A stretch of 64,000 nt of DNA. It comes from Akkermansiaceae bacterium (lineage in GTDB: Bacteria > Verrucomicrobiota > Verrucomicrobiia > Verrucomicrobiales > Akkermansiaceae). The stretch lies in contig JALZUC010000021.1 in assembly GCA_023301765.1 (NCBI GenBank), positions 1 to 64,000 of the forward strand, in the 5' to 3' direction. Under the pieces are notes generated by a model. It did not search any database, was not told where the DNA came from, and saw only the letters and a list, made by a program, of their open reading frames with translations. Each line of letters opens with the position of its first letter. Position 1 is the stretch's first letter. The position numbers and the translations under genes were made by a program. Below, in pieces: positions 1 through 64,000 of this stretch.

Positions 1-200
1 GGCGGGGCGGAACCTACTCGAAAATCATTTCAGGTCAATACCTTTCCATACCTTTTTGTCACTTTTTTCCACAACTCGTCTCAACACACTTATTTTGAGA
101 TGCTTATTTAATTTATTACTTATACCCACGATAATGATATTTAAGAATAAACATTCCTATAAAACTATTCTGAGTAAAGTCTTCACAAAAAATTAGAGTA

Positions 201-2033
201 TCAATGTATTGCTGGTGGTGGTATGTCTTCAGAATTAGGATCATCCGGTAAGCGAATAGATTCAACCATATCTTGGACGTCTTGAGGCGGCGCTGGGGTA
301 AAGAAACTAACAATGAATGCTGCGGCAAAGTTAATGAGCATACCTATGGAGCCTATACCTTCAGGGGTAATACCGAATATAAAGGGTTTACCATCCATAA
401 ATTGAACGTAGATAATATATCCAGCTGTGAATGTAATCCCTGCGATCATCCCCACAATGGCTCCTTGTTTATTTATTCTCTTAGAGAAGATACCAAGAAG
501 TAGTGTCGGGAAGAATGATGAGGCTGCGAGTCCAAACGCAAACGCCACAGTCTTAGCAATAAATGCGGATGGAGGGTTAATCCCAAACCATGCAGCTATG
601 GCTAGAGCGGCGAATGATGCGATACGCGCATATCTGACTTCTTGTTTATCAGTGAGGTCGGGCTTGATAATTTTTTTCATCAAGTCGTGAGATATGGAGG
701 TGGATAAAACAAGGAGTAGCCCTGCTGCCGTGGAGAGCGCTGCAGCGATGCAGCCCGCCATAAGAAGTGCTATCACCCATTTCGGTAAATTAGCCATATG
801 GGGGTTAGCAAGAACCATGATATCTGCGCCGAACCATAGTTCGTTGGCATTACTTGTATCTATTTTGTTCGTTAATAATCTCTCTCCACTGACTCCAAAA
901 CGATGGCTTACATCGGTGGTGTTATCTGAGTGGATAGGTTTTTTTGATTCAAGAAAGACTTTATTGCCTCCAGCCCCCTCATGCTTTGGTCCATAGAACT
1001 GAATAACACCATCACCGTTTTTATCTACCCAGGCCATTTGCCCGGTTTGTTCAAAGTCTTTAAACCATGCAGGGGCTTCACTGTAATTAGCTCCGTTAAG
1101 TTTCTCAATGAGGTTGACACGTGAGAATCCACCAATCGTGGGTGCTGTTAAGTAAATCACGGCAATAAACGCTAAGGTCCAGCATGCTGATTTACGAACA
1201 GCTTTGACGTCTTTCACGGTAAAGAAACGAACTATCACATGTGGTAAACCTGCTGTACCACACATCAGAGCTAGTGTTATACAGAACATATTTAATGTGC
1301 TTAATTTATTGTCCGTGTATTTATCAAATCCTATACTTTCATTGATATTATCTATTTTTTCTAAAAATGGAACTGGCTCACCACTGGCGGTGTAATCACC
1401 TATAAATCCTAACTGGGGTACAAAATTGTTCGTAAGCGCTATTGATATAAATATCGCTGGAATAGTGTATGCAAAGGCCATAACGCAATATTGAGCTACC
1501 TGAGTGTAGGTAATCCCCTTCATTCCGCCCAGGCCTGCGTAGAAAAATACAATGGTGGATCCTATCAAGACACCTTTAGTTAGAGAGATGCCAAACAACT
1601 GCGAAAACACAACTCCTACTCCATTCATTTGCCCCATGATGTATGTCATGCAGATGAAAACGGCACAAACTACAGCGACACCACGTGCAGATTTTGAGTA
1701 GTAGCGTTCTCCGATAAAGTCAGGCACAGTGGCTTTTCCGAACTTCCTTAAAAAAGGAACCATCAATACTGTCAGGAGAACAAAACCTCCTGTCCACCCC
1801 ATTAGAAATTGAGCTCCATCATACCCCTTACTTGCGATTAAACCCGCCATAGAGATAAACGTCGCCGCGCTCATCCAGTCAGCAGCTGTAGCCATTCCAT
1901 TGGCCAACGGGGAAACACCCCCCCCAGCAGTGTAGTATTCCTTGGTTGATCCAGCACGCGATTTAACTGCTATAGCTATGTAGAGTGCAAATGATAAGCC
2001 TATGAAAATGTAATTCCAAATATCCTGATTCAT
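201..2033 (-). CDS. Sodium:solute symporter, large subunit (VC_2705-type)
   Basis: This 610-residue polytopic membrane protein of the SSS family couples uptake of a small solute, probably an organic acid such as acetate, to sodium. The opening helix and the [22 protein letters not shown] region (about 34-56) are typical of SSS/ActP-like carriers. A soluble insert near residues 305-415 contains a calcium-loop-like DKNGDGVI at 337-344, which I recall as common in this subfamily. The gene lies 29 bases downstream of a DUF4212 protein, the known small partner of this subfamily, so the two probably form one transporter. The substrate cannot be read from the sequence. Confidence 0.9.
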
Positions 2034-2062
2034 GTAATTAAATGGTAAATCTTATTAATAGC

Positions 2063-2347
2063 CTACTTACTTTTACTCGCTCCGTAGCCTTCTGCGTTCT
2101 CAAGGCGGTCCATCATGACTTTGTAGACAACCAGTAATAGGACGAAACAAATAATCGAACCCTGTTGTGCCATCCAAAAACCAAAAGGAGCATTACCTAT
2201 TTTAATGAAATGGTCATCTAACCACCCACGAAATAGGATACCGGAACCTAAACTCACCGTAAACCATACGGTTAAAAGAATCAGGACCAGGGTTATATTT
2301 TTACGCCAATAGCGGCTGTGATTAGGTTCTACGTTTGATACACTCAT
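2063..2347 (-). CDS. DUF4212 protein, sodium:solute symporter small subunit
   Basis: This 94-residue protein has two predicted membrane segments (about 18-40 and 57-80) and a polar N-terminus containing NHSRYWRKN. It matches the DUF4212 family (putative solute:sodium symporter small subunit), which is found next to VC_2705-type SSS carriers. It is the first gene of a two-gene operon, with the large subunit 29 bases downstream. Its role is inferred to be stabilising or regulating the carrier; no catalytic residues are expected. Confidence 0.88.
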   Translation of the reverse strand: MSVSNVEPNHSRYWRKNITLVLILLTVWFTVSLGSGILFRGWLDDHFIKIGNAPFGFWMAQQGSIICFVLLLVVYKVMMDRLENAEGYGASKSK

Positions 2348-2971
2348 AATTATATTATTTGGAAGTCATAGATTACATAAGACCCGATGCAAGATGAGAA
2401 TTCTAGAAATGATGCTCCGTCAGGATTAATTTATTTAAATCCATCGATTCTGAGAAAATAAGAAAGCATGTTTTAGCTGAAGTCTGCTGACCAGCCTCAT
2501 AAAACCAAACATTTTAAAACTGCCGTAATAGATTCTATAGTGAAGAATGGCAAATTTATGAAAAGAAGCTGATTTGTCCTAGATCTCGGCATACGAATCT
2601 TAGTAGCACCCATCAGGAAAGACGGTAAAAGGGCTATTTACGGCGCATAATATTAAAATATAAACCCTCTATAATTAGAAACGAAAATACGCTGCTATGG
2701 ATTTGAATGGGGCTCGATGCTCCTGAAATGAATGATAAAAGAGTGCATGCAGAACGCCGTAATCATAGATCACTATTCAGTAAAACTCAGTGGTATCTAA
2801 AAAGGCTGAGTAAACCCATAGCGCTATCGATTAAAAGAGTATCAATGATATTCACACCCTCTGAGTTCCCCCCTTTGCGAGTTCCCTCTTATAGCTAACT
2901 AAGGTTTATTAAAATCCTATAAAGATAAATCAATTACAAGAACCACCTTGAAAGAAGTTATTGTAACATAC
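2348..2971. other. Intergenic stretch without a convincing gene
   Basis: About 620 bases upstream of the symporter pair and downstream of the M15-like peptidase gene. It is AT-rich and full of stops. A 63-codon frame at 2707-2898 (plus strand) has no recognisable motif or family resemblance and I do not call it. The promoter for the symporter operon should lie at its left end, but no clear -35/-10 pair stood out. Confidence 0.5.
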
Positions 2972-3006
2972 AAAAAACTCGCTTCAAATTAATGAAACGA
3001 GCTTTG
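2972..3006 (-). terminator. Rho-independent terminator after the M15-like peptidase gene
   Basis: Read on the minus strand, CTCGTTTCA and TGAAGCGAG form a stem with one G-U pair around a 6-base loop, followed directly by six T (2977-2972). It lies 35 bases past the stop of the gene ending at 3041. Confidence 0.75.
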
Positions 3007-3040
3007 TTAAAAATTAAGATTTTGCCTATCTGGGCTAAAA

Positions 3041-3709
3041 TTACCAACTAACGTTAGTGCCACGCGTATCAACGTGTATAAAACTGGAATATCTGCCAAT
3101 ACCTCCTTTGAAGTGCCCTTGAGTTCTGAGCTGCTTAGCAACATATGATGCGTGGTATGGTGAAACTCCACGGAACTGCAAATCAAGCGCTAAGTTTTGC
3201 ATATGGTATGATTTACTCTTACCTCCTACTGCTCTATTATAGCGTGGGCTTCGGTAGGCTGAGGTAATTTCACGAAGAGGGGCTCCCATACGAGTAACCA
3301 TTGTGTCTACGACTTTGAGCGTCGCCGCCATTTTCTTCCAATAAACTTTTGGAGGTAGAGAGTTGTATGTACTCCCACGTGTCTTAAAGTGTGGGGCTAA
3401 TACCATACGTGGTGTGATATTACGCAAATTTAGACTCTGAATATAGCGAGCATAGCGCATTACATCTGAGCCTTTTGCCTGCACCCATGCATGAGGAATA
3501 CCCGGAACAGGCTTATCTGCCATAAGGCCAAAAAAGGCTCCTTGGCTCTGTGGAGCACCTATAATAATTCCAGCACCAGCGATACCAGCAGTAGTTAGAA
3601 ATTTCCTACGGGCAAAAACCGTTGGCAAGGGCCGAGGTTTAAGGTGTTGTGGAATTCCACCTCCGACCATAAGATCTTCTGACGTGTTATTATTTGAATC
3701 TTCACCCAT
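3041..3709 (-). CDS. Tat-exported YcbK/DUF882-like (M15 fold) peptidase
   Basis: A 222-residue protein with a twin-arginine signal: RRKFLTTAGIAGAG at about residues 30-43, followed by a hydrophobic run. The mature part contains the M15-type zinc-site pattern: ITSAYRSPRYN, then SYHMQNLALDLQF (His and Asp ligands), and SFIHVDTRG near the C-terminus (last His ligand). This is the DUF882/YcbK family, related to D-Ala-D-Ala carboxypeptidases, so a role in trimming peptidoglycan peptides in the periplasm is likely but not shown. It stands alone with its own terminator and does not look part of a larger operon. Confidence 0.85.
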   Translation of the reverse strand: MGEDSNNNTSEDLMVGGGIPQHLKPRPLPTVFARRKFLTTAGIAGAGIIIGAPQSQGAFFGLMADKPVPGIPHAWVQAKGSDVMRYARYIQSLNLRNITPRMVLAPHFKTRGSTYNSLPPKVYWKKMAATLKVVDTMVTRMGAPLREITSAYRSPRYNRAVGGKSKSYHMQNLALDLQFRGVSPYHASYVAKQLRTQGHFKGGIGRYSSFIHVDTRGTNVSW

Positions 3710-3887
3710 TTCGATGCTAATTATGCAGCATTATCGATAAAACACTAGTTGTTTTTTTGTTTCATAGAAAAAAAGCAATGGAACAAGCTTAATAACAACG
3801 ATTTAAAGGACTAGCAGCCCTTCTACTCAAAACAATATGGTATTAGTGTAAGTCCTTTACGTAGCCTACATGCCTTATTTAAGTGCT

Positions 3888-4943
3888 CTATAGTTCTTCT
3901 TGGTAGTAGACTTTGATATATTTCATCTGCTTGCCATCATCAAACCCACGCTCGAAGATGGATTCATCTGCATCTTTGAAAGCTGGCGCAAAACTCATAT
4001 TCACTCCAGTATCTAATTTAATAGTACTGCGAAAGCGGTTTCCTGCTTTCTTTGCAATTTTTTTATCAATTGTAAAAGTTTCATCCAGCGCAGTACCATC
4101 TTCTTCATCCTGCATCCCACGAAATTCATCAAATTTCTCAATGATGTCAGGTTCCTTAAGAGCTTCCTCGCGAAAGTTCTTAAGGTCAAATTCATCACGT
4201 TCTTCAAAGTATTCGATCGCCTTGTTGGCAACGCGGCATTTTTCCTCTGCAGCCATTTCATCTGGCAGGCCTTCTTTAGCAAATGAGACACACATATCCG
4301 CATAACGCTTAGTCATAAAGTCATCATCACGTCGGAACTTCACCCCCAGAAAGTCACGCATCCAAAAATTTGTCCCAGAGCTGGTTTTATCAAAGGTGTA
4401 TACTAGGTATCCCCCATCCTTTTCACAATTTGCTATAAGACACCCTTTATCAATCTTATCCGGTGATATTCCCTGATGCGTGATCAGCTGTAAATCACCG
4501 TCCGTGTCTGCAACTTCCAGAAACGGCACTCGGCTTTCTGATTTAATAATACTAATCGCCTGGCATGGCTCACCATCCACTAGTAAGTCATCTATAAGAG
4601 CTACGCAGAGATCCCCTGATTTAATATTAGGATGCTTAGAGGTATTATAAAGATGCCTCGCTATTTTTCGCCCTTGCTGAGCTAGCTGAGTGGCGTCATC
4701 AAAGATTGCCCCCGCATAACGGTAGACTTCATTAAGTTCCAGCGAAGAGTGATGATCAAAGGCTCTACGCTCGAGACTTTTAAACGGCTTTAAAAACGAA
4801 GGTGTCAGTAAGACCTTATCCTCATCTGAAAAGCTACATAGCTCCTTGGATGTCTTTAAAGGCTCAGAACGCAGTGGGTTTCCCACCCGTGCAAGCGAGA
4901 GGGAGCCGAGCTTAGCACGGCGGAAATTAAGAGTGTTTGGCAT
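3888..4943 (-). CDS. Nucleoid-associated protein, NdpA/YejK-like
   Basis: A 351-residue soluble protein that resembles the 37-kDa nucleoid-associated family (PF04245). Telling segments are LLTPSFLKPFKSLERRAF near residue 45, GDLCVALIDDLLVDGE near 110, and CQAISIIKSESRVPFLEV just after, all characteristic of the version common in Bacteroidetes and PVC bacteria. Family members bind the nucleoid; their exact cellular role is poorly defined. The start lies 11 bases after the AGCS symporter stop, so the two are probably cotranscribed, although a functional link is not obvious. Confidence 0.85.
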   Translation of the reverse strand: MPNTLNFRRAKLGSLSLARVGNPLRSEPLKTSKELCSFSDEDKVLLTPSFLKPFKSLERRAFDHHSSLELNEVYRYAGAIFDDATQLAQQGRKIARHLYNTSKHPNIKSGDLCVALIDDLLVDGEPCQAISIIKSESRVPFLEVADTDGDLQLITHQGISPDKIDKGCLIANCEKDGGYLVYTFDKTSSGTNFWMRDFLGVKFRRDDDFMTKRYADMCVSFAKEGLPDEMAAEEKCRVANKAIEYFEERDEFDLKNFREEALKEPDIIEKFDEFRGMQDEEDGTALDETFTIDKKIAKKAGNRFRSTIKLDTGVNMSFAPAFKDADESIFERGFDDGKQMKYIKVYYQEEL

Positions 4944-4954
4944 GATTTAAAATA

Positions 4955-6646
4955 TTACTTACCCTCGATGTCATCAACGTGCTTACGGAAGATATTTAAC
5001 TCCTGTTTCACGACGGGTAAAAGAAGGTAGAGTCCCACCATATTGGGGATCACCATGGCAAAAATCATGGCATCAGAAACTCTAATAACATTTTCTAATG
5101 AGGCTACAGAACCAACTATTATAAAGCCGCAGAAAAACAATTTATAAACAATCACTGCGACTGCATTATCTCGTCCACAAAGGTAGTTTACAGCTTGTTC
5201 GCCGCAGTAGGACCATGAAATCATGGTAGAAAATGCAAATAGTAGGACAGCAATGGCTAATAACTTAGGAAACCACTCAAACTGTGTTCTGAAAGCTAGA
5301 GATGTTTTTTCAATACCTTCAACGGTTTTTACAGAATCCATGGCTACCCAGACAGGCTCAGAATCTTCACGCCAGACTTTACCATACTTCTTATCTTCAG
5401 ATTTACCTATGAGACGCAGCTCATCTCCTACAAGTATTTCTGATACCACAGCGGCCTCAGCTATGGGTTTTGCGTAAAGTGCAGTGGCTTGCTTTTCTAC
5501 CACAGCGTCTACTTTCCATGCTCCAGTTATGATCAGTGCTAGTGCTGTCATCGTGCAGATAACTACAGTATCTGTAAAAGGCTCTAGTAGCGCGACGATA
5601 CCCTCACTTGCTGGCTGATTTGTCTTTACTGCCGAGTGGACGATCGGAGAAGAACCTACACCTGCCTCATTCGAAAATGCTGCACGCTTAATACCTTGGA
5701 TCAATACGCCTACCAAACCTCCACCTACTGCCATAGGTGAGAAAGCTCCAATGATAATCTGAGAGGCAGCATCACCTAATTTATCAGCATTGGTAAAAAG
5801 AATAGTTAAAATAGCCAAAACATACATACCACACATAATTGGCACTAATAATGATGTAACTCGAGCAATAGAAACGATACCTCCAAGAATCACCATTCCC
5901 ACCAAGACCGATAGAATGACTCCAAAGATAACCTTACTTTCTTCAAAGATACCAAATGCATTGCTCATCTGAGATGCTGCCTGGTTCGCCTGAAACATAT
6001 TTCCAGCCCCCATCGCTCCGCCAATACATAAAATGGCAAAAGTAACCGCAAGAAAGAGTCCTAGTTTACCCAGGCCTTTTTCTTTCAGCCCCTCACTTAA
6101 ATAATACATCGCACCGCCGCTAACCTTACCCTTGCTATCAATTTTACGGTATTTCACACCCAGCGTGCATTCGCAAAACTTTGTTGTCATACCACAAAGC
6201 CCCATCAGAATCATCCAGAATGTAGCTCCAGGCCCACCAAGTCCGACAGCAACAGCAACACCTGCAATATTCCCTAATCCTACAGTGGCAGAAAGTGCAG
6301 TGGTAAGTGCCTGAAAATGCGTTATTTCTCCGGGCGCATCGGCAGGAGTATATTTACCACGAGCCGTCTTAATAGCTAAACCAACAGAACGGACATTAAG
6401 GAATTTAAAATAGATAGTAAGAAAAACCGCGGTACCACCAAGTATCACCAAAATAATGGGCAGCCCTTGCCCAGCTACATTAACACTGTAAAAAATAATA
6501 CTCTCAAACACATCCGCCGTAGGCTTCATTACAACATTTATACTGTCATCCACGGATCCAGCAAATGCCGGTGCCGTAGTCATAGAGAAAAGAAAAAGAG
6601 CGTAGAAAAATTTGCGAATTACTGTGAGATGGCAGGTGGAAGTCAT
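4955..6646 (-). CDS. AGCS family alanine/glycine:cation symporter with inserted SH3-like segment
   Basis: A 563-residue membrane protein of the alanine/glycine:cation symporter family, importing a small amino acid with sodium or protons. Family hallmarks include ALTTALSATVGLGNIAGVA (about 113-131), FSNEAGVGSSPIVHSA near 324-339, and LFAFSTMISWSYCGEQA near 469-485. It has an N-terminal signal-like extension (residues 1-29). Residues about 380-447, between two membrane segments, hold an unusual soluble insert with GDELRLIGKSE and PVWVAMDSVK, which looks like a bacterial SH3 domain. The gene lies 96 bases downstream of the protease-like gene and 11 bases upstream of the nucleoid protein. Confidence 0.9.
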   Translation of the reverse strand: MTSTCHLTVIRKFFYALFLFSMTTAPAFAGSVDDSINVVMKPTADVFESIIFYSVNVAGQGLPIILVILGGTAVFLTIYFKFLNVRSVGLAIKTARGKYTPADAPGEITHFQALTTALSATVGLGNIAGVAVAVGLGGPGATFWMILMGLCGMTTKFCECTLGVKYRKIDSKGKVSGGAMYYLSEGLKEKGLGKLGLFLAVTFAILCIGGAMGAGNMFQANQAASQMSNAFGIFEESKVIFGVILSVLVGMVILGGIVSIARVTSLLVPIMCGMYVLAILTILFTNADKLGDAASQIIIGAFSPMAVGGGLVGVLIQGIKRAAFSNEAGVGSSPIVHSAVKTNQPASEGIVALLEPFTDTVVICTMTALALIITGAWKVDAVVEKQATALYAKPIAEAAVVSEILVGDELRLIGKSEDKKYGKVWREDSEPVWVAMDSVKTVEGIEKTSLAFRTQFEWFPKLLAIAVLLFAFSTMISWSYCGEQAVNYLCGRDNAVAVIVYKLFFCGFIIVGSVASLENVIRVSDAMIFAMVIPNMVGLYLLLPVVKQELNIFRKHVDDIEGK

Positions 6647-6742
6647 AGGGATACTAATTTGCTATGCAGCACACTGCCAGTAAGCAGGATGGAGAGACAA
6701 GTAAAATTGGTGTCGAGATACTTAACTCCACTGTAGCAATGG

Positions 6743-7771
6743 CTATTCCTTGAGCCGTTCAAAGATCTGAGCGAGCTCACGCGCAGGGACGGCAAAGCTA
6801 GCTACCCGGCTGGCTCGAGCAATGTTCATCCCTAGGCAAACTCCATCTAAATTTAACAATGGACCACCTACCCGGTCTTTAATCAAAGGTGTATCATGAT
6901 GCAGCACTCTGGGGAAATCACTCCGTCTTTCAGAGAGAGAATGCTCGCCACCACTCATCTGGTCATTTCTAGACATTTGCTCTGGCCCTTTCGGTCTAGC
7001 CATTAGCTCTAAGGTAAAATCCAACTCTTTATCCTTTCGGAGAATTTTTATTACAACTTCATCTTTAGGCTCTTTGTCTTTTAGAAGTTCGAGGAGATCT
7101 TTAAGCTTACTAACATCTTTACCGGAGATGGACTTGATGACGTCATCTGTTTTAACGCCAGCTTTCTCCGCAGCACTATCAGCTGAGACCTCATTGACCT
7201 TCAGTCCATTTCCCTCATCTTCCTCTAGAGATACTCCCATCATCACCCCTGGTAAGGGTCTACTGATTTCACGTGCATTAGCACTCATAATACCTACCTT
7301 AACACGGCGGCGAGACCTTGAGGTAGAGCCATTAGATATTACCCATGATCCTTGTTTTACCTCCTCACCTTCGTTTAGCACTACAGGGACTAGTGGCTGC
7401 TCTACATCTATCTTCAGTAGTGCCACATCCCAACGAGAGTCTTCACTCACCACCCGAACATCTGTGTAGAGCTTATCATCCACACGCATTGTGAGCTTCT
7501 CTACGCCCTCTATTTTGCTGGCCTTCGTGAGGATGTAACCATCATCACTAACTACGGTGCCATAGACAGTCATGATCCTTGAGCGATCATCAGCATAGAT
7601 CACAGCTGAACTGCTCTGTAGCACCTCACGTTGAGGTTCAAAAGCCTCCCAGACAGCTTTACCGTTAATTCTTAAATGGCCAGGGAGTACGTTCTGTGCA
7701 ACCAGCGGCTGACTTCCCATGGCTAGCGTCATAGCTACGAGTAGAGCGTGATAGAAATAAATCTTTATCAT
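6743..7771 (-). CDS. Catalytically degenerate HtrA-like PDZ protein
   Basis: A 342-residue exported protein (signal peptide about 1-25) that keeps the trypsin-like HtrA scaffold but not its triad. The usual LTAAHV is LTKASK (His replaced by Ser85), the Asp is kept in DVALLKI (Asp115), and the usual GDSGGPL is DRVGGPL (Ser replaced by Val301). A PDZ domain (about 175-258) sits before the VGGPL motif rather than at the C-terminus, so it appears inserted into the protease fold. The intact paralogue ends 13 bases upstream. I infer a regulatory, adaptor or peptide-binding role; proteolytic activity is unlikely. Confidence 0.82.
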   Translation of the reverse strand: MIKIYFYHALLVAMTLAMGSQPLVAQNVLPGHLRINGKAVWEAFEPQREVLQSSSAVIYADDRSRIMTVYGTVVSDDGYILTKASKIEGVEKLTMRVDDKLYTDVRVVSEDSRWDVALLKIDVEQPLVPVVLNEGEEVKQGSWVISNGSTSRSRRRVKVGIMSANAREISRPLPGVMMGVSLEEDEGNGLKVNEVSADSAAEKAGVKTDDVIKSISGKDVSKLKDLLELLKDKEPKDEVVIKILRKDKELDFTLELMARPKGPEQMSRNDQMSGGEHSLSERRSDFPRVLHHDTPLIKDRVGGPLLNLDGVCLGMNIARASRVASFAVPARELAQIFERLKE

Positions 7772-7784
7772 AACGGTTAATCAA

Positions 7785-8810
7785 TTATCGCTTAGCGAGT
7801 TTTAATTTAAGGGTTAGCTCCTTGCCCTCACGAAGAATAACCAGCTCCACCTTATCCCCCTCAGCCATTTCCTGAAGCAAGGATTTAAAACCTTCCTTAT
7901 CTTTAAGTTGCCTCCCATTTAGAGTCTTTATGATGTCCCCTGCCTTAATTTCAGCTTTCTCAGCTGGTGAGGCTTTTCCTACTTTCTCTACTCTTACCCC
8001 ATCATCGCTATCCACGGTGGCGATACCTATATAGCCAGACCCCTTCACTGGCTTCTTGGCAAATGGTCCTTCACCTATAAATTTATTACTCTGCATATCA
8101 TCCCAATGTTTTACATACTCACGCATGGGGACATGCATATTCTGCTCCATAGATCTCTCCACCCGACTATGAATGGCTATGAGACGGCCTTCCATATCAA
8201 ACAATGGACCACCAGAGTCCCCACCAATAACCTTACAGTCCGTATGTAAAGTAGTCTCTGAGTCTTTAACAATACGCCCAAGACGTAGTACAGGCCCTCG
8301 TAATTTATCAAAACCGCCCGAATGCCCTAGGGCAAATACCCAGTGTCCAAGCCTGTAATCATTTGCCTTATTAACCTCCACATAGGGGTATTTACCTTTT
8401 TCAGTAATACGCATCATTGCCGCATCTGTATCAGAATTTAATCCCATGGAGACAGCCTTAAGCTTGGTGCCATCATTCATGATAACAGTCATTTCCGTAT
8501 CCACTGCAGCCGTTACATGTGCCGCTGTTAGAATTAGACCATCTTCAGATATGATAACTCCACTACCAAAACCCTCACCAAGGGATATACTCACCGCAGC
8601 CTTACGGACTCGATCAGAGCTCTCAATAAGCATTTTTTGAATCCCCTTAAGATCCTCCACTGACTTAGGTGACTCAGCTTCGTTAAAAGGTAACACTCTA
8701 GCTGAAGTATTAGGCGTCAGACATAGGGTAACAGAAAGCGCGCACACTGCAGCCCGCACAATGACTTTAGTCCTTTTGAAATCTAAAATAGGTAGTAAAG
8801 AATGACACAT
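7785..8810 (-). CDS. HtrA-like serine protease with C-terminal PDZ domain
   Basis: A 341-residue envelope protease. An N-terminal hydrophobic signal (about 15-38) leads to a trypsin-like domain with an intact triad: His98 in LTAAHV, Asp129 in SDTDAAMMRI and Ser199 in GGDSGGPL. A single PDZ domain follows (about 250-335, GYIGIATVDSDDGVRV onward). The family degrades or refolds damaged periplasmic proteins. It is the first protease of a tandem pair, with an inactive-looking relative 13 bases downstream, which suggests that the two products act together. It is not called degP or degS because the domain count and context do not decide that. Confidence 0.88.
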   Translation of the reverse strand: MCHSLLPILDFKRTKVIVRAAVCALSVTLCLTPNTSARVLPFNEAESPKSVEDLKGIQKMLIESSDRVRKAAVSISLGEGFGSGVIISEDGLILTAAHVTAAVDTEMTVIMNDGTKLKAVSMGLNSDTDAAMMRITEKGKYPYVEVNKANDYRLGHWVFALGHSGGFDKLRGPVLRLGRIVKDSETTLHTDCKVIGGDSGGPLFDMEGRLIAIHSRVERSMEQNMHVPMREYVKHWDDMQSNKFIGEGPFAKKPVKGSGYIGIATVDSDDGVRVEKVGKASPAEKAEIKAGDIIKTLNGRQLKDKEGFKSLLQEMAEGDKVELVILREGKELTLKLKLAKR

Positions 8811-8925
8811 AATCTATGTAGTATAAAACGGTAACAAACGTTCTCTTCGTTCAAATTCAGGTATCATCACTACAGATTTATTTGCACAGGGCAGACGGAA
8901 GATTACTTTAAAAACACATTAATTT

Positions 8926-9675
8926 TTAACGCCCCAGCCGACTTTTAGTATCATTTACTGAAAGTTTACTCTGATCTAGCCAATGGGTAATATCAGGCTG
9001 TTTATAAACTCTGCGCCTTACAGCCGTCTCCGCATCTGAAGGACGTGCGATGGTAGCCGCCCCCTCCTCGTGAGCTTTGCGTGTAGTAAATGGGTTTACT
9101 CCATATGTTTTTCCTGACACAGCAGCCTGCTGCTTACTAGCGCTCGCCTGCTTTCTAGCAAACCATGGCTCATTCTTAAAACGGCTAGCATCCGTATCAC
9201 CACCGTATTTTTTACGGTTGAAAATAGTATCCCCCCCCCAGCGCTCTTTGCGGTAAGATTTTTTAGTATAATCATCTCCACTAAAATCACGATTTGAAGA
9301 CATATGGTTCATTTTGCCTTCCATAGAGCTACGGAGATCTGACTTCATCATAGGATTACCATCCTTATCTTTACCCACACTATAATTTTCCTTATTTCCC
9401 CAAGCGTCCTTTTTTACCTGAGTTTTAGTCACAGTCTGCTCACTCTGGCAAGATACCAGGAAGCCACCTAACCAAACGGCTACCGTAAGGCGGGCTATCA
9501 AAGATAGGCAGCAGACATTATAAAAACTCCTCACAGGTCTAAATTTGCCATTTTTCAAAGTCCACCGCAAGTTCCTATTTCCACCTAAATTGACGATCCC
9601 CCAGCTAGAGAGAGTATAGAGTATTTCTGAGGAGCGCTTTTGATTTAACATACTAAGCCAATTTAATTTATGCAC
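8926..9675 (-). CDS. Hypothetical lipoprotein upstream of the HtrA pair
   Basis: An unrecognised protein with a lipoprotein-type signal ending in LGGFLVSC (Cys at residue 76 of the longest frame), followed by a polar, lysine-rich, low-complexity body of about 170 residues. The first 47 residues of the longest frame are not signal-like. A GTG at 9534 (codon 48) would place a normal signal peptide at the N-terminus and is my preferred start, although no good ribosome site supports either. The body has repeated aromatic/basic patches (KKSYRKERWGG, RKKYGGDTDASRFK) and no known domain. It ends 115 bases before the intact protease gene and may share its transcript. Confidence 0.6.
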   Translation of the reverse strand: MHKLNWLSMLNQKRSSEILYTLSSWGIVNLGGNRNLRWTLKNGKFRPVRSFYNVCCLSLIARLTVAVWLGGFLVSCQSEQTVTKTQVKKDAWGNKENYSVGKDKDGNPMMKSDLRSSMEGKMNHMSSNRDFSGDDYTKKSYRKERWGGDTIFNRKKYGGDTDASRFKNEPWFARKQASASKQQAAVSGKTYGVNPFTTRKAHEEGAATIARPSDAETAVRRRVYKQPDITHWLDQSKLSVNDTKSRLGR

Positions 9676-9838
9676 TTTTTAGACCCACCTAGCTGACTTT
9701 CATAACAAAAGTATCGCTCAGAACACACAAGTCCCCCTGCTATGACTTGCCTGCCAAAATTGGTGAGTATGTTATACATGGCCTACATTGCTAATTTTGT
9801 TTTAAATTTAGAGTTAGCGGTGGCTAATCATCTCAATT

Positions 9839-10987
9839 CTACTGCAATATCAGACCTATCGGTTTACGGAGGCCTATACTAGTCGGTATCATTGCTAACA
9901 ATACACCGATAGTTCCGGCTAGTAAGATGATACCCGTATCGTAAAGCGGTAGCCCCAGAGAGCCAATTTCCTCAAAGCCAAGCTCGGCTAAATACGTATC
10001 GCTAGATTGGTAAATTAACCTCCATACAAAAAATGCTGACACCAGCCCGAATAATACCAACAAGAAGTTTTCAAAAAATGCGTGGAGTTGCAGGATGATA
10101 GCCGGTGTCCCGAAGCTCCTTAGTAGTGCTAGTAGATAGGACTCCTGCCTATACTCAAGCCATGAAATACTACCTAACGTGCAAGACAGTATCACGCCAC
10201 AACCAATCAAGACTCCAGCTCGGGCAAGCTGCTGAAATCTAGTTACTTTTTCCAAATTCTTGATGACCTCCAAAGACGATACAATTTTGATTTTACGGTT
10301 CTCAGCATCGTGATAAGCTGACATTTGCTCAATATAGTCCTCAACTTCTTCCAGAGAAGACAGGTTTGCTATCGTGTAATTAACAAATCCTTTCCTCAGA
10401 TAGACTTCCATAAACTCCTGAGGAATGGCAATAGCCCTGTCCATAGACAAATTCTGACTAATCCAATCAGGCATTTCTCTAGGGTAAGAAACTGTATTTC
10501 GGTCAAGCACGCGAATCCGTTCAACAGCTCCTAAACTCAGGTTACCGTTTGATAAAAACCAAATTTTTGCAGGCTCACTCAGACTCTCATTGGTCCGAAA
10601 CTCAGGTTCAGCCTCACCATACACAATGATTGGTATGGACTTCGCATTTTTCCAAAATGCCGAAAGCAAAGGCTGTTTGATATGCCTTACTTTATCAGCA
10701 CCATACCTTTGCTTCCAAATTTGCTCCTCTTCATGAGTCCTCCCCAGCACAGTAGCGGCCTCGTTATTAGATACTATTTCGCTACTAAAGACGCGATAGA
10801 TCGAATTTTTTTCTAACTGTGATTTCAGTTCTCTTTCAATTTCAGCATATAGCGTGAGGATCATTGTAGCTAGCAGCCCCAATAACATCGGTACTAAGAC
10901 CTTACTAACAGGCGATACAGGATACTCACACCAACGTTTGAAGGTGTTCTTCCACAGGTAAAAAGGTATTGAAATCCAAGATGTCAT
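9839..10987 (-). CDS. FtsX-like ABC transporter permease
   Basis: Last gene of a four-gene export operon. An N-terminal membrane segment (KVLVPMLLGLLATMILTL) is followed by a periplasmic domain of about 190 residues and then three membrane segments (GVLIGCGVILSCTLG, LLVLFGLVSAFFVW, GIILLAGTIGVLLAMIP), the FtsX/MacB-type layout. The open frame extends to 11026, which would overlap the ATPase gene by 101 bases; I prefer the ATG at 10987, which still overlaps by 62. Together with the ATPase it should form a MacB- or LolCDE-type mechanotransmission exporter rather than a classical importer. The substrate is unknown. Confidence 0.78.
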   Translation of the reverse strand: MTSWISIPFYLWKNTFKRWCEYPVSPVSKVLVPMLLGLLATMILTLYAEIERELKSQLEKNSIYRVFSSEIVSNNEAATVLGRTHEEEQIWKQRYGADKVRHIKQPLLSAFWKNAKSIPIIVYGEAEPEFRTNESLSEPAKIWFLSNGNLSLGAVERIRVLDRNTVSYPREMPDWISQNLSMDRAIAIPQEFMEVYLRKGFVNYTIANLSSLEEVEDYIEQMSAYHDAENRKIKIVSSLEVIKNLEKVTRFQQLARAGVLIGCGVILSCTLGSISWLEYRQESYLLALLRSFGTPAIILQLHAFFENFLLVLFGLVSAFFVWRLIYQSSDTYLAELGFEEIGSLGLPLYDTGIILLAGTIGVLLAMIPTSIGLRKPIGLILQ

Positions 10988-11576
10988 TAGAAATAGAGTC
11001 CAGACGGTGATCGTGGGAAGCAACAAGGCAAGTTGTCCCCTGAGATACAGACTTTCTAATTGCTTTGCAAATAATATCCGTATTCAAATCATCCAAACCT
11101 GATGTCGGTTCATCCAATAAGAGTAATGATGGGCTCTTAGCTAAAGCACGGGCAATACTCGCCCTTTGTTGCTGACCACCAGAAAGCTGCTGTGGCATTT
11201 TTTTTGCGTATTTAGTAATACCCAATAAATCTAACCAGTATTTTGCATCGCCCTTGCTTCGGCCAGCCATATCCAGAGATAAAGCAATATTACGCTCAAT
11301 ACTCGCAAGAGGTAAAAGATTAATCTGCTGAAAAACAAAGCCCACCTCAACTTGAAGAAAACGTGGAGACCCCACTGCGTAGGGTGAATCTGTTTTTATT
11401 GTTCCTGAAGCAGGAGGAAGTAGCCCTGCAGCAAGTCTTAGTAAAGTGCTCTTACCACAGCCAGAGAACCCTTTAATCAGTGTAATTCCAGAGTCTGCTG
11501 AGAAATCAAGCCCATCAAAAACAAACTCCTTCGCACCTGGGTAGCGAAATTTTAGTTGTTCGATCTCAATTTTCAT
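10926..11576 (-). CDS. ABC transporter ATP-binding protein (LolD/MacB-type)
   Basis: A 216-residue ATPase with all ABC motifs: Walker A GFSGCGKST (about 37-45), Q-loop VFQQINLLPLASIERN, signature LSGGQQQRASIARAL, Walker B LLLLDEPTSGLDD and switch His in VASHDHR. The short length and the LLPLASIERNIALSL segment match ATPases that work with FtsX-type permeases. Its start overlaps the end of the adaptor gene by 11 bases and its end overlaps the permease start, indicating translational coupling in the operon. Confidence 0.92.
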   Translation of the reverse strand: MKIEIEQLKFRYPGAKEFVFDGLDFSADSGITLIKGFSGCGKSTLLRLAAGLLPPASGTIKTDSPYAVGSPRFLQVEVGFVFQQINLLPLASIERNIALSLDMAGRSKGDAKYWLDLLGITKYAKKMPQQLSGGQQQRASIARALAKSPSLLLLDEPTSGLDDLNTDIICKAIRKSVSQGTTCLVASHDHRLDSISNDILDFNTFLPVEEHLQTLV

Positions 11577-12708
11577 CAGAGCTTTTAATCAAAATTGTTT
11601 GTGGTCCAACTTGTAACACAGTGCTCTTAGGCCATAGGTGCTTCACGAGTCCTGACCAGCCATACTGTTTGAGAATTTCCGGTGCGATGAATGCTATATT
11701 TTTTTTTTGCACCAAAGTATGCTTTTCTTGGTATTTTCGGTAAACATGCACAAAGTGGGTCTCACCACTTGAATGTTTAGCTACTCCAGCATCCAAGTTA
11801 CTCAGTTTGAAAATAGAGTTATACTTGATACCAGATCCCGTCTCAATTTCCTCAATACGATCAAATGTCCCCTCAATTAATTGACCAGTTTGAGAATCTT
11901 GTAAGAGAACCATGAGGTTTTCTGGTTTAGCCCCCCGAGTATAGGAATTAGTGAATTTAACGACCACTTCATAATGCTTTTCATCAACAAGAGTAGCGAT
12001 TGTCGTATTATTCAATATCCATGCCGGATCGTCCTCACTTTCGAGTTTTGCGATTTCTTCATTAACTAATTCAGAAAGTTGTAGTTTACCATCAAAGGCT
12101 GCCCTCACAATAGAACGCCTCTCAAGTAGCTCGAATCTCTTACGTTTACGCTTTAGATCCAATAATCCTTCGGATTCGAACAGCTCAAATTCTTTTTTAA
12201 CATTTTCAGGATCAATTTGAGATTCGATACGCTGAATTTTTTTATCGATATCAAGCAAACCGTGCTGAATTCGCCCTTCAAGCCCTCCGATATTTTCACC
12301 ACGTTCTAAAAAGCTCTGTAATTCTTGTTTTTTGGACTTCAGTCCATCTAGTGACAATTTCTGTTTCTCTATTACATCGGCACCATTCCAGCGTTCCTCT
12401 CTTAATTTGATCTTGAATTTCTCCTCCTCTAACTTGAGTGCTTTACGTTCGAGCTGAAGTTCCTCCGGATCAATTGTAAGCCAATGCTCGTCTTTTTTAA
12501 GCATTTGCCCATCTTTAGCATGAATGGCAATAAATTTGGCTGAGTCTACCTTAATACTATCATAGTTCCGGGGGCGTATAGCCCCATCCTCAAGACCTAA
12601 CCAAATACGATTCGTTTTAGGGAAATCTGATAGATTCATACCCTTGTTATCTGCCCATACAGAAAACGGAATGACGAAACACAGTAATAATGTAATCTTT
12701 GATAGCAT
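11566..12708 (-). CDS. Periplasmic adaptor (HlyD/MacA-like) of the ABC exporter
   Basis: An exported protein with signal peptide MLSKITLLLCFVIPFSVWA. The first ATG of the frame is at 12735, overlapping the upstream stop; the ATG at 12708 starts exactly at the signal peptide and is preferred. After a short lipoyl-like strand region (SAKFIAIHAKDGQMLKKDE) comes a long charged coiled coil (about residues 80-200, LKLEEEKFKIKLREER onward), then a returning region with VRAAFDGKLQLSELV. This is the membrane-fusion layout that bridges inner and outer membrane in tripartite pumps. Sequence similarity to MacA itself is weak, so the assignment rests on architecture and on position between the outer-membrane and ATPase genes. 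Confidence 0.75.
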   Translation of the reverse strand: MLSKITLLLCFVIPFSVWADNKGMNLSDFPKTNRIWLGLEDGAIRPRNYDSIKVDSAKFIAIHAKDGQMLKKDEHWLTIDPEELQLERKALKLEEEKFKIKLREERWNGADVIEKQKLSLDGLKSKKQELQSFLERGENIGGLEGRIQHGLLDIDKKIQRIESQIDPENVKKEFELFESEGLLDLKRKRKRFELLERRSIVRAAFDGKLQLSELVNEEIAKLESEDDPAWILNNTTIATLVDEKHYEVVVKFTNSYTRGAKPENLMVLLQDSQTGQLIEGTFDRIEEIETGSGIKYNSIFKLSNLDAGVAKHSSGETHFVHVYRKYQEKHTLVQKKNIAFIAPEILKQYGWSGLVKHLWPKSTVLQVGPQTILIKSSDEN

Positions 12709-12709
12709 C

Positions 12710-13999
12710 TTAGTTCTTATTCCAATAAACGTCATCCCAAAGCCAAAACTGAATGTCTAGTCGGGTAATTTGATCATCAAGATTTTGTTTTCTCTCTTCA
12801 AGTAGTTGAAATTCTTCATATTCCTTAAGAACTGTATCTAATGCGCCCTTATGCGTTTTCTTTTTAAGATAAATTATTCTCTGCGTCAGCTTATTTTTTT
12901 CTACCTGCAAGTGACTATACGATTGTTTAATTAACTCCAATCTTTGGATTTCACTCTCCATAGAAATTTTCAACTGATCTCTTATATAGTTTGCTCTTAC
13001 CTTCGCCGACTGTAAATTTTTACTCCCAAGTATATCAGTCAAATCAATTGTCTTCGATAAGCTAGTAAATAAAAAGAAATCATCAGCCGTCAAACCCGTA
13101 TCATTATTCTCATCACTTGAAAAAATTAGCGGACTACTAAGCCCTTGAGACCAGTTGGGCAGCTGACCTAATTTTACATTCAGTACGCTAAGTGCTGCAG
13201 ATTCAAGTTGTAAAGTTTGAAGCTTCAAGCCTAGTTTCCCGAATTTCTCGCCAAATTTGAGGGTTTTATACCCTTTTTTATAAGAGACCGTTGGAATTTC
13301 CCCATGGGGTTGCCAATGACGGCCTGAGGTGTTCAAAAGGCGGTTCAGAGCTAAACGCCTATGACCACGAGTTCGTGTAATTAGCCTTTGCTCTTGTTCT
13401 AGCGAAGCAATTTTACCAGAGAGCTCTTCTATCGACGCTTTATCTATCAACTTTTTATTCTCTACAAGCTTCTGATACCGCTCATTCAGTAGCCTTTCTT
13501 CTAAAAAATTTGTATATAACTGTGTATATAACTGTCTACGTGTTAATTCATATGTCCATTCTGCTTGTAGAGACTGGAGCGCTAACGCATACGATCGTGT
13601 ATAAAACCTAAGTGGGTTTGGTATATTAAAAGAGGCTAGAACTCTTGTATCAATATCATCAGTATTAAGAACAGCTAAGCCACTTAAACTTTGACTAAGG
13701 CCCACAATCCCTTGAATTTTTGGAATCAACGCTAACCACTGATCTTTACGCTGTTTTTTAGCGTTTGCTATTTGATCACGCGCTCGTTGCAGTGTGATGT
13801 TTTCCTTCTCTAATATAGCAATAGACTCAGACCAGGAAATTCTATCTCTCTTCTTAAGGGAATATGATTTCTGTAGCAATTCTAACGTAACAGATTGTGT
13901 TTTATCATGCTCTACTAGCCGATTCCCCAAACGCTCTTCTACACAACTGGTGGAGCAGCAGAATATTAAAAATGCTACCATGTAGAATGTTCGGAACAT
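12710..13999 (-). CDS. TolC-like outer-membrane lipoprotein of the ABC exporter
   Basis: A 429-residue protein with a lipoprotein signal ending in STSC (Cys19). Much of it is long alpha-helix with heptad character, split into two halves (about 55-225 and 235-420), as in TolC/OMF proteins. IPNPLRFYTRSYALALQSLQ and a C-terminal coil rich in K/E/Q support this. The family forms the outer-membrane channel of tripartite pumps. It is the first gene of the operon and the adaptor start follows its stop immediately. The beta-barrel part is hard to see, so an unusual or shortened OMF is possible. Confidence 0.7.
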   Translation of the reverse strand: MFRTFYMVAFLIFCCSTSCVEERLGNRLVEHDKTQSVTLELLQKSYSLKKRDRISWSESIAILEKENITLQRARDQIANAKKQRKDQWLALIPKIQGIVGLSQSLSGLAVLNTDDIDTRVLASFNIPNPLRFYTRSYALALQSLQAEWTYELTRRQLYTQLYTNFLEERLLNERYQKLVENKKLIDKASIEELSGKIASLEQEQRLITRTRGHRRLALNRLLNTSGRHWQPHGEIPTVSYKKGYKTLKFGEKFGKLGLKLQTLQLESAALSVLNVKLGQLPNWSQGLSSPLIFSSDENNDTGLTADDFFLFTSLSKTIDLTDILGSKNLQSAKVRANYIRDQLKISMESEIQRLELIKQSYSHLQVEKNKLTQRIIYLKKKTHKGALDTVLKEYEEFQLLEERKQNLDDQITRLDIQFWLWDDVYWNKN

Positions 14000-14089
14000 A
14001 ATTAATTCGCCTCACACATGTAAACTGTGACATACTCTTCACCCATAATTCTTAGTTAAACACGAGTGAAGAGGTAAATATCTTACATC

Positions 14090-15190
14090 CTAGTCCGACC
14101 TCGTGATGAACGTTCCTGATACCTGTCCAACATCTGTCGTCCCATCATCTACTGTGCCTATATAAGATCCAGTATTTTCAGAGGTAAATTGTAATTCATA
14201 GCTCCCGTCAAATGTATTACCACCGAGACTTAAGACCATAGTTGCATTATCAGTTCCGGGAATTCTTCTCCAAGTATAACCAACACTCTCACCTCCTGTC
14301 AGTGTAAGATCAGAGTTAGCACCAACTCTCTGCAGACCGCTGCCAACTTCATCAATATTTGGATTATTTATATTATCAAAAGTGAAATCACTACTGAACT
14401 GGACTCTAAAATCATCAGCTGGATTTGGTGCGCCGTTAGTAAAAAACACGAGTAACCCGTTCAAACTTTCTGGAACAATAGCACTTGGTCGGTTGGGATC
14501 AACCTCTGGATTGAAATTAAACGGAACTGATCCTCCACCAGCCAAAGTAAACGCAGGGCTTATTGGAAGTGTAGTATCTAAATTAGGGAAATTTGAACCT
14601 ACGATAGACAGAACAATACTGCTCACCGACACCGTTATTCCCCCGTTATTATTAAAAGTGATATCCATTTGGACACTGGGGTTTGTAGCTGGACTTGTAA
14701 TTAAAGCTGTACCTGAATCAGAGTGGAAATAATAAGTAAATGACTGGTTTGCGGCGTTAAATATTCCTGTCTGATTGAGGTTGTTGGATGAGACACCAGT
14801 CAAAGTAATCACCCCGCTATTTTCATTAACTGCCTGATACGTGTAAGTACGATCAGACAAAGCATCAGGAAAAGAAATATCAGACATATCTCCATTAATG
14901 TTCTGAAATTGTTGAAGATTAATTGCTGGCGGGCTATATACAAAACTACCAGTTTCTGTTTCCCCATTGGTGAGAGCTGGTGAGGTCCCTGTATTTCTAC
15001 TGAAAGAAAAAGCTACACCTCCTGGCAGAGTAATAATAGTTCCATCTAAGGTTTTGGGGCGTGTTGTATCTGGCGTATCATCACCATCACCACCACCACC
15101 TCCTCCTCCACAACTGGTAAGAGCAAGTGAACAAATTAAAGGTAGTGAGAGGGCTGTAAAAGATGTCTTAAGAGAATATAATATTTTCAT
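14090..15190 (-). CDS. Hypothetical lipoprotein with poly-Gly linker
   Basis: No known function. The ATG at 15190 gives a lipoprotein signal ending LALTSC followed by seven Gly and an acidic linker (DGDDTPDTTRP); the frame stays open up to 15232 but those 14 extra residues precede the signal. The mature part (about 330 residues) is rich in Thr, Ser, Asn and Gly with alternating beta patterns such as TYTYQAVNENSGVITLTG and GSYELQFTSENTGSYIGTV, suggesting a repeated beta-sandwich exposed on the surface. It is monocistronic, with 90 bases to the efflux operon downstream. Confidence 0.75.
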   Translation of the reverse strand: MKILYSLKTSFTALSLPLICSLALTSCGGGGGGGDGDDTPDTTRPKTLDGTIITLPGGVAFSFSRNTGTSPALTNGETETGSFVYSPPAINLQQFQNINGDMSDISFPDALSDRTYTYQAVNENSGVITLTGVSSNNLNQTGIFNAANQSFTYYFHSDSGTALITSPATNPSVQMDITFNNNGGITVSVSSIVLSIVGSNFPNLDTTLPISPAFTLAGGGSVPFNFNPEVDPNRPSAIVPESLNGLLVFFTNGAPNPADDFRVQFSSDFTFDNINNPNIDEVGSGLQRVGANSDLTLTGGESVGYTWRRIPGTDNATMVLSLGGNTFDGSYELQFTSENTGSYIGTVDDGTTDVGQVSGTFITRSD

Positions 15191-15232
15191 CAATAAATAA
15201 GTGCTATGTGAGTGCTGCGAAAGTGAATACAT

Positions 15233-15893
15233 TTTCTGATACCTTGTCCATAAAAAACTATTAGGGAAGAATCCAGGATCACCCAGCTAGGAAGAGGCGA
15301 TGGGTGTAGTAAACCTAATTGGCTATTGCCTTTACTCTTTTCACGATAATTATTGGCCTTCGTATCTAGTTTGACCAGGTTATGATTACGCATCTTAAAA
15401 TAGCAAATTTCTTCACCCCATTTGCGTGTCTGACTTATTAAAGATCATAGCTTTACAGCGTATGCCTATTTAATATCCAATGATTACTATTTAAATGCTC
15501 CAGTATAGACAAATGAGGCCGCTAAAACCCACCCCCTTTGCTCTATCATATAACAAACGTGACCGGCCATCACCAGAAAACAGGGCATCACAATTACAGC
15601 TTAACTTATAAGGTTCCTAGGCCTAACCACCAGCCCCATGGTAACTCAGTCAACTTTCAAATACCTAGGTCATCAAAATCATGATAAAGGCTCGACTTAC
15701 AAGCATCTGGATAAGCTTGAGAAAAGGTAATCTATAGACTAAATATACATGCGCAAACTGAGCAGGTTTCGAAATAGAAAAATTCAGCCCTAAAATAAAA
15801 AAATAAGACTAGAGCAAAAAAATCATTGCCAAATTCAAAAACTTCGTTCACTAAACACACGTCGTTAGCAGCACCTCAGTTGCTACATCCAGT
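15233..15893. other. Gene-free stretch between lipoprotein gene and tRNA-Val
   Basis: About 660 bases of stop-rich sequence with several A-runs near 15775-15830. A minus-strand frame at 15190-15393 shows no protein-like features. The leader and promoter of tRNA-Val must be near the right end, but I could not pick a convincing promoter. Confidence 0.5.
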
Positions 15894-15969
15894 GCAGGAA
15901 TAGCTCAGTTGGTAGAGCATCTCGTTTACACCGAGGCGGTCGGGGGTTCAAGTCCCTCTTCCTGCACCA
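15894..15969 (+). tRNA. tRNA-Val (anticodon TAC)
   Basis: Full cloverleaf including encoded CCA. The acceptor GCAGGAA pairs with TTCCTGC, the D stem is GCTC/GAGC, the anticodon stem TCTCG/CGAGG encloses TTTACAC with TAC at 15927-15929, and the T arm carries GGTTCAAGT. The discriminator base is A. TAC reads GUA and, by wobble, other valine codons. Confidence 0.97.
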
Positions 15970-16974
15970 TTTATCATTGTCTTCCACAGTTTCAGGATGA
16001 TATTTCGGGTCTACACCAATGTTTGGGGATGAGGCTTTTTTTTGATAGTTGATAATGAGTTTATCCGCACTAAACGATGATTCGCAGTCGGTAGATTTCA
16101 TAGTTTCTAAAGCGGTATGCACGGCGTTGGATGAGTCTCTTTTCCTCTGTAAGCCCTCGGTAATACTGTTGTTCTTGGCGATACGTCATATACAGGCAAT
16201 CGGTTCCTTCCAGATCGAGCAATGTTCTGGGCAGTATTTTGAGCAGTTTGAGGTCCGAGTGTAGGAGTTGGTGGATATGCCGGTAAAAGACTCTGGCGTG
16301 AACTCTACATTGTTTTTAGTATGGTATTTTTGTTTTATAAGTCTTCCTAGCTAGTGCATTTGAGTATGAATGCTGGGTATTGTTCAAAGAATTACTGATG
16401 TTTTTGTTTTGATAAGGTGTTAGTCTCGAAAGTCTCTTTCGTATGGCGACGAGTCCTCCACGATAGCTTCTGAGTTGTGGTACTACGGCGCGCGCGCAGG
16501 GTAAGGAGATAAGAGTTAGATCTGCGATACTGCACCCCGATCTGATATTAAAAACGCGGTGGTTACACAGATCGTAAAGAGTGGTGCTAAAACGCTGTCT
16601 CTTATGTAGGGTGTATTCGTCGATACCAAGGTATTAGGGGCACTACAGTGAGAGTCTTTCACAGGCCTTGCGGCGAGTAAATTGTGAGTAGATACGGCTT
16701 ACAGTAGCTGGTTCCGTGCCTCTTGTTGCGAGCTATCGTGCTCGAGCAAATACCATCGTGATGGTTCTAAATCATCTATTACCTGAAAGATTTGGAGCTG
16801 TGCCTTCCTTTAATGACAACTGATAACTCGGGAAGGAAGCTGCGCAGGTAGTGTTCGGGTTCAAGGCATGACTTTAACTCGACATGAATATCGAGTCGAT
16901 TATCGTAATCGATAAGAAGAAGAAAGTCGTAACTCTTCAGACATATATATAGGTTATTAAGGATCTGGGGCATT
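15970..16974. other. Kilobase without convincing genes beside tRNA-Val
   Basis: This stretch between tRNA-Val and the alpha/beta hydrolase has only short frames in all six readings (longest about 70 codons at 16049-16264 plus strand, and 64 codons at 16779-16973 minus strand), none recognisable. Base use is uneven, with a GCGCGCGC run near 16488-16496. Position beside a tRNA would fit a decayed integrated element, but I found no integrase remnant or direct repeat of the tRNA end. It may simply be degraded non-coding DNA. Confidence 0.4.
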
Positions 16975-17034
16975 ATGGCTTTATTGCCTCATGTTCCCAA
17001 TCTTTGCTTAAGCGCCCACATCCACCTTTTTGTT

Positions 17035-17726
17035 ATGAATCCCATATGGACTTTTCTTCCTGGCCTACACGGTAACGCTGAACTGTTTTCTAAGATTCAA
17101 AATATAATATCTCCCACTCTAGACACAGAGTTTATTGAATTACCATCTGATGGAGAGCAGGACTACACGACACTAAGTACATGGTTAAATAACCATCTAC
17201 CCACTGGCCAGCCTCGTCTAATCATTGCGGAATCCTTTAGCGGCCCTCTTGCACTGCGTATAGCTAAGCAAAGACCAGAGGATATCGCTGGTATTGTTCT
17301 GGTCGCCTCTTTTTGCAGTTCACCCATTAATCCAAGCTTCGCCCTCCTGGCTCAACGCCCTCTATTTATGGTGAAACCTCCGTCTATCGCCCTGCGGCAT
17401 TTCCTAACAGGTAGTGACGCGGATGAGAATGAAGTAACAGCACTCAGAAATGCGATACACAAAACACCTGCTTCCATTCTAATAAGCAGAATAAAAGCCG
17501 TTCTAGGACTTCAAGAACAAGACATCCCATACTCACAAAAACTCCTATCCTTATCCTGCAAGCACAGCGTGACCAAATCATACCTTGGGATGCACAGCAG
17601 CGACTGGAGGCGAGCTACCCAAACGCCAAAGTTTACTGGATAGACGCCCCCCACCTCATACTACAACACCAGCCAAAACAGTGTCTCGTTAGTATTCAAC
17701 GTTTCCTTGCTAGCTTCAGTAAATAA
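17035..17726 (+). pseudogene. Frameshifted alpha/beta hydrolase
   Basis: The first frame begins MNPIWTFLPGLHGNAELF and carries the nucleophile elbow AESFSG (usual GxSxG, first Gly replaced by Ala) and IAGIVLVASFC, typical of small alpha/beta hydrolases. The frame then runs off into an unrelated tail ending at 17643. The expected C-terminal part is present in the next frame: PILILQAQRDQIIPWDAQ, then WIDAPHLILQHQP with the catalytic His, ending at 17726. The frames would join if the five-A run at 17537-17541 had one more A. So this is either a recent one-base deletion or a sequencing error. An upstream ATG at 16975 adds 20 residues but is less likely the start. Confidence 0.75.
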
Positions 17727-17798
17727 AATCCTACTCCCACTGTATATTTAATATTCTCACACGGCTTACTCTGAAGCTATGTAGAGACACTCTCGCAT

Positions 17799-18215
17799 TT
17801 ACAGTGGAGCTTGCCAGTTCCACTTAATAGGCACTTTAATATCTGCGTGAATGCTTTGATACACAGGGCAACTCAATGCAGCACTTTCCAAGATTTTGCG
17901 ATCAGGGTGCTCAGATGATAGTGGCATATCAACAACTACATCAAGGATCACAATTCTCCGAGGTTGGTTCTCTGACATGTGTTTCCCAACCTTAATTACC
18001 ATACCCTCTAGGCATAGATTTTTCCGCTCTGCAGCCATACCCATAATAGTAGCCATACAGCTACCTAATGCCGTGGCTATAAGATCGGTAGGTGAAAAGC
18101 TCTCACCCCGTCCGTTATTATCTATAGGAGCGTCTGTACTAAAAATACTACCAGATGGTCCATGAGTGTTCGAACAGTGAAGGCCGCCCTCGTAGTTTAC
18201 TTTAATTTCTATCAT
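17799..18215 (-). CDS. OsmC family protein
   Basis: A 138-residue protein of the OsmC/Ohr superfamily, which reduces organic hydroperoxides using two cysteines. The pair is visible in ALGSCMATIMG (Cys53) and LSCPVYQSIH (about Cys115). FSPTDLIATALGSC and the central helix are diagnostic. No partner such as OhrR is adjacent. The gene starts 18 bases after the stop of the kinase gene on the same strand, so it may be the tail of that operon. Confidence 0.9.
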   Translation of the reverse strand: MIEIKVNYEGGLHCSNTHGPSGSIFSTDAPIDNNGRGESFSPTDLIATALGSCMATIMGMAAERKNLCLEGMVIKVGKHMSENQPRRIVILDVVVDMPLSSEHPDRKILESAALSCPVYQSIHADIKVPIKWNWQAPL

Positions 18216-18233
18216 ATCTATTTTTTTGGTAAA

Positions 18234-20819
18234 TTATTCATCATCCACGACATCGTCTAGAGAGAACTCCGAGGCCTTAGATTGAAGTGTTTTAGAGAGA
18301 GCTACACGAAAGCCATAAAGGTTACTAGATTTAGATGCCCGAACAGCATTCCTTTGCGTAACGTAGAGGTGTTCTTTAAGGTAACTATTCCACCCTCCTC
18401 CACGTAGGACACCGTACTTCCCTTGCTCGGAATAATCATCTGCTACCCACTCATGGGCATTACCAGCTAGATCATAAATGCCTAATTCATTTGCAGGAAA
18501 TGAGCCTACTGGTGCAGTTTTTGCAAATTTATCATTATAGTTAAGTAATGTACGATCACGACTAATATCAGCTGATCTCGCTGCACTTATATCAGCAAAG
18601 TTGCCTACTTTCTCTTTGGCAAGTTCTGGGGGCCATACGCTCCCCCATGGGAAAATACGATCCCCTCTATACTCACGCGTGGTCGGTAAATCATCTGGAT
18701 TTTCATCAAGACCACAGAGAGCACTCCACTCAAGATCAGTTAGCAGCCGATACTCTTCATCCTCAGAGATCCGTTCAGCCTTTCGTTCATGCCTGGTAAG
18801 CCACTTACAGAAAGCTGTAGCGTCACCTCTTGATACTTGTAGCACGGGATGATTAGGTAATTGTCTAAAGCCTGGTGACGCATTTTTTTTAACTTTAGCT
18901 GTTTTAACATACACATTGTAATCACTCACACGTGTCTCCCATGCAGAGACTAATAGCTCCTCATTTACAGGCACAAATTGCATACCCAAACTATTCTCCC
19001 ACTTTTGGCCAAATACCACGCTGTTATTACGCAATAACATAATTTCAATTTGTTTATTTTCCCCGTCTTTTAAGTGAAGTTTCTGAGTTACCCTCCGGTA
19101 CCCCTCTAGGCTGACAGTTAGCTCAATTTCACCTGGCCTTACTCTGACACGTTCATGAGGAGTCACGCCGCGGTATTCATCATTAATATGTAAAATAGCC
19201 GTATCCGGAATAGTGGTCACATTTAAATGAGCAAAAGGGATATTCTTAACTACACTCTTAAACGGCCTCAAACCCTTCTCAATAGCGCTCTGCCGACTGG
19301 CTGGCAAACGGAAAGAATCATCAATGAGCGGCGAAATATATTGTATATCTGTCAGGTATCCCCCCTCTGAAGCCTCTGCAGTCTGCCAACGGCAATACTC
19401 CTCAGCCAACTTTGGAGTAACTATAACGATACGTCCTTTCACTCCATTCTCACGATAATCCATAAACTCCACTGCCGTATTCTTTTTGAAATTTTTCTCA
19501 AACTTACGCCACTGAGGTGCCTTAATAAAGCCTGAGCTAACGTGATAGTTATCCACCGGCTGGTAACTTAACCCCATATTATCCACCCACCCCTGACCGA
19601 TTACAGGAGGTGCATAGATCGCCATTACATGCTCCACTATAGTAGTCTCTCCTGCCACGACACCCCCCTCCTTCACCTCTGTTCGGTAACCGTCTAACTG
19701 AAATTCAAACCAATAAGACTCCCCAGCCTCTATTTTTATTTTTTTAAAAGGAGTAATATCAATAAGCTCTCCATCCCCCCCATAAACTTCCGCACCCTCT
19801 GGATCTGAAATCACTTTGACAAATCCATACTCTATCTTTTTGACCACAGGCGGCTCGTTAAGAGTCACCTCTGTGTTTTTACTACGCGGTATTTGATCAC
19901 GGAAAAGCCACCCCAATACAGTTAAAAAAACCATCATGATGACAAGCTTCATTACGCGTTCACTCTGCCGTGAACGGACTCTTTTCCCCCGCTTTAGTCT
20001 GTGCAGGGCTACAGCTAGGCCCGCCGCTGTTTTAATTGATCGCTTAGAGATTCTGGGCTCACAGATATCACAAATTATTTGATTAAGATTCAGCCACCGT
20101 TTACGGTTTGCGCTTTCAGGAATTTCGTCAGGAAGCTCAGGAAACTCAAGCCGGTCTTTACCTGTAGCCATTTCATAGAGCACCTTACCTAATCCATAAA
20201 CATCGGCTTGGGCTGAACCAGGCCCCTCAGGGGGCACAAAGCCCTCTGTCCCAACAAAGGTCCGCTGCCCTTTAGCTGCTACTAGACCAATATCTGCAAG
20301 CTTAGGCCTATCATCGACAAATATAATGTTAGAGGGCTTGATATCACGGTGTGCTAGACCACTCTCATGTAGATGCGCCAGTGCCTCAGAAAGGCGTAAT
20401 CCTACGTCAATGACCTCATCAGGATCAAGTGGTACACCGTCTGCGGCCTTCATGTCCGTGCGCAGGTTTCTGGGCTCATACTCCACGGTATTAATTTTAT
20501 TTCCTGAGCGTATATCATCGCCAAGCTCCATCACGTAATAATAGAACTCCCCCTCCTTGGCACTACGCCCTACATGAAGTATATTAACGAGCCCTGCATG
20601 GTCTCGCGACATGGGCTCATATTTCAAGATCCCCTCGAACTCTCTTTCAAAACCTTGCTCATCCTCAAAGTCCTCACGCCGAACTACCTTTACCGCACGT
20701 AAAGCTCCAGTAACCCCCTGTGCCAGCCATACCTCACCATAAGAACCGCCACCTATTTTACGCAGCACCTCATGGTCAGGAATCAAAGGTACTGGACTGA
20801 TCCTACCCCTCATCTTCAT
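18234..20819 (-). CDS. Ser/Thr protein kinase with PEGA repeats and SUMF1 (FGE-sulfatase) domain
   Basis: An 861-residue membrane protein. The N-terminal kinase (about 18-270) has the glycine loop IGGGSYGEV, Lys44 in RAVKVV and the catalytic HRDIKPSN (157-164). The metal-binding DFG is DIG (176-178), a tolerated change. A single membrane helix (about 289-305) leads to an outside part with two PEGA modules (about 332-395 and 543-605). A C-terminal SUMF1/formylglycine-enzyme-like domain follows (about 610-850, NSLGMQFVPV, GNAHEWVADDY, GVLRGGGWNS, YGFRVAL). The start overlaps the upstream sigma factor gene by 17 bases. It probably senses an envelope signal and phosphorylates targets inside the cell; the SUMF1 part is often a binding module rather than an oxidase. 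Confidence 0.92.
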   Translation of the reverse strand: MKMRGRISPVPLIPDHEVLRKIGGGSYGEVWLAQGVTGALRAVKVVRREDFEDEQGFEREFEGILKYEPMSRDHAGLVNILHVGRSAKEGEFYYYVMELGDDIRSGNKINTVEYEPRNLRTDMKAADGVPLDPDEVIDVGLRLSEALAHLHESGLAHRDIKPSNIIFVDDRPKLADIGLVAAKGQRTFVGTEGFVPPEGPGSAQADVYGLGKVLYEMATGKDRLEFPELPDEIPESANRKRWLNLNQIICDICEPRISKRSIKTAAGLAVALHRLKRGKRVRSRQSERVMKLVIMMVFLTVLGWLFRDQIPRSKNTEVTLNEPPVVKKIEYGFVKVISDPEGAEVYGGDGELIDITPFKKIKIEAGESYWFEFQLDGYRTEVKEGGVVAGETTIVEHVMAIYAPPVIGQGWVDNMGLSYQPVDNYHVSSGFIKAPQWRKFEKNFKKNTAVEFMDYRENGVKGRIVIVTPKLAEEYCRWQTAEASEGGYLTDIQYISPLIDDSFRLPASRQSAIEKGLRPFKSVVKNIPFAHLNVTTIPDTAILHINDEYRGVTPHERVRVRPGEIELTVSLEGYRRVTQKLHLKDGENKQIEIMLLRNNSVVFGQKWENSLGMQFVPVNEELLVSAWETRVSDYNVYVKTAKVKKNASPGFRQLPNHPVLQVSRGDATAFCKWLTRHERKAERISEDEEYRLLTDLEWSALCGLDENPDDLPTTREYRGDRIFPWGSVWPPELAKEKVGNFADISAARSADISRDRTLLNYNDKFAKTAPVGSFPANELGIYDLAGNAHEWVADDYSEQGKYGVLRGGGWNSYLKEHLYVTQRNAVRASKSSNLYGFRVALSKTLQSKASEFSLDDVVDDE

Positions 20820-21483
20820 TTAGCTTTGCCAGCTCTTTTTTAAGAATTTTCCCTACTCGATGTTTAGCCAAGTAAACTTGTGACATACTCACTCCTAGCT
20901 GCTCTTGCACCCTACCTACATCCCACTCACGAATAACGTAACAATCAAAAATTTGATATTGCTTTGGAGAAACCTGCGCCTTCACCTTAGCTAGTGCTGC
21001 GTCAGCTAGGTTCTTTTTCCATTCTATATCCCAGAGTCGCTCGAGAGCTCCACTTTGAGGGTCTTCTATACGGTCAATTATGGAATCTTTACCATCATCA
21101 TCTTCCATATCTCCTATGTTCATGGCTGTATCTTTTTTTCTTTTACGAAATTGATCATTAATCCTCCAGCGAGTCATATTCATCAGCCAAGATTTAAATG
21201 ACCCTTTTTCAGGATCATACATATTCTTTTTACTCTGTTTCGCAATGGAAAGAATAGTTTCCTGCACTACATCAAACGCTTCATCAGAACGAAGGCCAGC
21301 CTTAAGGCCAACAGCGTAAATGAGCTTCCAGTATACCTTATAAAATTCGTCCCACGTACGTTGATCCTCCCAATTATCTAGTCTAGCAATTAGACTCTTT
21401 CGGGTTTTAGCGTAGGCAGCCTCCATTTTAACGGCACGCTCGTCTTTTTCACCATCCTCAAGATCTCCTGATTTTCCTGACAT
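20803..21483 (-). CDS. ECF-type sigma-70 family RNA polymerase sigma factor
   Basis: A 226-residue sigma factor. Region 2 is visible at about 40-120 (WKLIYAVGLKAGLRSDEAFDVVQETILSI, SFKSWLMNMTRWRINDQFRKRK) and region 4 at about 165-215 (VSPKQYQIFDCYVI, VGRVQEQLGVSMSQVYLAKHRVGKIL). An acidic linker joins them. It overlaps the kinase gene downstream by 17 bases, so the two are translationally coupled. Such sigma/kinase pairs are common in PVC bacteria and suggest that the kinase, rather than a classical anti-sigma factor, controls this regulator. No anti-sigma gene is adjacent. Confidence 0.92.
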   Translation of the reverse strand: MSGKSGDLEDGEKDERAVKMEAAYAKTRKSLIARLDNWEDQRTWDEFYKVYWKLIYAVGLKAGLRSDEAFDVVQETILSIAKQSKKNMYDPEKGSFKSWLMNMTRWRINDQFRKRKKDTAMNIGDMEDDDGKDSIIDRIEDPQSGALERLWDIEWKKNLADAALAKVKAQVSPKQYQIFDCYVIREWDVGRVQEQLGVSMSQVYLAKHRVGKILKKELAKLNEDEG

Positions 21484-21707
21484 CGTGAGTTATTATAACA
21501 TAAATTTCTCTCTCAGCCATCAACAAATCCCAAAGCTTTATTAATTAGCTCACAACCTCATTAAATACAACAGGCCTCGAGTCCTACTCCTCGATAGGAC
21601 ACTGATTTCAAACTCCAAACTCATAACAGAGCGGTAATCTCCTGATACACTGTGATTAAGCCTGCATTAGCCTTTACACACGTAGGAATAGAGCCTACTT
21701 CCGCTGT

Positions 21708-22916
21708 ATGTCATTTTCTGATCTCGGTTTGTCCGATGCCATTCTCACAGCCGTCACAGAGTCCGGCTATGCGAAACCTACTCCCATTCAAGCTAAAGCC
21801 ATCCCCCTCATCTTAGAAGGTAAAGATGTTATTGGAGCTTCACAAACGGGAACAGGTAAGACTGCAGCCTTTGCGCTACCATCACTCTCTCAGATCAAAC
21901 CTCTCGGGAAACCACAAATTCTAGTCCTTGAACCAACGCGCGAACTAGCACACCAAGTTGCCGAACAGTTCGAGCACTACGGTAAACACACTGGTTGTAA
22001 GGTAGCCCTCATCTACGGAGGTGTAGGCTATGGCAAACAGGATGAACAAATCGCACAAGCAGACATCATCGTTGCTACGCCTGGTAGATTAGTTGATCAT
22101 TTCTACCGTACGACTATGCGCTTTGGTAACATTAAAATTCTCATTCTTGATGAAGTAGACCGTATGTTAGATATGGGGTTCCTTCCAATTGTTAGGAAAA
22201 TCGTAAATCTCTGCCCATGGAATACTGAGGATAGCTCACGCCAGACACTATTTTTCTCAGCCACTATGCCACCTGCCATCCAAGGCTTTGCACAGTGGTG
22301 CCTCCATGAACCTGAGTCTGTAGAGATTGCACGCCGCGCTGTGGCAGACACTATCAAACATGCATTTTACCCGGTCTCCATGGACCAGCGTGATGAGCTT
22401 CTACTCGCGCTGCTAAAGAACACTGAGTTTAAATCACTCATGATCTTCACCCGTACCCGTAAAGAGGCAGATACAATCACTGCGCTCATCAAAGGCACTG
22501 GACATCAAGAAGTGGTAGCCATGCACTCAGATGTAAAACAAACTGACCGCCTGAAAGCCCTTGCAGGCTTCAAAGACGGGACCTACAGCATCCTAGTAGC
22601 CACAGACGTAGCTGCTAGAGGTATTGATATCTCCACCGTTACCCACGTCATCAACTACCGCGTCCCTGAGAACTCTGAGGACTATGTTCACAGAATTGGC
22701 CGTACTGGCCGGGCTGAATCAGAAGGTGATGCCTTTACTATCTTAACCGCCGATGAACTGGACTTTGCTGTCTCTGTAGAGAACTTCATTGATAAAAAAA
22801 TTGAGCGTAGAAAACTGGAGGACTTTAACTACACATACACAGCGTTACTAGACGAGTCTCCTGCTAAGCCTGTTCGAAAGAAACGCCGTCCAGCACCGCG
22901 CCGACGTAGAAAGTAA
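21708..22916 (+). CDS. DEAD-box RNA helicase (RhlE-like)
   Basis: A 402-residue ATP-dependent RNA helicase with the complete motif set: Q motif PTPIQAKAIP, motif I ASQTGTGKT (44-52), Ia PTRELA, II DEVD (in LDEVDRMLDMG, Val in place of Ala), III SAT, and C-terminal VATDVAARGIDI and HRIGRTGR. A short basic tail (KPVRKKRRPAPRRRRK) probably binds RNA. The family unwinds structured RNA in ribosome assembly or mRNA decay, often in the cold. The gene is 34 bases upstream of ruvC on the same strand. Confidence 0.93.
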   Translation: MSFSDLGLSDAILTAVTESGYAKPTPIQAKAIPLILEGKDVIGASQTGTGKTAAFALPSLSQIKPLGKPQILVLEPTRELAHQVAEQFEHYGKHTGCKVALIYGGVGYGKQDEQIAQADIIVATPGRLVDHFYRTTMRFGNIKILILDEVDRMLDMGFLPIVRKIVNLCPWNTEDSSRQTLFFSATMPPAIQGFAQWCLHEPESVEIARRAVADTIKHAFYPVSMDQRDELLLALLKNTEFKSLMIFTRTRKEADTITALIKGTGHQEVVAMHSDVKQTDRLKALAGFKDGTYSILVATDVAARGIDISTVTHVINYRVPENSEDYVHRIGRTGRAESEGDAFTILTADELDFAVSVENFIDKKIERRKLEDFNYTYTALLDESPAKPVRKKRRPAPRRRRK

Positions 22917-22950
22917 TTCCGTTCTTCTGCTTTTCAGTTATTCTCACGGA

Positions 22951-23454
22951 GTGAGAGTATTAGCGATTGATCCCGCGATCCGGAATACCGGTTACGCTGT
23001 ATTAGAAGGAGACCACCGTGAACAAAAAGTCTTAGACTTTGGTGTAATTTCTATCCCGTCGAAAACCCCCCAGTCTGGAGCACTAGCAGCCATTTACACG
23101 GGGATATCAAATATCATCAAAAAGTGGGAACCAGATGAAACCGCTGTAGAAGGCATCATCTACGTCCAGTCACACCGGACTGCTATAAGTATGGGCGCCG
23201 CCCGTGCCGCATCTATGATTGCATCAGCTGAGACAGGTATCAAAGTATTTGAATACGCACCACGTAAGGTAAAGCAAGTAGTTACTGGTAATGGCTCTGC
23301 GGATAAGCAGCAAGTAGCTTTTATGATACGAGCTCTACTGGGGCTAAAAGAAGCTCCTCCGCACGATGCCGCAGATGCACTAGCTATAGGTATAGCCCAC
23401 CTAACAAGCGGAGACCCCCTCAAGTCATCTATATTAAAACAACAACAAATCTAA
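22951..23454 (+). CDS. ruvC: Holliday junction resolvase RuvC
   Basis: A 167-residue endonuclease that cuts Holliday junctions in recombination repair together with RuvAB. The four catalytic acids are Asp7 (LAIDPAIRNTGYAV), Glu67 (AVEGIIYVQSHRTA), Asp139 and Asp142 (PPHDAADALAIG). The start is GTG at 22951, directly preceded by CACGGA; no in-frame ATG fits. ruvA and ruvB are not in the window. It probably shares a transcript with the helicase upstream. Confidence 0.93.
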   Translation: MRVLAIDPAIRNTGYAVLEGDHREQKVLDFGVISIPSKTPQSGALAAIYTGISNIIKKWEPDETAVEGIIYVQSHRTAISMGAARAASMIASAETGIKVFEYAPRKVKQVVTGNGSADKQQVAFMIRALLGLKEAPPHDAADALAIGIAHLTSGDPLKSSILKQQQI

Positions 23455-23819
23455 AATAAAAACTCTCTAATCCCTCAGCATACCATTCTTTTCTATCATC
23501 TAGGACCTGGTATAAGAGGGGCGGATGAAAAACGTATCCACATTTAGGAGTCGCTCAAGTTGACGGACCGTTATCAAGCTGGGATGATAAACTATTCATA
23601 CGCAAAGTCAGCGTCTCAAAGTAATAAGGTGAATACACCTTCAAGTATTTATCAGTCACACGATAATGCCGCGGTAGGTAGTATTGATCTACACCAGTAA
23701 ATCCCGCCTAGCTAATTACAGCTATTAACTCTAAAGACTCGGATAATAAAGGTTCTAGAACCCTCATAATGGGCCGTTCTAGGATTCTCTGGGATAACTA
23801 TTCCACTGTAAACTATCGC
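23455..23819. other. Intergenic stretch with one small candidate frame
   Basis: Between convergent ruvC and the thioredoxin-fold gene. A 46-codon frame at 23560-23700 on the plus strand starts with TTG, has AGGAG at 23546-23550 nine bases upstream, and ends at TAA. Its product (LTDRYQAGMINYSYAKSASQ at the start) is not recognisable. I treat it as unproven. A short palindrome, GGTTCTAGAACC, lies near 23751-23762. Confidence 0.35.
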
Positions 23820-24911
23820 TTAATTAGCACCATTGGCTTTTCCCGAGTCCTTGGCAGACTGTATGTTTATACGATCTAACAAGACTTTTTCATACTTTAT
23901 CGCTTTATGTCCATACTGACTCTTGGGCGAGATAGCAATGATCTCTTTGCATACTCTAAGGGCATCCTTATTTCTTTTAGCTATAATCAGAGGGCCTACT
24001 TTCCTCATTAGAGCAGCCTGTTTATTTATTCCTGAGACTCCATTATTTGTGATATATTCATCAACGTGCTTTTGAAGTAAGTCTAACTTTCCTGCCCGCT
24101 TAGCTAGGCTAGTTTGAATTTGTAATTTTTTTTGCTTCAGAGATATAAGCCTATTTTCGCTAAGCTTACGTTCTGCTATAAACTGATCGATAAGGTCTGG
24201 TGCTTTACTAACATTTTTTTCATCATAGAGCGCGTCAATAGCCTGGTCTAATTGTTTGATTTCAGTATCTAGCTTAAGCCCTGCCATATACCCAGTAGTG
24301 TCATCAGGATCGAGTTGGGGTATTTGCTCTCTGATGCCTGGATAGTGATGAGCAAGCCGTTTTGGAATTACACTTAATAACTGCATGTGGATCTCTGCCT
24401 TTTTTACCCCTTCTAGGAGAGAAGCCTCTTCGATTAAATTTGCTATGATATCGCGCCTTGGCAATAGCGATTGGAGGTGTTTGAGGTAAGTTTCAGGAGC
24501 AAGATCCAGATAGCCCGTTTGGGCGAAAGGAACGCCCTTGGCATCAGCAAGGATAACGGAGGGGTAACCTCTTACCGGGTAGAGCTGTTTAAGTTTGGCG
24601 TTTTGCTGTATGAGTTCATCACTCTGTTTTGATTTATTTCTAGGGTAGTCAAGCTCTACAAGGACAAAGTGCTCTTTAACCCCTTGCTTGAAAACTTCTT
24701 GTTTGAAAATCTGATTGTTTAGTTTGATACAAAATCCACACCAGTCCGAACCGTTAAATTCTATAAGGAGTAATTTATTCTCCTTAGCGGCTTTCTCTTT
24801 AGCGGCTGAGAAATCTGTCATCCAGCCATCCCCTGCTGCATGGAGAAGAGAGGAGGTCATAATAATGGGTGTAAAAATACACCAAAGCTTTTTAGATATT
24901 GGCTGTTTCAT
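23820..24911 (-). CDS. Exported thioredoxin-fold protein
   Basis: The ATG at 24911 gives a clean signal peptide (MKQPISKKLWCIFTPIIMTS to LLHAAG); an ATG eight codons upstream is less likely. The thioredoxin-like domain (about 25-145) has the redox motif WCGFC within EFNGSDWCGFC and the cis-Pro loop RGYPSVILAD. A helical C-terminal half of about 200 residues with repeated Leu/Lys/Gln patterns resembles TPR-like or coiled helices and carries no known catalytic site. A role in periplasmic thiol exchange is likely; its substrate is unknown. It is monocistronic. Confidence 0.82.
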   Translation of the reverse strand: MKQPISKKLWCIFTPIIMTSSLLHAAGDGWMTDFSAAKEKAAKENKLLLIEFNGSDWCGFCIKLNNQIFKQEVFKQGVKEHFVLVELDYPRNKSKQSDELIQQNAKLKQLYPVRGYPSVILADAKGVPFAQTGYLDLAPETYLKHLQSLLPRRDIIANLIEEASLLEGVKKAEIHMQLLSVIPKRLAHHYPGIREQIPQLDPDDTTGYMAGLKLDTEIKQLDQAIDALYDEKNVSKAPDLIDQFIAERKLSENRLISLKQKKLQIQTSLAKRAGKLDLLQKHVDEYITNNGVSGINKQAALMRKVGPLIIAKRNKDALRVCKEIIAISPKSQYGHKAIKYEKVLLDRINIQSAKDSGKANGAN

Positions 24912-25181
24912 AATTTTAATGAATTGAGTAAGCATATAGTATAGAAGTTAAACATGAGTAATTCCTATTACTGGTCTATTTTAATTTTAAACTACTGATC
25001 CATATTAGAATAAGTAGAGCAAACTCCCGAGGCGATCTATCAGAGCTTAAACTATTACCTTAAAACCCTAAGATATAATTGTTTATTACGTGTTTTGGTA
25101 ACTCAATTTTTCACTTAATTTACATTACTTATTTCTCTGAAGCCCCCATGACTTCAAAGCACCTTAATCACCGTATCTACT

Positions 25182-25214
25182 AAAAAACCTCCACCCGTTT
25201 CTGGGTGGAGGTTT
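25182..25214 (-). terminator. Rho-independent terminator of the enolase gene
   Basis: Stem CCTCCACCC (25188-25196) and GGGTGGAGG (25203-25211), perfect 9 bp with a 6-base loop, followed on the minus strand by six T (25187-25182). It lies about 30 bases after the enolase stop. Confidence 0.9.
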
Positions 25215-25238
25215 GTAAATATCAAGTATCTTAGTGGA

Positions 25239-26528
<1,290 letters not shown>

Positions 26529-26558
26529 TTAATTAAGGATAAAAGATAAGGGCGGTAT

Positions 26559-28394
26559 CTACTTCTTGTATGCTTCAATGCTAGACACTGTGAGCTTACG
26601 GTTTTTCTCTGTATCTAGGTCACGAACTTCGAGCTGCTTACCGACCTTAGCTCCAATCAGTGTCATACCAACATCAGATAGATAAGAGACTACATTCTCC
26701 TCTGGCACGGAATCCCATGCTCCGAGAATGGTGTAGGTCACTTTTTTGCCGCCTTCATCTTCCATATGAACAATTGTTCCAATGTTTACTTCAGATGTAT
26801 CAGCATTACTGAAGTCAGTAGATTGCACGTGATGGAGTTCTTTTTCCATCTGAGACTTACGGCGCATGAGCACAGCTTGCATCTGTTTAGCTGCCTTAAA
26901 CTCAAAGTTCTCGCGAAGATCACCATATGAGCGAGCCACTGAAATTTCTTTGGTATTCTCAGGAATACGAACTTTAACGATCTCATCAAGTTCAGTCTTG
27001 CGGCGCTCGATACTCTCCTTTGAGGAGATCACTCCTTCGATTTTTTTCTCAAATTCTCCGGTTACAAGATCTTGTGTCTCTGGGCGAGATTTGATTACTC
27101 GAGCCATGAGTGACTTACGGTCCAGATCCGTGAAGACAGGACTTTGGTAGAGCTTACGGCCAAACTGACGCGCTTCTGCCTCATCAGCGTCTGCAAGGAT
27201 ATCAGCAATGAGTTGTTTATCATTCATCAGTAGCGTGCGTAACCGAACGCTCTTACTTGGACCATCAGCTACGTGATCACGCTCTAATAGATTAAGAATA
27301 GAGTTACCAATTTCAAAGGTAAATACGGTGGCGGCAGATTTCTCACGCTCGCGGCAGATCCAGATAAGTGCATCTGGCCCTAGGCTTCTGTTTGAAATAG
27401 ATTTAGAAAGGTGCTCAGCAAAGACATCATCTTCACCGTTTTCTTGAAGGTAGCGAGCTGTCTCCGTAACACCTCGTGAGCCTACTTCATCAAAGACACT
27501 AAGCATCTCTTCCTGCCAGCCATCACCGAATGCTTCAGGGAAGCTTTCAAAAATCCTACGCTGAGTGGCTGCTGAACGGCCTTTAAGGTTTTCCACCAAG
27601 CGCTCTTGTTCCGTAGTTAGAACATTGGCTAGTCGAAGATCACTATCATCTAGCTCAAGGCCTTCGAAGTGACCTACAATCTCATCACGGGCGACGAGAA
27701 ACTCCAATACAGTGCTGAGTTGTAATTTACGCCCAGTCTGACAGAATTTATTTAAGGAGCTAATAAGCTCTTTAACTTCACTACCGTCTTTTTCGAAAAC
27801 ACTGAGGTTTTTACGGATATTTTCGAGAGCTTTAATCTTAACCTTAGGGTCACGAGTCTCGGTAAATTCTACAATGAGTGTCTGTGCGGGACTGAGTGAG
27901 TCACCGCGAAGCACGAGGGGGTCTGTACGCTTACTTGGCACTGAAAAGATATGGCTTTCGCGAAGTGCTTTTTTGGCCTTCTCCCACCATTTCTTATATG
28001 TTTCCTCAGGAACAACACTACCACAAAGTTCACGATCAAGCTGATCTAACATCATACTTCCCTCGTGACTTTCTAGAGTTCGCTTGACTAACTCTACTGG
28101 ATCGTTATCCACTAGAGTGCGTAATTCACCGATATTATCGAGTTTACGTGCGCTAAAATGGTTTTCATCAAGTGGCTCTGTTTTCTGCAAAGCAAATTGA
28201 AGAACCATTTCTTGATTAGGTTGCTTTTCGAAGTTGATAACTACCTTACCTGAAGGCAGATCCCAGCTTTCTACTTTTCCTGCCCCCCAGGTCTTGTGAG
28301 AACAGAAGTTCCCAGGTGAAAGTTCTGATAATCGTTCTCCGATGGCTTGCGAGATTCTTCCCGCTTCGACAAGCTTCGCTACGTCTGGCTGCAT
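26559..28394 (-). CDS. Long GreA-like transcription elongation factor with N-terminal extension
   Basis: A 611-residue protein whose last 150 or so residues are a GreA/GreB cleavage factor: the coiled-coil tip has SYGDLRENFEFKAA with the two acids (Asp and Glu of GDLREN) that coordinate the catalytic magnesium in RNA polymerase, and the FKBP-like domain follows (NIGTIVHMEDEGGKKVTYTI to the C-terminus). The N-terminal 450 residues are charged, helical and without a known catalytic motif. Chlamydial GreA carries a comparable long extension, so this seems to be a PVC-group architecture. Normal GreA is about 158 residues. It sits between the phosphodiesterase-like gene and eno. Confidence 0.85.
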   Translation of the reverse strand: MQPDVAKLVEAGRISQAIGERLSELSPGNFCSHKTWGAGKVESWDLPSGKVVINFEKQPNQEMVLQFALQKTEPLDENHFSARKLDNIGELRTLVDNDPVELVKRTLESHEGSMMLDQLDRELCGSVVPEETYKKWWEKAKKALRESHIFSVPSKRTDPLVLRGDSLSPAQTLIVEFTETRDPKVKIKALENIRKNLSVFEKDGSEVKELISSLNKFCQTGRKLQLSTVLEFLVARDEIVGHFEGLELDDSDLRLANVLTTEQERLVENLKGRSAATQRRIFESFPEAFGDGWQEEMLSVFDEVGSRGVTETARYLQENGEDDVFAEHLSKSISNRSLGPDALIWICREREKSAATVFTFEIGNSILNLLERDHVADGPSKSVRLRTLLMNDKQLIADILADADEAEARQFGRKLYQSPVFTDLDRKSLMARVIKSRPETQDLVTGEFEKKIEGVISSKESIERRKTELDEIVKVRIPENTKEISVARSYGDLRENFEFKAAKQMQAVLMRRKSQMEKELHHVQSTDFSNADTSEVNIGTIVHMEDEGGKKVTYTILGAWDSVPEENVVSYLSDVGMTLIGAKVGKQLEVRDLDTEKNRKLTVSSIEAYKK

Positions 28395-28478
28395 GCAATA
28401 AGCATTAAAAAAGAAGTCACAAATAGCAACCTTATTCTAACGCTAGAATCACCTGAAATCCATTTTTTTGAAGATCAA

Positions 28479-29849
28479 CTAGTCTTCACCCCCGCGAACG
28501 CTGGATATAATGGCTTCATAGACTGATTGTGCAGAAATTACGGAACTTGCATCTCTCCCAATAAATACAGGCTGTTCAGACTCAGGAACCTTATCTCGAC
28601 CGTGGGAACCCTTGACCAAACTGGCATCAAGAGGGATCACATCTAAGAGACCTCTCATGCCGATTTTTTTCTTGAGTAAAAATGCCGCTATTTTCGCCTT
28701 AGGAAAAGATAAATCAGGATCAAGAAAAAGCTCTACGGGATCATAGCCAGGCTTTCTGTGAATATCTACACAGCGCGCGAAGTCTGGAGCAAGAGCGTTA
28801 TCTTCCCAGTAATAGTAAGTAAACCATGCGTTTATTTCTGCTACGGCAATAAAGTCCCCTCCTCTCTCAGTGGCGATTCCTTCAGACCATTCATCTGATG
28901 AAATACGCACCTCCTCTATGCCTTCTATATTATTTAATAAATCTAAAACCTCCGCGCGGATGGACTGATCATTAAGGTAAATATGGGCTACTTGATGGTC
29001 TGCTACAGCAAATACTCGACAGCCTCCACAGTCGAGCGTTTCCAGGCCTAGCTCATCTTTTACCTGGATCCAGCCACGTTTACGAAATTCTCGATTGAGG
29101 TGAATAGCTTTATCTACCTTGGAAATACCATACTCTGAAAGTAAGATCACCTGGACATCTCGCTGCTTGTAGAAATCAATAAGCTCACCAACTATTTTAT
29201 CAATAGCTTTTAGGTCTGGTTTGATTTCTGGAGCATCAGGGCCGTATTGCTGTAAGCAATAGTCTAGGTGCGGTAGGTAGACAAGATTGAGAGTAGGTTG
29301 CTCTTTTTCCTCTATCCACTTGGCTGATTCTGCAATCCACTGGGAAGATTTAATACCAGCTGCCGGACCCCAAAATGAAGGGAATGGAAAATCGCCAAGG
29401 TCGTTTTTCATTTCCTCGCGCAGACTCATCGGCTGAGTATGAACATCAAATACTTTACGCCCATCGGCAGGATATATCGGCCTCGGGGTAACAGACCAGT
29501 CCGCAGAGGAGTACATGTTATACCACCAGAATACCTTTGCACAGGTGAAGTCTGGGTTCTCACGGCGTAGCCGATCCCATATTTTTTCTCCTTTTACGAT
29601 GTGGTTACTCTGTTTCCAGAATTTCACCTCAGCAGCCTCTCTGTCATACCAGCCATTGGCTACAATACCGTGATTACTGGCATCTTTTCCAGTAAGGTAT
29701 GTAGATTGCGAGGTACATGTAACTGCCGGAAAAGCTGGTTTAAATGAACTCACAGACTCTTGGTCAGCGAAAGCCCTGATACACGGTGTGTGTTCCCCGA
29801 TCAGCCCCTTTGTCAGACCAACTACATTGATAACGACTGTACGCTGCAT
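28479..29849 (-). CDS. Alkaline-phosphatase-fold / nucleotide pyrophosphatase-like protein
   Basis: A 456-residue protein of the type I phosphodiesterase/nucleotide pyrophosphatase superfamily. The nucleophile region is PAFPAVTCTSQSTYLTGKDASNHGI (Thr44 likely nucleophile). Other conserved blocks are FWWYNMYSS, WFTYYYWEDN, VDIHRKPGYDPVELFLDP and KGSHGRD. Several usual metal ligands differ: the early DG is VG (Val10), SDHG is SEYG, and the Asp/His block is LPHLDYCLQQYGP. These changes look shared by a conserved bacterial subfamily that I recall beside ebo genes, none of which are here. Activity is therefore uncertain. It has no signal peptide. Confidence 0.78.
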   Translation of the reverse strand: MQRTVVINVVGLTKGLIGEHTPCIRAFADQESVSSFKPAFPAVTCTSQSTYLTGKDASNHGIVANGWYDREAAEVKFWKQSNHIVKGEKIWDRLRRENPDFTCAKVFWWYNMYSSADWSVTPRPIYPADGRKVFDVHTQPMSLREEMKNDLGDFPFPSFWGPAAGIKSSQWIAESAKWIEEKEQPTLNLVYLPHLDYCLQQYGPDAPEIKPDLKAIDKIVGELIDFYKQRDVQVILLSEYGISKVDKAIHLNREFRKRGWIQVKDELGLETLDCGGCRVFAVADHQVAHIYLNDQSIRAEVLDLLNNIEGIEEVRISSDEWSEGIATERGGDFIAVAEINAWFTYYYWEDNALAPDFARCVDIHRKPGYDPVELFLDPDLSFPKAKIAAFLLKKKIGMRGLLDVIPLDASLVKGSHGRDKVPESEQPVFIGRDASSVISAQSVYEAIISSVRGGED

Positions 29850-29887
29850 GAGAACTTAAACAGATTAATTTACTACAGAAACATGAT

Positions 29888-32167
29888 TTAGGGGCGTTTA
29901 CTAGCCGAAGGGAACAAGCTTTTTTTCTTAGTAGGCTTATCCTTCAGGATTTTCCGTTCGGAATTTTTCTTACCCGGCAGTACGCCATTGGCAAAGTCAA
30001 GTGATGCTTCAGACCCCTCGTAACGCTTCTCAAGATCAGCCTGAGCAGCACTAAGGCTAGCATCATTATTGATAATGTGCGGCTGAATAAAAATAAGTAG
30101 TTCTCTACGATCTATATCTTTTACATCGTGGCGGAAGAGCCTACCGAGCGCTGGTATGCTACTCAGCACTGGGACACCCGTGCGTGTCTTGGTCTCAGTC
30201 TCCGTTACCAAACCACCAAGAACAACAGTGCTCTTATTATTTACGGTAACTGTAGTGGCAATAGACTCAGTTACGATCGTAGGTATATCGTTACCATCAA
30301 TCACCTGCACACCTTGAGTATCTTCATTGAGTAAGGAAATTCTTAATGTTACTTCGTCTTCGGAATTAATTAATGGCACTACCTCAAAGCGAAGTAATAC
30401 ATCACGAAATTCAATGTTGGTACTCTGTGTTGCCCCTGTGGTAGCTCCGCTAGTAAAGGTGTTAGTAGGCACGGCTATTCTACGACCAGAGGAAATAACA
30501 CCCCTCCTATTGTTAGAGGTATAAATAGTAGGCCGTGAGAGAACCTTAAAGTCTGAGCGTGTCTCCAAAGCCCGAATGGCCGCTGTAATATTTTTAGCTG
30601 TTCCGTAGATATTAAGTCCCGCGGCAGTCGCGGCATTTAATCCAGCTACATCGGTAAGGGTATCAAGACCTATTAGGTTACCAATACCGGTGTCCGAGTT
30701 CCCGGCAAGCGCATCATCTGAGTCACTCCCACTAGCTAGTGAGCCAACGCTGACTCCTACATCTTTTCCGTTTCCTACGGAAATGGAACCAAACACAGTG
30801 GAGATCATCACCTGCTGAGGTCTACCATCCAGCTTATCTATAAGCTCTGTGACAATACGGATACTCTCAGGAGGGCCTTGGACTAGTATGCTATTTGCTA
30901 AGTTATCAGCTACTAATAATGTTTTTCCTACCACGCGAGCCTCAGGCACGTCACTGATGTTAAATTCCTCTAATGACTCACCAGTACCTCCATTGTTTGT
31001 ATTATTCTGGTTATTATTGTTATTATTCTGCCTACCACCTGCTGCTGCTGCTTGATCAGTGGTATTACCGCCTACACTTTCCAGAGCACTGGCTGCCACA
31101 TCTAAGAAATCAGCTGCAATCATAAACCGTAGTCTACGTTTCACAAAATTACTCCTACTCGGTGGAGCATCAAACTCACGAGCCAATCCCTCTATAAATA
31201 CAATATCTACCGGCCGCCCCATAATGAAGATTCTGTTATTTCTAGCATCCGCAACAATCTGAACAGGAATATCCTCACCAGCGGCGGTCCCTCCATTACT
31301 CACTGCAGCAGCTGCATTACCTCTATTTCCTGGGGTTGGTGGTGTGGCTGCAGCAGGACTACCATTATTCCCTGCACCAGTTGTCACACCTGCGGTAGTC
31401 TGGCGCTGCTGCTGAGAGTTCATGATTTCATTCAACGAAGTCGCCACCTGCTCAGCATCTGCAAACTTCATAGTCACCCATGAGGTACTTACATTTCCAG
31501 CTGCTACATCAATGTATGATTTTTGATTAATTAACTTACGGATAAATGATGACTTACCAGTAATAATCACAGCAGAGGCATTAGGCACTGGTGCGATCTT
31601 AGCTCCAGGTCCTAGGCCATGAAGACTCTGAGTAAATGTTCTAACAGCTTCATCAGGCTTTATAAATGCAAGCTTCATGAAATAGGAAATATAAGCATCG
31701 CCATCAGGGATATCATTAGGATTATCGATCAGAAGTTCCGTATTCTCAGGAGCATTAGCACCGGTACCTTGCGCCTGTGGTAGAAGCTTTACTTCATTAG
31801 TACCACTTGTCACAAAGGCATACCCTTCCATATTGAGCACCTTTTCTAGTAATACTGCGGCCTGAGCATTAGTAAGAGGCCCTCGCTGGAAAAAACGAAT
31901 CTCTAGATTCTGAGTGGCAGAGCTTAGCAGCACACGCTTCCCTGTATAGTCAGTATAAGCATCTGCAATTCCTTGATCATCCCAATTACTACCATCAATA
32001 GGCTCACCCTCTTTTGCCGCTAGAGCATTAGGGTTTACTTTTTGCCCTGCTACCGCAGCAGGAACACCTTGGTTCACTGATCTCGCTCCTGATTCAGCAG
32101 TAGGAACAGGTGGCTGAGCTACGGCACATAGCGTCAGGGATAAAAATGCGGCAATGGCGTATTTCAT
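29888..32167 (-). CDS. gspD: Type II secretion system secretin GspD
   Basis: A 759-residue outer-membrane secretin with an N-terminal signal (MKYAIAAFLSLTLCAVAQ). N-domains span about 60-350 and the C-terminal secretin domain about 430-700, ending with the family signature VPVLSSIPALGRLFRHD. Two low-complexity linkers stand out: a Thr/Gly/Ala stretch near 252-292 and a Gln/Asn run near 375-392. It forms the gate through which the T2SS releases folded proteins. It is the last gene of the T2SS operon, 26 bases after a small GspC-like gene. Confidence 0.93.
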   Translation of the reverse strand: MKYAIAAFLSLTLCAVAQPPVPTAESGARSVNQGVPAAVAGQKVNPNALAAKEGEPIDGSNWDDQGIADAYTDYTGKRVLLSSATQNLEIRFFQRGPLTNAQAAVLLEKVLNMEGYAFVTSGTNEVKLLPQAQGTGANAPENTELLIDNPNDIPDGDAYISYFMKLAFIKPDEAVRTFTQSLHGLGPGAKIAPVPNASAVIITGKSSFIRKLINQKSYIDVAAGNVSTSWVTMKFADAEQVATSLNEIMNSQQQRQTTAGVTTGAGNNGSPAAATPPTPGNRGNAAAAVSNGGTAAGEDIPVQIVADARNNRIFIMGRPVDIVFIEGLAREFDAPPSRSNFVKRRLRFMIAADFLDVAASALESVGGNTTDQAAAAGGRQNNNNNNQNNTNNGGTGESLEEFNISDVPEARVVGKTLLVADNLANSILVQGPPESIRIVTELIDKLDGRPQQVMISTVFGSISVGNGKDVGVSVGSLASGSDSDDALAGNSDTGIGNLIGLDTLTDVAGLNAATAAGLNIYGTAKNITAAIRALETRSDFKVLSRPTIYTSNNRRGVISSGRRIAVPTNTFTSGATTGATQSTNIEFRDVLLRFEVVPLINSEDEVTLRISLLNEDTQGVQVIDGNDIPTIVTESIATTVTVNNKSTVVLGGLVTETETKTRTGVPVLSSIPALGRLFRHDVKDIDRRELLIFIQPHIINNDASLSAAQADLEKRYEGSEASLDFANGVLPGKKNSERKILKDKPTKKKSLFPSASKRP

Positions 32168-32193
32168 AATAATAGAAAATGGATTAATAATAA

Positions 32194-32742
32194 TTAACGT
32201 CTGGAAGTAGGCACAGAGCGCACACGTATGACACGTGAACTACTCCCTGATTGGCCTGGAATTGGCGGGCTAGCAGTACCACTTTTACTTGATATTTTCG
32301 CTGTTGTTTTAGCCTTCGAGCTTCCGCGCACCTTTACTAAGTTTGGGTCGTAGGTAATCCAGGCTTCTTGGCTACCTTTACTTATTTTTACCCGAGATTT
32401 TGCTGAATCTGTGTTGTCTTGAGTAATTTTTAGTAACTTAAAGCCATTAGCCTCCACCCCTGGAAGAAAGCGAATCCTATCTTTACGGTCTTTTTTATTG
32501 ATCAAAGTCACAGAGTAACCATTCCCACTACGGCGAATACTCCCCAGCATCCAATCACGCTCTAGAGGAGACTCCTTCGCTGCCGCCTTCGCCACCGGCT
32601 TGATGGTAAATGGTGAGTTAGTCCAAAGCCGCGTATACTGGCCGATTTTAGGCTTCTGCGGAGGATCGGCCATAGTCCCACTAGTTGACACAAGGGTGAA
32701 GATCAGACCTATAAGGTAAAATGCTGAAGTGGTGTTACACAT
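32194..32742 (-). CDS. Small exported protein upstream of gspD, possibly GspC-like
   Basis: A 182-residue protein with an N-terminal signal or anchor (about 5-25). A short domain follows (about 35-135) with YTRLWTNSPFTIKP and WMLGSIRRSGNGYSVTLINKK, which recalls the homology region of GspC/PilP proteins that dock onto the secretin. The C-terminal 40 residues are Ser/Lys/Pro-rich. No PDZ domain is present. Position immediately before gspD supports a secretin-docking role, but family membership is not certain. Confidence 0.6.
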   Translation of the reverse strand: MCNTTSAFYLIGLIFTLVSTSGTMADPPQKPKIGQYTRLWTNSPFTIKPVAKAAAKESPLERDWMLGSIRRSGNGYSVTLINKKDRKDRIRFLPGVEANGFKLLKITQDNTDSAKSRVKISKGSQEAWITYDPNLVKVRGSSKAKTTAKISSKSGTASPPIPGQSGSSSRVIRVRSVPTSRR

Positions 32743-32838
32743 GATTTTTTAAATGGTAGGAGTAGTTGCCTAATATTCTGAGCGTTAGTTACTGGGAAAG
32801 TTATCTATTTTAGTATCATATTAGTTGCTAAGACTAGC

Positions 32839-33399
32839 TTAATTACTGCCATCTTCAGCAGGAGCATCATCAAGGATAGGGGTAAACCACTGTGTCAGAA
32901 CTAATTCACATTCAACACGCGTATTATCATCCCGTTGTGGTTTGATATGTAGAAATGTGACAGCACGCCCTTTCTGAGGGTCTTGAAGCTCAATGAGCCA
33001 TCGGTAAAACTCTGGGTCTCGCGCATTTACTAGCATCTCCACTCGCGCAGTGCTGTAGCTGCCATCCTCATCAGGGTTTTCCGGTAATGGTGACGGGCGT
33101 TTTTTAGTGCTAACACCAGCGCGTAATGCACTCTTCTCAGCAAAATTAACAAGGTCAGCACGCACTTCGGCGTGAACCCCTTCTTTTGGCCCATTATCAA
33201 TGAGCCATTCAATCTCGCTAATACGATCATCAGATTCACCAATTTCTTTTTTCTTCAGAGCTAGTTCATCAGCATTTTTCTTCAGCTGAATTTCCTTTTT
33301 CTGTTTTGCCTCTGTGTATGAGCTAAACAGAAAAATATTTACTATGAAAAAGGCTCCTCCAAATAGGATGAAAATCAATTTTTTCTCACGATCATTCAT
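32839..33399 (-). CDS. GspM/PilO-like inner-membrane assembly protein
   Basis: A 186-residue protein with a single N-terminal membrane helix (LIFILFGGAFFIVNIFLF), a charged coiled coil (about 30-75) and a small ferredoxin-like periplasmic domain (TARVEMLVNARDPEFYRWLIELQ onward). This is the GspM/PilO layout. It overlaps the gspL-like gene by 4 bases (ATGA), as gspL and gspM commonly do. It would help anchor the pseudopilus platform in the inner membrane. Confidence 0.78.
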   Translation of the reverse strand: MNDREKKLIFILFGGAFFIVNIFLFSSYTEAKQKKEIQLKKNADELALKKKEIGESDDRISEIEWLIDNGPKEGVHAEVRADLVNFAEKSALRAGVSTKKRPSPLPENPDEDGSYSTARVEMLVNARDPEFYRWLIELQDPQKGRAVTFLHIKPQRDDNTRVECELVLTQWFTPILDDAPAEDGSN

Positions 33400-34655
33400 A
33401 ATCCTATCTCACGTCCTATTAGGTTACCTTCAAAACGGAATTTCCAGCGGTTCGTTTTAGTATCTGTAACTGTGACTGGAGCCTTCCACTCATGGTCAGG
33501 GAATTTTTTCTTTAACTTCTCCCCTAGAGCACTGGCCTGCTTAATATCCTGAGCCTCACCATCTAGGTAGATGCGCTCAGTAGTCGCCTCAAAAACTTTA
33601 ATTCTAACTTCACTTAGCTGACTAACAGGGATAAGGCCAGTGCTATGATAGAGTGTATTTAAAGGCCAATGCTCACCTTTAACCAAGGGTGATAGCTCAT
33701 CCCAGTCCGCATTAAATAGACCGATATCCAGGTGTTCAAAGTTTACGTCCGCTAGTTGCTTCTCCTGCTTTTTTACTTTTTTACTAAGAGTGAAATAACC
33801 ATATGCGAAGTAGCCTATCAGGCCAAAGTAGAGGAGTAGCACCGCAGCGATTAGAATATTTCGTTTTTGTTTATCAGCCTTCATTCGCCGCTCTGCACGC
33901 ACATTAGCAGGAACAATCTTACTTATATTTTCTGGTAAAATAGGTCTTGGCTTTGGCTCCGTGACAACCTCTGCATTCAGAAGCTTTCCAAATGTCTGAA
34001 TCATCTCATCAGTAGGGTCCGAAATATGCTCGTTAGTCCACACCGTTGCCTTCTTCATCTCCAAGTCCACCCCTTGGATACTAAGCTGAGAAAGGGCGAG
34101 ATAAATATCACGCACCGCATCCATACCTAGCCCGTCACCAGGAAGTGATTGAAAATATGTGAGATACCCATCATTAGAAATGGCAAACACCCACCTCCCA
34201 AGTTCACGCCAAAGCGTGACTGCACTACCTGAAAGCGGAAAAAATCGTGGCGACACATCAAACTCCTGCGGAGTTTTAAGTGGCATAGCATCTTCCTCAG
34301 GAGCTGCTAAAACTATGTTCAGTAGTGTCGTCTGCCCGTCTGCTTGGCCTGCAGAGAAAACATCCGTAAGCCTACCAGCACCGACATTGGGCCGCACACC
34401 TATCTTCTCCAGATGCATACTAGCAAGATCCTCAAACATCCCCTTATCTTCTGTCTGGACTTTAAAAGGCACCGCCAGAGCCTCACGTACAGGGAATGCC
34501 ATGATAAGCTTCCTCTTAGGTAGCTTATCTAACTCTGCCGCCACCATTGGCCCGTCCTCATGTGTGCGGCTAAAGCCTTGGTCGCGGGATCCCTGCCATA
34601 CTTCCCAGCCCTCAGGGCCTGGAATTAGCAGTGTATTTTCTGATTTGCTGCTCAA
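33396..34655 (-). CDS. GspL-like protein
   Basis: A 419-residue protein with a cytoplasmic actin-like half (about 1-255), a single membrane helix (NILIAAVLLLYFGLIGYFAYGYF, about 274-296), and a periplasmic tail of about 120 residues. This is the arrangement of GspL, which links the motor ATPase GspE to the inner membrane platform. Sequence similarity is weak and the call rests mainly on topology and on its place between gspK and gspM. Because gspE is not in this cluster, its partner must be encoded elsewhere. Confidence 0.78.
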   Translation of the reverse strand: MSSKSENTLLIPGPEGWEVWQGSRDQGFSRTHEDGPMVAAELDKLPKRKLIMAFPVREALAVPFKVQTEDKGMFEDLASMHLEKIGVRPNVGAGRLTDVFSAGQADGQTTLLNIVLAAPEEDAMPLKTPQEFDVSPRFFPLSGSAVTLWRELGRWVFAISNDGYLTYFQSLPGDGLGMDAVRDIYLALSQLSIQGVDLEMKKATVWTNEHISDPTDEMIQTFGKLLNAEVVTEPKPRPILPENISKIVPANVRAERRMKADKQKRNILIAAVLLLYFGLIGYFAYGYFTLSKKVKKQEKQLADVNFEHLDIGLFNADWDELSPLVKGEHWPLNTLYHSTGLIPVSQLSEVRIKVFEATTERIYLDGEAQDIKQASALGEKLKKKFPDHEWKAPVTVTDTKTNRWKFRFEGNLIGREIGL

Positions 34656-34736
34656 GAGAAGTTAATATCGTTGTTTAGACTCTAGGGTGCAAGCTTCGCT
34701 TACATTATTTAAACGTCACCTAGATCATTATTTTTT

Positions 34737-35690
34737 TTACGGAATGATCTCCTCTTTTCTATCAAGAATAGCTGGCTGACCTGAACGACTACGAAGAATA
34801 ATGGTGAGCCTACGTTTTACGGCGCCAGCTCTACCCTCACTCACGATACGAGTGGTGGTATCGCTGACCGTTAATCTAGGATTCACTGTTTGCTGCTCAA
34901 ATTCAGAAACACCTAGGTGAACTAAAGCTTCCTCCAAGCTCTCAAAGGGTTGATCATCCTCAGTATCACGCTCTCTATCCGGACCAAGCACAAAGTCTAC
35001 CAGCTCCTGAGCTGTATCTATACTAACCTCCGCCGCAGCTGAAATCAGCTCAGCATCTGCTTCGTTAACATCTAGCTTACCATTACTCCATACGGTAAAC
35101 CAGTTTTGCCAGTTAGGCTGCAGCGCCTCTAAATCAGCCATCCCCTTAACTAAGCGCATTTCATTGAGATTATAAAAGGGTCTATTAAATGGATGGTTAA
35201 CACGGCCCTCTCCCTCATACCAGTCAGACTCCGCACCGTTCAGCTCTGCCAGATCCCCCTCATCCACCCAATCAATAAGACTACCAACTAAGCTCTGCGC
35301 GTCTTGTAAATCCATGCCCCAGTCTGTAAAAATATCAGTCAGCAGCGCCTTATCCTGTCTTAAAAGTAGAACATTAATATTAAAAAGTGCTGCTTCTGAA
35401 AGAATCTGCGCTCTGTAGGAAATATCCAGATCTTCATCAAACCACTCTAAAATGGGGTCCCCCCTCTCGACCGATGGATTTACAGCCACTGAGAGCCCCC
35501 TTTCGGCCACTTGTAATGACTCAAAGCCATTCAGTTGTGATGCCGCTATATCAGAATCATAGTAAACTACTCTCACCGCTGCAAATACAGCTAAGGACAG
35601 CACTGCCATCACCCAGAAAACAGCTACTAATGCGCTACCACGGCTCATCTTCAGCTGTGTGCTTACTCTAATTGGCTTCTGGTTATTCAT
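34737..35690 (-). CDS. gspK: Type II secretion minor pseudopilin GspK
   Basis: The N-terminus SRGSALVAVFWVMAVLSLAVFAA is a class III signal typical of GspK, lacking Phe-Thr-Leu but with the long hydrophobic helix. The large periplasmic domain contains the GspK-type INVLLLRQDKALLTDIF, SLIDWVDEGD and YNLNEMRLVKGM. The helix-hairpin-helix-like DVNEADAELISAAA follows. Of three ATGs, the one at 35690 has AAGGA five bases upstream and leaves 22 bases to the gspJ stop. GspK caps the pseudopilus with GspI and GspJ. Confidence 0.88.
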   Translation of the reverse strand: MNNQKPIRVSTQLKMSRGSALVAVFWVMAVLSLAVFAAVRVVYYDSDIAASQLNGFESLQVAERGLSVAVNPSVERGDPILEWFDEDLDISYRAQILSEAALFNINVLLLRQDKALLTDIFTDWGMDLQDAQSLVGSLIDWVDEGDLAELNGAESDWYEGEGRVNHPFNRPFYNLNEMRLVKGMADLEALQPNWQNWFTVWSNGKLDVNEADAELISAAAEVSIDTAQELVDFVLGPDRERDTEDDQPFESLEEALVHLGVSEFEQQTVNPRLTVSDTTTRIVSEGRAGAVKRRLTIILRSRSGQPAILDRKEEIIP

Positions 35691-35712
35691 CATTTCCTTA
35701 TATAATCTATAG

Positions 35713-36531
35713 TTACCCAGCAGGCACATTGGGTATATTTACACCTCTGCCGGCACCTCCGCCAGCACCTCCGCCAGCACCTCCGCCAGCACCTCCGCCA
35801 GCACCTCCGCCAGCACCCGGATCAGTAAACTCTGGTCCACCAGGGTTTTGTTCGATGATCTGGCGCATAATCACCTCTGGATTCTGCTTTGGCACTACCC
35901 AGAAAGTCTGCTGCACTATATCAGCAGTAGGAGTAAAACGGCAATAGAACTTCACCTGAAGTGGCAACTGCCCGTTATTATCCCATACATCTGAGGGCTC
36001 TAGTGAACGCCCATCTAATACCTCACAATCACAGAGCCACATATCCTCGATCAGAGTAATCTCGGCCACTGGCTCAGCATCAGGGTCTCCAGTAGAATTA
36101 CCACCTTCTAGGATTTGCTCGTCATAGAACCGTAGAATGACATCTACAAAGCCATCTCGCTGCTCCACAGTAGCTAGCTGAATGGCCTCCGCAGTCATAG
36201 GAGACTCACCCCAGTTAAAAGACATCGGTACATTCTGAAAAGTTAGGGTAAAGAGATTACGGTCTCGTGCCTCAAAGCTCTCTAGGCGGATTACTGCATT
36301 CCCTGGTATTTGCTCAAAATGATTCTTCAGTAGATTAAAAAAAGCATTTCGCTTCATCGTCACATTTTGCGACTCCACCACCGTCTGACTAAGAGTCATG
36401 GAGCTCTGCGCCACTCGGAAAATCGTGCCGATCAGTAAAGCCATCAGACCTATAGCTATAACGATCTCTAACAGGGTAAAACCATCGCGTTGAGCCCTAG
36501 CTGATTGGCTATATGTAGTCCTAATAATCAT
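35713..36531 (-). CDS. gspJ: GspJ-like pseudopilin with C-terminal Gly-rich tail
   Basis: A prepilin with cleavage motif RDGFTLLEIVIAIGLMALLIG near residue 18 from the ATG at 36531, which overlaps the gspI stop as ATGA. An ATG nine codons upstream is less likely. The C-terminal 25 residues are five GAGG-type repeats, encoded by five copies of a 12-base unit (35754-35813). The repeats are absent from normal GspJ and lie after the folded domain. It is assigned as GspJ by order (between gspI and gspK) and by size. Confidence 0.82.
   Translation of the reverse strand: MIIRTTYSQSARAQRDGFTLLEIVIAIGLMALLIGTIFRVAQSSMTLSQTVVESQNVTMKRNAFFNLLKNHFEQIPGNAVIRLESFEARDRNLFTLTFQNVPMSFNWGESPMTAEAIQLATVEQRDGFVDVILRFYDEQILEGGNSTGDPDAEPVAEITLIEDMWLCDCEVLDGRSLEPSDVWDNNGQLPLQVKFYCRFTPTADIVQQTFWVVPKQNPEVIMRQIIEQNPGGPEFTDPGAGGGAGGGAGGGAGGGAGGGAGRGVNIPNVPAG
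35754..35813. repeat. Five tandem 12-base repeats inside gspJ
   Basis: The unit CACCTCCGCCAG (plus strand) is repeated five times without change. It encodes Gly/Ala-Gly residues on the minus strand and keeps frame, so copy number can vary without breaking the gene. Confidence 0.95.
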
Positions 36532-36995
36532 GGTGTATACAGTGGTGCATAACGCCAAGTCTCTGCGGTCTTCTGCATCTCAGATCCATCAGCAAACCAA
36601 TAAAATGTCACCCGAATCAGAAACATATTCTCCAGCAGCTGCCCATCCTCATTCTCTAACTCCATAGGCTCTACGATGGTCTCTAACTGACCACGTAAAA
36701 ATGGTAGTTGATCTCCCCCGTCCCCTGTTAACTCCGTGAGGTCTACCACGGTCTCTCCCTCTTCTATATTAGGATTACTTAAAGCATCGATCATAGCACT
36801 CTGTAATACCCTCTGAATACGCATTTCATCCTGAATAGACGCCGCAGCCCGGCTAGTAATATGAAGGGCCTTTACCAGAGACACTGAAACCGCAGCGAAC
36901 AAACCCATGGCGATAACGATCTCTAAAAGGACATACCCGCGCCGAGAGCGCCTATTAGCACCGTCACAATCAGTATCTGAAATTTCTAACTTCAT
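36528..36995 (-). CDS. gspI: GspI-like pseudopilin
   Basis: A 155-residue prepilin. The cleavage motif RRGYVLLEIVIAMGLFAA (about 19-36) has Tyr-Val in place of Phe-Thr but keeps Glu5. It overlaps gspH by 4 bases and gspJ by 4 bases, showing tight coupling. Identity as GspI is by gene order; the C-terminal domain is too divergent to assign by eye. Confidence 0.8.
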   Translation of the reverse strand: MKLEISDTDCDGANRRSRRGYVLLEIVIAMGLFAAVSVSLVKALHITSRAAASIQDEMRIQRVLQSAMIDALSNPNIEEGETVVDLTELTGDGGDQLPFLRGQLETIVEPMELENEDGQLLENMFLIRVTFYWFADGSEMQKTAETWRYAPLYTP

Positions 36996-37570
36996 TCTTT
37001 TTCAATACTCATTTCCTCATCACGCACCCCCGCGGTGAGAGGGTGAAACTCTTGCATAAGCCAGCTCTTCCCCACTGTGCAGCGAATAGCTATGGGCTCT
37101 ACCAACCCCAAGGGGTCCAGCACGATAACCTCCTCCTTACCATCCTCTATCGTTATCCATTCCTCAGATCTCCATCGGCGAATTTCATAGATTACATCCG
37201 CATCCGTTTCTTCGCTATCAATCACTGCTTGAAACCCCTGATTTTCTGAACCCTCCTGATTTTTAAAAATTTCATCCTCAGATAAATTATTCAGAGGTGA
37301 GATCGCAATACTCTTCTTGCTGATAGTCAGCTTATACGGGCGCTGCTGCTGCACGGCTATACTTCTGGCCCTCTTAGTTAAAGCTGTAATATCGCCCGCA
37401 GCATAGCGTAACTTTTCTTCTGTTTCTACCGTCCCTACAGATAAGGTCATCCAAGTTACCAGAATAGCAATCACACCCAATACAATCACTAACTCAAGAA
37501 GCGTAAAACCTCCTGAAGCATTAAGTAAGCGCGGGTGACTCCAGACCCTATTCTTGGCTTGAAATATCAT
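36992..37570 (-). CDS. gspH: GspH-like pseudopilin
   Basis: A 192-residue prepilin with SGGFTLLELVIVLGVIAILVT near residue 20, followed by a domain with ITALTKRARSIAVQQQRPYKLTI, which resembles GspH/FimT (DIMALAARARSRAIQ-type). It overlaps the gspG end by 23 bases and gspI by 4 bases. It is one of the minor tip or shaft pseudopilins. Confidence 0.82.
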   Translation of the reverse strand: MIFQAKNRVWSHPRLLNASGGFTLLELVIVLGVIAILVTWMTLSVGTVETEEKLRYAAGDITALTKRARSIAVQQQRPYKLTISKKSIAISPLNNLSEDEIFKNQEGSENQGFQAVIDSEETDADVIYEIRRWRSEEWITIEDGKEEVIVLDPLGLVEPIAIRCTVGKSWLMQEFHPLTAGVRDEEMSIEKE

Positions 37571-38003
37571 CTTCAGTATCAGCTAAGCCATCTTTACCTA
37601 GACTAATCAACTCTGGACGAGAGCGATCTTTACTACCCGGGAATTTATACACATAAGTATTATCCCAAGGATCTTTGGGAACCTCATTCATGATCTGTAT
37701 CCAGCGTCTAGGCCGTGGCGCCGTGGTAGGCTTAGTTACCAGAGCCTCTAAATTCTGCTGCTCTGAGGGGTAATTACCTGCATTAGTCTTATAGGCCTGA
37801 AGAGCATTCTCAATAGAGGAAAAGTCACCACCCACTACGGTAAGAGCACCACTATCTGAAATTTTCTGCATCGTAAAAATAGCCCCACCCATTATCATCG
37901 CTATAATTCCGAGAACGATAACCATTTCCAAAAGTGTAAATCCTGACTGGACAAATTTTTGAGAGCTAGGCTGCTGCTTAAAAGCTGGTGATGTGGTTTT
38001 CAT
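37548..38003 (-). CDS. gspG: Type II secretion major pseudopilin GspG
   Basis: A 151-residue prepilin. The N-methylation motif SGFTLLEMVIVLGIIAMIMGG (about 20-40) is followed by the GspG signature: YPSEQQNLEALVTKP, PKDPWDNTYVYKFPG and LISLGKDGLADTEDDI, the last being the calcium-binding loop. It polymerises into the pseudopilus that pushes substrates through GspD. It is the first gene of the T2SS operon. Confidence 0.94.
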   Translation of the reverse strand: MKTTSPAFKQQPSSQKFVQSGFTLLEMVIVLGIIAMIMGGAIFTMQKISDSGALTVVGGDFSSIENALQAYKTNAGNYPSEQQNLEALVTKPTTAPRPRRWIQIMNEVPKDPWDNTYVYKFPGSKDRSRPELISLGKDGLADTEDDISSQE

Positions 38004-38591
38004 GGTAAATAGTTTAATATTTTAAAGGATGGATATCCGGACTTACTTTAAAGTCCAAGTAAGATTACTCATTAGTATAAACGCTAACAAACAAATGAAT
38101 TGTTTGATTTCTAATCAAAACATTCACTTCATCATTAAAGCACGCTTAATCATAATAATAGTATAGCACAGCTGACGGCCGATGGTCCATCGGTTGTAAA
38201 AGCTTACTGTGGCTGACTCAGGAGGTTCATATCATTTTACGCTTAAAGTGCAATATTCTTATCCCTCTGCATTGGCAGCCTTAATGGACACAGCGGCGGA
38301 TCAATACTTATCGGCAGCATTTTTCTGTGATCGCATTGCGTCCATATCTAACAATAGATAAACGCCGGTCTACGTCTACATTTAACCTCCTGCAACACCG
38401 CGGTATGGAGCGAGAGGCACACCTTATTTCAGTGTCTGAGGTGAAAAACTCAATGGGTTTCGATTCAGGGGCTTACGAAAGCACTTCTCTCAGCCTAGTT
38501 TCAAATCTAGATGTTGTTCCTAGTTTCTGGTCTACATATAGCGAGGCTGACACGAGAGTAACAGCGCCAGCTAGCAGCTAGAGCCATACAT
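38004..38591. other. Upstream region of the T2SS operon, hairpins and possible gene remnant
   Basis: Two imperfect hairpins lie in the leader of gspG: GGACTT/AAGTCC at 38039-38056 and GAATTGTTTGATT/AATCAAAACATTC at 38097-38125. Further right, a plus-strand frame from about 38209 (GGSYHFTLKVQYSYPSALAA) to a stop near 38356, then a different frame to 38581, looks protein-like in part but matches nothing I recognise. It may be a broken gene, or chance. No intact gene is called. Confidence 0.4.
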
Positions 38592-39956
38592 CTAGGACGC
38601 TTCTCTTTGATCTACCATGGCCGCTTTTATTTCAATAAACACTCTACCTAGGCAGATAATCCCAAGAGTCGTCGCAATGGCCCAACCTTGATCATGCACA
38701 AACCCAAAGTAAGCCGTAATCGAAGATAAAACCACAACGATCGAAAACAGCATCCAGGGTTTAGCCAGTTTTGCTGGCTTCCAAGTAGGAATCATCATCA
38801 GCATCACATAGGCAGGAAATAGCGTACCGTAAAAAATGAGGATGCAGCGGTAGCCCACCTCTCCAACGCTGATAAAGCGTTCCAGTTTATACGCTTTATA
38901 AATCCCCTCAATTTCATGCGTATTTTTGAATGCTCTAAACCATTCAAAACTAATATTTTTAAGTAATAAACCTAATAGAAAAACGCCAAGAAACAGTAAA
39001 CTACAGGTAAGAATCATACTAACCCAACCTGATAAAAGTAAATTCTTGGCAAAAATCTTACACTGCGGACAGTTGTTCTCTTTAATTTTCTTTTCCCGTT
39101 CTTTCACGCCATACTGCATAGCTGAATAAATCTCCCGGCAATGATAAGCAACAGTAAGCCCCATCTGAAGTGGAATATGAATTAATAAGATAGTAGCCCA
39201 TACACCTGTGAGGCGTTTATTTTCACCGCCAAAACTGTCTAGTAAAACATGTCCGTATGCAGTAGTAAAAATAATCATCGAAGCAAAGAAAACAAGGAAG
39301 CCAACTTTAAAAGCCAAGATTCCAGACCCCCTCTCTGTCCTAGCCCTAGCTCTAATAAATGTGGCATCAAGGTAAGGGCAAAGTAAAAACCCACCCACTG
39401 AAGCAGGTAAGAAAAACCACATATATGTAGAATCTAGCAGTGGCACTTCATTAAAAATCTTAAATGGAGCCGCTTCAGGAATGCATATAGCACTTACACA
39501 ACAGGTAATACTAATAATCCAGGCTAACAAAGAGAACCATAAAGCGCCTTTATCTCTCCACTTCATTATCACTCCAGCGGCACAGAGCCCGCTAAAGGCG
39601 AACAATATAAGGGATAAAGGGCCTAACAAATGAGGTAATAGATACCCTGCTATATAAAAGTGATACGCCACAGTAACCACCGAGAATGTTAGAATCATTC
39701 CCATATGTCGACATGGTAGAGACTGGGCCAATTTCCCCGTGAGGATAGACCCCATGGCCGCTGCTCCTATACAGTTAGGAATCGCAAAAATGAGAAACCC
39801 CGCAATCCCCATATCTCGGATAAGCAGGGCCGGTAAAATCATCCCAATTACCCAAGTCCAACTTGTACCCAAGTATGCACCCCAGCCAAGAACGGAAAAA
39901 AGCCCTTTTGCCTCTTTTCCTTGTGGAGGCTCAGATAACCAATGCTTACTAATCAC
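38592..39956 (-). CDS. Polytopic membrane protein, unknown transporter-like
   Basis: A 454-residue protein with about 12 predicted membrane helices. The start GWGAYLGTSWTWVIGMILPALLIRDMGIAGF resembles the first helices of APC/SSS-fold carriers. A cytoplasmic loop near 280-300 contains CPQC (NNCPQCKIFAK), a possible metal site or redox pair. No substrate signature is recognisable. Its start overlaps the DUF4442 gene stop by 4 bases, so the two are translationally coupled. Confidence 0.65.
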   Translation of the reverse strand: MISKHWLSEPPQGKEAKGLFSVLGWGAYLGTSWTWVIGMILPALLIRDMGIAGFLIFAIPNCIGAAAMGSILTGKLAQSLPCRHMGMILTFSVVTVAYHFYIAGYLLPHLLGPLSLILFAFSGLCAAGVIMKWRDKGALWFSLLAWIISITCCVSAICIPEAAPFKIFNEVPLLDSTYMWFFLPASVGGFLLCPYLDATFIRARARTERGSGILAFKVGFLVFFASMIIFTTAYGHVLLDSFGGENKRLTGVWATILLIHIPLQMGLTVAYHCREIYSAMQYGVKEREKKIKENNCPQCKIFAKNLLLSGWVSMILTCSLLFLGVFLLGLLLKNISFEWFRAFKNTHEIEGIYKAYKLERFISVGEVGYRCILIFYGTLFPAYVMLMMIPTWKPAKLAKPWMLFSIVVVLSSITAYFGFVHDQGWAIATTLGIICLGRVFIEIKAAMVDQREAS

Positions 39957-40570
39957 CTACTAACCTTCTGTTTATGTTTATAAATGCGCTGAGCCATCAA
40001 GCTCTTGGCCGCTACGTGAAAAGTCACGCTACTCGTACCCACTTTACGCATCTTATTCTTCATTTCAGCTAAAACCTCAATTTGCATTCGAAGGTTAAAC
40101 TCTGGCTTTGTTTTCATCAAATGATGAATATCATCTAAGATTTTAACTCTATAGGTGGCTTCTGACTGACAAGGCAGACGGAATTTGTAGCTTAACTCCT
40201 TACAAACGACTGTATACTTTTCGCCAACTAACTTAAAAATAGCCATCCCCCCGGCAACTTCTGTATTCGCTAATATCGCAGCTCCAGCCATGGCATTATA
40301 CCAGTTTTTGTTAAACTTTTTAAAAGGTAAAATTGCCTCATAAACCTCCCCATCAGGTACATTAACCCATTTACCCAACGGCATTCCTGATTTTGAAGCC
40401 AAAGGTAAGTATTTGAAGGTAAGGATCTTATACCAAAAATTATTATCAAAACATAGCTTAGAAAGCTTTGCCTCTACTTTACGATACTTCCTCCCCCACC
40501 AGTTAGTTTCTGGAAATGGCGGTAACTCAATTTGCTCAAGTTCTACTGGATGATTTAATTCTGAAGCCAT
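39953..40570 (-). CDS. DUF4442 hotdog-fold protein (thioesterase-like)
   Basis: A soluble protein of about 205 residues with the hotdog helix motif KNWYNAMAGAAILANTEVAGG, matching the DUF4442/PaaI-like family. The remaining strands include YTVVCKELSYKFRLP and VTFHVAAKSLMAQRI. Hotdog proteins commonly hydrolyse acyl-CoA or bind acyl groups; catalytic residues are not clear here. The ATG at 40570 (MASELNHPVELEQIEL) is taken as start; another ATG eight codons upstream is possible. It is coupled to the membrane protein downstream by a 4-base overlap. Confidence 0.72.
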   Translation of the reverse strand: MASELNHPVELEQIELPPFPETNWWGRKYRKVEAKLSKLCFDNNFWYKILTFKYLPLASKSGMPLGKWVNVPDGEVYEAILPFKKFNKNWYNAMAGAAILANTEVAGGMAIFKLVGEKYTVVCKELSYKFRLPCQSEATYRVKILDDIHHLMKTKPEFNLRMQIEVLAEMKNKMRKVGTSSVTFHVAAKSLMAQRIYKHKQKVSR

Positions 40571-40594
40571 GAAAAATGTAGCATGCGGTGCCAC

Positions 40595-41131
40595 AGCCTA
40601 ACGTATTTTTTTTTACTTACAAGGCTGTGAACCAAGAAGATTACAAAAATGCCTTATCTCAGGAATTTAAGCCGCCTAGCTGGCACGCCTCCATAAGCTG
40701 CATAAACCTAACCTGAAATCTCGTGTAGATATATTATTCTTCTGTTGTTAATTACAGTATTATTGCGTGTTGATGTAACAGAGACTCTAGCCCGTAATAA
40801 ATTCAACTCTCAAGAATCTAGTTTATTGACGGTCTTATAATCGACCACGTTATAGATTCACCCAGCATTGTCGTAATTAAGCCTGTCTTTCGCCATAATA
40901 CGAACCTCACGGCCATAACTTACTCTCTCTAGCTGGATGACCAGCTACTTTTACAGTAAAATAATACTTGCTACTTCATAATTACATTATACATTCAAGA
41001 GTATGAATATTTACTTACATAAATGGCTTAATACGCCATAAACTACCTACAATCACTTAACTCTATATAATACCTTATTACCATCACCTCGCGGCTCGCC
41101 TCTCTTAAAATAATCAGAATAGCTTCACATT
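40595..41131. other. AT-rich divergent intergenic region
   Basis: About 540 bases between a minus-strand and a plus-strand gene. It is AT-rich, all frames are closed, and I see no RNA gene, repeat or strong promoter pair. Confidence 0.5.
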
Positions 41132-41965
41132 ATGGCGAAAATCCACTGCGTAAATAACCGGAAACGGATTAACCTCACAGCTAAAAAGCTTACTTTAGCA
41201 TGTGCCCTGCTCACTTGCAGCAGTTATACTGAAGCACAATACACACCTCTTACCCAAGAGTTCGGTATAGAGAACCAAACTCACGAAATGCACCAAGAGT
41301 TTATAGCAGCTAGACGTAAAGCCATCCCAAATATCCTCAGCCCTTTTCAAACACCTCCAAAAGCTATGGTGGTATTAGATGAAAACCCTGAGCCATGGCA
41401 AGAACACAAACTGTCATGGCGTCGCGGCATTACCGCCACCGTTTTCTGGGTAGGCGAATCAGCAACTGAACGTAACCCTACTCCAAACTACGCTAGCTCT
41501 TGGGACCCTAACTGGCAAAAAAACTACGGCGGAGTAGATCACCCCGGAAAACGCAACGGCTTTCACCCAGCAGCATTCACCCCAAAGCTAAACCCCTTCT
41601 ACATCGCCCTACCCTACAATGACATTGCACCAGGAGGATCACATCAGCCTGAAGCCTCCGAGGTCATCCCCTGGTTCTGGCGGTCATACAAAGGAAACTG
41701 GGCCTCTGTTTGTAAAGGCCGCTGGATAGCCATCCATTACCGAGGTAAAGTTTGCTATGCACAATGGGAAGACTGCGGCCCATTTACCACAAATGATTGG
41801 CAATACGTATTTCAAGGCAACGCTCCTAAGCCCAACCCTAATGGAAACGCAGGTATAGATCTCAGTCCAGCCGTCCGAGACTTCCTAGGTATTCGCAGCG
41901 GGTATCGTGTAGCTTGGAAATTTGCAGAAGATCACGAAGTCCCTACTGGCCCATGGAACTACTAA
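41132..41965 (+). CDS. Exported double-psi beta-barrel-like protein
   Basis: A 277-residue protein with signal peptide (KLTLACALLTCSSYTEAQ, about 18-36). The body resembles the double-psi barrel of RlpA, expansins and related glycan-active proteins: GITATVFWVGE at the start, GRWIAIHYRGKVCYAQWEDCGPF (the EDCGPF matching the NDRGPF-type catalytic Asp region) and GIDLSPAVRDFLGI (matching the IDLS segment of RlpA). This suggests binding to or cleavage of cell-wall glycan. Four Cys residues in the mature part could form disulfides. The gene stands alone in front of the pilin-like cassette. Confidence 0.65.
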   Translation: MAKIHCVNNRKRINLTAKKLTLACALLTCSSYTEAQYTPLTQEFGIENQTHEMHQEFIAARRKAIPNILSPFQTPPKAMVVLDENPEPWQEHKLSWRRGITATVFWVGESATERNPTPNYASSWDPNWQKNYGGVDHPGKRNGFHPAAFTPKLNPFYIALPYNDIAPGGSHQPEASEVIPWFWRSYKGNWASVCKGRWIAIHYRGKVCYAQWEDCGPFTTNDWQYVFQGNAPKPNPNGNAGIDLSPAVRDFLGIRSGYRVAWKFAEDHEVPTGPWNY

Positions 41966-41984
41966 CCCACACAAACTAACACTA

Positions 41985-42548
41985 TCACTTCTTAGGAATG
42001 ATATTTTCATTCCTATACAATAAAGAAAACCTCGCAGACCGTTTCTTTCTTAACACATCCTCCATTTCCGTGTATGCCATAAGTAGCAATAATCCAGCAA
42101 CTGGTTCCACATGGTAAGATGATGAACTTCTCACAAACCCATCCACATCTTTATCTTGTTTACTATTTGGAATAAAATCTCCATGTTTAATGACCATCGC
42201 TTTCTTTAACTTTTCAAAAGACGTCTTTACCTCACTCACCTTCATGCCCGGCGCACCATATCGCACCGTCACCTCAAACAAATCCCCCCAATGATAACGA
42301 GCCTCCAACGCAAACGCCTGATGCCCCGGCAAAGCACCTCTCACAGAGGAAACACGAATCTCTCTAATTTCAGCCCTTTGCCCAGGAATTTTAATAACCA
42401 CATCCAGTTTTTTAGCCTCCGCCCAATCCAGAATCTTATCAGGTTGATCTCCCCATTTCATACCAAACGGAGGTGGCAAAATAGACTGCGCATGCAGAAC
42501 TCCACCACAACTCAAAGTAACGCCCATCAGCCAAACCAATTTCCACAT
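41985..42548 (-). CDS. Hypothetical exported protein
   Basis: A 187-residue protein with a good signal peptide (MWKLVWLMGVTLSCGGVLHAQ) and no domain I recognise. A compact alpha/beta body is suggested by FALEARYHWGDLFEVTVRYG and SEVKTSFEKLKKAMVIKHGDF. It is convergent with the barrel protein and divergent from the pilin-like cassette, and is not part of either operon. Confidence 0.7.
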   Translation of the reverse strand: MWKLVWLMGVTLSCGGVLHAQSILPPPFGMKWGDQPDKILDWAEAKKLDVVIKIPGQRAEIREIRVSSVRGALPGHQAFALEARYHWGDLFEVTVRYGAPGMKVSEVKTSFEKLKKAMVIKHGDFIPNSKQDKDVDGFVRSSSSYHVEPVAGLLLLMAYTEMEDVLRKKRSARFSLLYRNENIIPKK

Positions 42549-42593
42549 AATTATACTCAGCGTAATTTAACTACCTCACAACGCAAGCCCCTA

Positions 42594-43076
42594 ATGTTAA
42601 GCTTCTCAACATCCAAAAAACTCCACTCCGGCAGCATGCTGGTGGAAATGGTCATCGCCATAGCCCTGCTTTCCACCGTTGGAATTGTCGTTTTTAAAAG
42701 TAGTATTGACCTAATCGCACCTCGCCAGTCAGTCCTTCACCAGAACGTCTCAGACAGCTATGTAACCTTTGAAGAAGCTTTCGCCTCCAGCATAAATTTT
42801 GAAGATCTTACTGCAAACAACTCCCCATGGCCTCAATTCCCTGATACAGCCACAGTAGATGTAGAGATAGGCAAACTACCCGGTGGGAGACCCATCACTG
42901 GCACAGTCATTCGCACCCGTATTGCTGACCCAAATAACTTTAACTCTGCAGGAGGTAATGGAACTATTGCTACCAATCCAGCTGAAATGGAAACCTGGCA
43001 ACTAGAAAGTCACCTCACCTATCAGATAGGCGATCAGACCTATGTAAAGTCACGCACTACCGTCAGAACTCAATAA
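42594..43076 (+). CDS. Pilin-like protein, first gene of three-gene cassette
   Basis: A 160-residue protein with a prepilin-like N-terminus: SGSMLVEMVIAIALLSTVGIV, where Met-Leu-Val-Glu replaces Phe-Thr-Leu-Glu but the Glu5 equivalent is kept. The frame is open to 42291, but that part overlaps the opposite gene, so I take the ATG at 42594. The C-terminal part has TWQLESHLTYQIGDQTYVKSRTT, typical of beta-rich minor pilins. It is followed by a second prepilin (1-base overlap) and a 676-residue protein. Verrucomicrobia carry recurrent Verru_Chthon cassettes of this general kind, and I infer the same role here. Confidence 0.72.
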   Translation: MLSFSTSKKLHSGSMLVEMVIAIALLSTVGIVVFKSSIDLIAPRQSVLHQNVSDSYVTFEEAFASSINFEDLTANNSPWPQFPDTATVDVEIGKLPGGRPITGTVIRTRIADPNNFNSAGGNGTIATNPAEMETWQLESHLTYQIGDQTYVKSRTTVRTQ

Positions 43077-43621
43077 TGAAAACACACCTTACATCGAATA
43101 AACAATCGGTAATAGCAGGGTTTACTCTGATAGAAATGACTGTGGTTATATCTGTAGGACTAATCATAGCAACCATGTCTCTCACCCTATTTAACCATCA
43201 ACTGGGTATCTACAGAATTATCAATGCTCAGAACTTTCTCATACACGAAGCTCCGCAGGTTAACAACACCCTAAACCGTGTAGTTTCTCGCGCTAATTTC
43301 TTCCGCCTCTACCCTACTCTTGATGATGCAGAAAGAGGCATTAACTCGACCATAACAGACGCTCAAGTAATGACACTCCAGTTCACAGGTACAGGCCAAA
43401 TCCCTAATAGCTTTGGTGTTATCGCCTTCGACCCTTCAACTAGAACCTTAAACTACTACCGGCTCTCATCCTTAGCTCAGCTCAGATCAGCAACACCAGA
43501 ATGGCGCATCTCAGGTCAAATTAGCAATGCCACCTTCTTGATCCAAAATGGAGTCTTAAGAACTAGACTAACAGGTATCAATGGTGCCGAAATTATTCAC
43601 TCAACCACTACGCAACGATGA
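43076..43621 (+). CDS. Prepilin-like protein, second gene of cassette
   Basis: A 181-residue protein with a clear prepilin motif, AGFTLIEMTVVISVGLIIAT (about 14-33). The rest is a beta-rich minor pilin domain including MTLQFTGTGQIPNSFGVIAF and TRTLNYYRLSSLAQL. Start and stop overlap both neighbours (1 and 4 bases), so the cassette is one translational unit. It resembles PilW/GspJ-like minor pilins in shape, but no specific name is justified. Confidence 0.82.
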   Translation: MKTHLTSNKQSVIAGFTLIEMTVVISVGLIIATMSLTLFNHQLGIYRIINAQNFLIHEAPQVNNTLNRVVSRANFFRLYPTLDDAERGINSTITDAQVMTLQFTGTGQIPNSFGVIAFDPSTRTLNYYRLSSLAQLRSATPEWRISGQISNATFLIQNGVLRTRLTGINGAEIIHSTTTQR

Positions 43622-45648
43622 AAACCCAGAACCCCCATACCAACAAAAATCACTCCCCCGCCTCGGCTCTGCAGTGTCGTCCAGGATTCACATCTATTCT
43701 TACGGTCGTTAGCGTAGGTGTAGGCCTACTTCTCATTCTACTTAGTATGTATAATGATACGATAGAGTCTCAAGCCAATCAGAAAGACCACATGTTACGC
43801 GCTGACTATCAGCAGCGTGAAGAAGCGTTCTTAAGAGCTCTGACTAACATCATACCAAACAAAGCCATGATCGGTATGCAGAATGACTCAGAATCCGATC
43901 CTGAAAAGGTCTCTTGGAATGCAATTTATGAAGAAGCGTTAATATTATCTAATGCAAACCAAGGCATCTCCGATGAAAGGGCACAAGCACTCAATCTTGA
44001 ATCATTCCGTAATGCTAATACCGCCAACAATGCTAATAGTAATGTTGATCACAATGACATAATCACTAACAGCTTTGGCGTAAGCTCATACTACATTGCT
44101 GCCGGAGTCAATAGGAGGGCCGATAGCAAATATCCCCCACCGCTTGAATATCACCCACAGGGATTACGGGATAGCTTTTTCCCCGTCGTCTCATATGACA
44201 AAAGATATGGCAGTGATGCCATTGGTTGGGTGGGTGCAGATGTCGAAAAATATGAGCATTATAATATAGTAGACTCACCCTCTCTACAATTTAACTACCA
44301 AACAAGTAGTAAAATGATAGCCAAACATAACTGGTGGAGCTTCCGTCTAGGAATGGCCAACCAAGACAAAAACCTAACTGGCATAAATACTCGAACCAAA
44401 GAATATCTCATATCATTATATGAAATTCCCTCACAGCTCTCGGTAAACGGAGCCTCGTTCACCACACTAGGAACACACACAGATGGCTCTTCATGGTCTA
44501 ATATAAACATCACAGGAGGTATCTTTTCTCAGCGTGTAAAAACAGAAGGTAGCTTCTCCTCAGATTCCATCTCCAGCCGTAAAGGTGTAGAGCTTTCTCA
44601 AGGCACTATCGTAAACGGCAACTTAACAGGATCAAATACCGGAAGTAACCCCTTTGCTGGGAATGCCAAGGACTTAAGTCAGGCACAAGGCGAGACCTTT
44701 CCTATTTCATCCTCTTCAAATGGCGGTCGTGTCGCCTTCGTCCCAATTAATCGTGGCCTCGATTTTTATGACCGCTTTGCTTCAAATTTGACAAATAATT
44801 ATTTTTTCTCTCGCAACGCGATTTCCCGCACAGCATGGGACTACTACAGCATGGGAGCTCAGCAATGTGCAATCAGACTCGACATTACTGATGTAGTGTC
44901 AGCCACTGATCAGACACCTACAGCATTCGAACTAACATATGTTGATGGCAGCACTATAAATGAAGTAACTAAAGTAACCTTTACAAAAGGTAATAACTGG
45001 CCAGACCTCGATACTACTGCTGGTGCACTGTTCCCATTCCATGTGGAAACCTCAGCCACTGGCATCCCCTGCATAGCTATCTACACAGCGCGTCTAAATC
45101 CATATCTAGCATCACTAGGTGCTGATCACCCTGAATTAAACCGCTCCATTTCTATTAATCCAGATTATGTAAACAATCCTAAAATACAAAAGCCATCCTT
45201 TCCTGCTGCCTCTGATGACATGGCGATGCTGCTAAAGGATTCACATGACATGACCACCTATACGGCTGGATTCTCTCTCGTAACTAACCTGCGTATGATT
45301 ATTGCAGATGATGTCAACATAGTCCCCACCAGCCCTCCTGCAGGACTGACTTTAGCCCCTGGAGAAAACCACTTCCCCCCAGTATCGTTCTACGCTCCTG
45401 AAAAACGATATGGAGATAGTACCAGCGCTTTAAAAATTGAAATAGCAGGACAACTGGGATCCCTAGCCTCAGATAGAAATACAGCAGTGCACATCGGCGA
45501 CCTAAAATCAGGTGCCGCAGAAGAAGTTATATCAAGTAATATAACAGCCGACCTCAAACCGATTAACCACCCCGGCGCGCTCCCACCTATCAACATGATG
45601 AACTGGATGGTAGTAATTCGTGAAGTAAACCCCACAATTGCCCCATAA
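43618..45648 (+). CDS. Large PilX-like cassette protein with pilin-type membrane anchor
   Basis: A 676-residue protein with one N-terminal membrane helix preceded by a GF motif (CRPGFTSILTVVSVGVGLLLILL, about 22-44), like PilX-type proteins but lacking Glu5. The first soluble part is helical (QANQKDHMLRADYQQREEAFLRAL), the centre has a beta-solenoid-like segment (NITGGIFSQRVKTEGSFSSD to GTIVNGNLTGSN), and the last 300 residues are beta-rich. It is probably the exported tip or adhesin of a minor-pilin complex. It overlaps the second cassette gene by 4 bases and is followed by a strong terminator. Confidence 0.72.
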   Translation: MKTQNPHTNKNHSPASALQCRPGFTSILTVVSVGVGLLLILLSMYNDTIESQANQKDHMLRADYQQREEAFLRALTNIIPNKAMIGMQNDSESDPEKVSWNAIYEEALILSNANQGISDERAQALNLESFRNANTANNANSNVDHNDIITNSFGVSSYYIAAGVNRRADSKYPPPLEYHPQGLRDSFFPVVSYDKRYGSDAIGWVGADVEKYEHYNIVDSPSLQFNYQTSSKMIAKHNWWSFRLGMANQDKNLTGINTRTKEYLISLYEIPSQLSVNGASFTTLGTHTDGSSWSNINITGGIFSQRVKTEGSFSSDSISSRKGVELSQGTIVNGNLTGSNTGSNPFAGNAKDLSQAQGETFPISSSSNGGRVAFVPINRGLDFYDRFASNLTNNYFFSRNAISRTAWDYYSMGAQQCAIRLDITDVVSATDQTPTAFELTYVDGSTINEVTKVTFTKGNNWPDLDTTAGALFPFHVETSATGIPCIAIYTARLNPYLASLGADHPELNRSISINPDYVNNPKIQKPSFPAASDDMAMLLKDSHDMTTYTAGFSLVTNLRMIIADDVNIVPTSPPAGLTLAPGENHFPPVSFYAPEKRYGDSTSALKIEIAGQLGSLASDRNTAVHIGDLKSGAAEEVISSNITADLKPINHPGALPPINMMNWMVVIREVNPTIAP

Positions 45649-45710
45649 AAAACAGTCTCATCATCTGCGCTCCCTCAATGAAATACACCCTAACTTTGTA
45701 AAAAAACTTA

Positions 45711-45748
45711 AAGCCCCCAGTTATTATGTCATTACTGGGGGCTTTTTT
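45711..45748 (+). terminator. Rho-independent terminator after the pilin-like cassette
   Basis: Stem AAGCCCCCAGT (45711-45721) with ACTGGGGGCTT (45734-45744), perfect 11 bp around a 12-base loop, ending in a six-T run (45743-45748). The remaining bases to 45958 hold only the leader of the next gene. Confidence 0.92.
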
Positions 45749-45958
45749 AGCACTTCGAAACCTGCTCACAGCTTATGCACTCACCTCCTATTACCGTTAA
45801 GTTAACAATTTAGCCGCCCTATCTAAGCCATATATAATAAGTGATGTAAGATTTTTTTAATTACGAAGTGTGACAAAAAACCTATTTTATACTATCCAAG
45901 ACAAGTGTGCGCTAGAAATATCTCGCACCACCCATAATTTATAATCTAATAAATACCC

Positions 45959-46507
45959 ATGAAACTAAAATACATCTTCGCACTCATCGGCACCGCTGCC
46001 ATCCTTACATCCTGCGACAAAGCCAAGGAAGCTGCCAATAATGCTGCTGACGCAACTAAAAACGCAGCCAGCGATACCATGGATAAAACTAAAGACGCTG
46101 CAGGCAACGCTGCTGACGCAACTAAAAATGCCGCTGGCGACGCCATGGACAGCGCAAAAGGTGCTGCTACTGACGCAATGGACAACGCAAAAGGTGCTGC
46201 TACTGACGCCATGGACAAAGCAAAAGATGCTGCCACTGACGCTGCTACTGATGCCATGGACAAAGCAAAAGATGCTGCCACTGACGCTGCCACTGGCGCC
46301 ATGGACAAAGCAAAAGGTGCTGCTACTGACGCCATGGACAAAGCAAAAGGTGCTGCTACTGACGCCATGGACAACGCAAAAGGTGCTGCTGGTGACGCCA
46401 TGCAGAAAGCCAAAGATGCTGCCGCTGGTGCTGCAAACGGTATGAGTGACAAAGCTGGTGACGCCATGAAAAAAGCTGGTGATGCAGTTAAAGGTGCAGG
46501 CCAATAG
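45959..46507 (+). CDS. Lipoprotein with 11-residue LEA-like repeats
   Basis: A 182-residue protein with lipoprotein signal MKLKYIFALIGTAAILTSC (Cys19). The rest is nearly all Ala, Lys, Asp, Thr and Met in 11-residue repeats of the form DAMDKAKGAAT, which would make an amphipathic, possibly disordered helix. This resembles late-embryogenesis-abundant and YtxH/CsbD-like stress proteins, which protect membranes or proteins during drying or freezing, though this is inference from composition. The repeat is 33 bases at DNA level, so copy number may vary. It has its own terminator and no operon partner. Confidence 0.85.
   Translation: MKLKYIFALIGTAAILTSCDKAKEAANNAADATKNAASDTMDKTKDAAGNAADATKNAAGDAMDSAKGAATDAMDNAKGAATDAMDKAKDAATDAATDAMDKAKDAATDAATGAMDKAKGAATDAMDKAKGAATDAMDNAKGAAGDAMQKAKDAAAGAANGMSDKAGDAMKKAGDAVKGAGQ
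46140..46400. repeat. 33-base tandem repeats within the LEA-like gene
   Basis: Near-identical units built around GACGCCATGGACAAAGCAAA and GGTGCTGCTACT, with AAAGATGCTGCC variants. Because the unit is a multiple of three, other frames also stay open, giving long false frames on both strands. Confidence 0.9.
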
Positions 46508-46540
46508 GCTCTGACTATATCAACAATATAATATTCCCAA

Positions 46541-46570
46541 GCCTCCGCTCTCATCAGGGCGGAGGTTTTT
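46541..46570 (+). terminator. Rho-independent terminator after the LEA-like gene
   Basis: Stem CCTCCGC (46542-46548) with GCGGAGG (46559-46565), 10-base loop, then TTTTT (46566-46570). Confidence 0.85.
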
Positions 46571-46623
46571 CATTTCCCCTGTGCTTGCAATATTTAGCTG
46601 ATCTCATAATCTCCACTTTGTCT

Positions 46624-47418
46624 ATGGAACTTACCGCCATCATTGAGGCCCTACTCATCGCATCTGAGAGCCCACTCCCCAGCTCTGAAATTGCCCGCCT
46701 TATTCGCGCCCGTATCGCAGAAGCTGAAGATGACCTTGCGGTGGAAAATGAAAATGACGATGGTGAAAATAACTCCGGACTCCCAGAACATCTGGTATCT
46801 CTTGCCAACATTTGTGAAGATTCCATCACCGTTGCCATAGCAAGGCTAAACCACAGCTACGAGACCTCAGACCGCGCATTCTTATGTGCGGAACGTGCAA
46901 AAGGCTGGAAAATTTACACACGCCCTGAATACGCAGAGTTTGTAAGGCAGCTCTTTCCCGGTAAAAAGCCCAGCCGCCTCAGTGGCCCAGCCATGGAAAC
47001 CCTCGCTATCATCGCCTACCGTCAACCAGTCACTAAGGCCTCACTAGAAGCCGTTCGTGGTGTATCATGTGATGGCATGCTGCAAAAACTTCTAGATCGT
47101 GAGCTCGTAAAAATTGGAGGGCGAGCAGAACTACCTGGCCGCCCTCTGCTCTACGAGACTACCGAGCTTTTCTTTGAACACTTCGGTATTAAATCCGTGG
47201 AAGAACTACCAAACTCCAGTGAACTCCGCACAGTGAAGCTACCAGAGCCAGAAGACACTGCTGTAGCTGAAGAAGATGCATCTACAGAAGAAATATTACC
47301 TCAAGAGGACCAAGACACCTTCACTGCCGAGGACATAGAAAAACAACTTGCTCAAACACCCTCCGGCGTACCCAAAGCCGAGGATGTCTCTTCGCAGAAT
47401 TCCTCAGAACAAGAGTAA
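46624..47418 (+). CDS. scpB: Segregation and condensation protein ScpB
   Basis: A 264-residue winged-helix protein of the SMC-ScpAB complex, which compacts and segregates chromosomes. The canonical start MELTAIIEALLIASESPL lies at 46624; the frame extends 13 codons upstream without support. Diagnostic blocks are LSGPAMETLAIIAYRQPVTKASLEAVRGV and LVKIGGRAELPGRPLLYETT. An acidic insert (about 30-53) and an acidic C-terminal tail of about 60 residues are extra. scpA is not adjacent. pheA follows after 37 bases. Confidence 0.95.
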   Translation: MELTAIIEALLIASESPLPSSEIARLIRARIAEAEDDLAVENENDDGENNSGLPEHLVSLANICEDSITVAIARLNHSYETSDRAFLCAERAKGWKIYTRPEYAEFVRQLFPGKKPSRLSGPAMETLAIIAYRQPVTKASLEAVRGVSCDGMLQKLLDRELVKIGGRAELPGRPLLYETTELFFEHFGIKSVEELPNSSELRTVKLPEPEDTAVAEEDASTEEILPQEDQDTFTAEDIEKQLAQTPSGVPKAEDVSSQNSSEQE

Positions 47419-47455
47419 TTCTCAATTTCATACACACCACTTACCGTTTTAAACC

Positions 47456-48526
47456 GTGCCTCTAAATAACATCCGCGAAAAGATCGATCACATTGATCAA
47501 CAGTTAATGGATCTGCTCAACTCCCGTGCAGACCTCGTCCATGAAGTAGGCGAAATTAAAAAGAAAGAAGGACTCCAAATTTACGCCCCTGAGCGTGAAG
47601 ACGCCTTACTCAGACGTCTAGCAGAGATGAATCACGGTAGACTACCAGAGAAATCTATCCGTGCCATCTACCGGGAAATCATGTCCGCAGCACTTGCGCT
47701 AGAAGATAATCTAACAGTAGCCTATCTTGGCCCTAAAGGCACCTGGACTCATCAAGCGGCTATTAAGAAATTTGGCCACTCCATTCAGTATGATGCACAA
47801 CCAAACTTTGCAGATGTCTTTAACCAAGTAGAACGCCGTAAGGCACACTACGGTGTAGTCCCCATTGAAAACTCCACAGAAGGTGCTGTTTCACACACAC
47901 TAGATCTATTTGTAGACTCCCCCTTACAGATCTGCGCCCAGATTCTACTCCGTATCGAAAACGGCCTCATGGCCAGCATCCCAAAAGAGGAAATCAAAAC
48001 CCTCTACTCGCACCCACAAGTATTTGGCCAATGCCGGAACTGGATATTGCGCCATTTTCCAAAAGCCGATCTAGTAGAAGTATCCTCCACCACAAAAGCT
48101 GCACAGCTAGCCTTTAAAAACGCCGCAGACGGCGCCGCTGCCCTAGGAGGTAAGCTCGCTGCGGAACTTAACGGACTAACCATGCTGGAGGAATCCATCC
48201 AAGACCGTGCCACCAATACCACACGTTTTCTCGTTATTGGAGAAAAGACCTGTCCAGCCACAGGTAATGACCGCACCTCCATTCTCTTCTCAGTCCATGA
48301 TCGTCCAGGCTCACTCGTAAAAGCCCTTAAAGCATTTGATAAATTAAATGTGAATATGAGCAAAATCGAGTCTCGCCCATCTAAGCAGCGTGACTGGGAG
48401 TATATCTTCTACGTAGACCTCGCTGGCCACTGCACAGATCCTGACGTAGCAGAAGCCCTCGAAGAACTAGAGAGGCACTGTTCACTGGTAAAAATATTTG
48501 GTAGCTACCCAGATACTACGGAATAA
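47456..48526 (+). CDS. pheA: Bifunctional chorismate mutase / prephenate dehydratase
   Basis: A 356-residue P-protein making phenylpyruvate, the last precursor of phenylalanine. The chorismate mutase domain (about 1-90) has REKIDHIDQQLMDLLNSRADL; the dehydratase (about 93-270) has VAYLGPKGTWTHQAA and the TRF motif in NTTRFLVIG; the ACT domain (from about 278) has SVHDRPGSLVKAL and IESRPSKQRDWEYIF for Phe feedback inhibition. The start is GTG at 47456. It is probably cotranscribed with scpB. Confidence 0.96.
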   Translation: MPLNNIREKIDHIDQQLMDLLNSRADLVHEVGEIKKKEGLQIYAPEREDALLRRLAEMNHGRLPEKSIRAIYREIMSAALALEDNLTVAYLGPKGTWTHQAAIKKFGHSIQYDAQPNFADVFNQVERRKAHYGVVPIENSTEGAVSHTLDLFVDSPLQICAQILLRIENGLMASIPKEEIKTLYSHPQVFGQCRNWILRHFPKADLVEVSSTTKAAQLAFKNAADGAAALGGKLAAELNGLTMLEESIQDRATNTTRFLVIGEKTCPATGNDRTSILFSVHDRPGSLVKALKAFDKLNVNMSKIESRPSKQRDWEYIFYVDLAGHCTDPDVAEALEELERHCSLVKIFGSYPDTTE

Positions 48527-48569
48527 TCCCCGTCATTATAAATAATTATACAAACCAGTGAAATAAACC

Positions 48570-48598
48570 TTGCAATAATTCACACAGAGAAGTAGCTT
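48570..48598 (+). promoter_or_regulatory. Possible promoter of the initiator tRNA
   Basis: TTGCAA (48570-48575), a 17-base gap and TAGCTT (48593-48598), about 45 bases before the tRNA. The -10 is weak, so this is a suggestion only. Confidence 0.3.
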
Positions 48599-48644
48599 CC
48601 GCCCGCACCACCCGAGAGGGTGTTTCACAGCAAAGATTTTTAAT

Positions 48645-48721
<77 letters not shown>

Positions 48722-48725
48722 ATTT

Positions 48726-48760
48726 AAGCCCTGTTTCTATTATAGTTACAGGGCTTTTTT
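48726..48760 (+). terminator. Rho-independent terminator after tRNA-fMet
   Basis: Stem AAGCCCTGT (48726-48734) and ACAGGGCTT (48748-48756) followed by a T-run to 48760. It begins four bases after the tRNA end. Confidence 0.88.
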
Positions 48761-48886
48761 GTGCCCATCGTCTTCAGTGATATCAGACACCCCATTTGTA
48801 TGCAGGCGCGGCGCTACCCTACTTGAGTTTCATGATTAGCCTCTAGTTGTTCCTAAAAGTGAACTTGGGCTTTAACATTAAAAAAA

Positions 48887-48961
48887 TGGTAGCAGGACGG
48901 AGATTTGAACTCCGGACCTAAGGCTTATGAATCCTCCGCTCTACCCCTGAGCTATCCTGCC
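48887..48961 (-). tRNA. tRNA-Met (anticodon CAT), elongator type
   Basis: 75 bases on the minus strand including CCA (complement at 48887-48889). The acceptor GGCAGGA pairs with TCCTGCT (G1-T72 wobble), the D stem is GCTC/GAGC, and the T arm is CGGAG/CTCCG with TTCAAAT. The anticodon is CAT (complement at 48927-48929) in loop TTCATAA. The anticodon stem GAGGA/GCCTT ends in an A-G mismatch. It lacks initiator features. A CAT tRNA can also read AUA (Ile) when modified by TilS, and I cannot exclude this. Confidence 0.9.
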
Positions 48962-49185
48962 ATTCCATTTTCTTACACCAGAAGCTAATGTCTGGCGCGG
49001 GGTGGAAATAAATCCATGGCCTGTATTTGTCGATAAAAAATAACATAAAATCTACATATTTTTCACTCTAAGGTTGCCAAATGCTCATAATCCGTTAGTT
49101 ACACGCCGCCGCATGTTTAATTCGGCAAGACTCTATCGTCCCCAATTAATTAGGGAGAAATCCAACCAACTAAGAACACAAAGCA

Positions 49186-51306
49186 ATGTCAGACCTGTCT
49201 CTATACAGAAATATCGGTATATTCGCCCACGTGGACGCTGGTAAAACCACGACCACTGAACGTATCCTCAAACTAACTGGAAAATCTCACAAAATAGGTG
49301 AAGTGCACGATGGTGAAGCCACCACTGACTTCATGGAGCAGGAAGCTGAGCGAGGTATCACCATTCAGTCTGCAGCAGTTAGCTGCTTCTGGGGTGGCAG
49401 CTCAAACCAATGGGCTAAAGATAAATATCGCTTCAATGTGATTGACACTCCCGGTCACGTTGACTTCACCGTAGAAGTTTACCGCTCACTCAAAGTTCTT
49501 GATGGTGGTATCGGTGTATTCTGTGGATCTGGTGGCGTAGAGCCTCAGTCTGAGACTAACTGGCGCTACGCAAACGAGTCTGCTGTATCTCGTATTATCT
49601 TCGTTAACAAGCTGGACCGCACAGGTGCTTGTTTCTACCGCGTAGTAGATCAAATCAAAACTGTCCTAGCTGCTAAGCCACTCGTTATGGTGCTCCCAAT
49701 CGGTATTGAGGACAACATGGTAGGTGTAGTAGACCTCCTCACTCGTAAAGCATGGGTCTGGGATGAGACTGGTGAACCTGAGAACTATGAAATCACAGAC
49801 GTGCCAGCTGACATGGTGGACGATATGGAAAAATACCGCGCTGAACTCATTGAAACTGCTGTAGAGCAGGACGATGAGCTCATGATGGAATACCTTGAAG
49901 GTAACGAGCCTAGCATCGATGACCTCAAGAAGTGCATCCGTAAGGGCACTACCGAACTAGCGTTTTTCCCAACATTCTGTGGTTCCGCATTTAAGAACAA
50001 GGGTGTTCAGCTCGTGCTAGACGCCGTTGTTGACTACCTTCCATCACCTACAGAGGTTCCTCCTCAGCCTGAAGTAGACCCTGAGGGTAACGAGACTGGT
50101 GAGTTCGCCACAGTTACTGCTGATGGCCCACTCCGTGCACTCGCCTTTAAGATCATGGATGATCAATATGGCGCACTTACCTTCACACGTATTTACTCCG
50201 GTAAGCTTGAAAAAGGCTCTACCATCCTAAACACCTTCACAGGTAAGACAGAGCGTGTTGGCCGTATCGTGGAAATGTCCGCTGATGACCGTATCGAGCT
50301 AGATGGTGCACAAGCCGGTGACATCGTCGCCCTTGTAGGCCTTAAAAACGTGCAAACGGGTCACACACTCTGTGACAAGGATCACCCAGCTACTCTTGAG
50401 CCTATGGTATTCCCAGATCCAGTTATCTCCATTGCTGTTGCAGCTAAGGACAAGGCTAACGCTGAGAAGCTCGGCACCGCCATCGGCAAGATGGTTAAGG
50501 AAGACCCAACATTCATCGTAGAAACTGATCAAGACTCCGGAGAAACTATCCTTAAGGGAATGGGTGAGCTTCACCTCGACATTAAGGTAGATATCCTGAA
50601 GAGAACTCACAAAGTAGAAGTAGAAGTAGGTAAGCCACAGGTAGCCTACCGTGAGACTATTACCAAGCGTATCGAAGACAGCTACACTCACAAGAAGCAG
50701 TCTGGTGGATCTGGCCAGTACGGTAAGATCGACTACATCATCGAGCCACTCGATCCAGAGGCAGGCGTAGACTTCGAGTTTGAATCCAAAGTTGTAGGTG
50801 GTAACGTTCCTAAGGAATTCTGGCCAGCTATTGAAAAAGGCTTTAAAATGTCCAAGGACAAAGGTGTCCTCGCTGGTTTCCCTTGCTTAAACTTCAAGGT
50901 AACCCTCGTAGACGGTGCACAGCACGCTGTAGACTCCTCTGCTATTGCATTCGAGATAGCCGCTAAGGCAGGCTACCGCCAGTCCATTCCTAAGGCTGGA
51001 CCAACACTCCTTGAGCCAATCATGAAGCTTGATGTCTTCACTCCTGAAGACAATGTGGGTGACGTCATTGGTGACCTTAACCGCCGTCGCGGTATGATCA
51101 AAGAGCAAGAGTCCACACCTACAGGAATCCGTGTAAAAGCAGATGCCCCTCTAAGTGATATGTTTGGCTACATCGGTGACCTTCGTACCATGACATCAGG
51201 TCGTGGTCAGTTCTCCATGGAGTTCTCACACTACGCCGCTTGTCCTAAGAACGTGGCTGAAGAAGTCATCGCTGAAGTTAAGAAGCGTGAGGAAGAAAAA
51301 GCTTAA
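49186..51306 (+). CDS. fusA: Elongation factor G
   Basis: A 706-residue GTPase that moves tRNA and mRNA through the ribosome. G1 is [10 protein letters not shown] (14-23), G2 lies in the [14 protein letters not shown] region, G3 is DTPGHVDF and G4 is NKLD. Domains II-V follow, with GMGELHLDI and [20 protein letters not shown]. Length is normal for EF-G. The tufA, rpsG and rpsL genes that often accompany fusA are absent, so this copy stands alone with its own terminator. Codon use is more biased than in the neighbours, as expected for a highly expressed gene. Confidence 0.97.
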
Positions 51307-51333
51307 TTGCTCAACCATCCCATAGGTTTTACA

Positions 51334-51366
51334 AAGTGCCGGCTCGAAAGAGTCGGCACTTTTTTA
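51334..51366 (+). terminator. Rho-independent terminator of fusA
   Basis: Stem AAGTGCCGGCTC (51334-51345) and GAGTCGGCACTT (51350-51361) with a GAAA tetraloop and one G-T pair, then a T-run to about 51365. Confidence 0.95.
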
Positions 51367-51394
51367 TGCTACTTACCCGCGTAACAAGCGCTCA

Positions 51395-52420
51395 TTACAG
51401 AGTTTTAGCAAACACTTGTGAGCTTCTACCGCTGGCTGTGAGCTGAGCCTTACGAGCACTCGGAATCTCCTCGATACTCAAGGGCCTATAGCCTAGCTCG
51501 TCCTGGAAAAAATTTGCCGCCCGGTTTGTAAGCGCAAAGACTGTTTTTACGCCCAGCTCCTTGGCTACTGCCTGGGTATACTTCACTAGCTCATACCCGT
51601 AGCCTAGACCCTCATGAGCCTGTTTGACGTAAAGGCAGGCTATTTCCGCCCGGTCATCTTCTGGGTAACAGTGCAGTGCCACGCTCCCCACAACGTTACC
51701 ATCTATATCCATGACAAAGTAATCACTAAGATTTTTCTCAATATCCGCGTAGCCCCGTGGCACCAGTCTTGAGGTTCTTACCGAGCGACCGATCATCCCC
51801 AATAACTCTACAATATCCTCCTCTCTCAATGGCCTAATTACGCGGTAACTGTCTGCATACACCATAGTCCCCACACCCTCGTTAGAGAAAAATTCATCCA
51901 ATAGTACAGCAGGTGAGCCAGCATCAAGTATATGTATCCGTGGCACACCGGCATGACAAGCTGCGGCAGCTGACACCATTATACCGGAATCTTGCACGGT
52001 CACCTCAGCAGCCCTTAAATCGCCCTGTGCGGGAATATCCCTCGCTTCATGAAGCAGCACTAACTTTGCCGCAGATATACCCGCGGCCAAACTAGCAATC
52101 TGCTCAGAAAATGGCTCCTCACCGAGAAAATCAGCAATGACAGACTGCCCTCGTCCGAGAGCCGCTAATAACTCATCCTGGTCAGATTTATAGACCGCCT
52201 GGCTATACTTCAGCTCCACCTCAGCAGCTCGATCTAAAAGTATCTCTGTGCTATGAACCGTACTACCAATCACCAACTTTACCCCCACCCCCTGCAGCGC
52301 AAGTAAGTCCAACATAACCTCAGGAAGAGATGACTCTACGGCATCTACAAGAATAACAAATACCTTACCGCGAAACTGCGGAACGTAGTGTAATAGACCT
52401 CTGACATCTCCCAAAGACAC
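51395..52420 (-). CDS. ArgA-like N-acetylglutamate synthase (amino-acid-kinase fold plus GNAT)
   Basis: A 341-residue protein. The N-terminal part (about 1-185) has the amino-acid kinase fold of ArgA/ArgB without the ATP-binding Gly-rich loop, and the C-terminal part (about 195-335) is a GNAT acetyltransferase with VYADSYRVIRPLREEDIVELL and ACLYVKQAHEGLGYGYELV (acetyl-CoA loop). The C-terminus ASGRSSQVFAKTL resembles that of ArgA (GRNSKVL-type). It should make N-acetylglutamate for arginine synthesis. It is shorter than E. coli ArgA (443), with a reduced kinase-like part. The gene follows the nucleotidyltransferase-like gene after 31 bases. Confidence 0.82.
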   Translation of the reverse strand: MSLGDVRGLLHYVPQFRGKVFVILVDAVESSLPEVMLDLLALQGVGVKLVIGSTVHSTEILLDRAAEVELKYSQAVYKSDQDELLAALGRGQSVIADFLGEEPFSEQIASLAAGISAAKLVLLHEARDIPAQGDLRAAEVTVQDSGIMVSAAAACHAGVPRIHILDAGSPAVLLDEFFSNEGVGTMVYADSYRVIRPLREEDIVELLGMIGRSVRTSRLVPRGYADIEKNLSDYFVMDIDGNVVGSVALHCYPEDDRAEIACLYVKQAHEGLGYGYELVKYTQAVAKELGVKTVFALTNRAANFFQDELGYRPLSIEEIPSARKAQLTASGRSSQVFAKTL

Positions 52421-52451
52421 TGAACTTTATATGGTTAATTTAGAAATTGAG

Positions 52452-53855
52452 CTAAACCTCTTGTTCACGCATAGCCGCCGGCTGTGCAAGCTCAGGCACC
52501 AGAGACCGCCATCGTTCATCCCCCTTGGCAATCATTCTTTGAATATCCCGGCCAGTATGCTCTAGGAGCTCATCGTCACCACACGGAATAGAGTTAATCC
52601 GCCCCTCTTCACACAGGTAGGTATAGAGGTGTGGGAGGTGTTCCGGAGTTTGGAAATTTTCCGCCGTTACTAAGTTTTTAGTTTTCCGGTTTTTCCACGG
52701 ATACACATAAAGTGCTAGCTCATGTTTAAAGAGCCTCCCAAATGACTCAAGAATACCCCCTGCTAGATTTTCAGACCACTTTGCCTTAAATAGCTCATTA
52801 AGCAGACCTATACTTAATACAATCCCTATAGGACTGCTAGTATAGCGGCTAAGATAATTAGCTATACGGTGAAACTCTGAACAACGTGAAATAAGCACAT
52901 TTTTACCAAGTGCCTGCAAGGCGTCTGCTCGATCAATAAATGCCAACTGATCTACACCTCCATCCCTCAGTAGATTATTCATTGAAATCTCACAAAGCTC
53001 TATGGTCTGATCACGCTGATCCTCCGCAAGACTCTGCTGGAATACCTCACGCGTCTGCTTTAGCATATCCATGTGTAAGTTTGTTACAGGATTAAAACTA
53101 CCGCGCAGCAGGACTAGGGGCTTTCTGTAGAGAGCCTCGGCTGGCTGGACTACCTCTCCATCTGGCAGGAACATAGCGGCATCAGTAAGCCCACTCTCTA
53201 CGAGCTGTAGCAAGCAGAGCCTATTGTCCACCATCTCAAATCCTTTCCCACTGAACTTGAGCATATCCACCTCTACCTGCTCACGGCTCAGCCCATCCAT
53301 GAGCGATTCAGTAAATAATTTAAGGTTATCTCGGTAATAGAACGCGGCGTAAATAAGGTTTGTGCCAATAATCCCCAAGGCCTCCATTTGATCAACATTA
53401 TCCTGATCTAGTAGCCTAACATGAATGAGTATCTCACACGGCGCATGGCATGGCTTCAGCTGCAGCTGTATGCCTAGCCAGCCGTGGCACTCCCCTGTGT
53501 CCTTATAGCCACGGGCTCTGACTGTATTTGAAAATGAAAAGAAAGTAGTGTCAGCCCCGCGTTTATCAGAGAGACGCTCTACTAGTAAGTCATACTCATA
53601 CTTTAGCATTGCACTTACACGCTCTCGGGAGACATAGCGCTTTGCCTTACCATAAATGGCATCACTCATCGTCATGTCATATGCGGAAATTGTTTTTGCT
53701 ACCGTGCCAGCAGAAGCAGAAGCACGGAAGAACCAGTTTGCCACCTCCTGCCCAGCCCCTATCTCAGCAAAGGTTCCGTATTTTCCCGAATCAAGATTAA
53801 TTCGGAGAGCCTTATCATATGTACTGGAAATGTCTGAGACTTTATCTTGTATCAT
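52452..53855 (-). CDS. Conserved nucleotidyltransferase-like protein
   Basis: A 467-residue soluble protein of a widespread but uncharacterised family, opening with KALRINLDSGKYGTFAEIGAGQEVANWFF and KRYVSRERVSAMLKYEY. I recall that these are frequently mislabelled as TonB-dependent receptors. Past the middle, LLRGSFNPVTNLHMDML resembles the GxFxPxHxGH loop of nucleotidyltransferases such as NadD, so residues about 240-440 may bind a nucleotide. There is no signal peptide or membrane segment, which rules out a receptor. It is followed by the ArgA-like gene on the same strand. Confidence 0.75.
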   Translation of the reverse strand: MIQDKVSDISSTYDKALRINLDSGKYGTFAEIGAGQEVANWFFRASASAGTVAKTISAYDMTMSDAIYGKAKRYVSRERVSAMLKYEYDLLVERLSDKRGADTTFFSFSNTVRARGYKDTGECHGWLGIQLQLKPCHAPCEILIHVRLLDQDNVDQMEALGIIGTNLIYAAFYYRDNLKLFTESLMDGLSREQVEVDMLKFSGKGFEMVDNRLCLLQLVESGLTDAAMFLPDGEVVQPAEALYRKPLVLLRGSFNPVTNLHMDMLKQTREVFQQSLAEDQRDQTIELCEISMNNLLRDGGVDQLAFIDRADALQALGKNVLISRCSEFHRIANYLSRYTSSPIGIVLSIGLLNELFKAKWSENLAGGILESFGRLFKHELALYVYPWKNRKTKNLVTAENFQTPEHLPHLYTYLCEEGRINSIPCGDDELLEHTGRDIQRMIAKGDERWRSLVPELAQPAAMREQEV

Positions 53856-54043
53856 GGTAAAATATTATACTTTTTATTTAGTTTATAATTCGATTATTTC
53901 TTTAGCAATTTAGATACCGCATCTTTGAGTGATTATATTACCAAATACATAAACTAAATAAATGTATGGTTCATGCGGCCATATAAAGCATGTTTAGATT
54001 ATGAATGTTTTAGGTTGATCATTACCACCATTCTTAAATTCCT

Positions 54044-56554
54044 CTAATCACCAAAGATTTCTACCCGCTGTGGACGATCTAATATGATAGAGGCTTTTTG
54101 ATCCTCAACTTCTAACTCATCGAGATTTAAGATCGTAGTGCTACCTCTAGCGACTGTGGAATCACGAGGGACAAAGTCTGGCTGCTCCGTGCCGTAGGGA
54201 TCATTTCCTAATAGGAGCGGCGCTGTTGGCTGCACAGGAATAGCTCGCATCAATACCGTTTGATTAGCGTCCGGATTAAACTCATGGTTCTCAGTTAATT
54301 CATCATTTGCGATGCCATGTACGTCGCAGTATCCTGAAGGCTCCGAGCCTTTTACAAAATATTCACTAAAAGTAGTAGGGTAGTATGTCTCCGTTCCCTT
54401 CACTGGATCTCTACGGTGCTCCTGACAGTATTTCGTTTTTCTTAATCCTGATGCCTTACACACTTCTAATTTCACAATCCCCTCTGGAACAGTAATCTGC
54501 TGGCCTGCAAATTCGGCAGCCGCTACATTCATAGATTCCTCCCATATGGGATACACTGTTTCTCTACTAAATGCACCTGGGTAAATCGCATCACGGCGTC
54601 CGTGGAGAAAACCCATCCATACAGCACAGGTAACATTACTATTGTATCCTACAAACCAGTTATCCGCAAAGTCATAAGTAGTACCTGTCTTACCAGCTAA
54701 CGAAGGGTCATTAGATTGCCCAGTGGTCGCCGGCTCAGCCCCTCCAGCAGCGCCATTCTTAAGGGCACTCTGTAGCAATGTATGAGCAACAAAGGCATTC
54801 TTTTCATCAATCACCTGCTTAGTAGCAGGTCTAGTCTGTAATTTGTAACGGTCACTACCTGATGCATCTTCAATACGCTGTACAACGTAGAGTGGATGTG
54901 CCTCCCGCCCTTCATTCGGAAAGACTGAATAGGCCTTAACTAGACTTGGCAGAGAAAATTCATTAGTTCCTACCAGCATACGAGTTAGCAACTTACTCTC
55001 AGGAAAACTAAGCCCAAACTTACCTGCTGTGTCCATCACTGTCGCCAAGCCTAGCTGCTTACCCAGCCGCACAGATGCCGCGATTTTTGACACCTCCATA
55101 GCCCTCCTCATTGTAACCTTACCCTCATACTTAGGCTGAAGGACTTCCATTCCCCATTCACCCAATACTCCTTCGCGCCCATCTAACATAATAGCACGAT
55201 TATTTAATGGTGCATCTGTAAGCTGTGAGGCAGGTGACATTCCACTTTCCAGAGCTGCCACATAGATAAATGGTAAAAAAGCTGTACCTATTGGCTTCCG
55301 CCCTAACTGGGCAATATCAAACTGGTTATGTGTAAAGTCCCGTCCACCCACATAAGCAATAACAGCACCAGTGTCATTTTCAGTCATAAGCCCAGCACCC
55401 TGGAGATACTCAGGTCTACCATCCTCACGCCGATATTCGGCATACTTAGGGTGAGCGTAACCACTCTTCAACTCGACATTAGTTAGCTGCTCTAGCATTC
55501 TCTTTTCCATCACCTTTTGCACATCAAGGTCGATGGTGGTAAAAATTTTAAATCCCCCCTCGGTAAGAGCATCCTCTCCTAGCTGCTGCCGCACCTCCTT
55601 TGCAATTCGTTCATAAAGATGTGATGCACCACGTTGGATAGGCTTTGGATTCACGACCACAGGGCTCTCCTGAAGTTTCATGCTCTCTAGTAAAGGTATA
55701 AACCCTTCAGCCGTTAAACGTTTTAACACCTGATTCCGTGCTTTTTTATTCATCTCCAGGTTATTTAACGGAGAAATCATCGTCGGGTTTTTAATACAAC
55801 CTACAAGAGAAGCACACTCAGATAATGTTAAATCTCGAGGTTCTTTACCGAAGTATCCTAGCGCTGCGGACCTAACCCCATAGAAGCCACTACCAAACGG
55901 CACGCGATTCAAATAAAACTCCAGGATTTCAGTCTTGTTATAATGCTTCTCAATACGCTGTGCGAGATAAGCCTCTACCGCTTTCCGCTCCAGTCCACTC
56001 CAGCCTTCTTCATCAGCCTCCACTTTAAGGTGAAAAGCGTTTCGCGCCAGCTGCTGGGTGATAGTACTCGCGCCCTGTGTCTGTCTCCCCGCTCTGAAGT
56101 TCAGCCAAACTGCACGAGCTACTCCTACACGATCCACTCCATCGTGCTCAAAAAACCTCTGATCTTCACCTGACACCAGAGCGTTAATAATGTCATCAGG
56201 AACATCCTTAATACTGATAACATCTCTATTCTCTACGAAAATACGGCCTAGCTCGCGGCCTTTACGGTCCAGAATCAAACTTACAACTTCTACGTCATTA
56301 ACCTGGCTAAGGTCATACTCCTCCGCTCTATCCTTCAGCGGCTTTGTTTTAATAATAAAGACAAGCAACCCGAGACCTGCGAGGAGAATACCAAAAAGAC
56401 AGAGATAGATCAGGCATTTAAGCTTGAAGAATTTCCCCTTACGGCGCTTGATTCCCCTAGCAACAATCGCTTTCCCCAGCTTGGAATGTTTTTTACCCAT
56501 GGCAAGATGTTTCATAATTCGGCCACTCAGCGTAAAGAGCACCCAGATCTTCAT
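54044..56554 (-). CDS. Class A penicillin-binding protein with degenerate transpeptidase motifs
   Basis: Up to 836 residues; ATGs at 56515 and 56500 are alternative starts and 56500 leaves more room for promoters. A membrane helix (about 46-68) is followed by a GT51 glycosyltransferase (about 85-270) with intact motifs: EDQRFFEHDG (130-139), GASTITQQLARN (161-172) and KTEILEFYLNRVPFGSG. The transpeptidase domain (about 385-700) has the fold but changed catalytic motifs: the usual SxxK is TAFL at 424-427, the usual SxN is SKI at 489-491, while KTGT (622-625) is kept. It should still polymerise glycan; peptide crosslinking is doubtful. It is divergent from the methyltransferase gene. Confidence 0.9.
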   Translation of the reverse strand: MKIWVLFTLSGRIMKHLAMGKKHSKLGKAIVARGIKRRKGKFFKLKCLIYLCLFGILLAGLGLLVFIIKTKPLKDRAEEYDLSQVNDVEVVSLILDRKGRELGRIFVENRDVISIKDVPDDIINALVSGEDQRFFEHDGVDRVGVARAVWLNFRAGRQTQGASTITQQLARNAFHLKVEADEEGWSGLERKAVEAYLAQRIEKHYNKTEILEFYLNRVPFGSGFYGVRSAALGYFGKEPRDLTLSECASLVGCIKNPTMISPLNNLEMNKKARNQVLKRLTAEGFIPLLESMKLQESPVVVNPKPIQRGASHLYERIAKEVRQQLGEDALTEGGFKIFTTIDLDVQKVMEKRMLEQLTNVELKSGYAHPKYAEYRREDGRPEYLQGAGLMTENDTGAVIAYVGGRDFTHNQFDIAQLGRKPIGTAFLPFIYVAALESGMSPASQLTDAPLNNRAIMLDGREGVLGEWGMEVLQPKYEGKVTMRRAMEVSKIAASVRLGKQLGLATVMDTAGKFGLSFPESKLLTRMLVGTNEFSLPSLVKAYSVFPNEGREAHPLYVVQRIEDASGSDRYKLQTRPATKQVIDEKNAFVAHTLLQSALKNGAAGGAEPATTGQSNDPSLAGKTGTTYDFADNWFVGYNSNVTCAVWMGFLHGRRDAIYPGAFSRETVYPIWEESMNVAAAEFAGQQITVPEGIVKLEVCKASGLRKTKYCQEHRRDPVKGTETYYPTTFSEYFVKGSEPSGYCDVHGIANDELTENHEFNPDANQTVLMRAIPVQPTAPLLLGNDPYGTEQPDFVPRDSTVARGSTTILNLDELEVEDQKASIILDRPQRVEIFGD

Positions 56555-56578
56555 AACTCATACTCTTAGATTCGGACA

Positions 56579-57694
56579 ATGGCAACCACCGCTTTTATAG
56601 AAGAAAACATAGCCCCTTCAGCTCTCACGCAAAAATTACGCAATCGCATCTCAGCTAACGGCCAAATACCATTCCGCGAGTTCATGGCTGTAGCACTCTA
56701 TGATCCCGATGACGGCTACTACGCAAGTGATCAGAAACGTGTTGGTAAAGATGGAGACTTTATCACCAGCGTCAGTACTGGACGGTGCTTTGGCCTCATC
56801 TTAGCACACCGCCTTAACCACTATTGGCGTAAACTCGACTGCCCTGAAAACTTCCAAATCATAGAGCCCGGCGCCCATGATGGATCTCTCTGTGTAGATA
56901 TCCTCACAGAAATACAAACATCCTTTCCTGATTTCTATCAAGTAGTTCACTATGAACTAATCGAAACTACCGAAAGATTACGCAGCGCCCAAACCTCCAG
57001 ACTCACACCTAATCATACTGGAAAATTTGGAATCCACACATCCCTAGACGCCATCTCAAAAGCCACAGGCGCGATTATCTCTAACGAACTTATCGACGCC
57101 CTACCTGTAGACCTTATACGCTGGGAGGGTAACAGCTGGCATTTACTTATGGTAGATCTTGATTCATCAGGAAATTTTCACTTCGCTCCTACCCCCATCC
57201 CCTCAGAAAACTACGAATTACTGCACTTTTGTTCCACTCTTACAAATTACCCAGAAGGCTACACCACAGAGTTTAACCCAGGACTCAAAGACTTTGCCCA
57301 GCAAGCCTCAGGCTCGCTAATAAAAGGACTCCTAATCACCATAGACTACGGGCATCATACAGAAGACTACTACCACCCGGACCGCAAGGAAGGCACCCTT
57401 CAGACATACCATCACCATCAGAAATCAGATAACCCGCTTATCTCTCCGGGCGAAATCGATATCACAACACACGTTGACTTTACTCGCTTACAAGCAGCTG
57501 CAGAAACAGCTGGCTTTCAGCTCAACAGCTTAGGAACACAAGCCAGCTACCTCACCCACCAAGCCAAAGACTGGCTCTTAGGTATAGAGCGTCAAGCTAG
57601 CCCAGAAACAGCTACTCTCTTACGCCAGTTCCAGACGCTCACTCACCCCTCCATGCTGGGAACTCGCTTTATGGTATTAGAAATGGAAAAATAA
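56579..57694 (+). CDS. SAM-dependent methyltransferase, MidA/NDUFAF7 family
   Basis: A 371-residue protein of the PF02636 family. FREFMAVALYDPDDGYYAS near the N-terminus, DGDFITSVSTGRCFGLILAHRL, IIEPGAHDGSLCVDIL (SAM-binding glycine loop) and ISNELIDALPVDLIRW (conserved NE.DA.P) are diagnostic. The mitochondrial relative methylates an arginine of complex I; the bacterial substrate is unknown. The ATG at 56579 is only 24 bases from the longest PBP frame on the other strand. Confidence 0.9.
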   Translation: MATTAFIEENIAPSALTQKLRNRISANGQIPFREFMAVALYDPDDGYYASDQKRVGKDGDFITSVSTGRCFGLILAHRLNHYWRKLDCPENFQIIEPGAHDGSLCVDILTEIQTSFPDFYQVVHYELIETTERLRSAQTSRLTPNHTGKFGIHTSLDAISKATGAIISNELIDALPVDLIRWEGNSWHLLMVDLDSSGNFHFAPTPIPSENYELLHFCSTLTNYPEGYTTEFNPGLKDFAQQASGSLIKGLLITIDYGHHTEDYYHPDRKEGTLQTYHHHQKSDNPLISPGEIDITTHVDFTRLQAAAETAGFQLNSLGTQASYLTHQAKDWLLGIERQASPETATLLRQFQTLTHPSMLGTRFMVLEMEK

Positions 57695-57749
57695 ATCTAT
57701 CCCAGCTCACCACCAGATAAAGGTATGACAATAAATATCTGGCTTCGCT

Positions 57750-57778
57750 TTGACAAACATAGTCAATGCCACTAAATG
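57750..57778 (+). promoter_or_regulatory. Probable serA promoter
   Basis: TTGACA (57750-57755, perfect consensus), a 17-base gap, then TAAATG (57773-57778). Transcription would begin near 57785, at or just before the ATGs at 57785 and 57791, implying an almost leaderless transcript. Confidence 0.45.
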
Positions 57779-59389
57779 CCTGTCATGACCATGCAGCGTA
57801 TTCTTGTTTCAGATCCTATTTCTGATAAAGGTATAGACCTCCTCAGTAAACACCCCGACCTCGAAGTAGACGTTAATACCGGACTTAGCCCTGAAGAGCT
57901 CATTAAAATCATCCCCTCTTATCACGGGCTGATCATCCGCTCACAAACCAAGGTCACCGCTGAACTTCTGGCTGCTGCCACTGAGTTAAAAGCCGTTGGC
58001 CGAGCTGGTGTAGGTGTAGATAACGTAGATCGTGATGCCGCTACCAATCACGGTGTTATCGTGATGAATACCCCTACAGGGAATACTGTCTCCACAGCCG
58101 AACTAGCCTTCACTCTCATGCTTTCCGCCGCCAGAAATATCGGCCCTGCTCATACCGCGGTTATTAATGGGGAATTTCCAGCTGCACGCAAGGCTTACAA
58201 AGGTATTGAAATCAACAATAAACGCCTCGCTGTTATCGGTATGGGCCGTATCGGTGCAGAATTTACCAAACGCGCACAAGCATTTGGCATGACAGTAGTC
58301 GCCTATGATCCATTTCTCACTCAGGCTCGTGCCGACCAAATGAAAATCGAGCTCGCGGGAAGCCCTAACGCAGCCCTCACCGGTGCTGATGCAGTTACCC
58401 TCCATGTGCCACTCACAGATGATACTAAGCACATCATCAATGCAGAGCGCCTAGCCCTAATGAACAAAGGAGCCCTCGTGATCAACTGCGCACGCGGTGG
58501 CCTCATCGATGAGCCAGCTCTTAAAGCCGCCATCGAATCTGGCCATATCGCCGGCTGTGGTCTCGACGTCTACGAAGACGAGCCCCCGTCATCTAACCAC
58601 ACTCTCTTTGAGCTCCCCAAACACGTCTCCTTCACCCCGCACCTGGGTGCATCCACTAATGAGGCACAGGAAAATGTAGGTATCCAAGTAGCAGAGCAGC
58701 TCCGCGACTTCCTCAGCACTGGTGAGATCCGTAATGCCATTAACATGCCATCACTAGATGCTGCTGCACTTGGAGAAATAGGTAGCTACCTCGGGCTAGC
58801 ATCCTCACTCGGTAAATTCCTCGCTAAACTTGGCCCCGTGAATCCTGATGCACTCCGCGTTTCATTCCACGGAGAACTTGCAAAAAAAGACACCTCCCTT
58901 ATTTCCCGCACATTACTCACCGGCTACCTCGAAGCTGCTCGCGCAGACGGCCAAGTCAATATAGTTAACGCCCCTGCCGTTGCCGCTGACATGGGTCTGG
59001 AGACCGTAGAGTCAACTATCACTGCACATACAGAATACGCTGAACTCATCGTTGCTGAACTTCGTAAAGGTGATACAAGATTTCGCGTAGCTGGCACCAT
59101 CATTGGCCAGTCCCCTCGCATAGTAGAAATCGACCGCCTCTACGTGGATACCAATATCAATGGCCACTTCCTCATCGTCCGTAACGATGACCGCCCCGGT
59201 ATAGTAGGTCTTGTCGGCACAGCACTGGGTACAGCCGGTCTAAACATTGCTAACCTCTCACTCGCACGTAATAAATCAGACGGTGATGCACTCAATGTCA
59301 TCGAGCTAGACACCAGTCCGTGCAGTGAGCTTATTGCAGAACTAAGCAAGCAGCCTGGAGTCATCTCTGTCACATCAATTGATGTTTAA
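57776..59389 (+). CDS. serA: D-3-phosphoglycerate dehydrogenase
   Basis: A 537-residue enzyme catalysing the first step of serine synthesis. The NAD-binding domain has IGMGRIGAEFTKRAQAFGM, NCARGGLIDE and the catalytic His in FTPHLGAST. An intervening ASB domain (about 325-450) and a C-terminal ACT domain (FLIVRNDDRPGIVGLVGT) make it the long form, which is usually regulated by serine. Family members normally begin MxRxLVSD, which favours the ATG at 57791; ATGs at 57776 and 57785 precede it. Confidence 0.96.
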   Translation: MPVMTMQRILVSDPISDKGIDLLSKHPDLEVDVNTGLSPEELIKIIPSYHGLIIRSQTKVTAELLAAATELKAVGRAGVGVDNVDRDAATNHGVIVMNTPTGNTVSTAELAFTLMLSAARNIGPAHTAVINGEFPAARKAYKGIEINNKRLAVIGMGRIGAEFTKRAQAFGMTVVAYDPFLTQARADQMKIELAGSPNAALTGADAVTLHVPLTDDTKHIINAERLALMNKGALVINCARGGLIDEPALKAAIESGHIAGCGLDVYEDEPPSSNHTLFELPKHVSFTPHLGASTNEAQENVGIQVAEQLRDFLSTGEIRNAINMPSLDAAALGEIGSYLGLASSLGKFLAKLGPVNPDALRVSFHGELAKKDTSLISRTLLTGYLEAARADGQVNIVNAPAVAADMGLETVESTITAHTEYAELIVAELRKGDTRFRVAGTIIGQSPRIVEIDRLYVDTNINGHFLIVRNDDRPGIVGLVGTALGTAGLNIANLSLARNKSDGDALNVIELDTSPCSELIAELSKQPGVISVTSIDV

Positions 59390-59509
59390 TCCTCTTTTTA
59401 CTAGAAATAGACTTTACACAAAAAACAATCTGGGTATTTTCCCGCCCTGACCAGTAGCTGAGACACCTCAGTCCGCTATCATTAACAATTTCCTAACTAC
59501 ACTTCTACC

Positions 59510-59674
59510 ATGAAAGTTCTTTCCTCACTACTATCCATGAAAAAACGCCACGAAGACTGCCAAGTCGTAAAGCGTAAGGGCACACTCTACGTAATCTGTA
59601 AGAGCAACCCTAAGTTCAAAGCTCGCCAAGGTGCAACTAAGGGCACTCGCCTGAGTAAAAAAGGTGTGAAATAA
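59510..59674 (+). CDS. rpmJ: Ribosomal protein bL36, zinc-free form
   Basis: A 54-residue protein, [20 protein letters not shown] at the start, then [16 protein letters not shown]. Only two Cys remain (17 and 30) and the zinc-ligand pair CxxC is lost, as in the C-minus paralogue (E. coli YkgO type). A 14-residue basic C-terminal extension ([13 protein letters not shown]) is present. It sits in the large ribosomal subunit. It stands alone, not in the usual ribosomal operon, and is followed by a terminator. Confidence 0.94.
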
Positions 59675-59701
59675 TTCACCCTCACTACTTCTAAATTTTC
59701 C

Positions 59702-59737
59702 AAAAAACCTGCCCCGTTAACTCGGTGCAGGTTTTTT
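59702..59737. terminator. Bidirectional terminator between rpmJ and the LppM-like gene
   Basis: CCTGC and GCAGG with an inner CCG/CGG form a hairpin flanked by A-run (59702-59707) and T-run (59732-59737), serving both convergent genes. Confidence 0.82.
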
Positions 59738-59766
59738 ACGTCTGCCCTTTACGTCTACCCATTAGG

Positions 59767-60516
59767 CTAAGACCGCCGCCTTAATACGGAAACTAACTTC
59801 CATAAAACCAGTAAAATCAAGAGCACTAGCAGACCTCCCCCTGCAAAGACCCACCAAGGTAATGGCACAGCAGCCACTACATCCATCAGAAAAGGACCAT
59901 CTTTACAATCTGCTAATTGATAACGCCACAGAGCCGTCTTCCCGCCATTCGTAAGCTCGTGAGCATTGCTCGCCTGCAAAGCTTTGGGGAAATGTATAAT
60001 ATACCGAAACTCAGAATCCCCCAGCATTGAGTGCCAGCGATCTCCAGCATACTTATCTAGAAGAGGCGCCAGATTCACCCTCCGCTGCGCTGCCACAGCC
60101 AGCCCATCACGCCTATACTCCAGATCCCCCAACAACGAACTCAGGATAAGATCTGACTTACTCAGCTCCTTCTCCTCGCCACTATCACCACCACTCACAT
60201 CATCCTTCTTGCTAAGCAGGTTTTCCAAGTTTCTCAAATCCTCGGTTTCCACCTCGATCGTAATAACCTGCTTACCTCTCACTTTTTCCACCGTATTCGT
60301 CAGCAGATTCACCTGCTCATCCTTACCCACCTCATTTTCAATTTGCTCGCGGAATTCCGAGGCATCCGCATCTGATAAAATGAGTACGGGTAGAGAATAC
60401 ATCGCCCTCAGCTTAGCTGAGCCATCATCCCTGATAGTAATCTCCTCCTCACCATCAATACAGCTCGCTAGCATCAATGTTACCATTGTTAAAAAAAAGA
60501 AAGTAACGGACTTCAT
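59767..60516 (-). CDS. Lipoprotein with C-terminal membrane helix
   Basis: From the ATG at 60516 the product has a lipoprotein signal (FFFLTMVTLMLASC) and ends with a membrane helix and basic tail (WWVFAGGGLLVLLILLVLWK, then RRRS), the layout of LppM-type proteins. The domain between has EEITIRDDGSAKLRAMYSLP and VITIEVETEDLRNLENLL. Function is unknown. The frame continues 17 codons upstream to 60567 but these precede the signal. Its start lies 66 bases from the mechanosensitive channel start on the opposite strand. Confidence 0.75.
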   Translation of the reverse strand: MKSVTFFFLTMVTLMLASCIDGEEEITIRDDGSAKLRAMYSLPVLILSDADASEFREQIENEVGKDEQVNLLTNTVEKVRGKQVITIEVETEDLRNLENLLSKKDDVSGGDSGEEKELSKSDLILSSLLGDLEYRRDGLAVAAQRRVNLAPLLDKYAGDRWHSMLGDSEFRYIIHFPKALQASNAHELTNGGKTALWRYQLADCKDGPFLMDVVAAVPLPWWVFAGGGLLVLLILLVLWKLVSVLRRRS

Positions 60517-60582
60517 TAGATCCCCACTCTGCCAAAGAGTCAGTTCTCTGCAACCTCGAAAATACATATCATTACATGTGTA

Positions 60583-61908
60583 TTGGCCTTGCCCAGTATC
60601 CTAGGATATGGCACGGCATGTTCCGTGAATACATGGCATGATAAACTCTCGCAGCAATTATTTGGAGCAGAAGACTTTGCAACACTTGATTGGCACTTCT
60701 GTCTAGTGGTAGATGCCACCATCTTTCTTGTCGTTCTACTCATCGCAGCGCTCTCATTTATCATCTTTCGTAAGATGCTCACAGGAGTCGTTCACAAGAT
60801 GATTCAAAAAACCAGCAACACCTGGGATGACACCCTACTCAAGAGCAAACTCTCTAACTGGATAGCCATGCTGCTACCCGCGCTGATCGTGCTTAAAGCC
60901 GCACCTCACGCCATCATCACCCGCCATGACGGCGTGACTATCTTTGCTGATACCGTGCAGTCCGCCGCCACCATCAGCATCATTATTCTCGCATACCTAG
61001 CATTTAACTCCGTGCTCAATATTATTGAGCGGATCTACCAACGCTTTGAAGTCTCTCGCGAACTCCCCATCAAAGGTATCTTCCAGATTATAAAAATCAT
61101 CCTACTTATCGCGGCCACCATCCTTATTATTTCCACACTGATTGGGAAATCCCCCGTGCTCATCTTCTCTGGGCTAGGGGCGATGACTGCCATCATCATC
61201 CTCATCTTTAAAGACTCCATCCTCGGCCTAGTAGCTGGTATCCAGCTCTCCGCTAACAGGATGATCGCCCGTGGAGACTGGATAGAAATGCCTAAATTTG
61301 GTGCTGACGGCGAGGTCATGGAAGTAGCACTAACCACGGTGAAGGTTAAAAACTGGGATAAAACCATCACCACCATCCCCACCTACGCCCTAATCTCAGA
61401 TAGCTTTAAAAACTGGCGCGGCATGAGCTCCAGCGGCGTACGTAGGATCAAGCGATCCGTAAATATCGATATGTCCACAGTAGAATTTCTCGACACCACA
61501 CAGATGGCCAAAATGCAGCAAATCTCACTCCTGACAAACTACATCGCGGATAAAGAAAAAGAAATTATAGCATGGAACCAGAGTAACAAGAGTGTGGACA
61601 CAACCAATAAAGTCAACGCCCGCTCACTCACAAACTTAGGAACCTTCCGCGCATACATCCGTGAGTATCTCCACAATCACCCAAAAATCTCCTCAGATGA
61701 AACTCTCCTCGTCCGCCAGCTCCAACCCTCAGAATACGGTATCCCCATAGAAATCTATGTATTTACTACTGACAACGAGTGGATCAAACACGAAGACATC
61801 CAGAGCGACATCTTTGATCACTTCCTCTCCATTCTCCCAGAATTTGGACTAAGGGCCTTCCAAAGCCCCAGCGACCAATCTTTTCTTAACCTAAACACAC
61901 ACCGCTAA
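60583..61908 (+). CDS. Mechanosensitive ion channel, YbdG/MscS family
   Basis: A 441-residue membrane protein. Five predicted helices precede the MscS domain, whose signature here is GDWIEMPKFGADGEVMEV, LTTVKVKNWDKTITTIPTYALISDSFKNW, nearly that of E. coli YbdG. It opens under membrane tension to release solutes in osmotic downshock. The frame starts with TTG at 60583; the short first part (ALPSILGYGTACSVNTWHDK) is not clearly signal-like, so a start at the GTG near 60625 is possible. cysS follows after one base. Confidence 0.88.
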   Translation: MALPSILGYGTACSVNTWHDKLSQQLFGAEDFATLDWHFCLVVDATIFLVVLLIAALSFIIFRKMLTGVVHKMIQKTSNTWDDTLLKSKLSNWIAMLLPALIVLKAAPHAIITRHDGVTIFADTVQSAATISIIILAYLAFNSVLNIIERIYQRFEVSRELPIKGIFQIIKIILLIAATILIISTLIGKSPVLIFSGLGAMTAIIILIFKDSILGLVAGIQLSANRMIARGDWIEMPKFGADGEVMEVALTTVKVKNWDKTITTIPTYALISDSFKNWRGMSSSGVRRIKRSVNIDMSTVEFLDTTQMAKMQQISLLTNYIADKEKEIIAWNQSNKSVDTTNKVNARSLTNLGTFRAYIREYLHNHPKISSDETLLVRQLQPSEYGIPIEIYVFTTDNEWIKHEDIQSDIFDHFLSILPEFGLRAFQSPSDQSFLNLNTHR

Positions 61909-61909
61909 A

Positions 61910-63301
61910 GTGCAGCTTTTTGATACACTAACACGTAGCAGACGCGAACTAGAACCACTCGATGGTAAAACATTCCGTTTCTACTGCTGTGGCCCCACCG
62001 TCTACGGCCCTGCCCACATTGGTAACTTCCGCACCTTCGTGATGCACGATGTCTTTCGCCGTGTGTTAGAGGCTGGTAATATGCCCACTCTCCATGTGAG
62101 AAACATTACCGACGTCGATGATAAAACCATCCGTGATTCACAAACTGCGGGGAAAACACTCCTCGAGTTCACAACTGGCTGGACAGAGAAATTTCATAAC
62201 GACTGCTTAGCCCTCGGCTGCCTACCACCACACATCGAGCCCAGTGCCATAGAGCACATCCCCCAACAGATCGAAATGATCGAAACACTTGTTGAAAAAG
62301 GGCATGCCTACGCATCCGAGGACGGCTCCGTCTACTTCAAGGTATCCTCTTTCCCTGATTACGGTAAACTCTCCCACCTCGACACCCGAGAGCTCGATCT
62401 TGGCAAAACTCAGAACCAGCGCGCAGATGCAGATGAATATGAGAAAGACGCCATAGCAGACTTTGTTCTCTGGAAATCCCGTAAAGATACAGATGGGGCA
62501 AACTACTGGCCATCTCCATGGGGAGAAGGTCGCCCAGGCTGGCACCTCGAGTGCTCCGCCATGATTAAGGAATACCTCGGTGAGAACTTTGACCTCCACT
62601 CCGGCGGAGTAGACCTCGTATTCCCCCATCACGAAAACGAAATTGCTCAGAGCCAGTGCTCCTGCGGAGGAGACTTTGCCGCTCACTGGTTCCACATCAC
62701 GCACCTCATGGTAGATGGTGGTAAAATGTCTAAATCCCTCGGTAATCTCTACACCATTGATGACCTAGCGCAAAAAGGCCACACCGCCATGGAAGTACGC
62801 TACGTCCTCATCTCAGGACACTACCGCAAGCAGCTAAACTTCACTCTAGACTCGCTACACGCCGCAAAGGAGGCCCTCCAGAAGCTCGCCAAAGGCCGCA
62901 CAGCCCTAGTATCCAGCGCAAGCAGTAGCACCCCAGCCCCACTCAATATTGAAAAATCAGCATTCGCAGCTGCATGGGAATCACTCAATACGGACCTAAA
63001 CACGCCCGCAGCACTAGGTCACCTCTTCTCAGGCCTCAAAGCCGCGCAGCAGCTCAGCGGAGATGACGCCGCAGCTCACATAGAAGCATTTGATACCATT
63101 CTCAGCGCCCTTGGCCTCAGCCTCCCTGAAGAAGAAGCTACATCGGAAGCTCCACCAGAAGTGCAAGAACTTGCAGAAAAACGCCTAGCCGCAAAACAAA
63201 ACAAAGATTGGGCTGCCTCTGACCAACTCCGTGATGAAATCTCCGCCCTCGGATGGACCATTAAAGACAGCCCAGACGGCTACGAACTAATACCATCATA
63301 G
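61910..63301 (+). CDS. cysS: Cysteinyl-tRNA synthetase
   Basis: A 463-residue class I synthetase charging tRNA-Cys. [17 protein letters not shown] has the HIGH-type motif (HIGN) and the first zinc Cys; GWHLECSAM and [10 protein letters not shown] supply other zinc ligands; KMSKSLGN is the KMSKS loop. The start is GTG at 61910, one base after the channel stop, indicating one transcript. Length and motif order are normal. Confidence 0.96.
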
Positions 63302-63368
63302 CCCTCCTCCAGCGCAGGGCTCCCCAGCCTAGCTTGACAAATCCGATCATGTAATACACTGTTAAAAA

Positions 63369-63599
63369 ATGATCAAAGCCATCACAAAGATCGGCAACTC
63401 ACGTGGAATCATCCTTGATTCCGCCCTACTTGAGCTAGCCAATCTGAAGGAGGGCGACACAGGCAACATCACCGTGCACAGCAGAGGCACTATTTCCATG
63501 ACTCCAGAAGTCGCCACAGTAGATCCTGCACAAGCTAAACAACTAGCCGCAAATCTCATCGCCAAAAACAATCAACTCTTTGACCGTCTTTCTAAGTAG
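63369..63599 (+). CDS. AbrB/MazE-like antitoxin
   Basis: A 76-residue protein with the SpoVT/AbrB swapped-hairpin DNA-binding fold: MIKAITKIGNSRGIILDSALLELANLKEGD. The C-terminal tail (about 45-76) is flexible and would wrap the toxin. It is followed with no gap by a Doc-like toxin gene. Antitoxins of this fold usually repress their own operon. Confidence 0.88.
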   Translation: MIKAITKIGNSRGIILDSALLELANLKEGDTGNITVHSRGTISMTPEVATVDPAQAKQLAANLIAKNNQLFDRLSK

Positions 63600-63986
63600 A
63601 TGATCAAACATCTCACACTGGAATCTGTGCTCGCCATTCACGAGGCCTTACTTTCTACCCATGGCGGCATGACGAGATTGAGAGAAGAATCATTATTAGA
63701 AAGTGCCATAGCTGCTCCTCAAGCAACATTTGGAGACGAACCCATCACGCTCGACATCATCGAAATCGCTGCCGCTTATCTTTACTATCCCTGTAAAAAT
63801 CACCCTTTCGCCGATGGTAACAAACGGACAGCTCTCGCATCTTGTCTCGTAATTCTGAGCGAAAACGGACAACTTCCCACTATGGAACTTGATGTCGATG
63901 ACTGGGAAAAACTCGTTCTCGATGTCGCTTCATCATCCATTGATCGCCAGACAACAACCATCCGACTAACAGAACTCCTCACCTAA
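63600..63986 (+). CDS. Doc/Fic-type toxin
   Basis: A 128-residue protein with the Fic motif NHPFADGNKRTALA (67-80; catalytic His68, phosphate-binding loop). The upstream LREESLLESAIAAPQATFG is typical of death-on-curing (Doc) toxins, which phosphorylate EF-Tu and stop translation. It starts immediately after the antitoxin stop (TAG ATG). The full coding sequence ends inside the window. Confidence 0.93.
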   Translation: MIKHLTLESVLAIHEALLSTHGGMTRLREESLLESAIAAPQATFGDEPITLDIIEIAAAYLYYPCKNHPFADGNKRTALASCLVILSENGQLPTMELDVDDWEKLVLDVASSSIDRQTTTIRLTELLT

Positions 63987-64000
63987 CTAACCGTATCGAT

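Follow-up and report, generated by a model that had tools for sequence, protein, structure and literature searches.

Class A penicillin-binding proteins (PBPs) are described as enzymes with two activities, and in surveys they are counted by homology. The window, a 64,000-nucleotide stretch of an Akkermansiaceae genome, contains a class A PBP gene for which a preliminary description had claimed an intact glycosyltransferase (GT) joined to an apparently dead transpeptidase (TP). The locus raises the question of whether such a TP domain is an error, a relic, an enzyme of unusual chemistry, or a part that is kept for another job.

Domain layout and transpeptidase motifs

The open reading frame was found to be frameshift-free and to code for 836 aa (Table 1). 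The listed ATG probably lies too far upstream, and translation more likely starts at Met19 (56500; gene 54044–56500), since most orthologue alignments begin only at about residues 14–19. Pfam searches detected a Transgly domain (residues 100–280, 195.9 bits) and a Transpeptidase domain (residues 387–646, 63.2 bits, the cut-off being 22.1). Together with a PDB profile match, they revealed the class A architecture of anchor (a sequence reading only), GT51 domain and TP domain in a single chain. The GT51 motifs ED130QRFFEHDG, GASTITQQLARN, RKAVEAYLAQRIE and ILEFYLN are all present; the preliminary description was right about their presence and wrong in counting three, as about five motifs are conserved in the GT51 fold. 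AlphaFold2 modelling of the window protein from 10 sequences gave pLDDT values of 36.8 and 31.3, the alignment depth probably being too low.

Table 1. Features of the class A PBP gene, in window coordinates
Feature	Position	Strand	Basis
Class A PBP gene, GT51 + degenerate TP	54044..56554	(-)	836 aa; Pfam/NCBIfam matches
N-terminal hydrophobic anchor, residues ~42-70	56345..56431	(-)	translation; position inferred from hydrophobicity
GT51 domain, residues 100-280; E130, GASTITQQLARN, RKxxE, ILEFYLN intact	55715..56257	(-)	Pfam, motif reading
Degenerate TP domain, residues 387-646	54617..55396	(-)	Pfam, PDB profile alignment
TP motif 1 GTAFLPF (423-429), for GSxFKPF	55268..55288	(-)	codons, orthologue/PDB alignments
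TP motif 2 SKI (489-491), for SxN; Asn->Ile491	55082..55090	(-)	orthologue/PDB alignments
TP motif 3 KTGT (622-625), kept	54680..54691	(-)	orthologue alignment
GREGVLGEWGME block (459-470), TP domain	55145..55180	(-)	clade-specific conservation
C-terminal segment with C699, C710, C743	54317..54460	(-)	Cys common to active class A PBPs

PBP catalysis needs both a Ser and a Lys. In the window protein the nucleophile Ser is replaced by Thr424 (ACA) and the general base Lys by Leu427 (TTA), so that no SxxK is present; residues 489–491 read SKI and not SxN, and KTGT is found at 622–625. In a profile alignment, these three sites fall on GS[SI][FI]KPF, S[RK]N and KTGTT of solved class A PBPs (5u2g, 4oon and 3udf), of which 4oon is P. 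aeruginosa PBP1A and 3udf A. baumannii PBP1a. The motif reading and the alignment thus bore out what had been claimed, namely GTAFLPF in place of a GSTFKPF-type SxxK, SKI in place of SxN, KTGT as the only motif remaining, and codons ACA and TTA with no frameshift nearby.

The protein resembles the bifunctional class A PBPs of the PBP1A family (TIGR02074) in its anchor, GT51 motifs, linker, TP domain, KTGT and C-terminal Cys segment, but differs from them in having other residues in place of the nucleophile Ser, the base Lys and the SxN Asn, and it scores below the curated cut-off (433.6 versus 508.75 bits). Its predicted reaction, GT51 polymerisation of lipid II only, is that of the monofunctional glycosyltransferase MtgA (TIGR02070; 107 bits against a cut-off of 182.65), from which it is set apart by a full-length TP domain under selection.

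Orthologues, origin and selection

A homologue was present in all 58 relatives searched. In a first tree of 112 sequences, 72 made one clade with the window protein, and a second tree, built with more care, gave full support (100/100) to the branch between this clade and every intact class A PBP. The preliminary description had asked whether T/L and SKI are conserved, and had named orthologues that all keep SxxK as the finding that would speak against it; the opposite was found. The nucleophile position is Thr in 71 of the 72 members and Ser in one. The Lys has been lost in 67/72, its place being taken by Leu in 29 members, Phe in 20, Thr in 13, Ile in 3, and Gln and Val in one each, while 5 keep it; the Asn has been lost in 50/72, to Ile in 45, Val in 3, and Thr and Leu in one each, and is kept in 22. 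Lys622 of KTG is retained in 70 members and Thr625 in 69. As Thr recurs in 71 of 72 orthologues, the motif of the window protein is not a product of chance or error. The family is not uniformly dead, because one member (G050, L058), the only fully intact one, reads GSAFKPF/SKN/KTGT, and four of the five members that keep Lys have it next to Thr. The genome of the intact member additionally encodes a short GT51-only protein (L163). A divergent second copy near the clade (L167, in G038) reads GTAFLPL, GKT and WGGTA, so that KTG is gone too. A degenerate DNA pattern for GTA[FL]LP in the family gave matches of the same order as controls, the pattern being highly degenerate.

The clade spans the order to which the window genome belongs and, within the same class, four families beyond it; a phylum-wide sample of 115 genomes yielded no orthologue from any other class at E <= 1e-85. 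GT51 was absent altogether from 12 of 16 genomes tested from other families of the class, outside the order, and class A PBPs seem to have been lost many times within the class. Viral contigs yielded just two GT51 matches, both distant. Within the genus, the gene order around the TP-dead PBP gene is fixed, which argues for vertical inheritance; the order of fusA, a GNAT gene, a MidA-like methyltransferase gene and serA is conserved, and none of these conserved neighbours suggests a wall-related partner. The neighbour at 52452–53855 (reverse strand) is 75–86% identical within the genus and contains a nucleotidyltransferase-like GSFNPVTNLHMD stretch; it had no Pfam or NCBIfam match. On the evidence of the orthologues, the predicted dead state of the TP domain is ancient and clade-wide, and is neither an error nor a fresh pseudogene. 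The likeliest course of events is that Ser changed to Thr first, once at the base of the clade, G050 having either reverted or kept its Ser, and that losses of Lys and Asn followed on several occasions, an order inferred from a tree whose base is not fully resolved.

Comparison of the two domains within the genus revealed that GT identity exceeds TP identity in the TP-dead protein (82–88% versus 61–78%) and in the strongly decayed paralogue described below, hereafter the C type (73–87% versus 50–64%), whereas the reverse holds for the intact paralogue (TP 73–91% versus GT 66–88%), which implies that constraint moved from the TP to the GT domain in both TP-dead lineages. Because synonymous sites are saturated within the genus of the window, dN/dS was taken from pairs of Akkermansia species, where the TP domain of the TP-dead clade gave about 0.03–0.15, compared with about 0.035 for the active TP and 0.07–0.10 for the TP of the decayed paralogue. 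Such values indicate purifying selection, so that the domain is no decaying relic. In the clade, the GT motif residues E130 and S163 are conserved at 100% and 98%. Thr424 (98%), Lys622, Gly624 and Thr625 (93–98%) belong, together with Pro428, to the most conserved TP columns; position 427 shows the median variability of the domain. In the GxLGEWGxE block (462–470), G462, E466, G468 and E470 reach 97–100% in the clade and are not so conserved in active paralogues. The conservation of Thr424, Lys622, Gly624 and Thr625 goes beyond the needs of a bare scaffold, which leaves room for ligand binding or residual chemistry.

Wall enzymes of the same genome and of relatives

The source genome (2.46 Mb, 68 contigs, 97.8% complete) contains three GT51 genes, namely that of the window, one for a class A PBP with intact motifs (L010 2478–4895; GSVFKPF, SRN, KTGT) and, directly downstream of the latter, the C-type gene for a second TP-dead class A PBP (L010 4924–6570, contig C27; 548 aa). 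The C-type protein has intact GT51 motifs, reads LGPMYTPF and has neither SxN nor KTG. Like the window protein, it and its A. muciniphila counterpart combine an intact GT51 domain with a TP predicted to be non-catalytic, but the C type is far more decayed and shorter, and lacks SxN and KTG. It branches with the active paralogue, so its loss of TP was independent of that in the window clade. The C-type and intact genes stand in tandem in the genus of the window and in several others, and apart in A. muciniphila.

The three class B PBPs of the source genome retain SxxK, SxN and KTGT, and the genome has two SEDS proteins and 11 YkuD-domain matches. Other cross-linkers are therefore plentiful, and the earlier suggestion that the protein relies on another enzyme for cross-linking is supported by one intact class A PBP, three class B PBPs and the YkuD matches.

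By their motifs, the class A PBPs of A. muciniphila (G062, which we take to be the type strain on the basis of a 16S primer match in three copies) likewise comprise one active and two dead proteins. Its active protein reads GSLFKPF/SRN/KTGT, its TP-dead orthologue GTAILPF/SKI/KTGT, and its second TP-dead PBP (L152) GDLFTPI without SxN or KTG. One SEDS (FtsW/RodA) match was found in a further genome (G063) and none in that of A. muciniphila, possibly because a stretch is missing; A. muciniphila may lack RodA. In two genomes of one reduced genus (G017 and G029; 1.5–1.6 Mb, 90% complete), a single GT51 gene was found, and it is of the TP-dead type; each encodes three PF00905 proteins, and the two class B PBPs checked per genome keep their motifs. 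That the TP-dead type is the only GT51 protein there is suggestive, the absence of others being read from 90%-complete assemblies on which both species agree. In other families, GT51 frames of 1200–1350 aa (L117 and L118, in G290 and G296) read GSLLQPF/GALLQPF, ANQ/ANR and MTGYS/MSGYS, and probably represent a third independent TP-dead class A lineage.

Role of the degenerate transpeptidase domain

We consider it probable that the window protein is a glycan-polymerising class A PBP whose pseudo-transpeptidase is kept for a non-catalytic job, the strands being cross-linked by other enzymes. The residue loss, its clade-wide conservation, the purifying selection on the TP domain and the intact cross-linkers are observed. 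The membrane-anchored protein would polymerise lipid II into glycan strands via its GT51 domain, and its TP domain, with Ser changed to Thr, Lys to Leu and the Asn of SxN to Ile, would be a pseudoenzyme that is presumably not acylated and forms no cross-links. Supplying these would fall to the class A PBP with intact motifs, to the class B PBPs or to L,D-transpeptidases. Selection would keep the TP fold, whose simplest job may be support or regulation of the GT together with docking in a synthesis complex. Both earlier readings, a polymerase that depends on another cross-linker and a TP turned scaffold, fit the sequence evidence and are compatible with each other.

Both halves of this explanation have precedents in known systems. 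S. aureus PBP2 is thought to provide the glycosyltransferase for PBP2A (PMC12369386), and in MRSA, too, strands made by a class A GT are thus thought to be cross-linked by another protein; the TP of PBP2 is intact and blocked by the drug, whereas the loss described here lies in the sequence and has become fixed throughout a clade. In B. subtilis, catalytically dead PBP 2B (S309A) still serves a structural role, another PBP supplying the activity (PMC5656894), which likewise is a role without catalysis, but in a laboratory mutant of a class B protein and not in a natural class A one.

A non-catalytic sensor of stem peptides, whose KTGT strand and Thr424 bind donor or acceptor and so tune the GT or recruit a cross-linker, is a sharper form of the same explanation and, as such, a reading to which we give minor weight. 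It would account for the retention of Lys622, Gly624, Thr625 and Thr424 at 93–98% despite the apparent loss of catalysis, while position 427 has drifted. Moreover, neither SxN nor KTG survives in the tandem TP-dead paralogue, so retention in the window clade is not automatic. Against it, the conservation may be structural, as KTG lies on a core strand beside the active site. For the order-wide family we propose, tentatively and as an idea that we think rather improbable in this specific form, that Thr424 and KTGT still let the dead TP bind stem peptides, by which it regulates lipid II polymerisation or the hand-over of strands to a separate cross-linker; the two class A activities would then have been separated by inactivating one of them in place and not by deletion of a domain.

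Continued catalysis by the TP, with Thr424 as nucleophile and some other residue as base, appears very unlikely. Thr does carry a hydroxyl and is almost invariant (71/72), and Lys persists in five members, in four of them beside Thr. The Lys is nevertheless replaced in the other 67, the window protein included, and since the position is hydrophobic (L, F, I or V) in 53 of these, residual Thr catalysis is unlikely; the Asn of SxN is also gone in 50/72, and constraint on the TP is relaxed relative to the active paralogue. Hardly any probability falls to a protein in which GT and TP are both inactive and the whole serves as a scaffold, as the GT catalytic motifs vary little or not at all in what is the most conserved domain, and the protein is the sole GT51 protein of the two reduced genomes. 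A pseudogene or a sequencing or assembly error is ruled out by the orthologues and by dN/dS, for every full-length orthologue has an open frame, dozens of independent assemblies, single-contig genomes included, show the same substitutions, and purifying selection is strong.

No published account of TP-dead class A PBPs in Verrucomicrobiota was found in the open-access literature, and neither for Akkermansia PBPs nor for Ser-to-Thr PBPs was a description of such a protein found there. Two surveys credit Akkermansia with a class A PBP, as listed in PMC8406291, or with a cell wall of the classical kind, and their passages on it make no comment on the TP.

Judged by their motifs, two of the three class A PBPs of A. 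muciniphila appear unable to cross-link. If this is true, such genomes overstate the set of beta-lactam targets, and GT and TP would be naturally uncoupled in Akkermansia. The family would also offer a natural, conserved test case for the non-catalytic service of a TP domain to its GT, with the intact orthologue of G050 as control. TP-dead class A PBPs fit a class many of whose lineages lack GT51 (12 of the 16 genomes tested). Verrucomicrobial bacteria, the gut symbiont Akkermansia among them, thus appear to carry an old and conserved PBP whose cross-linking half is dead.
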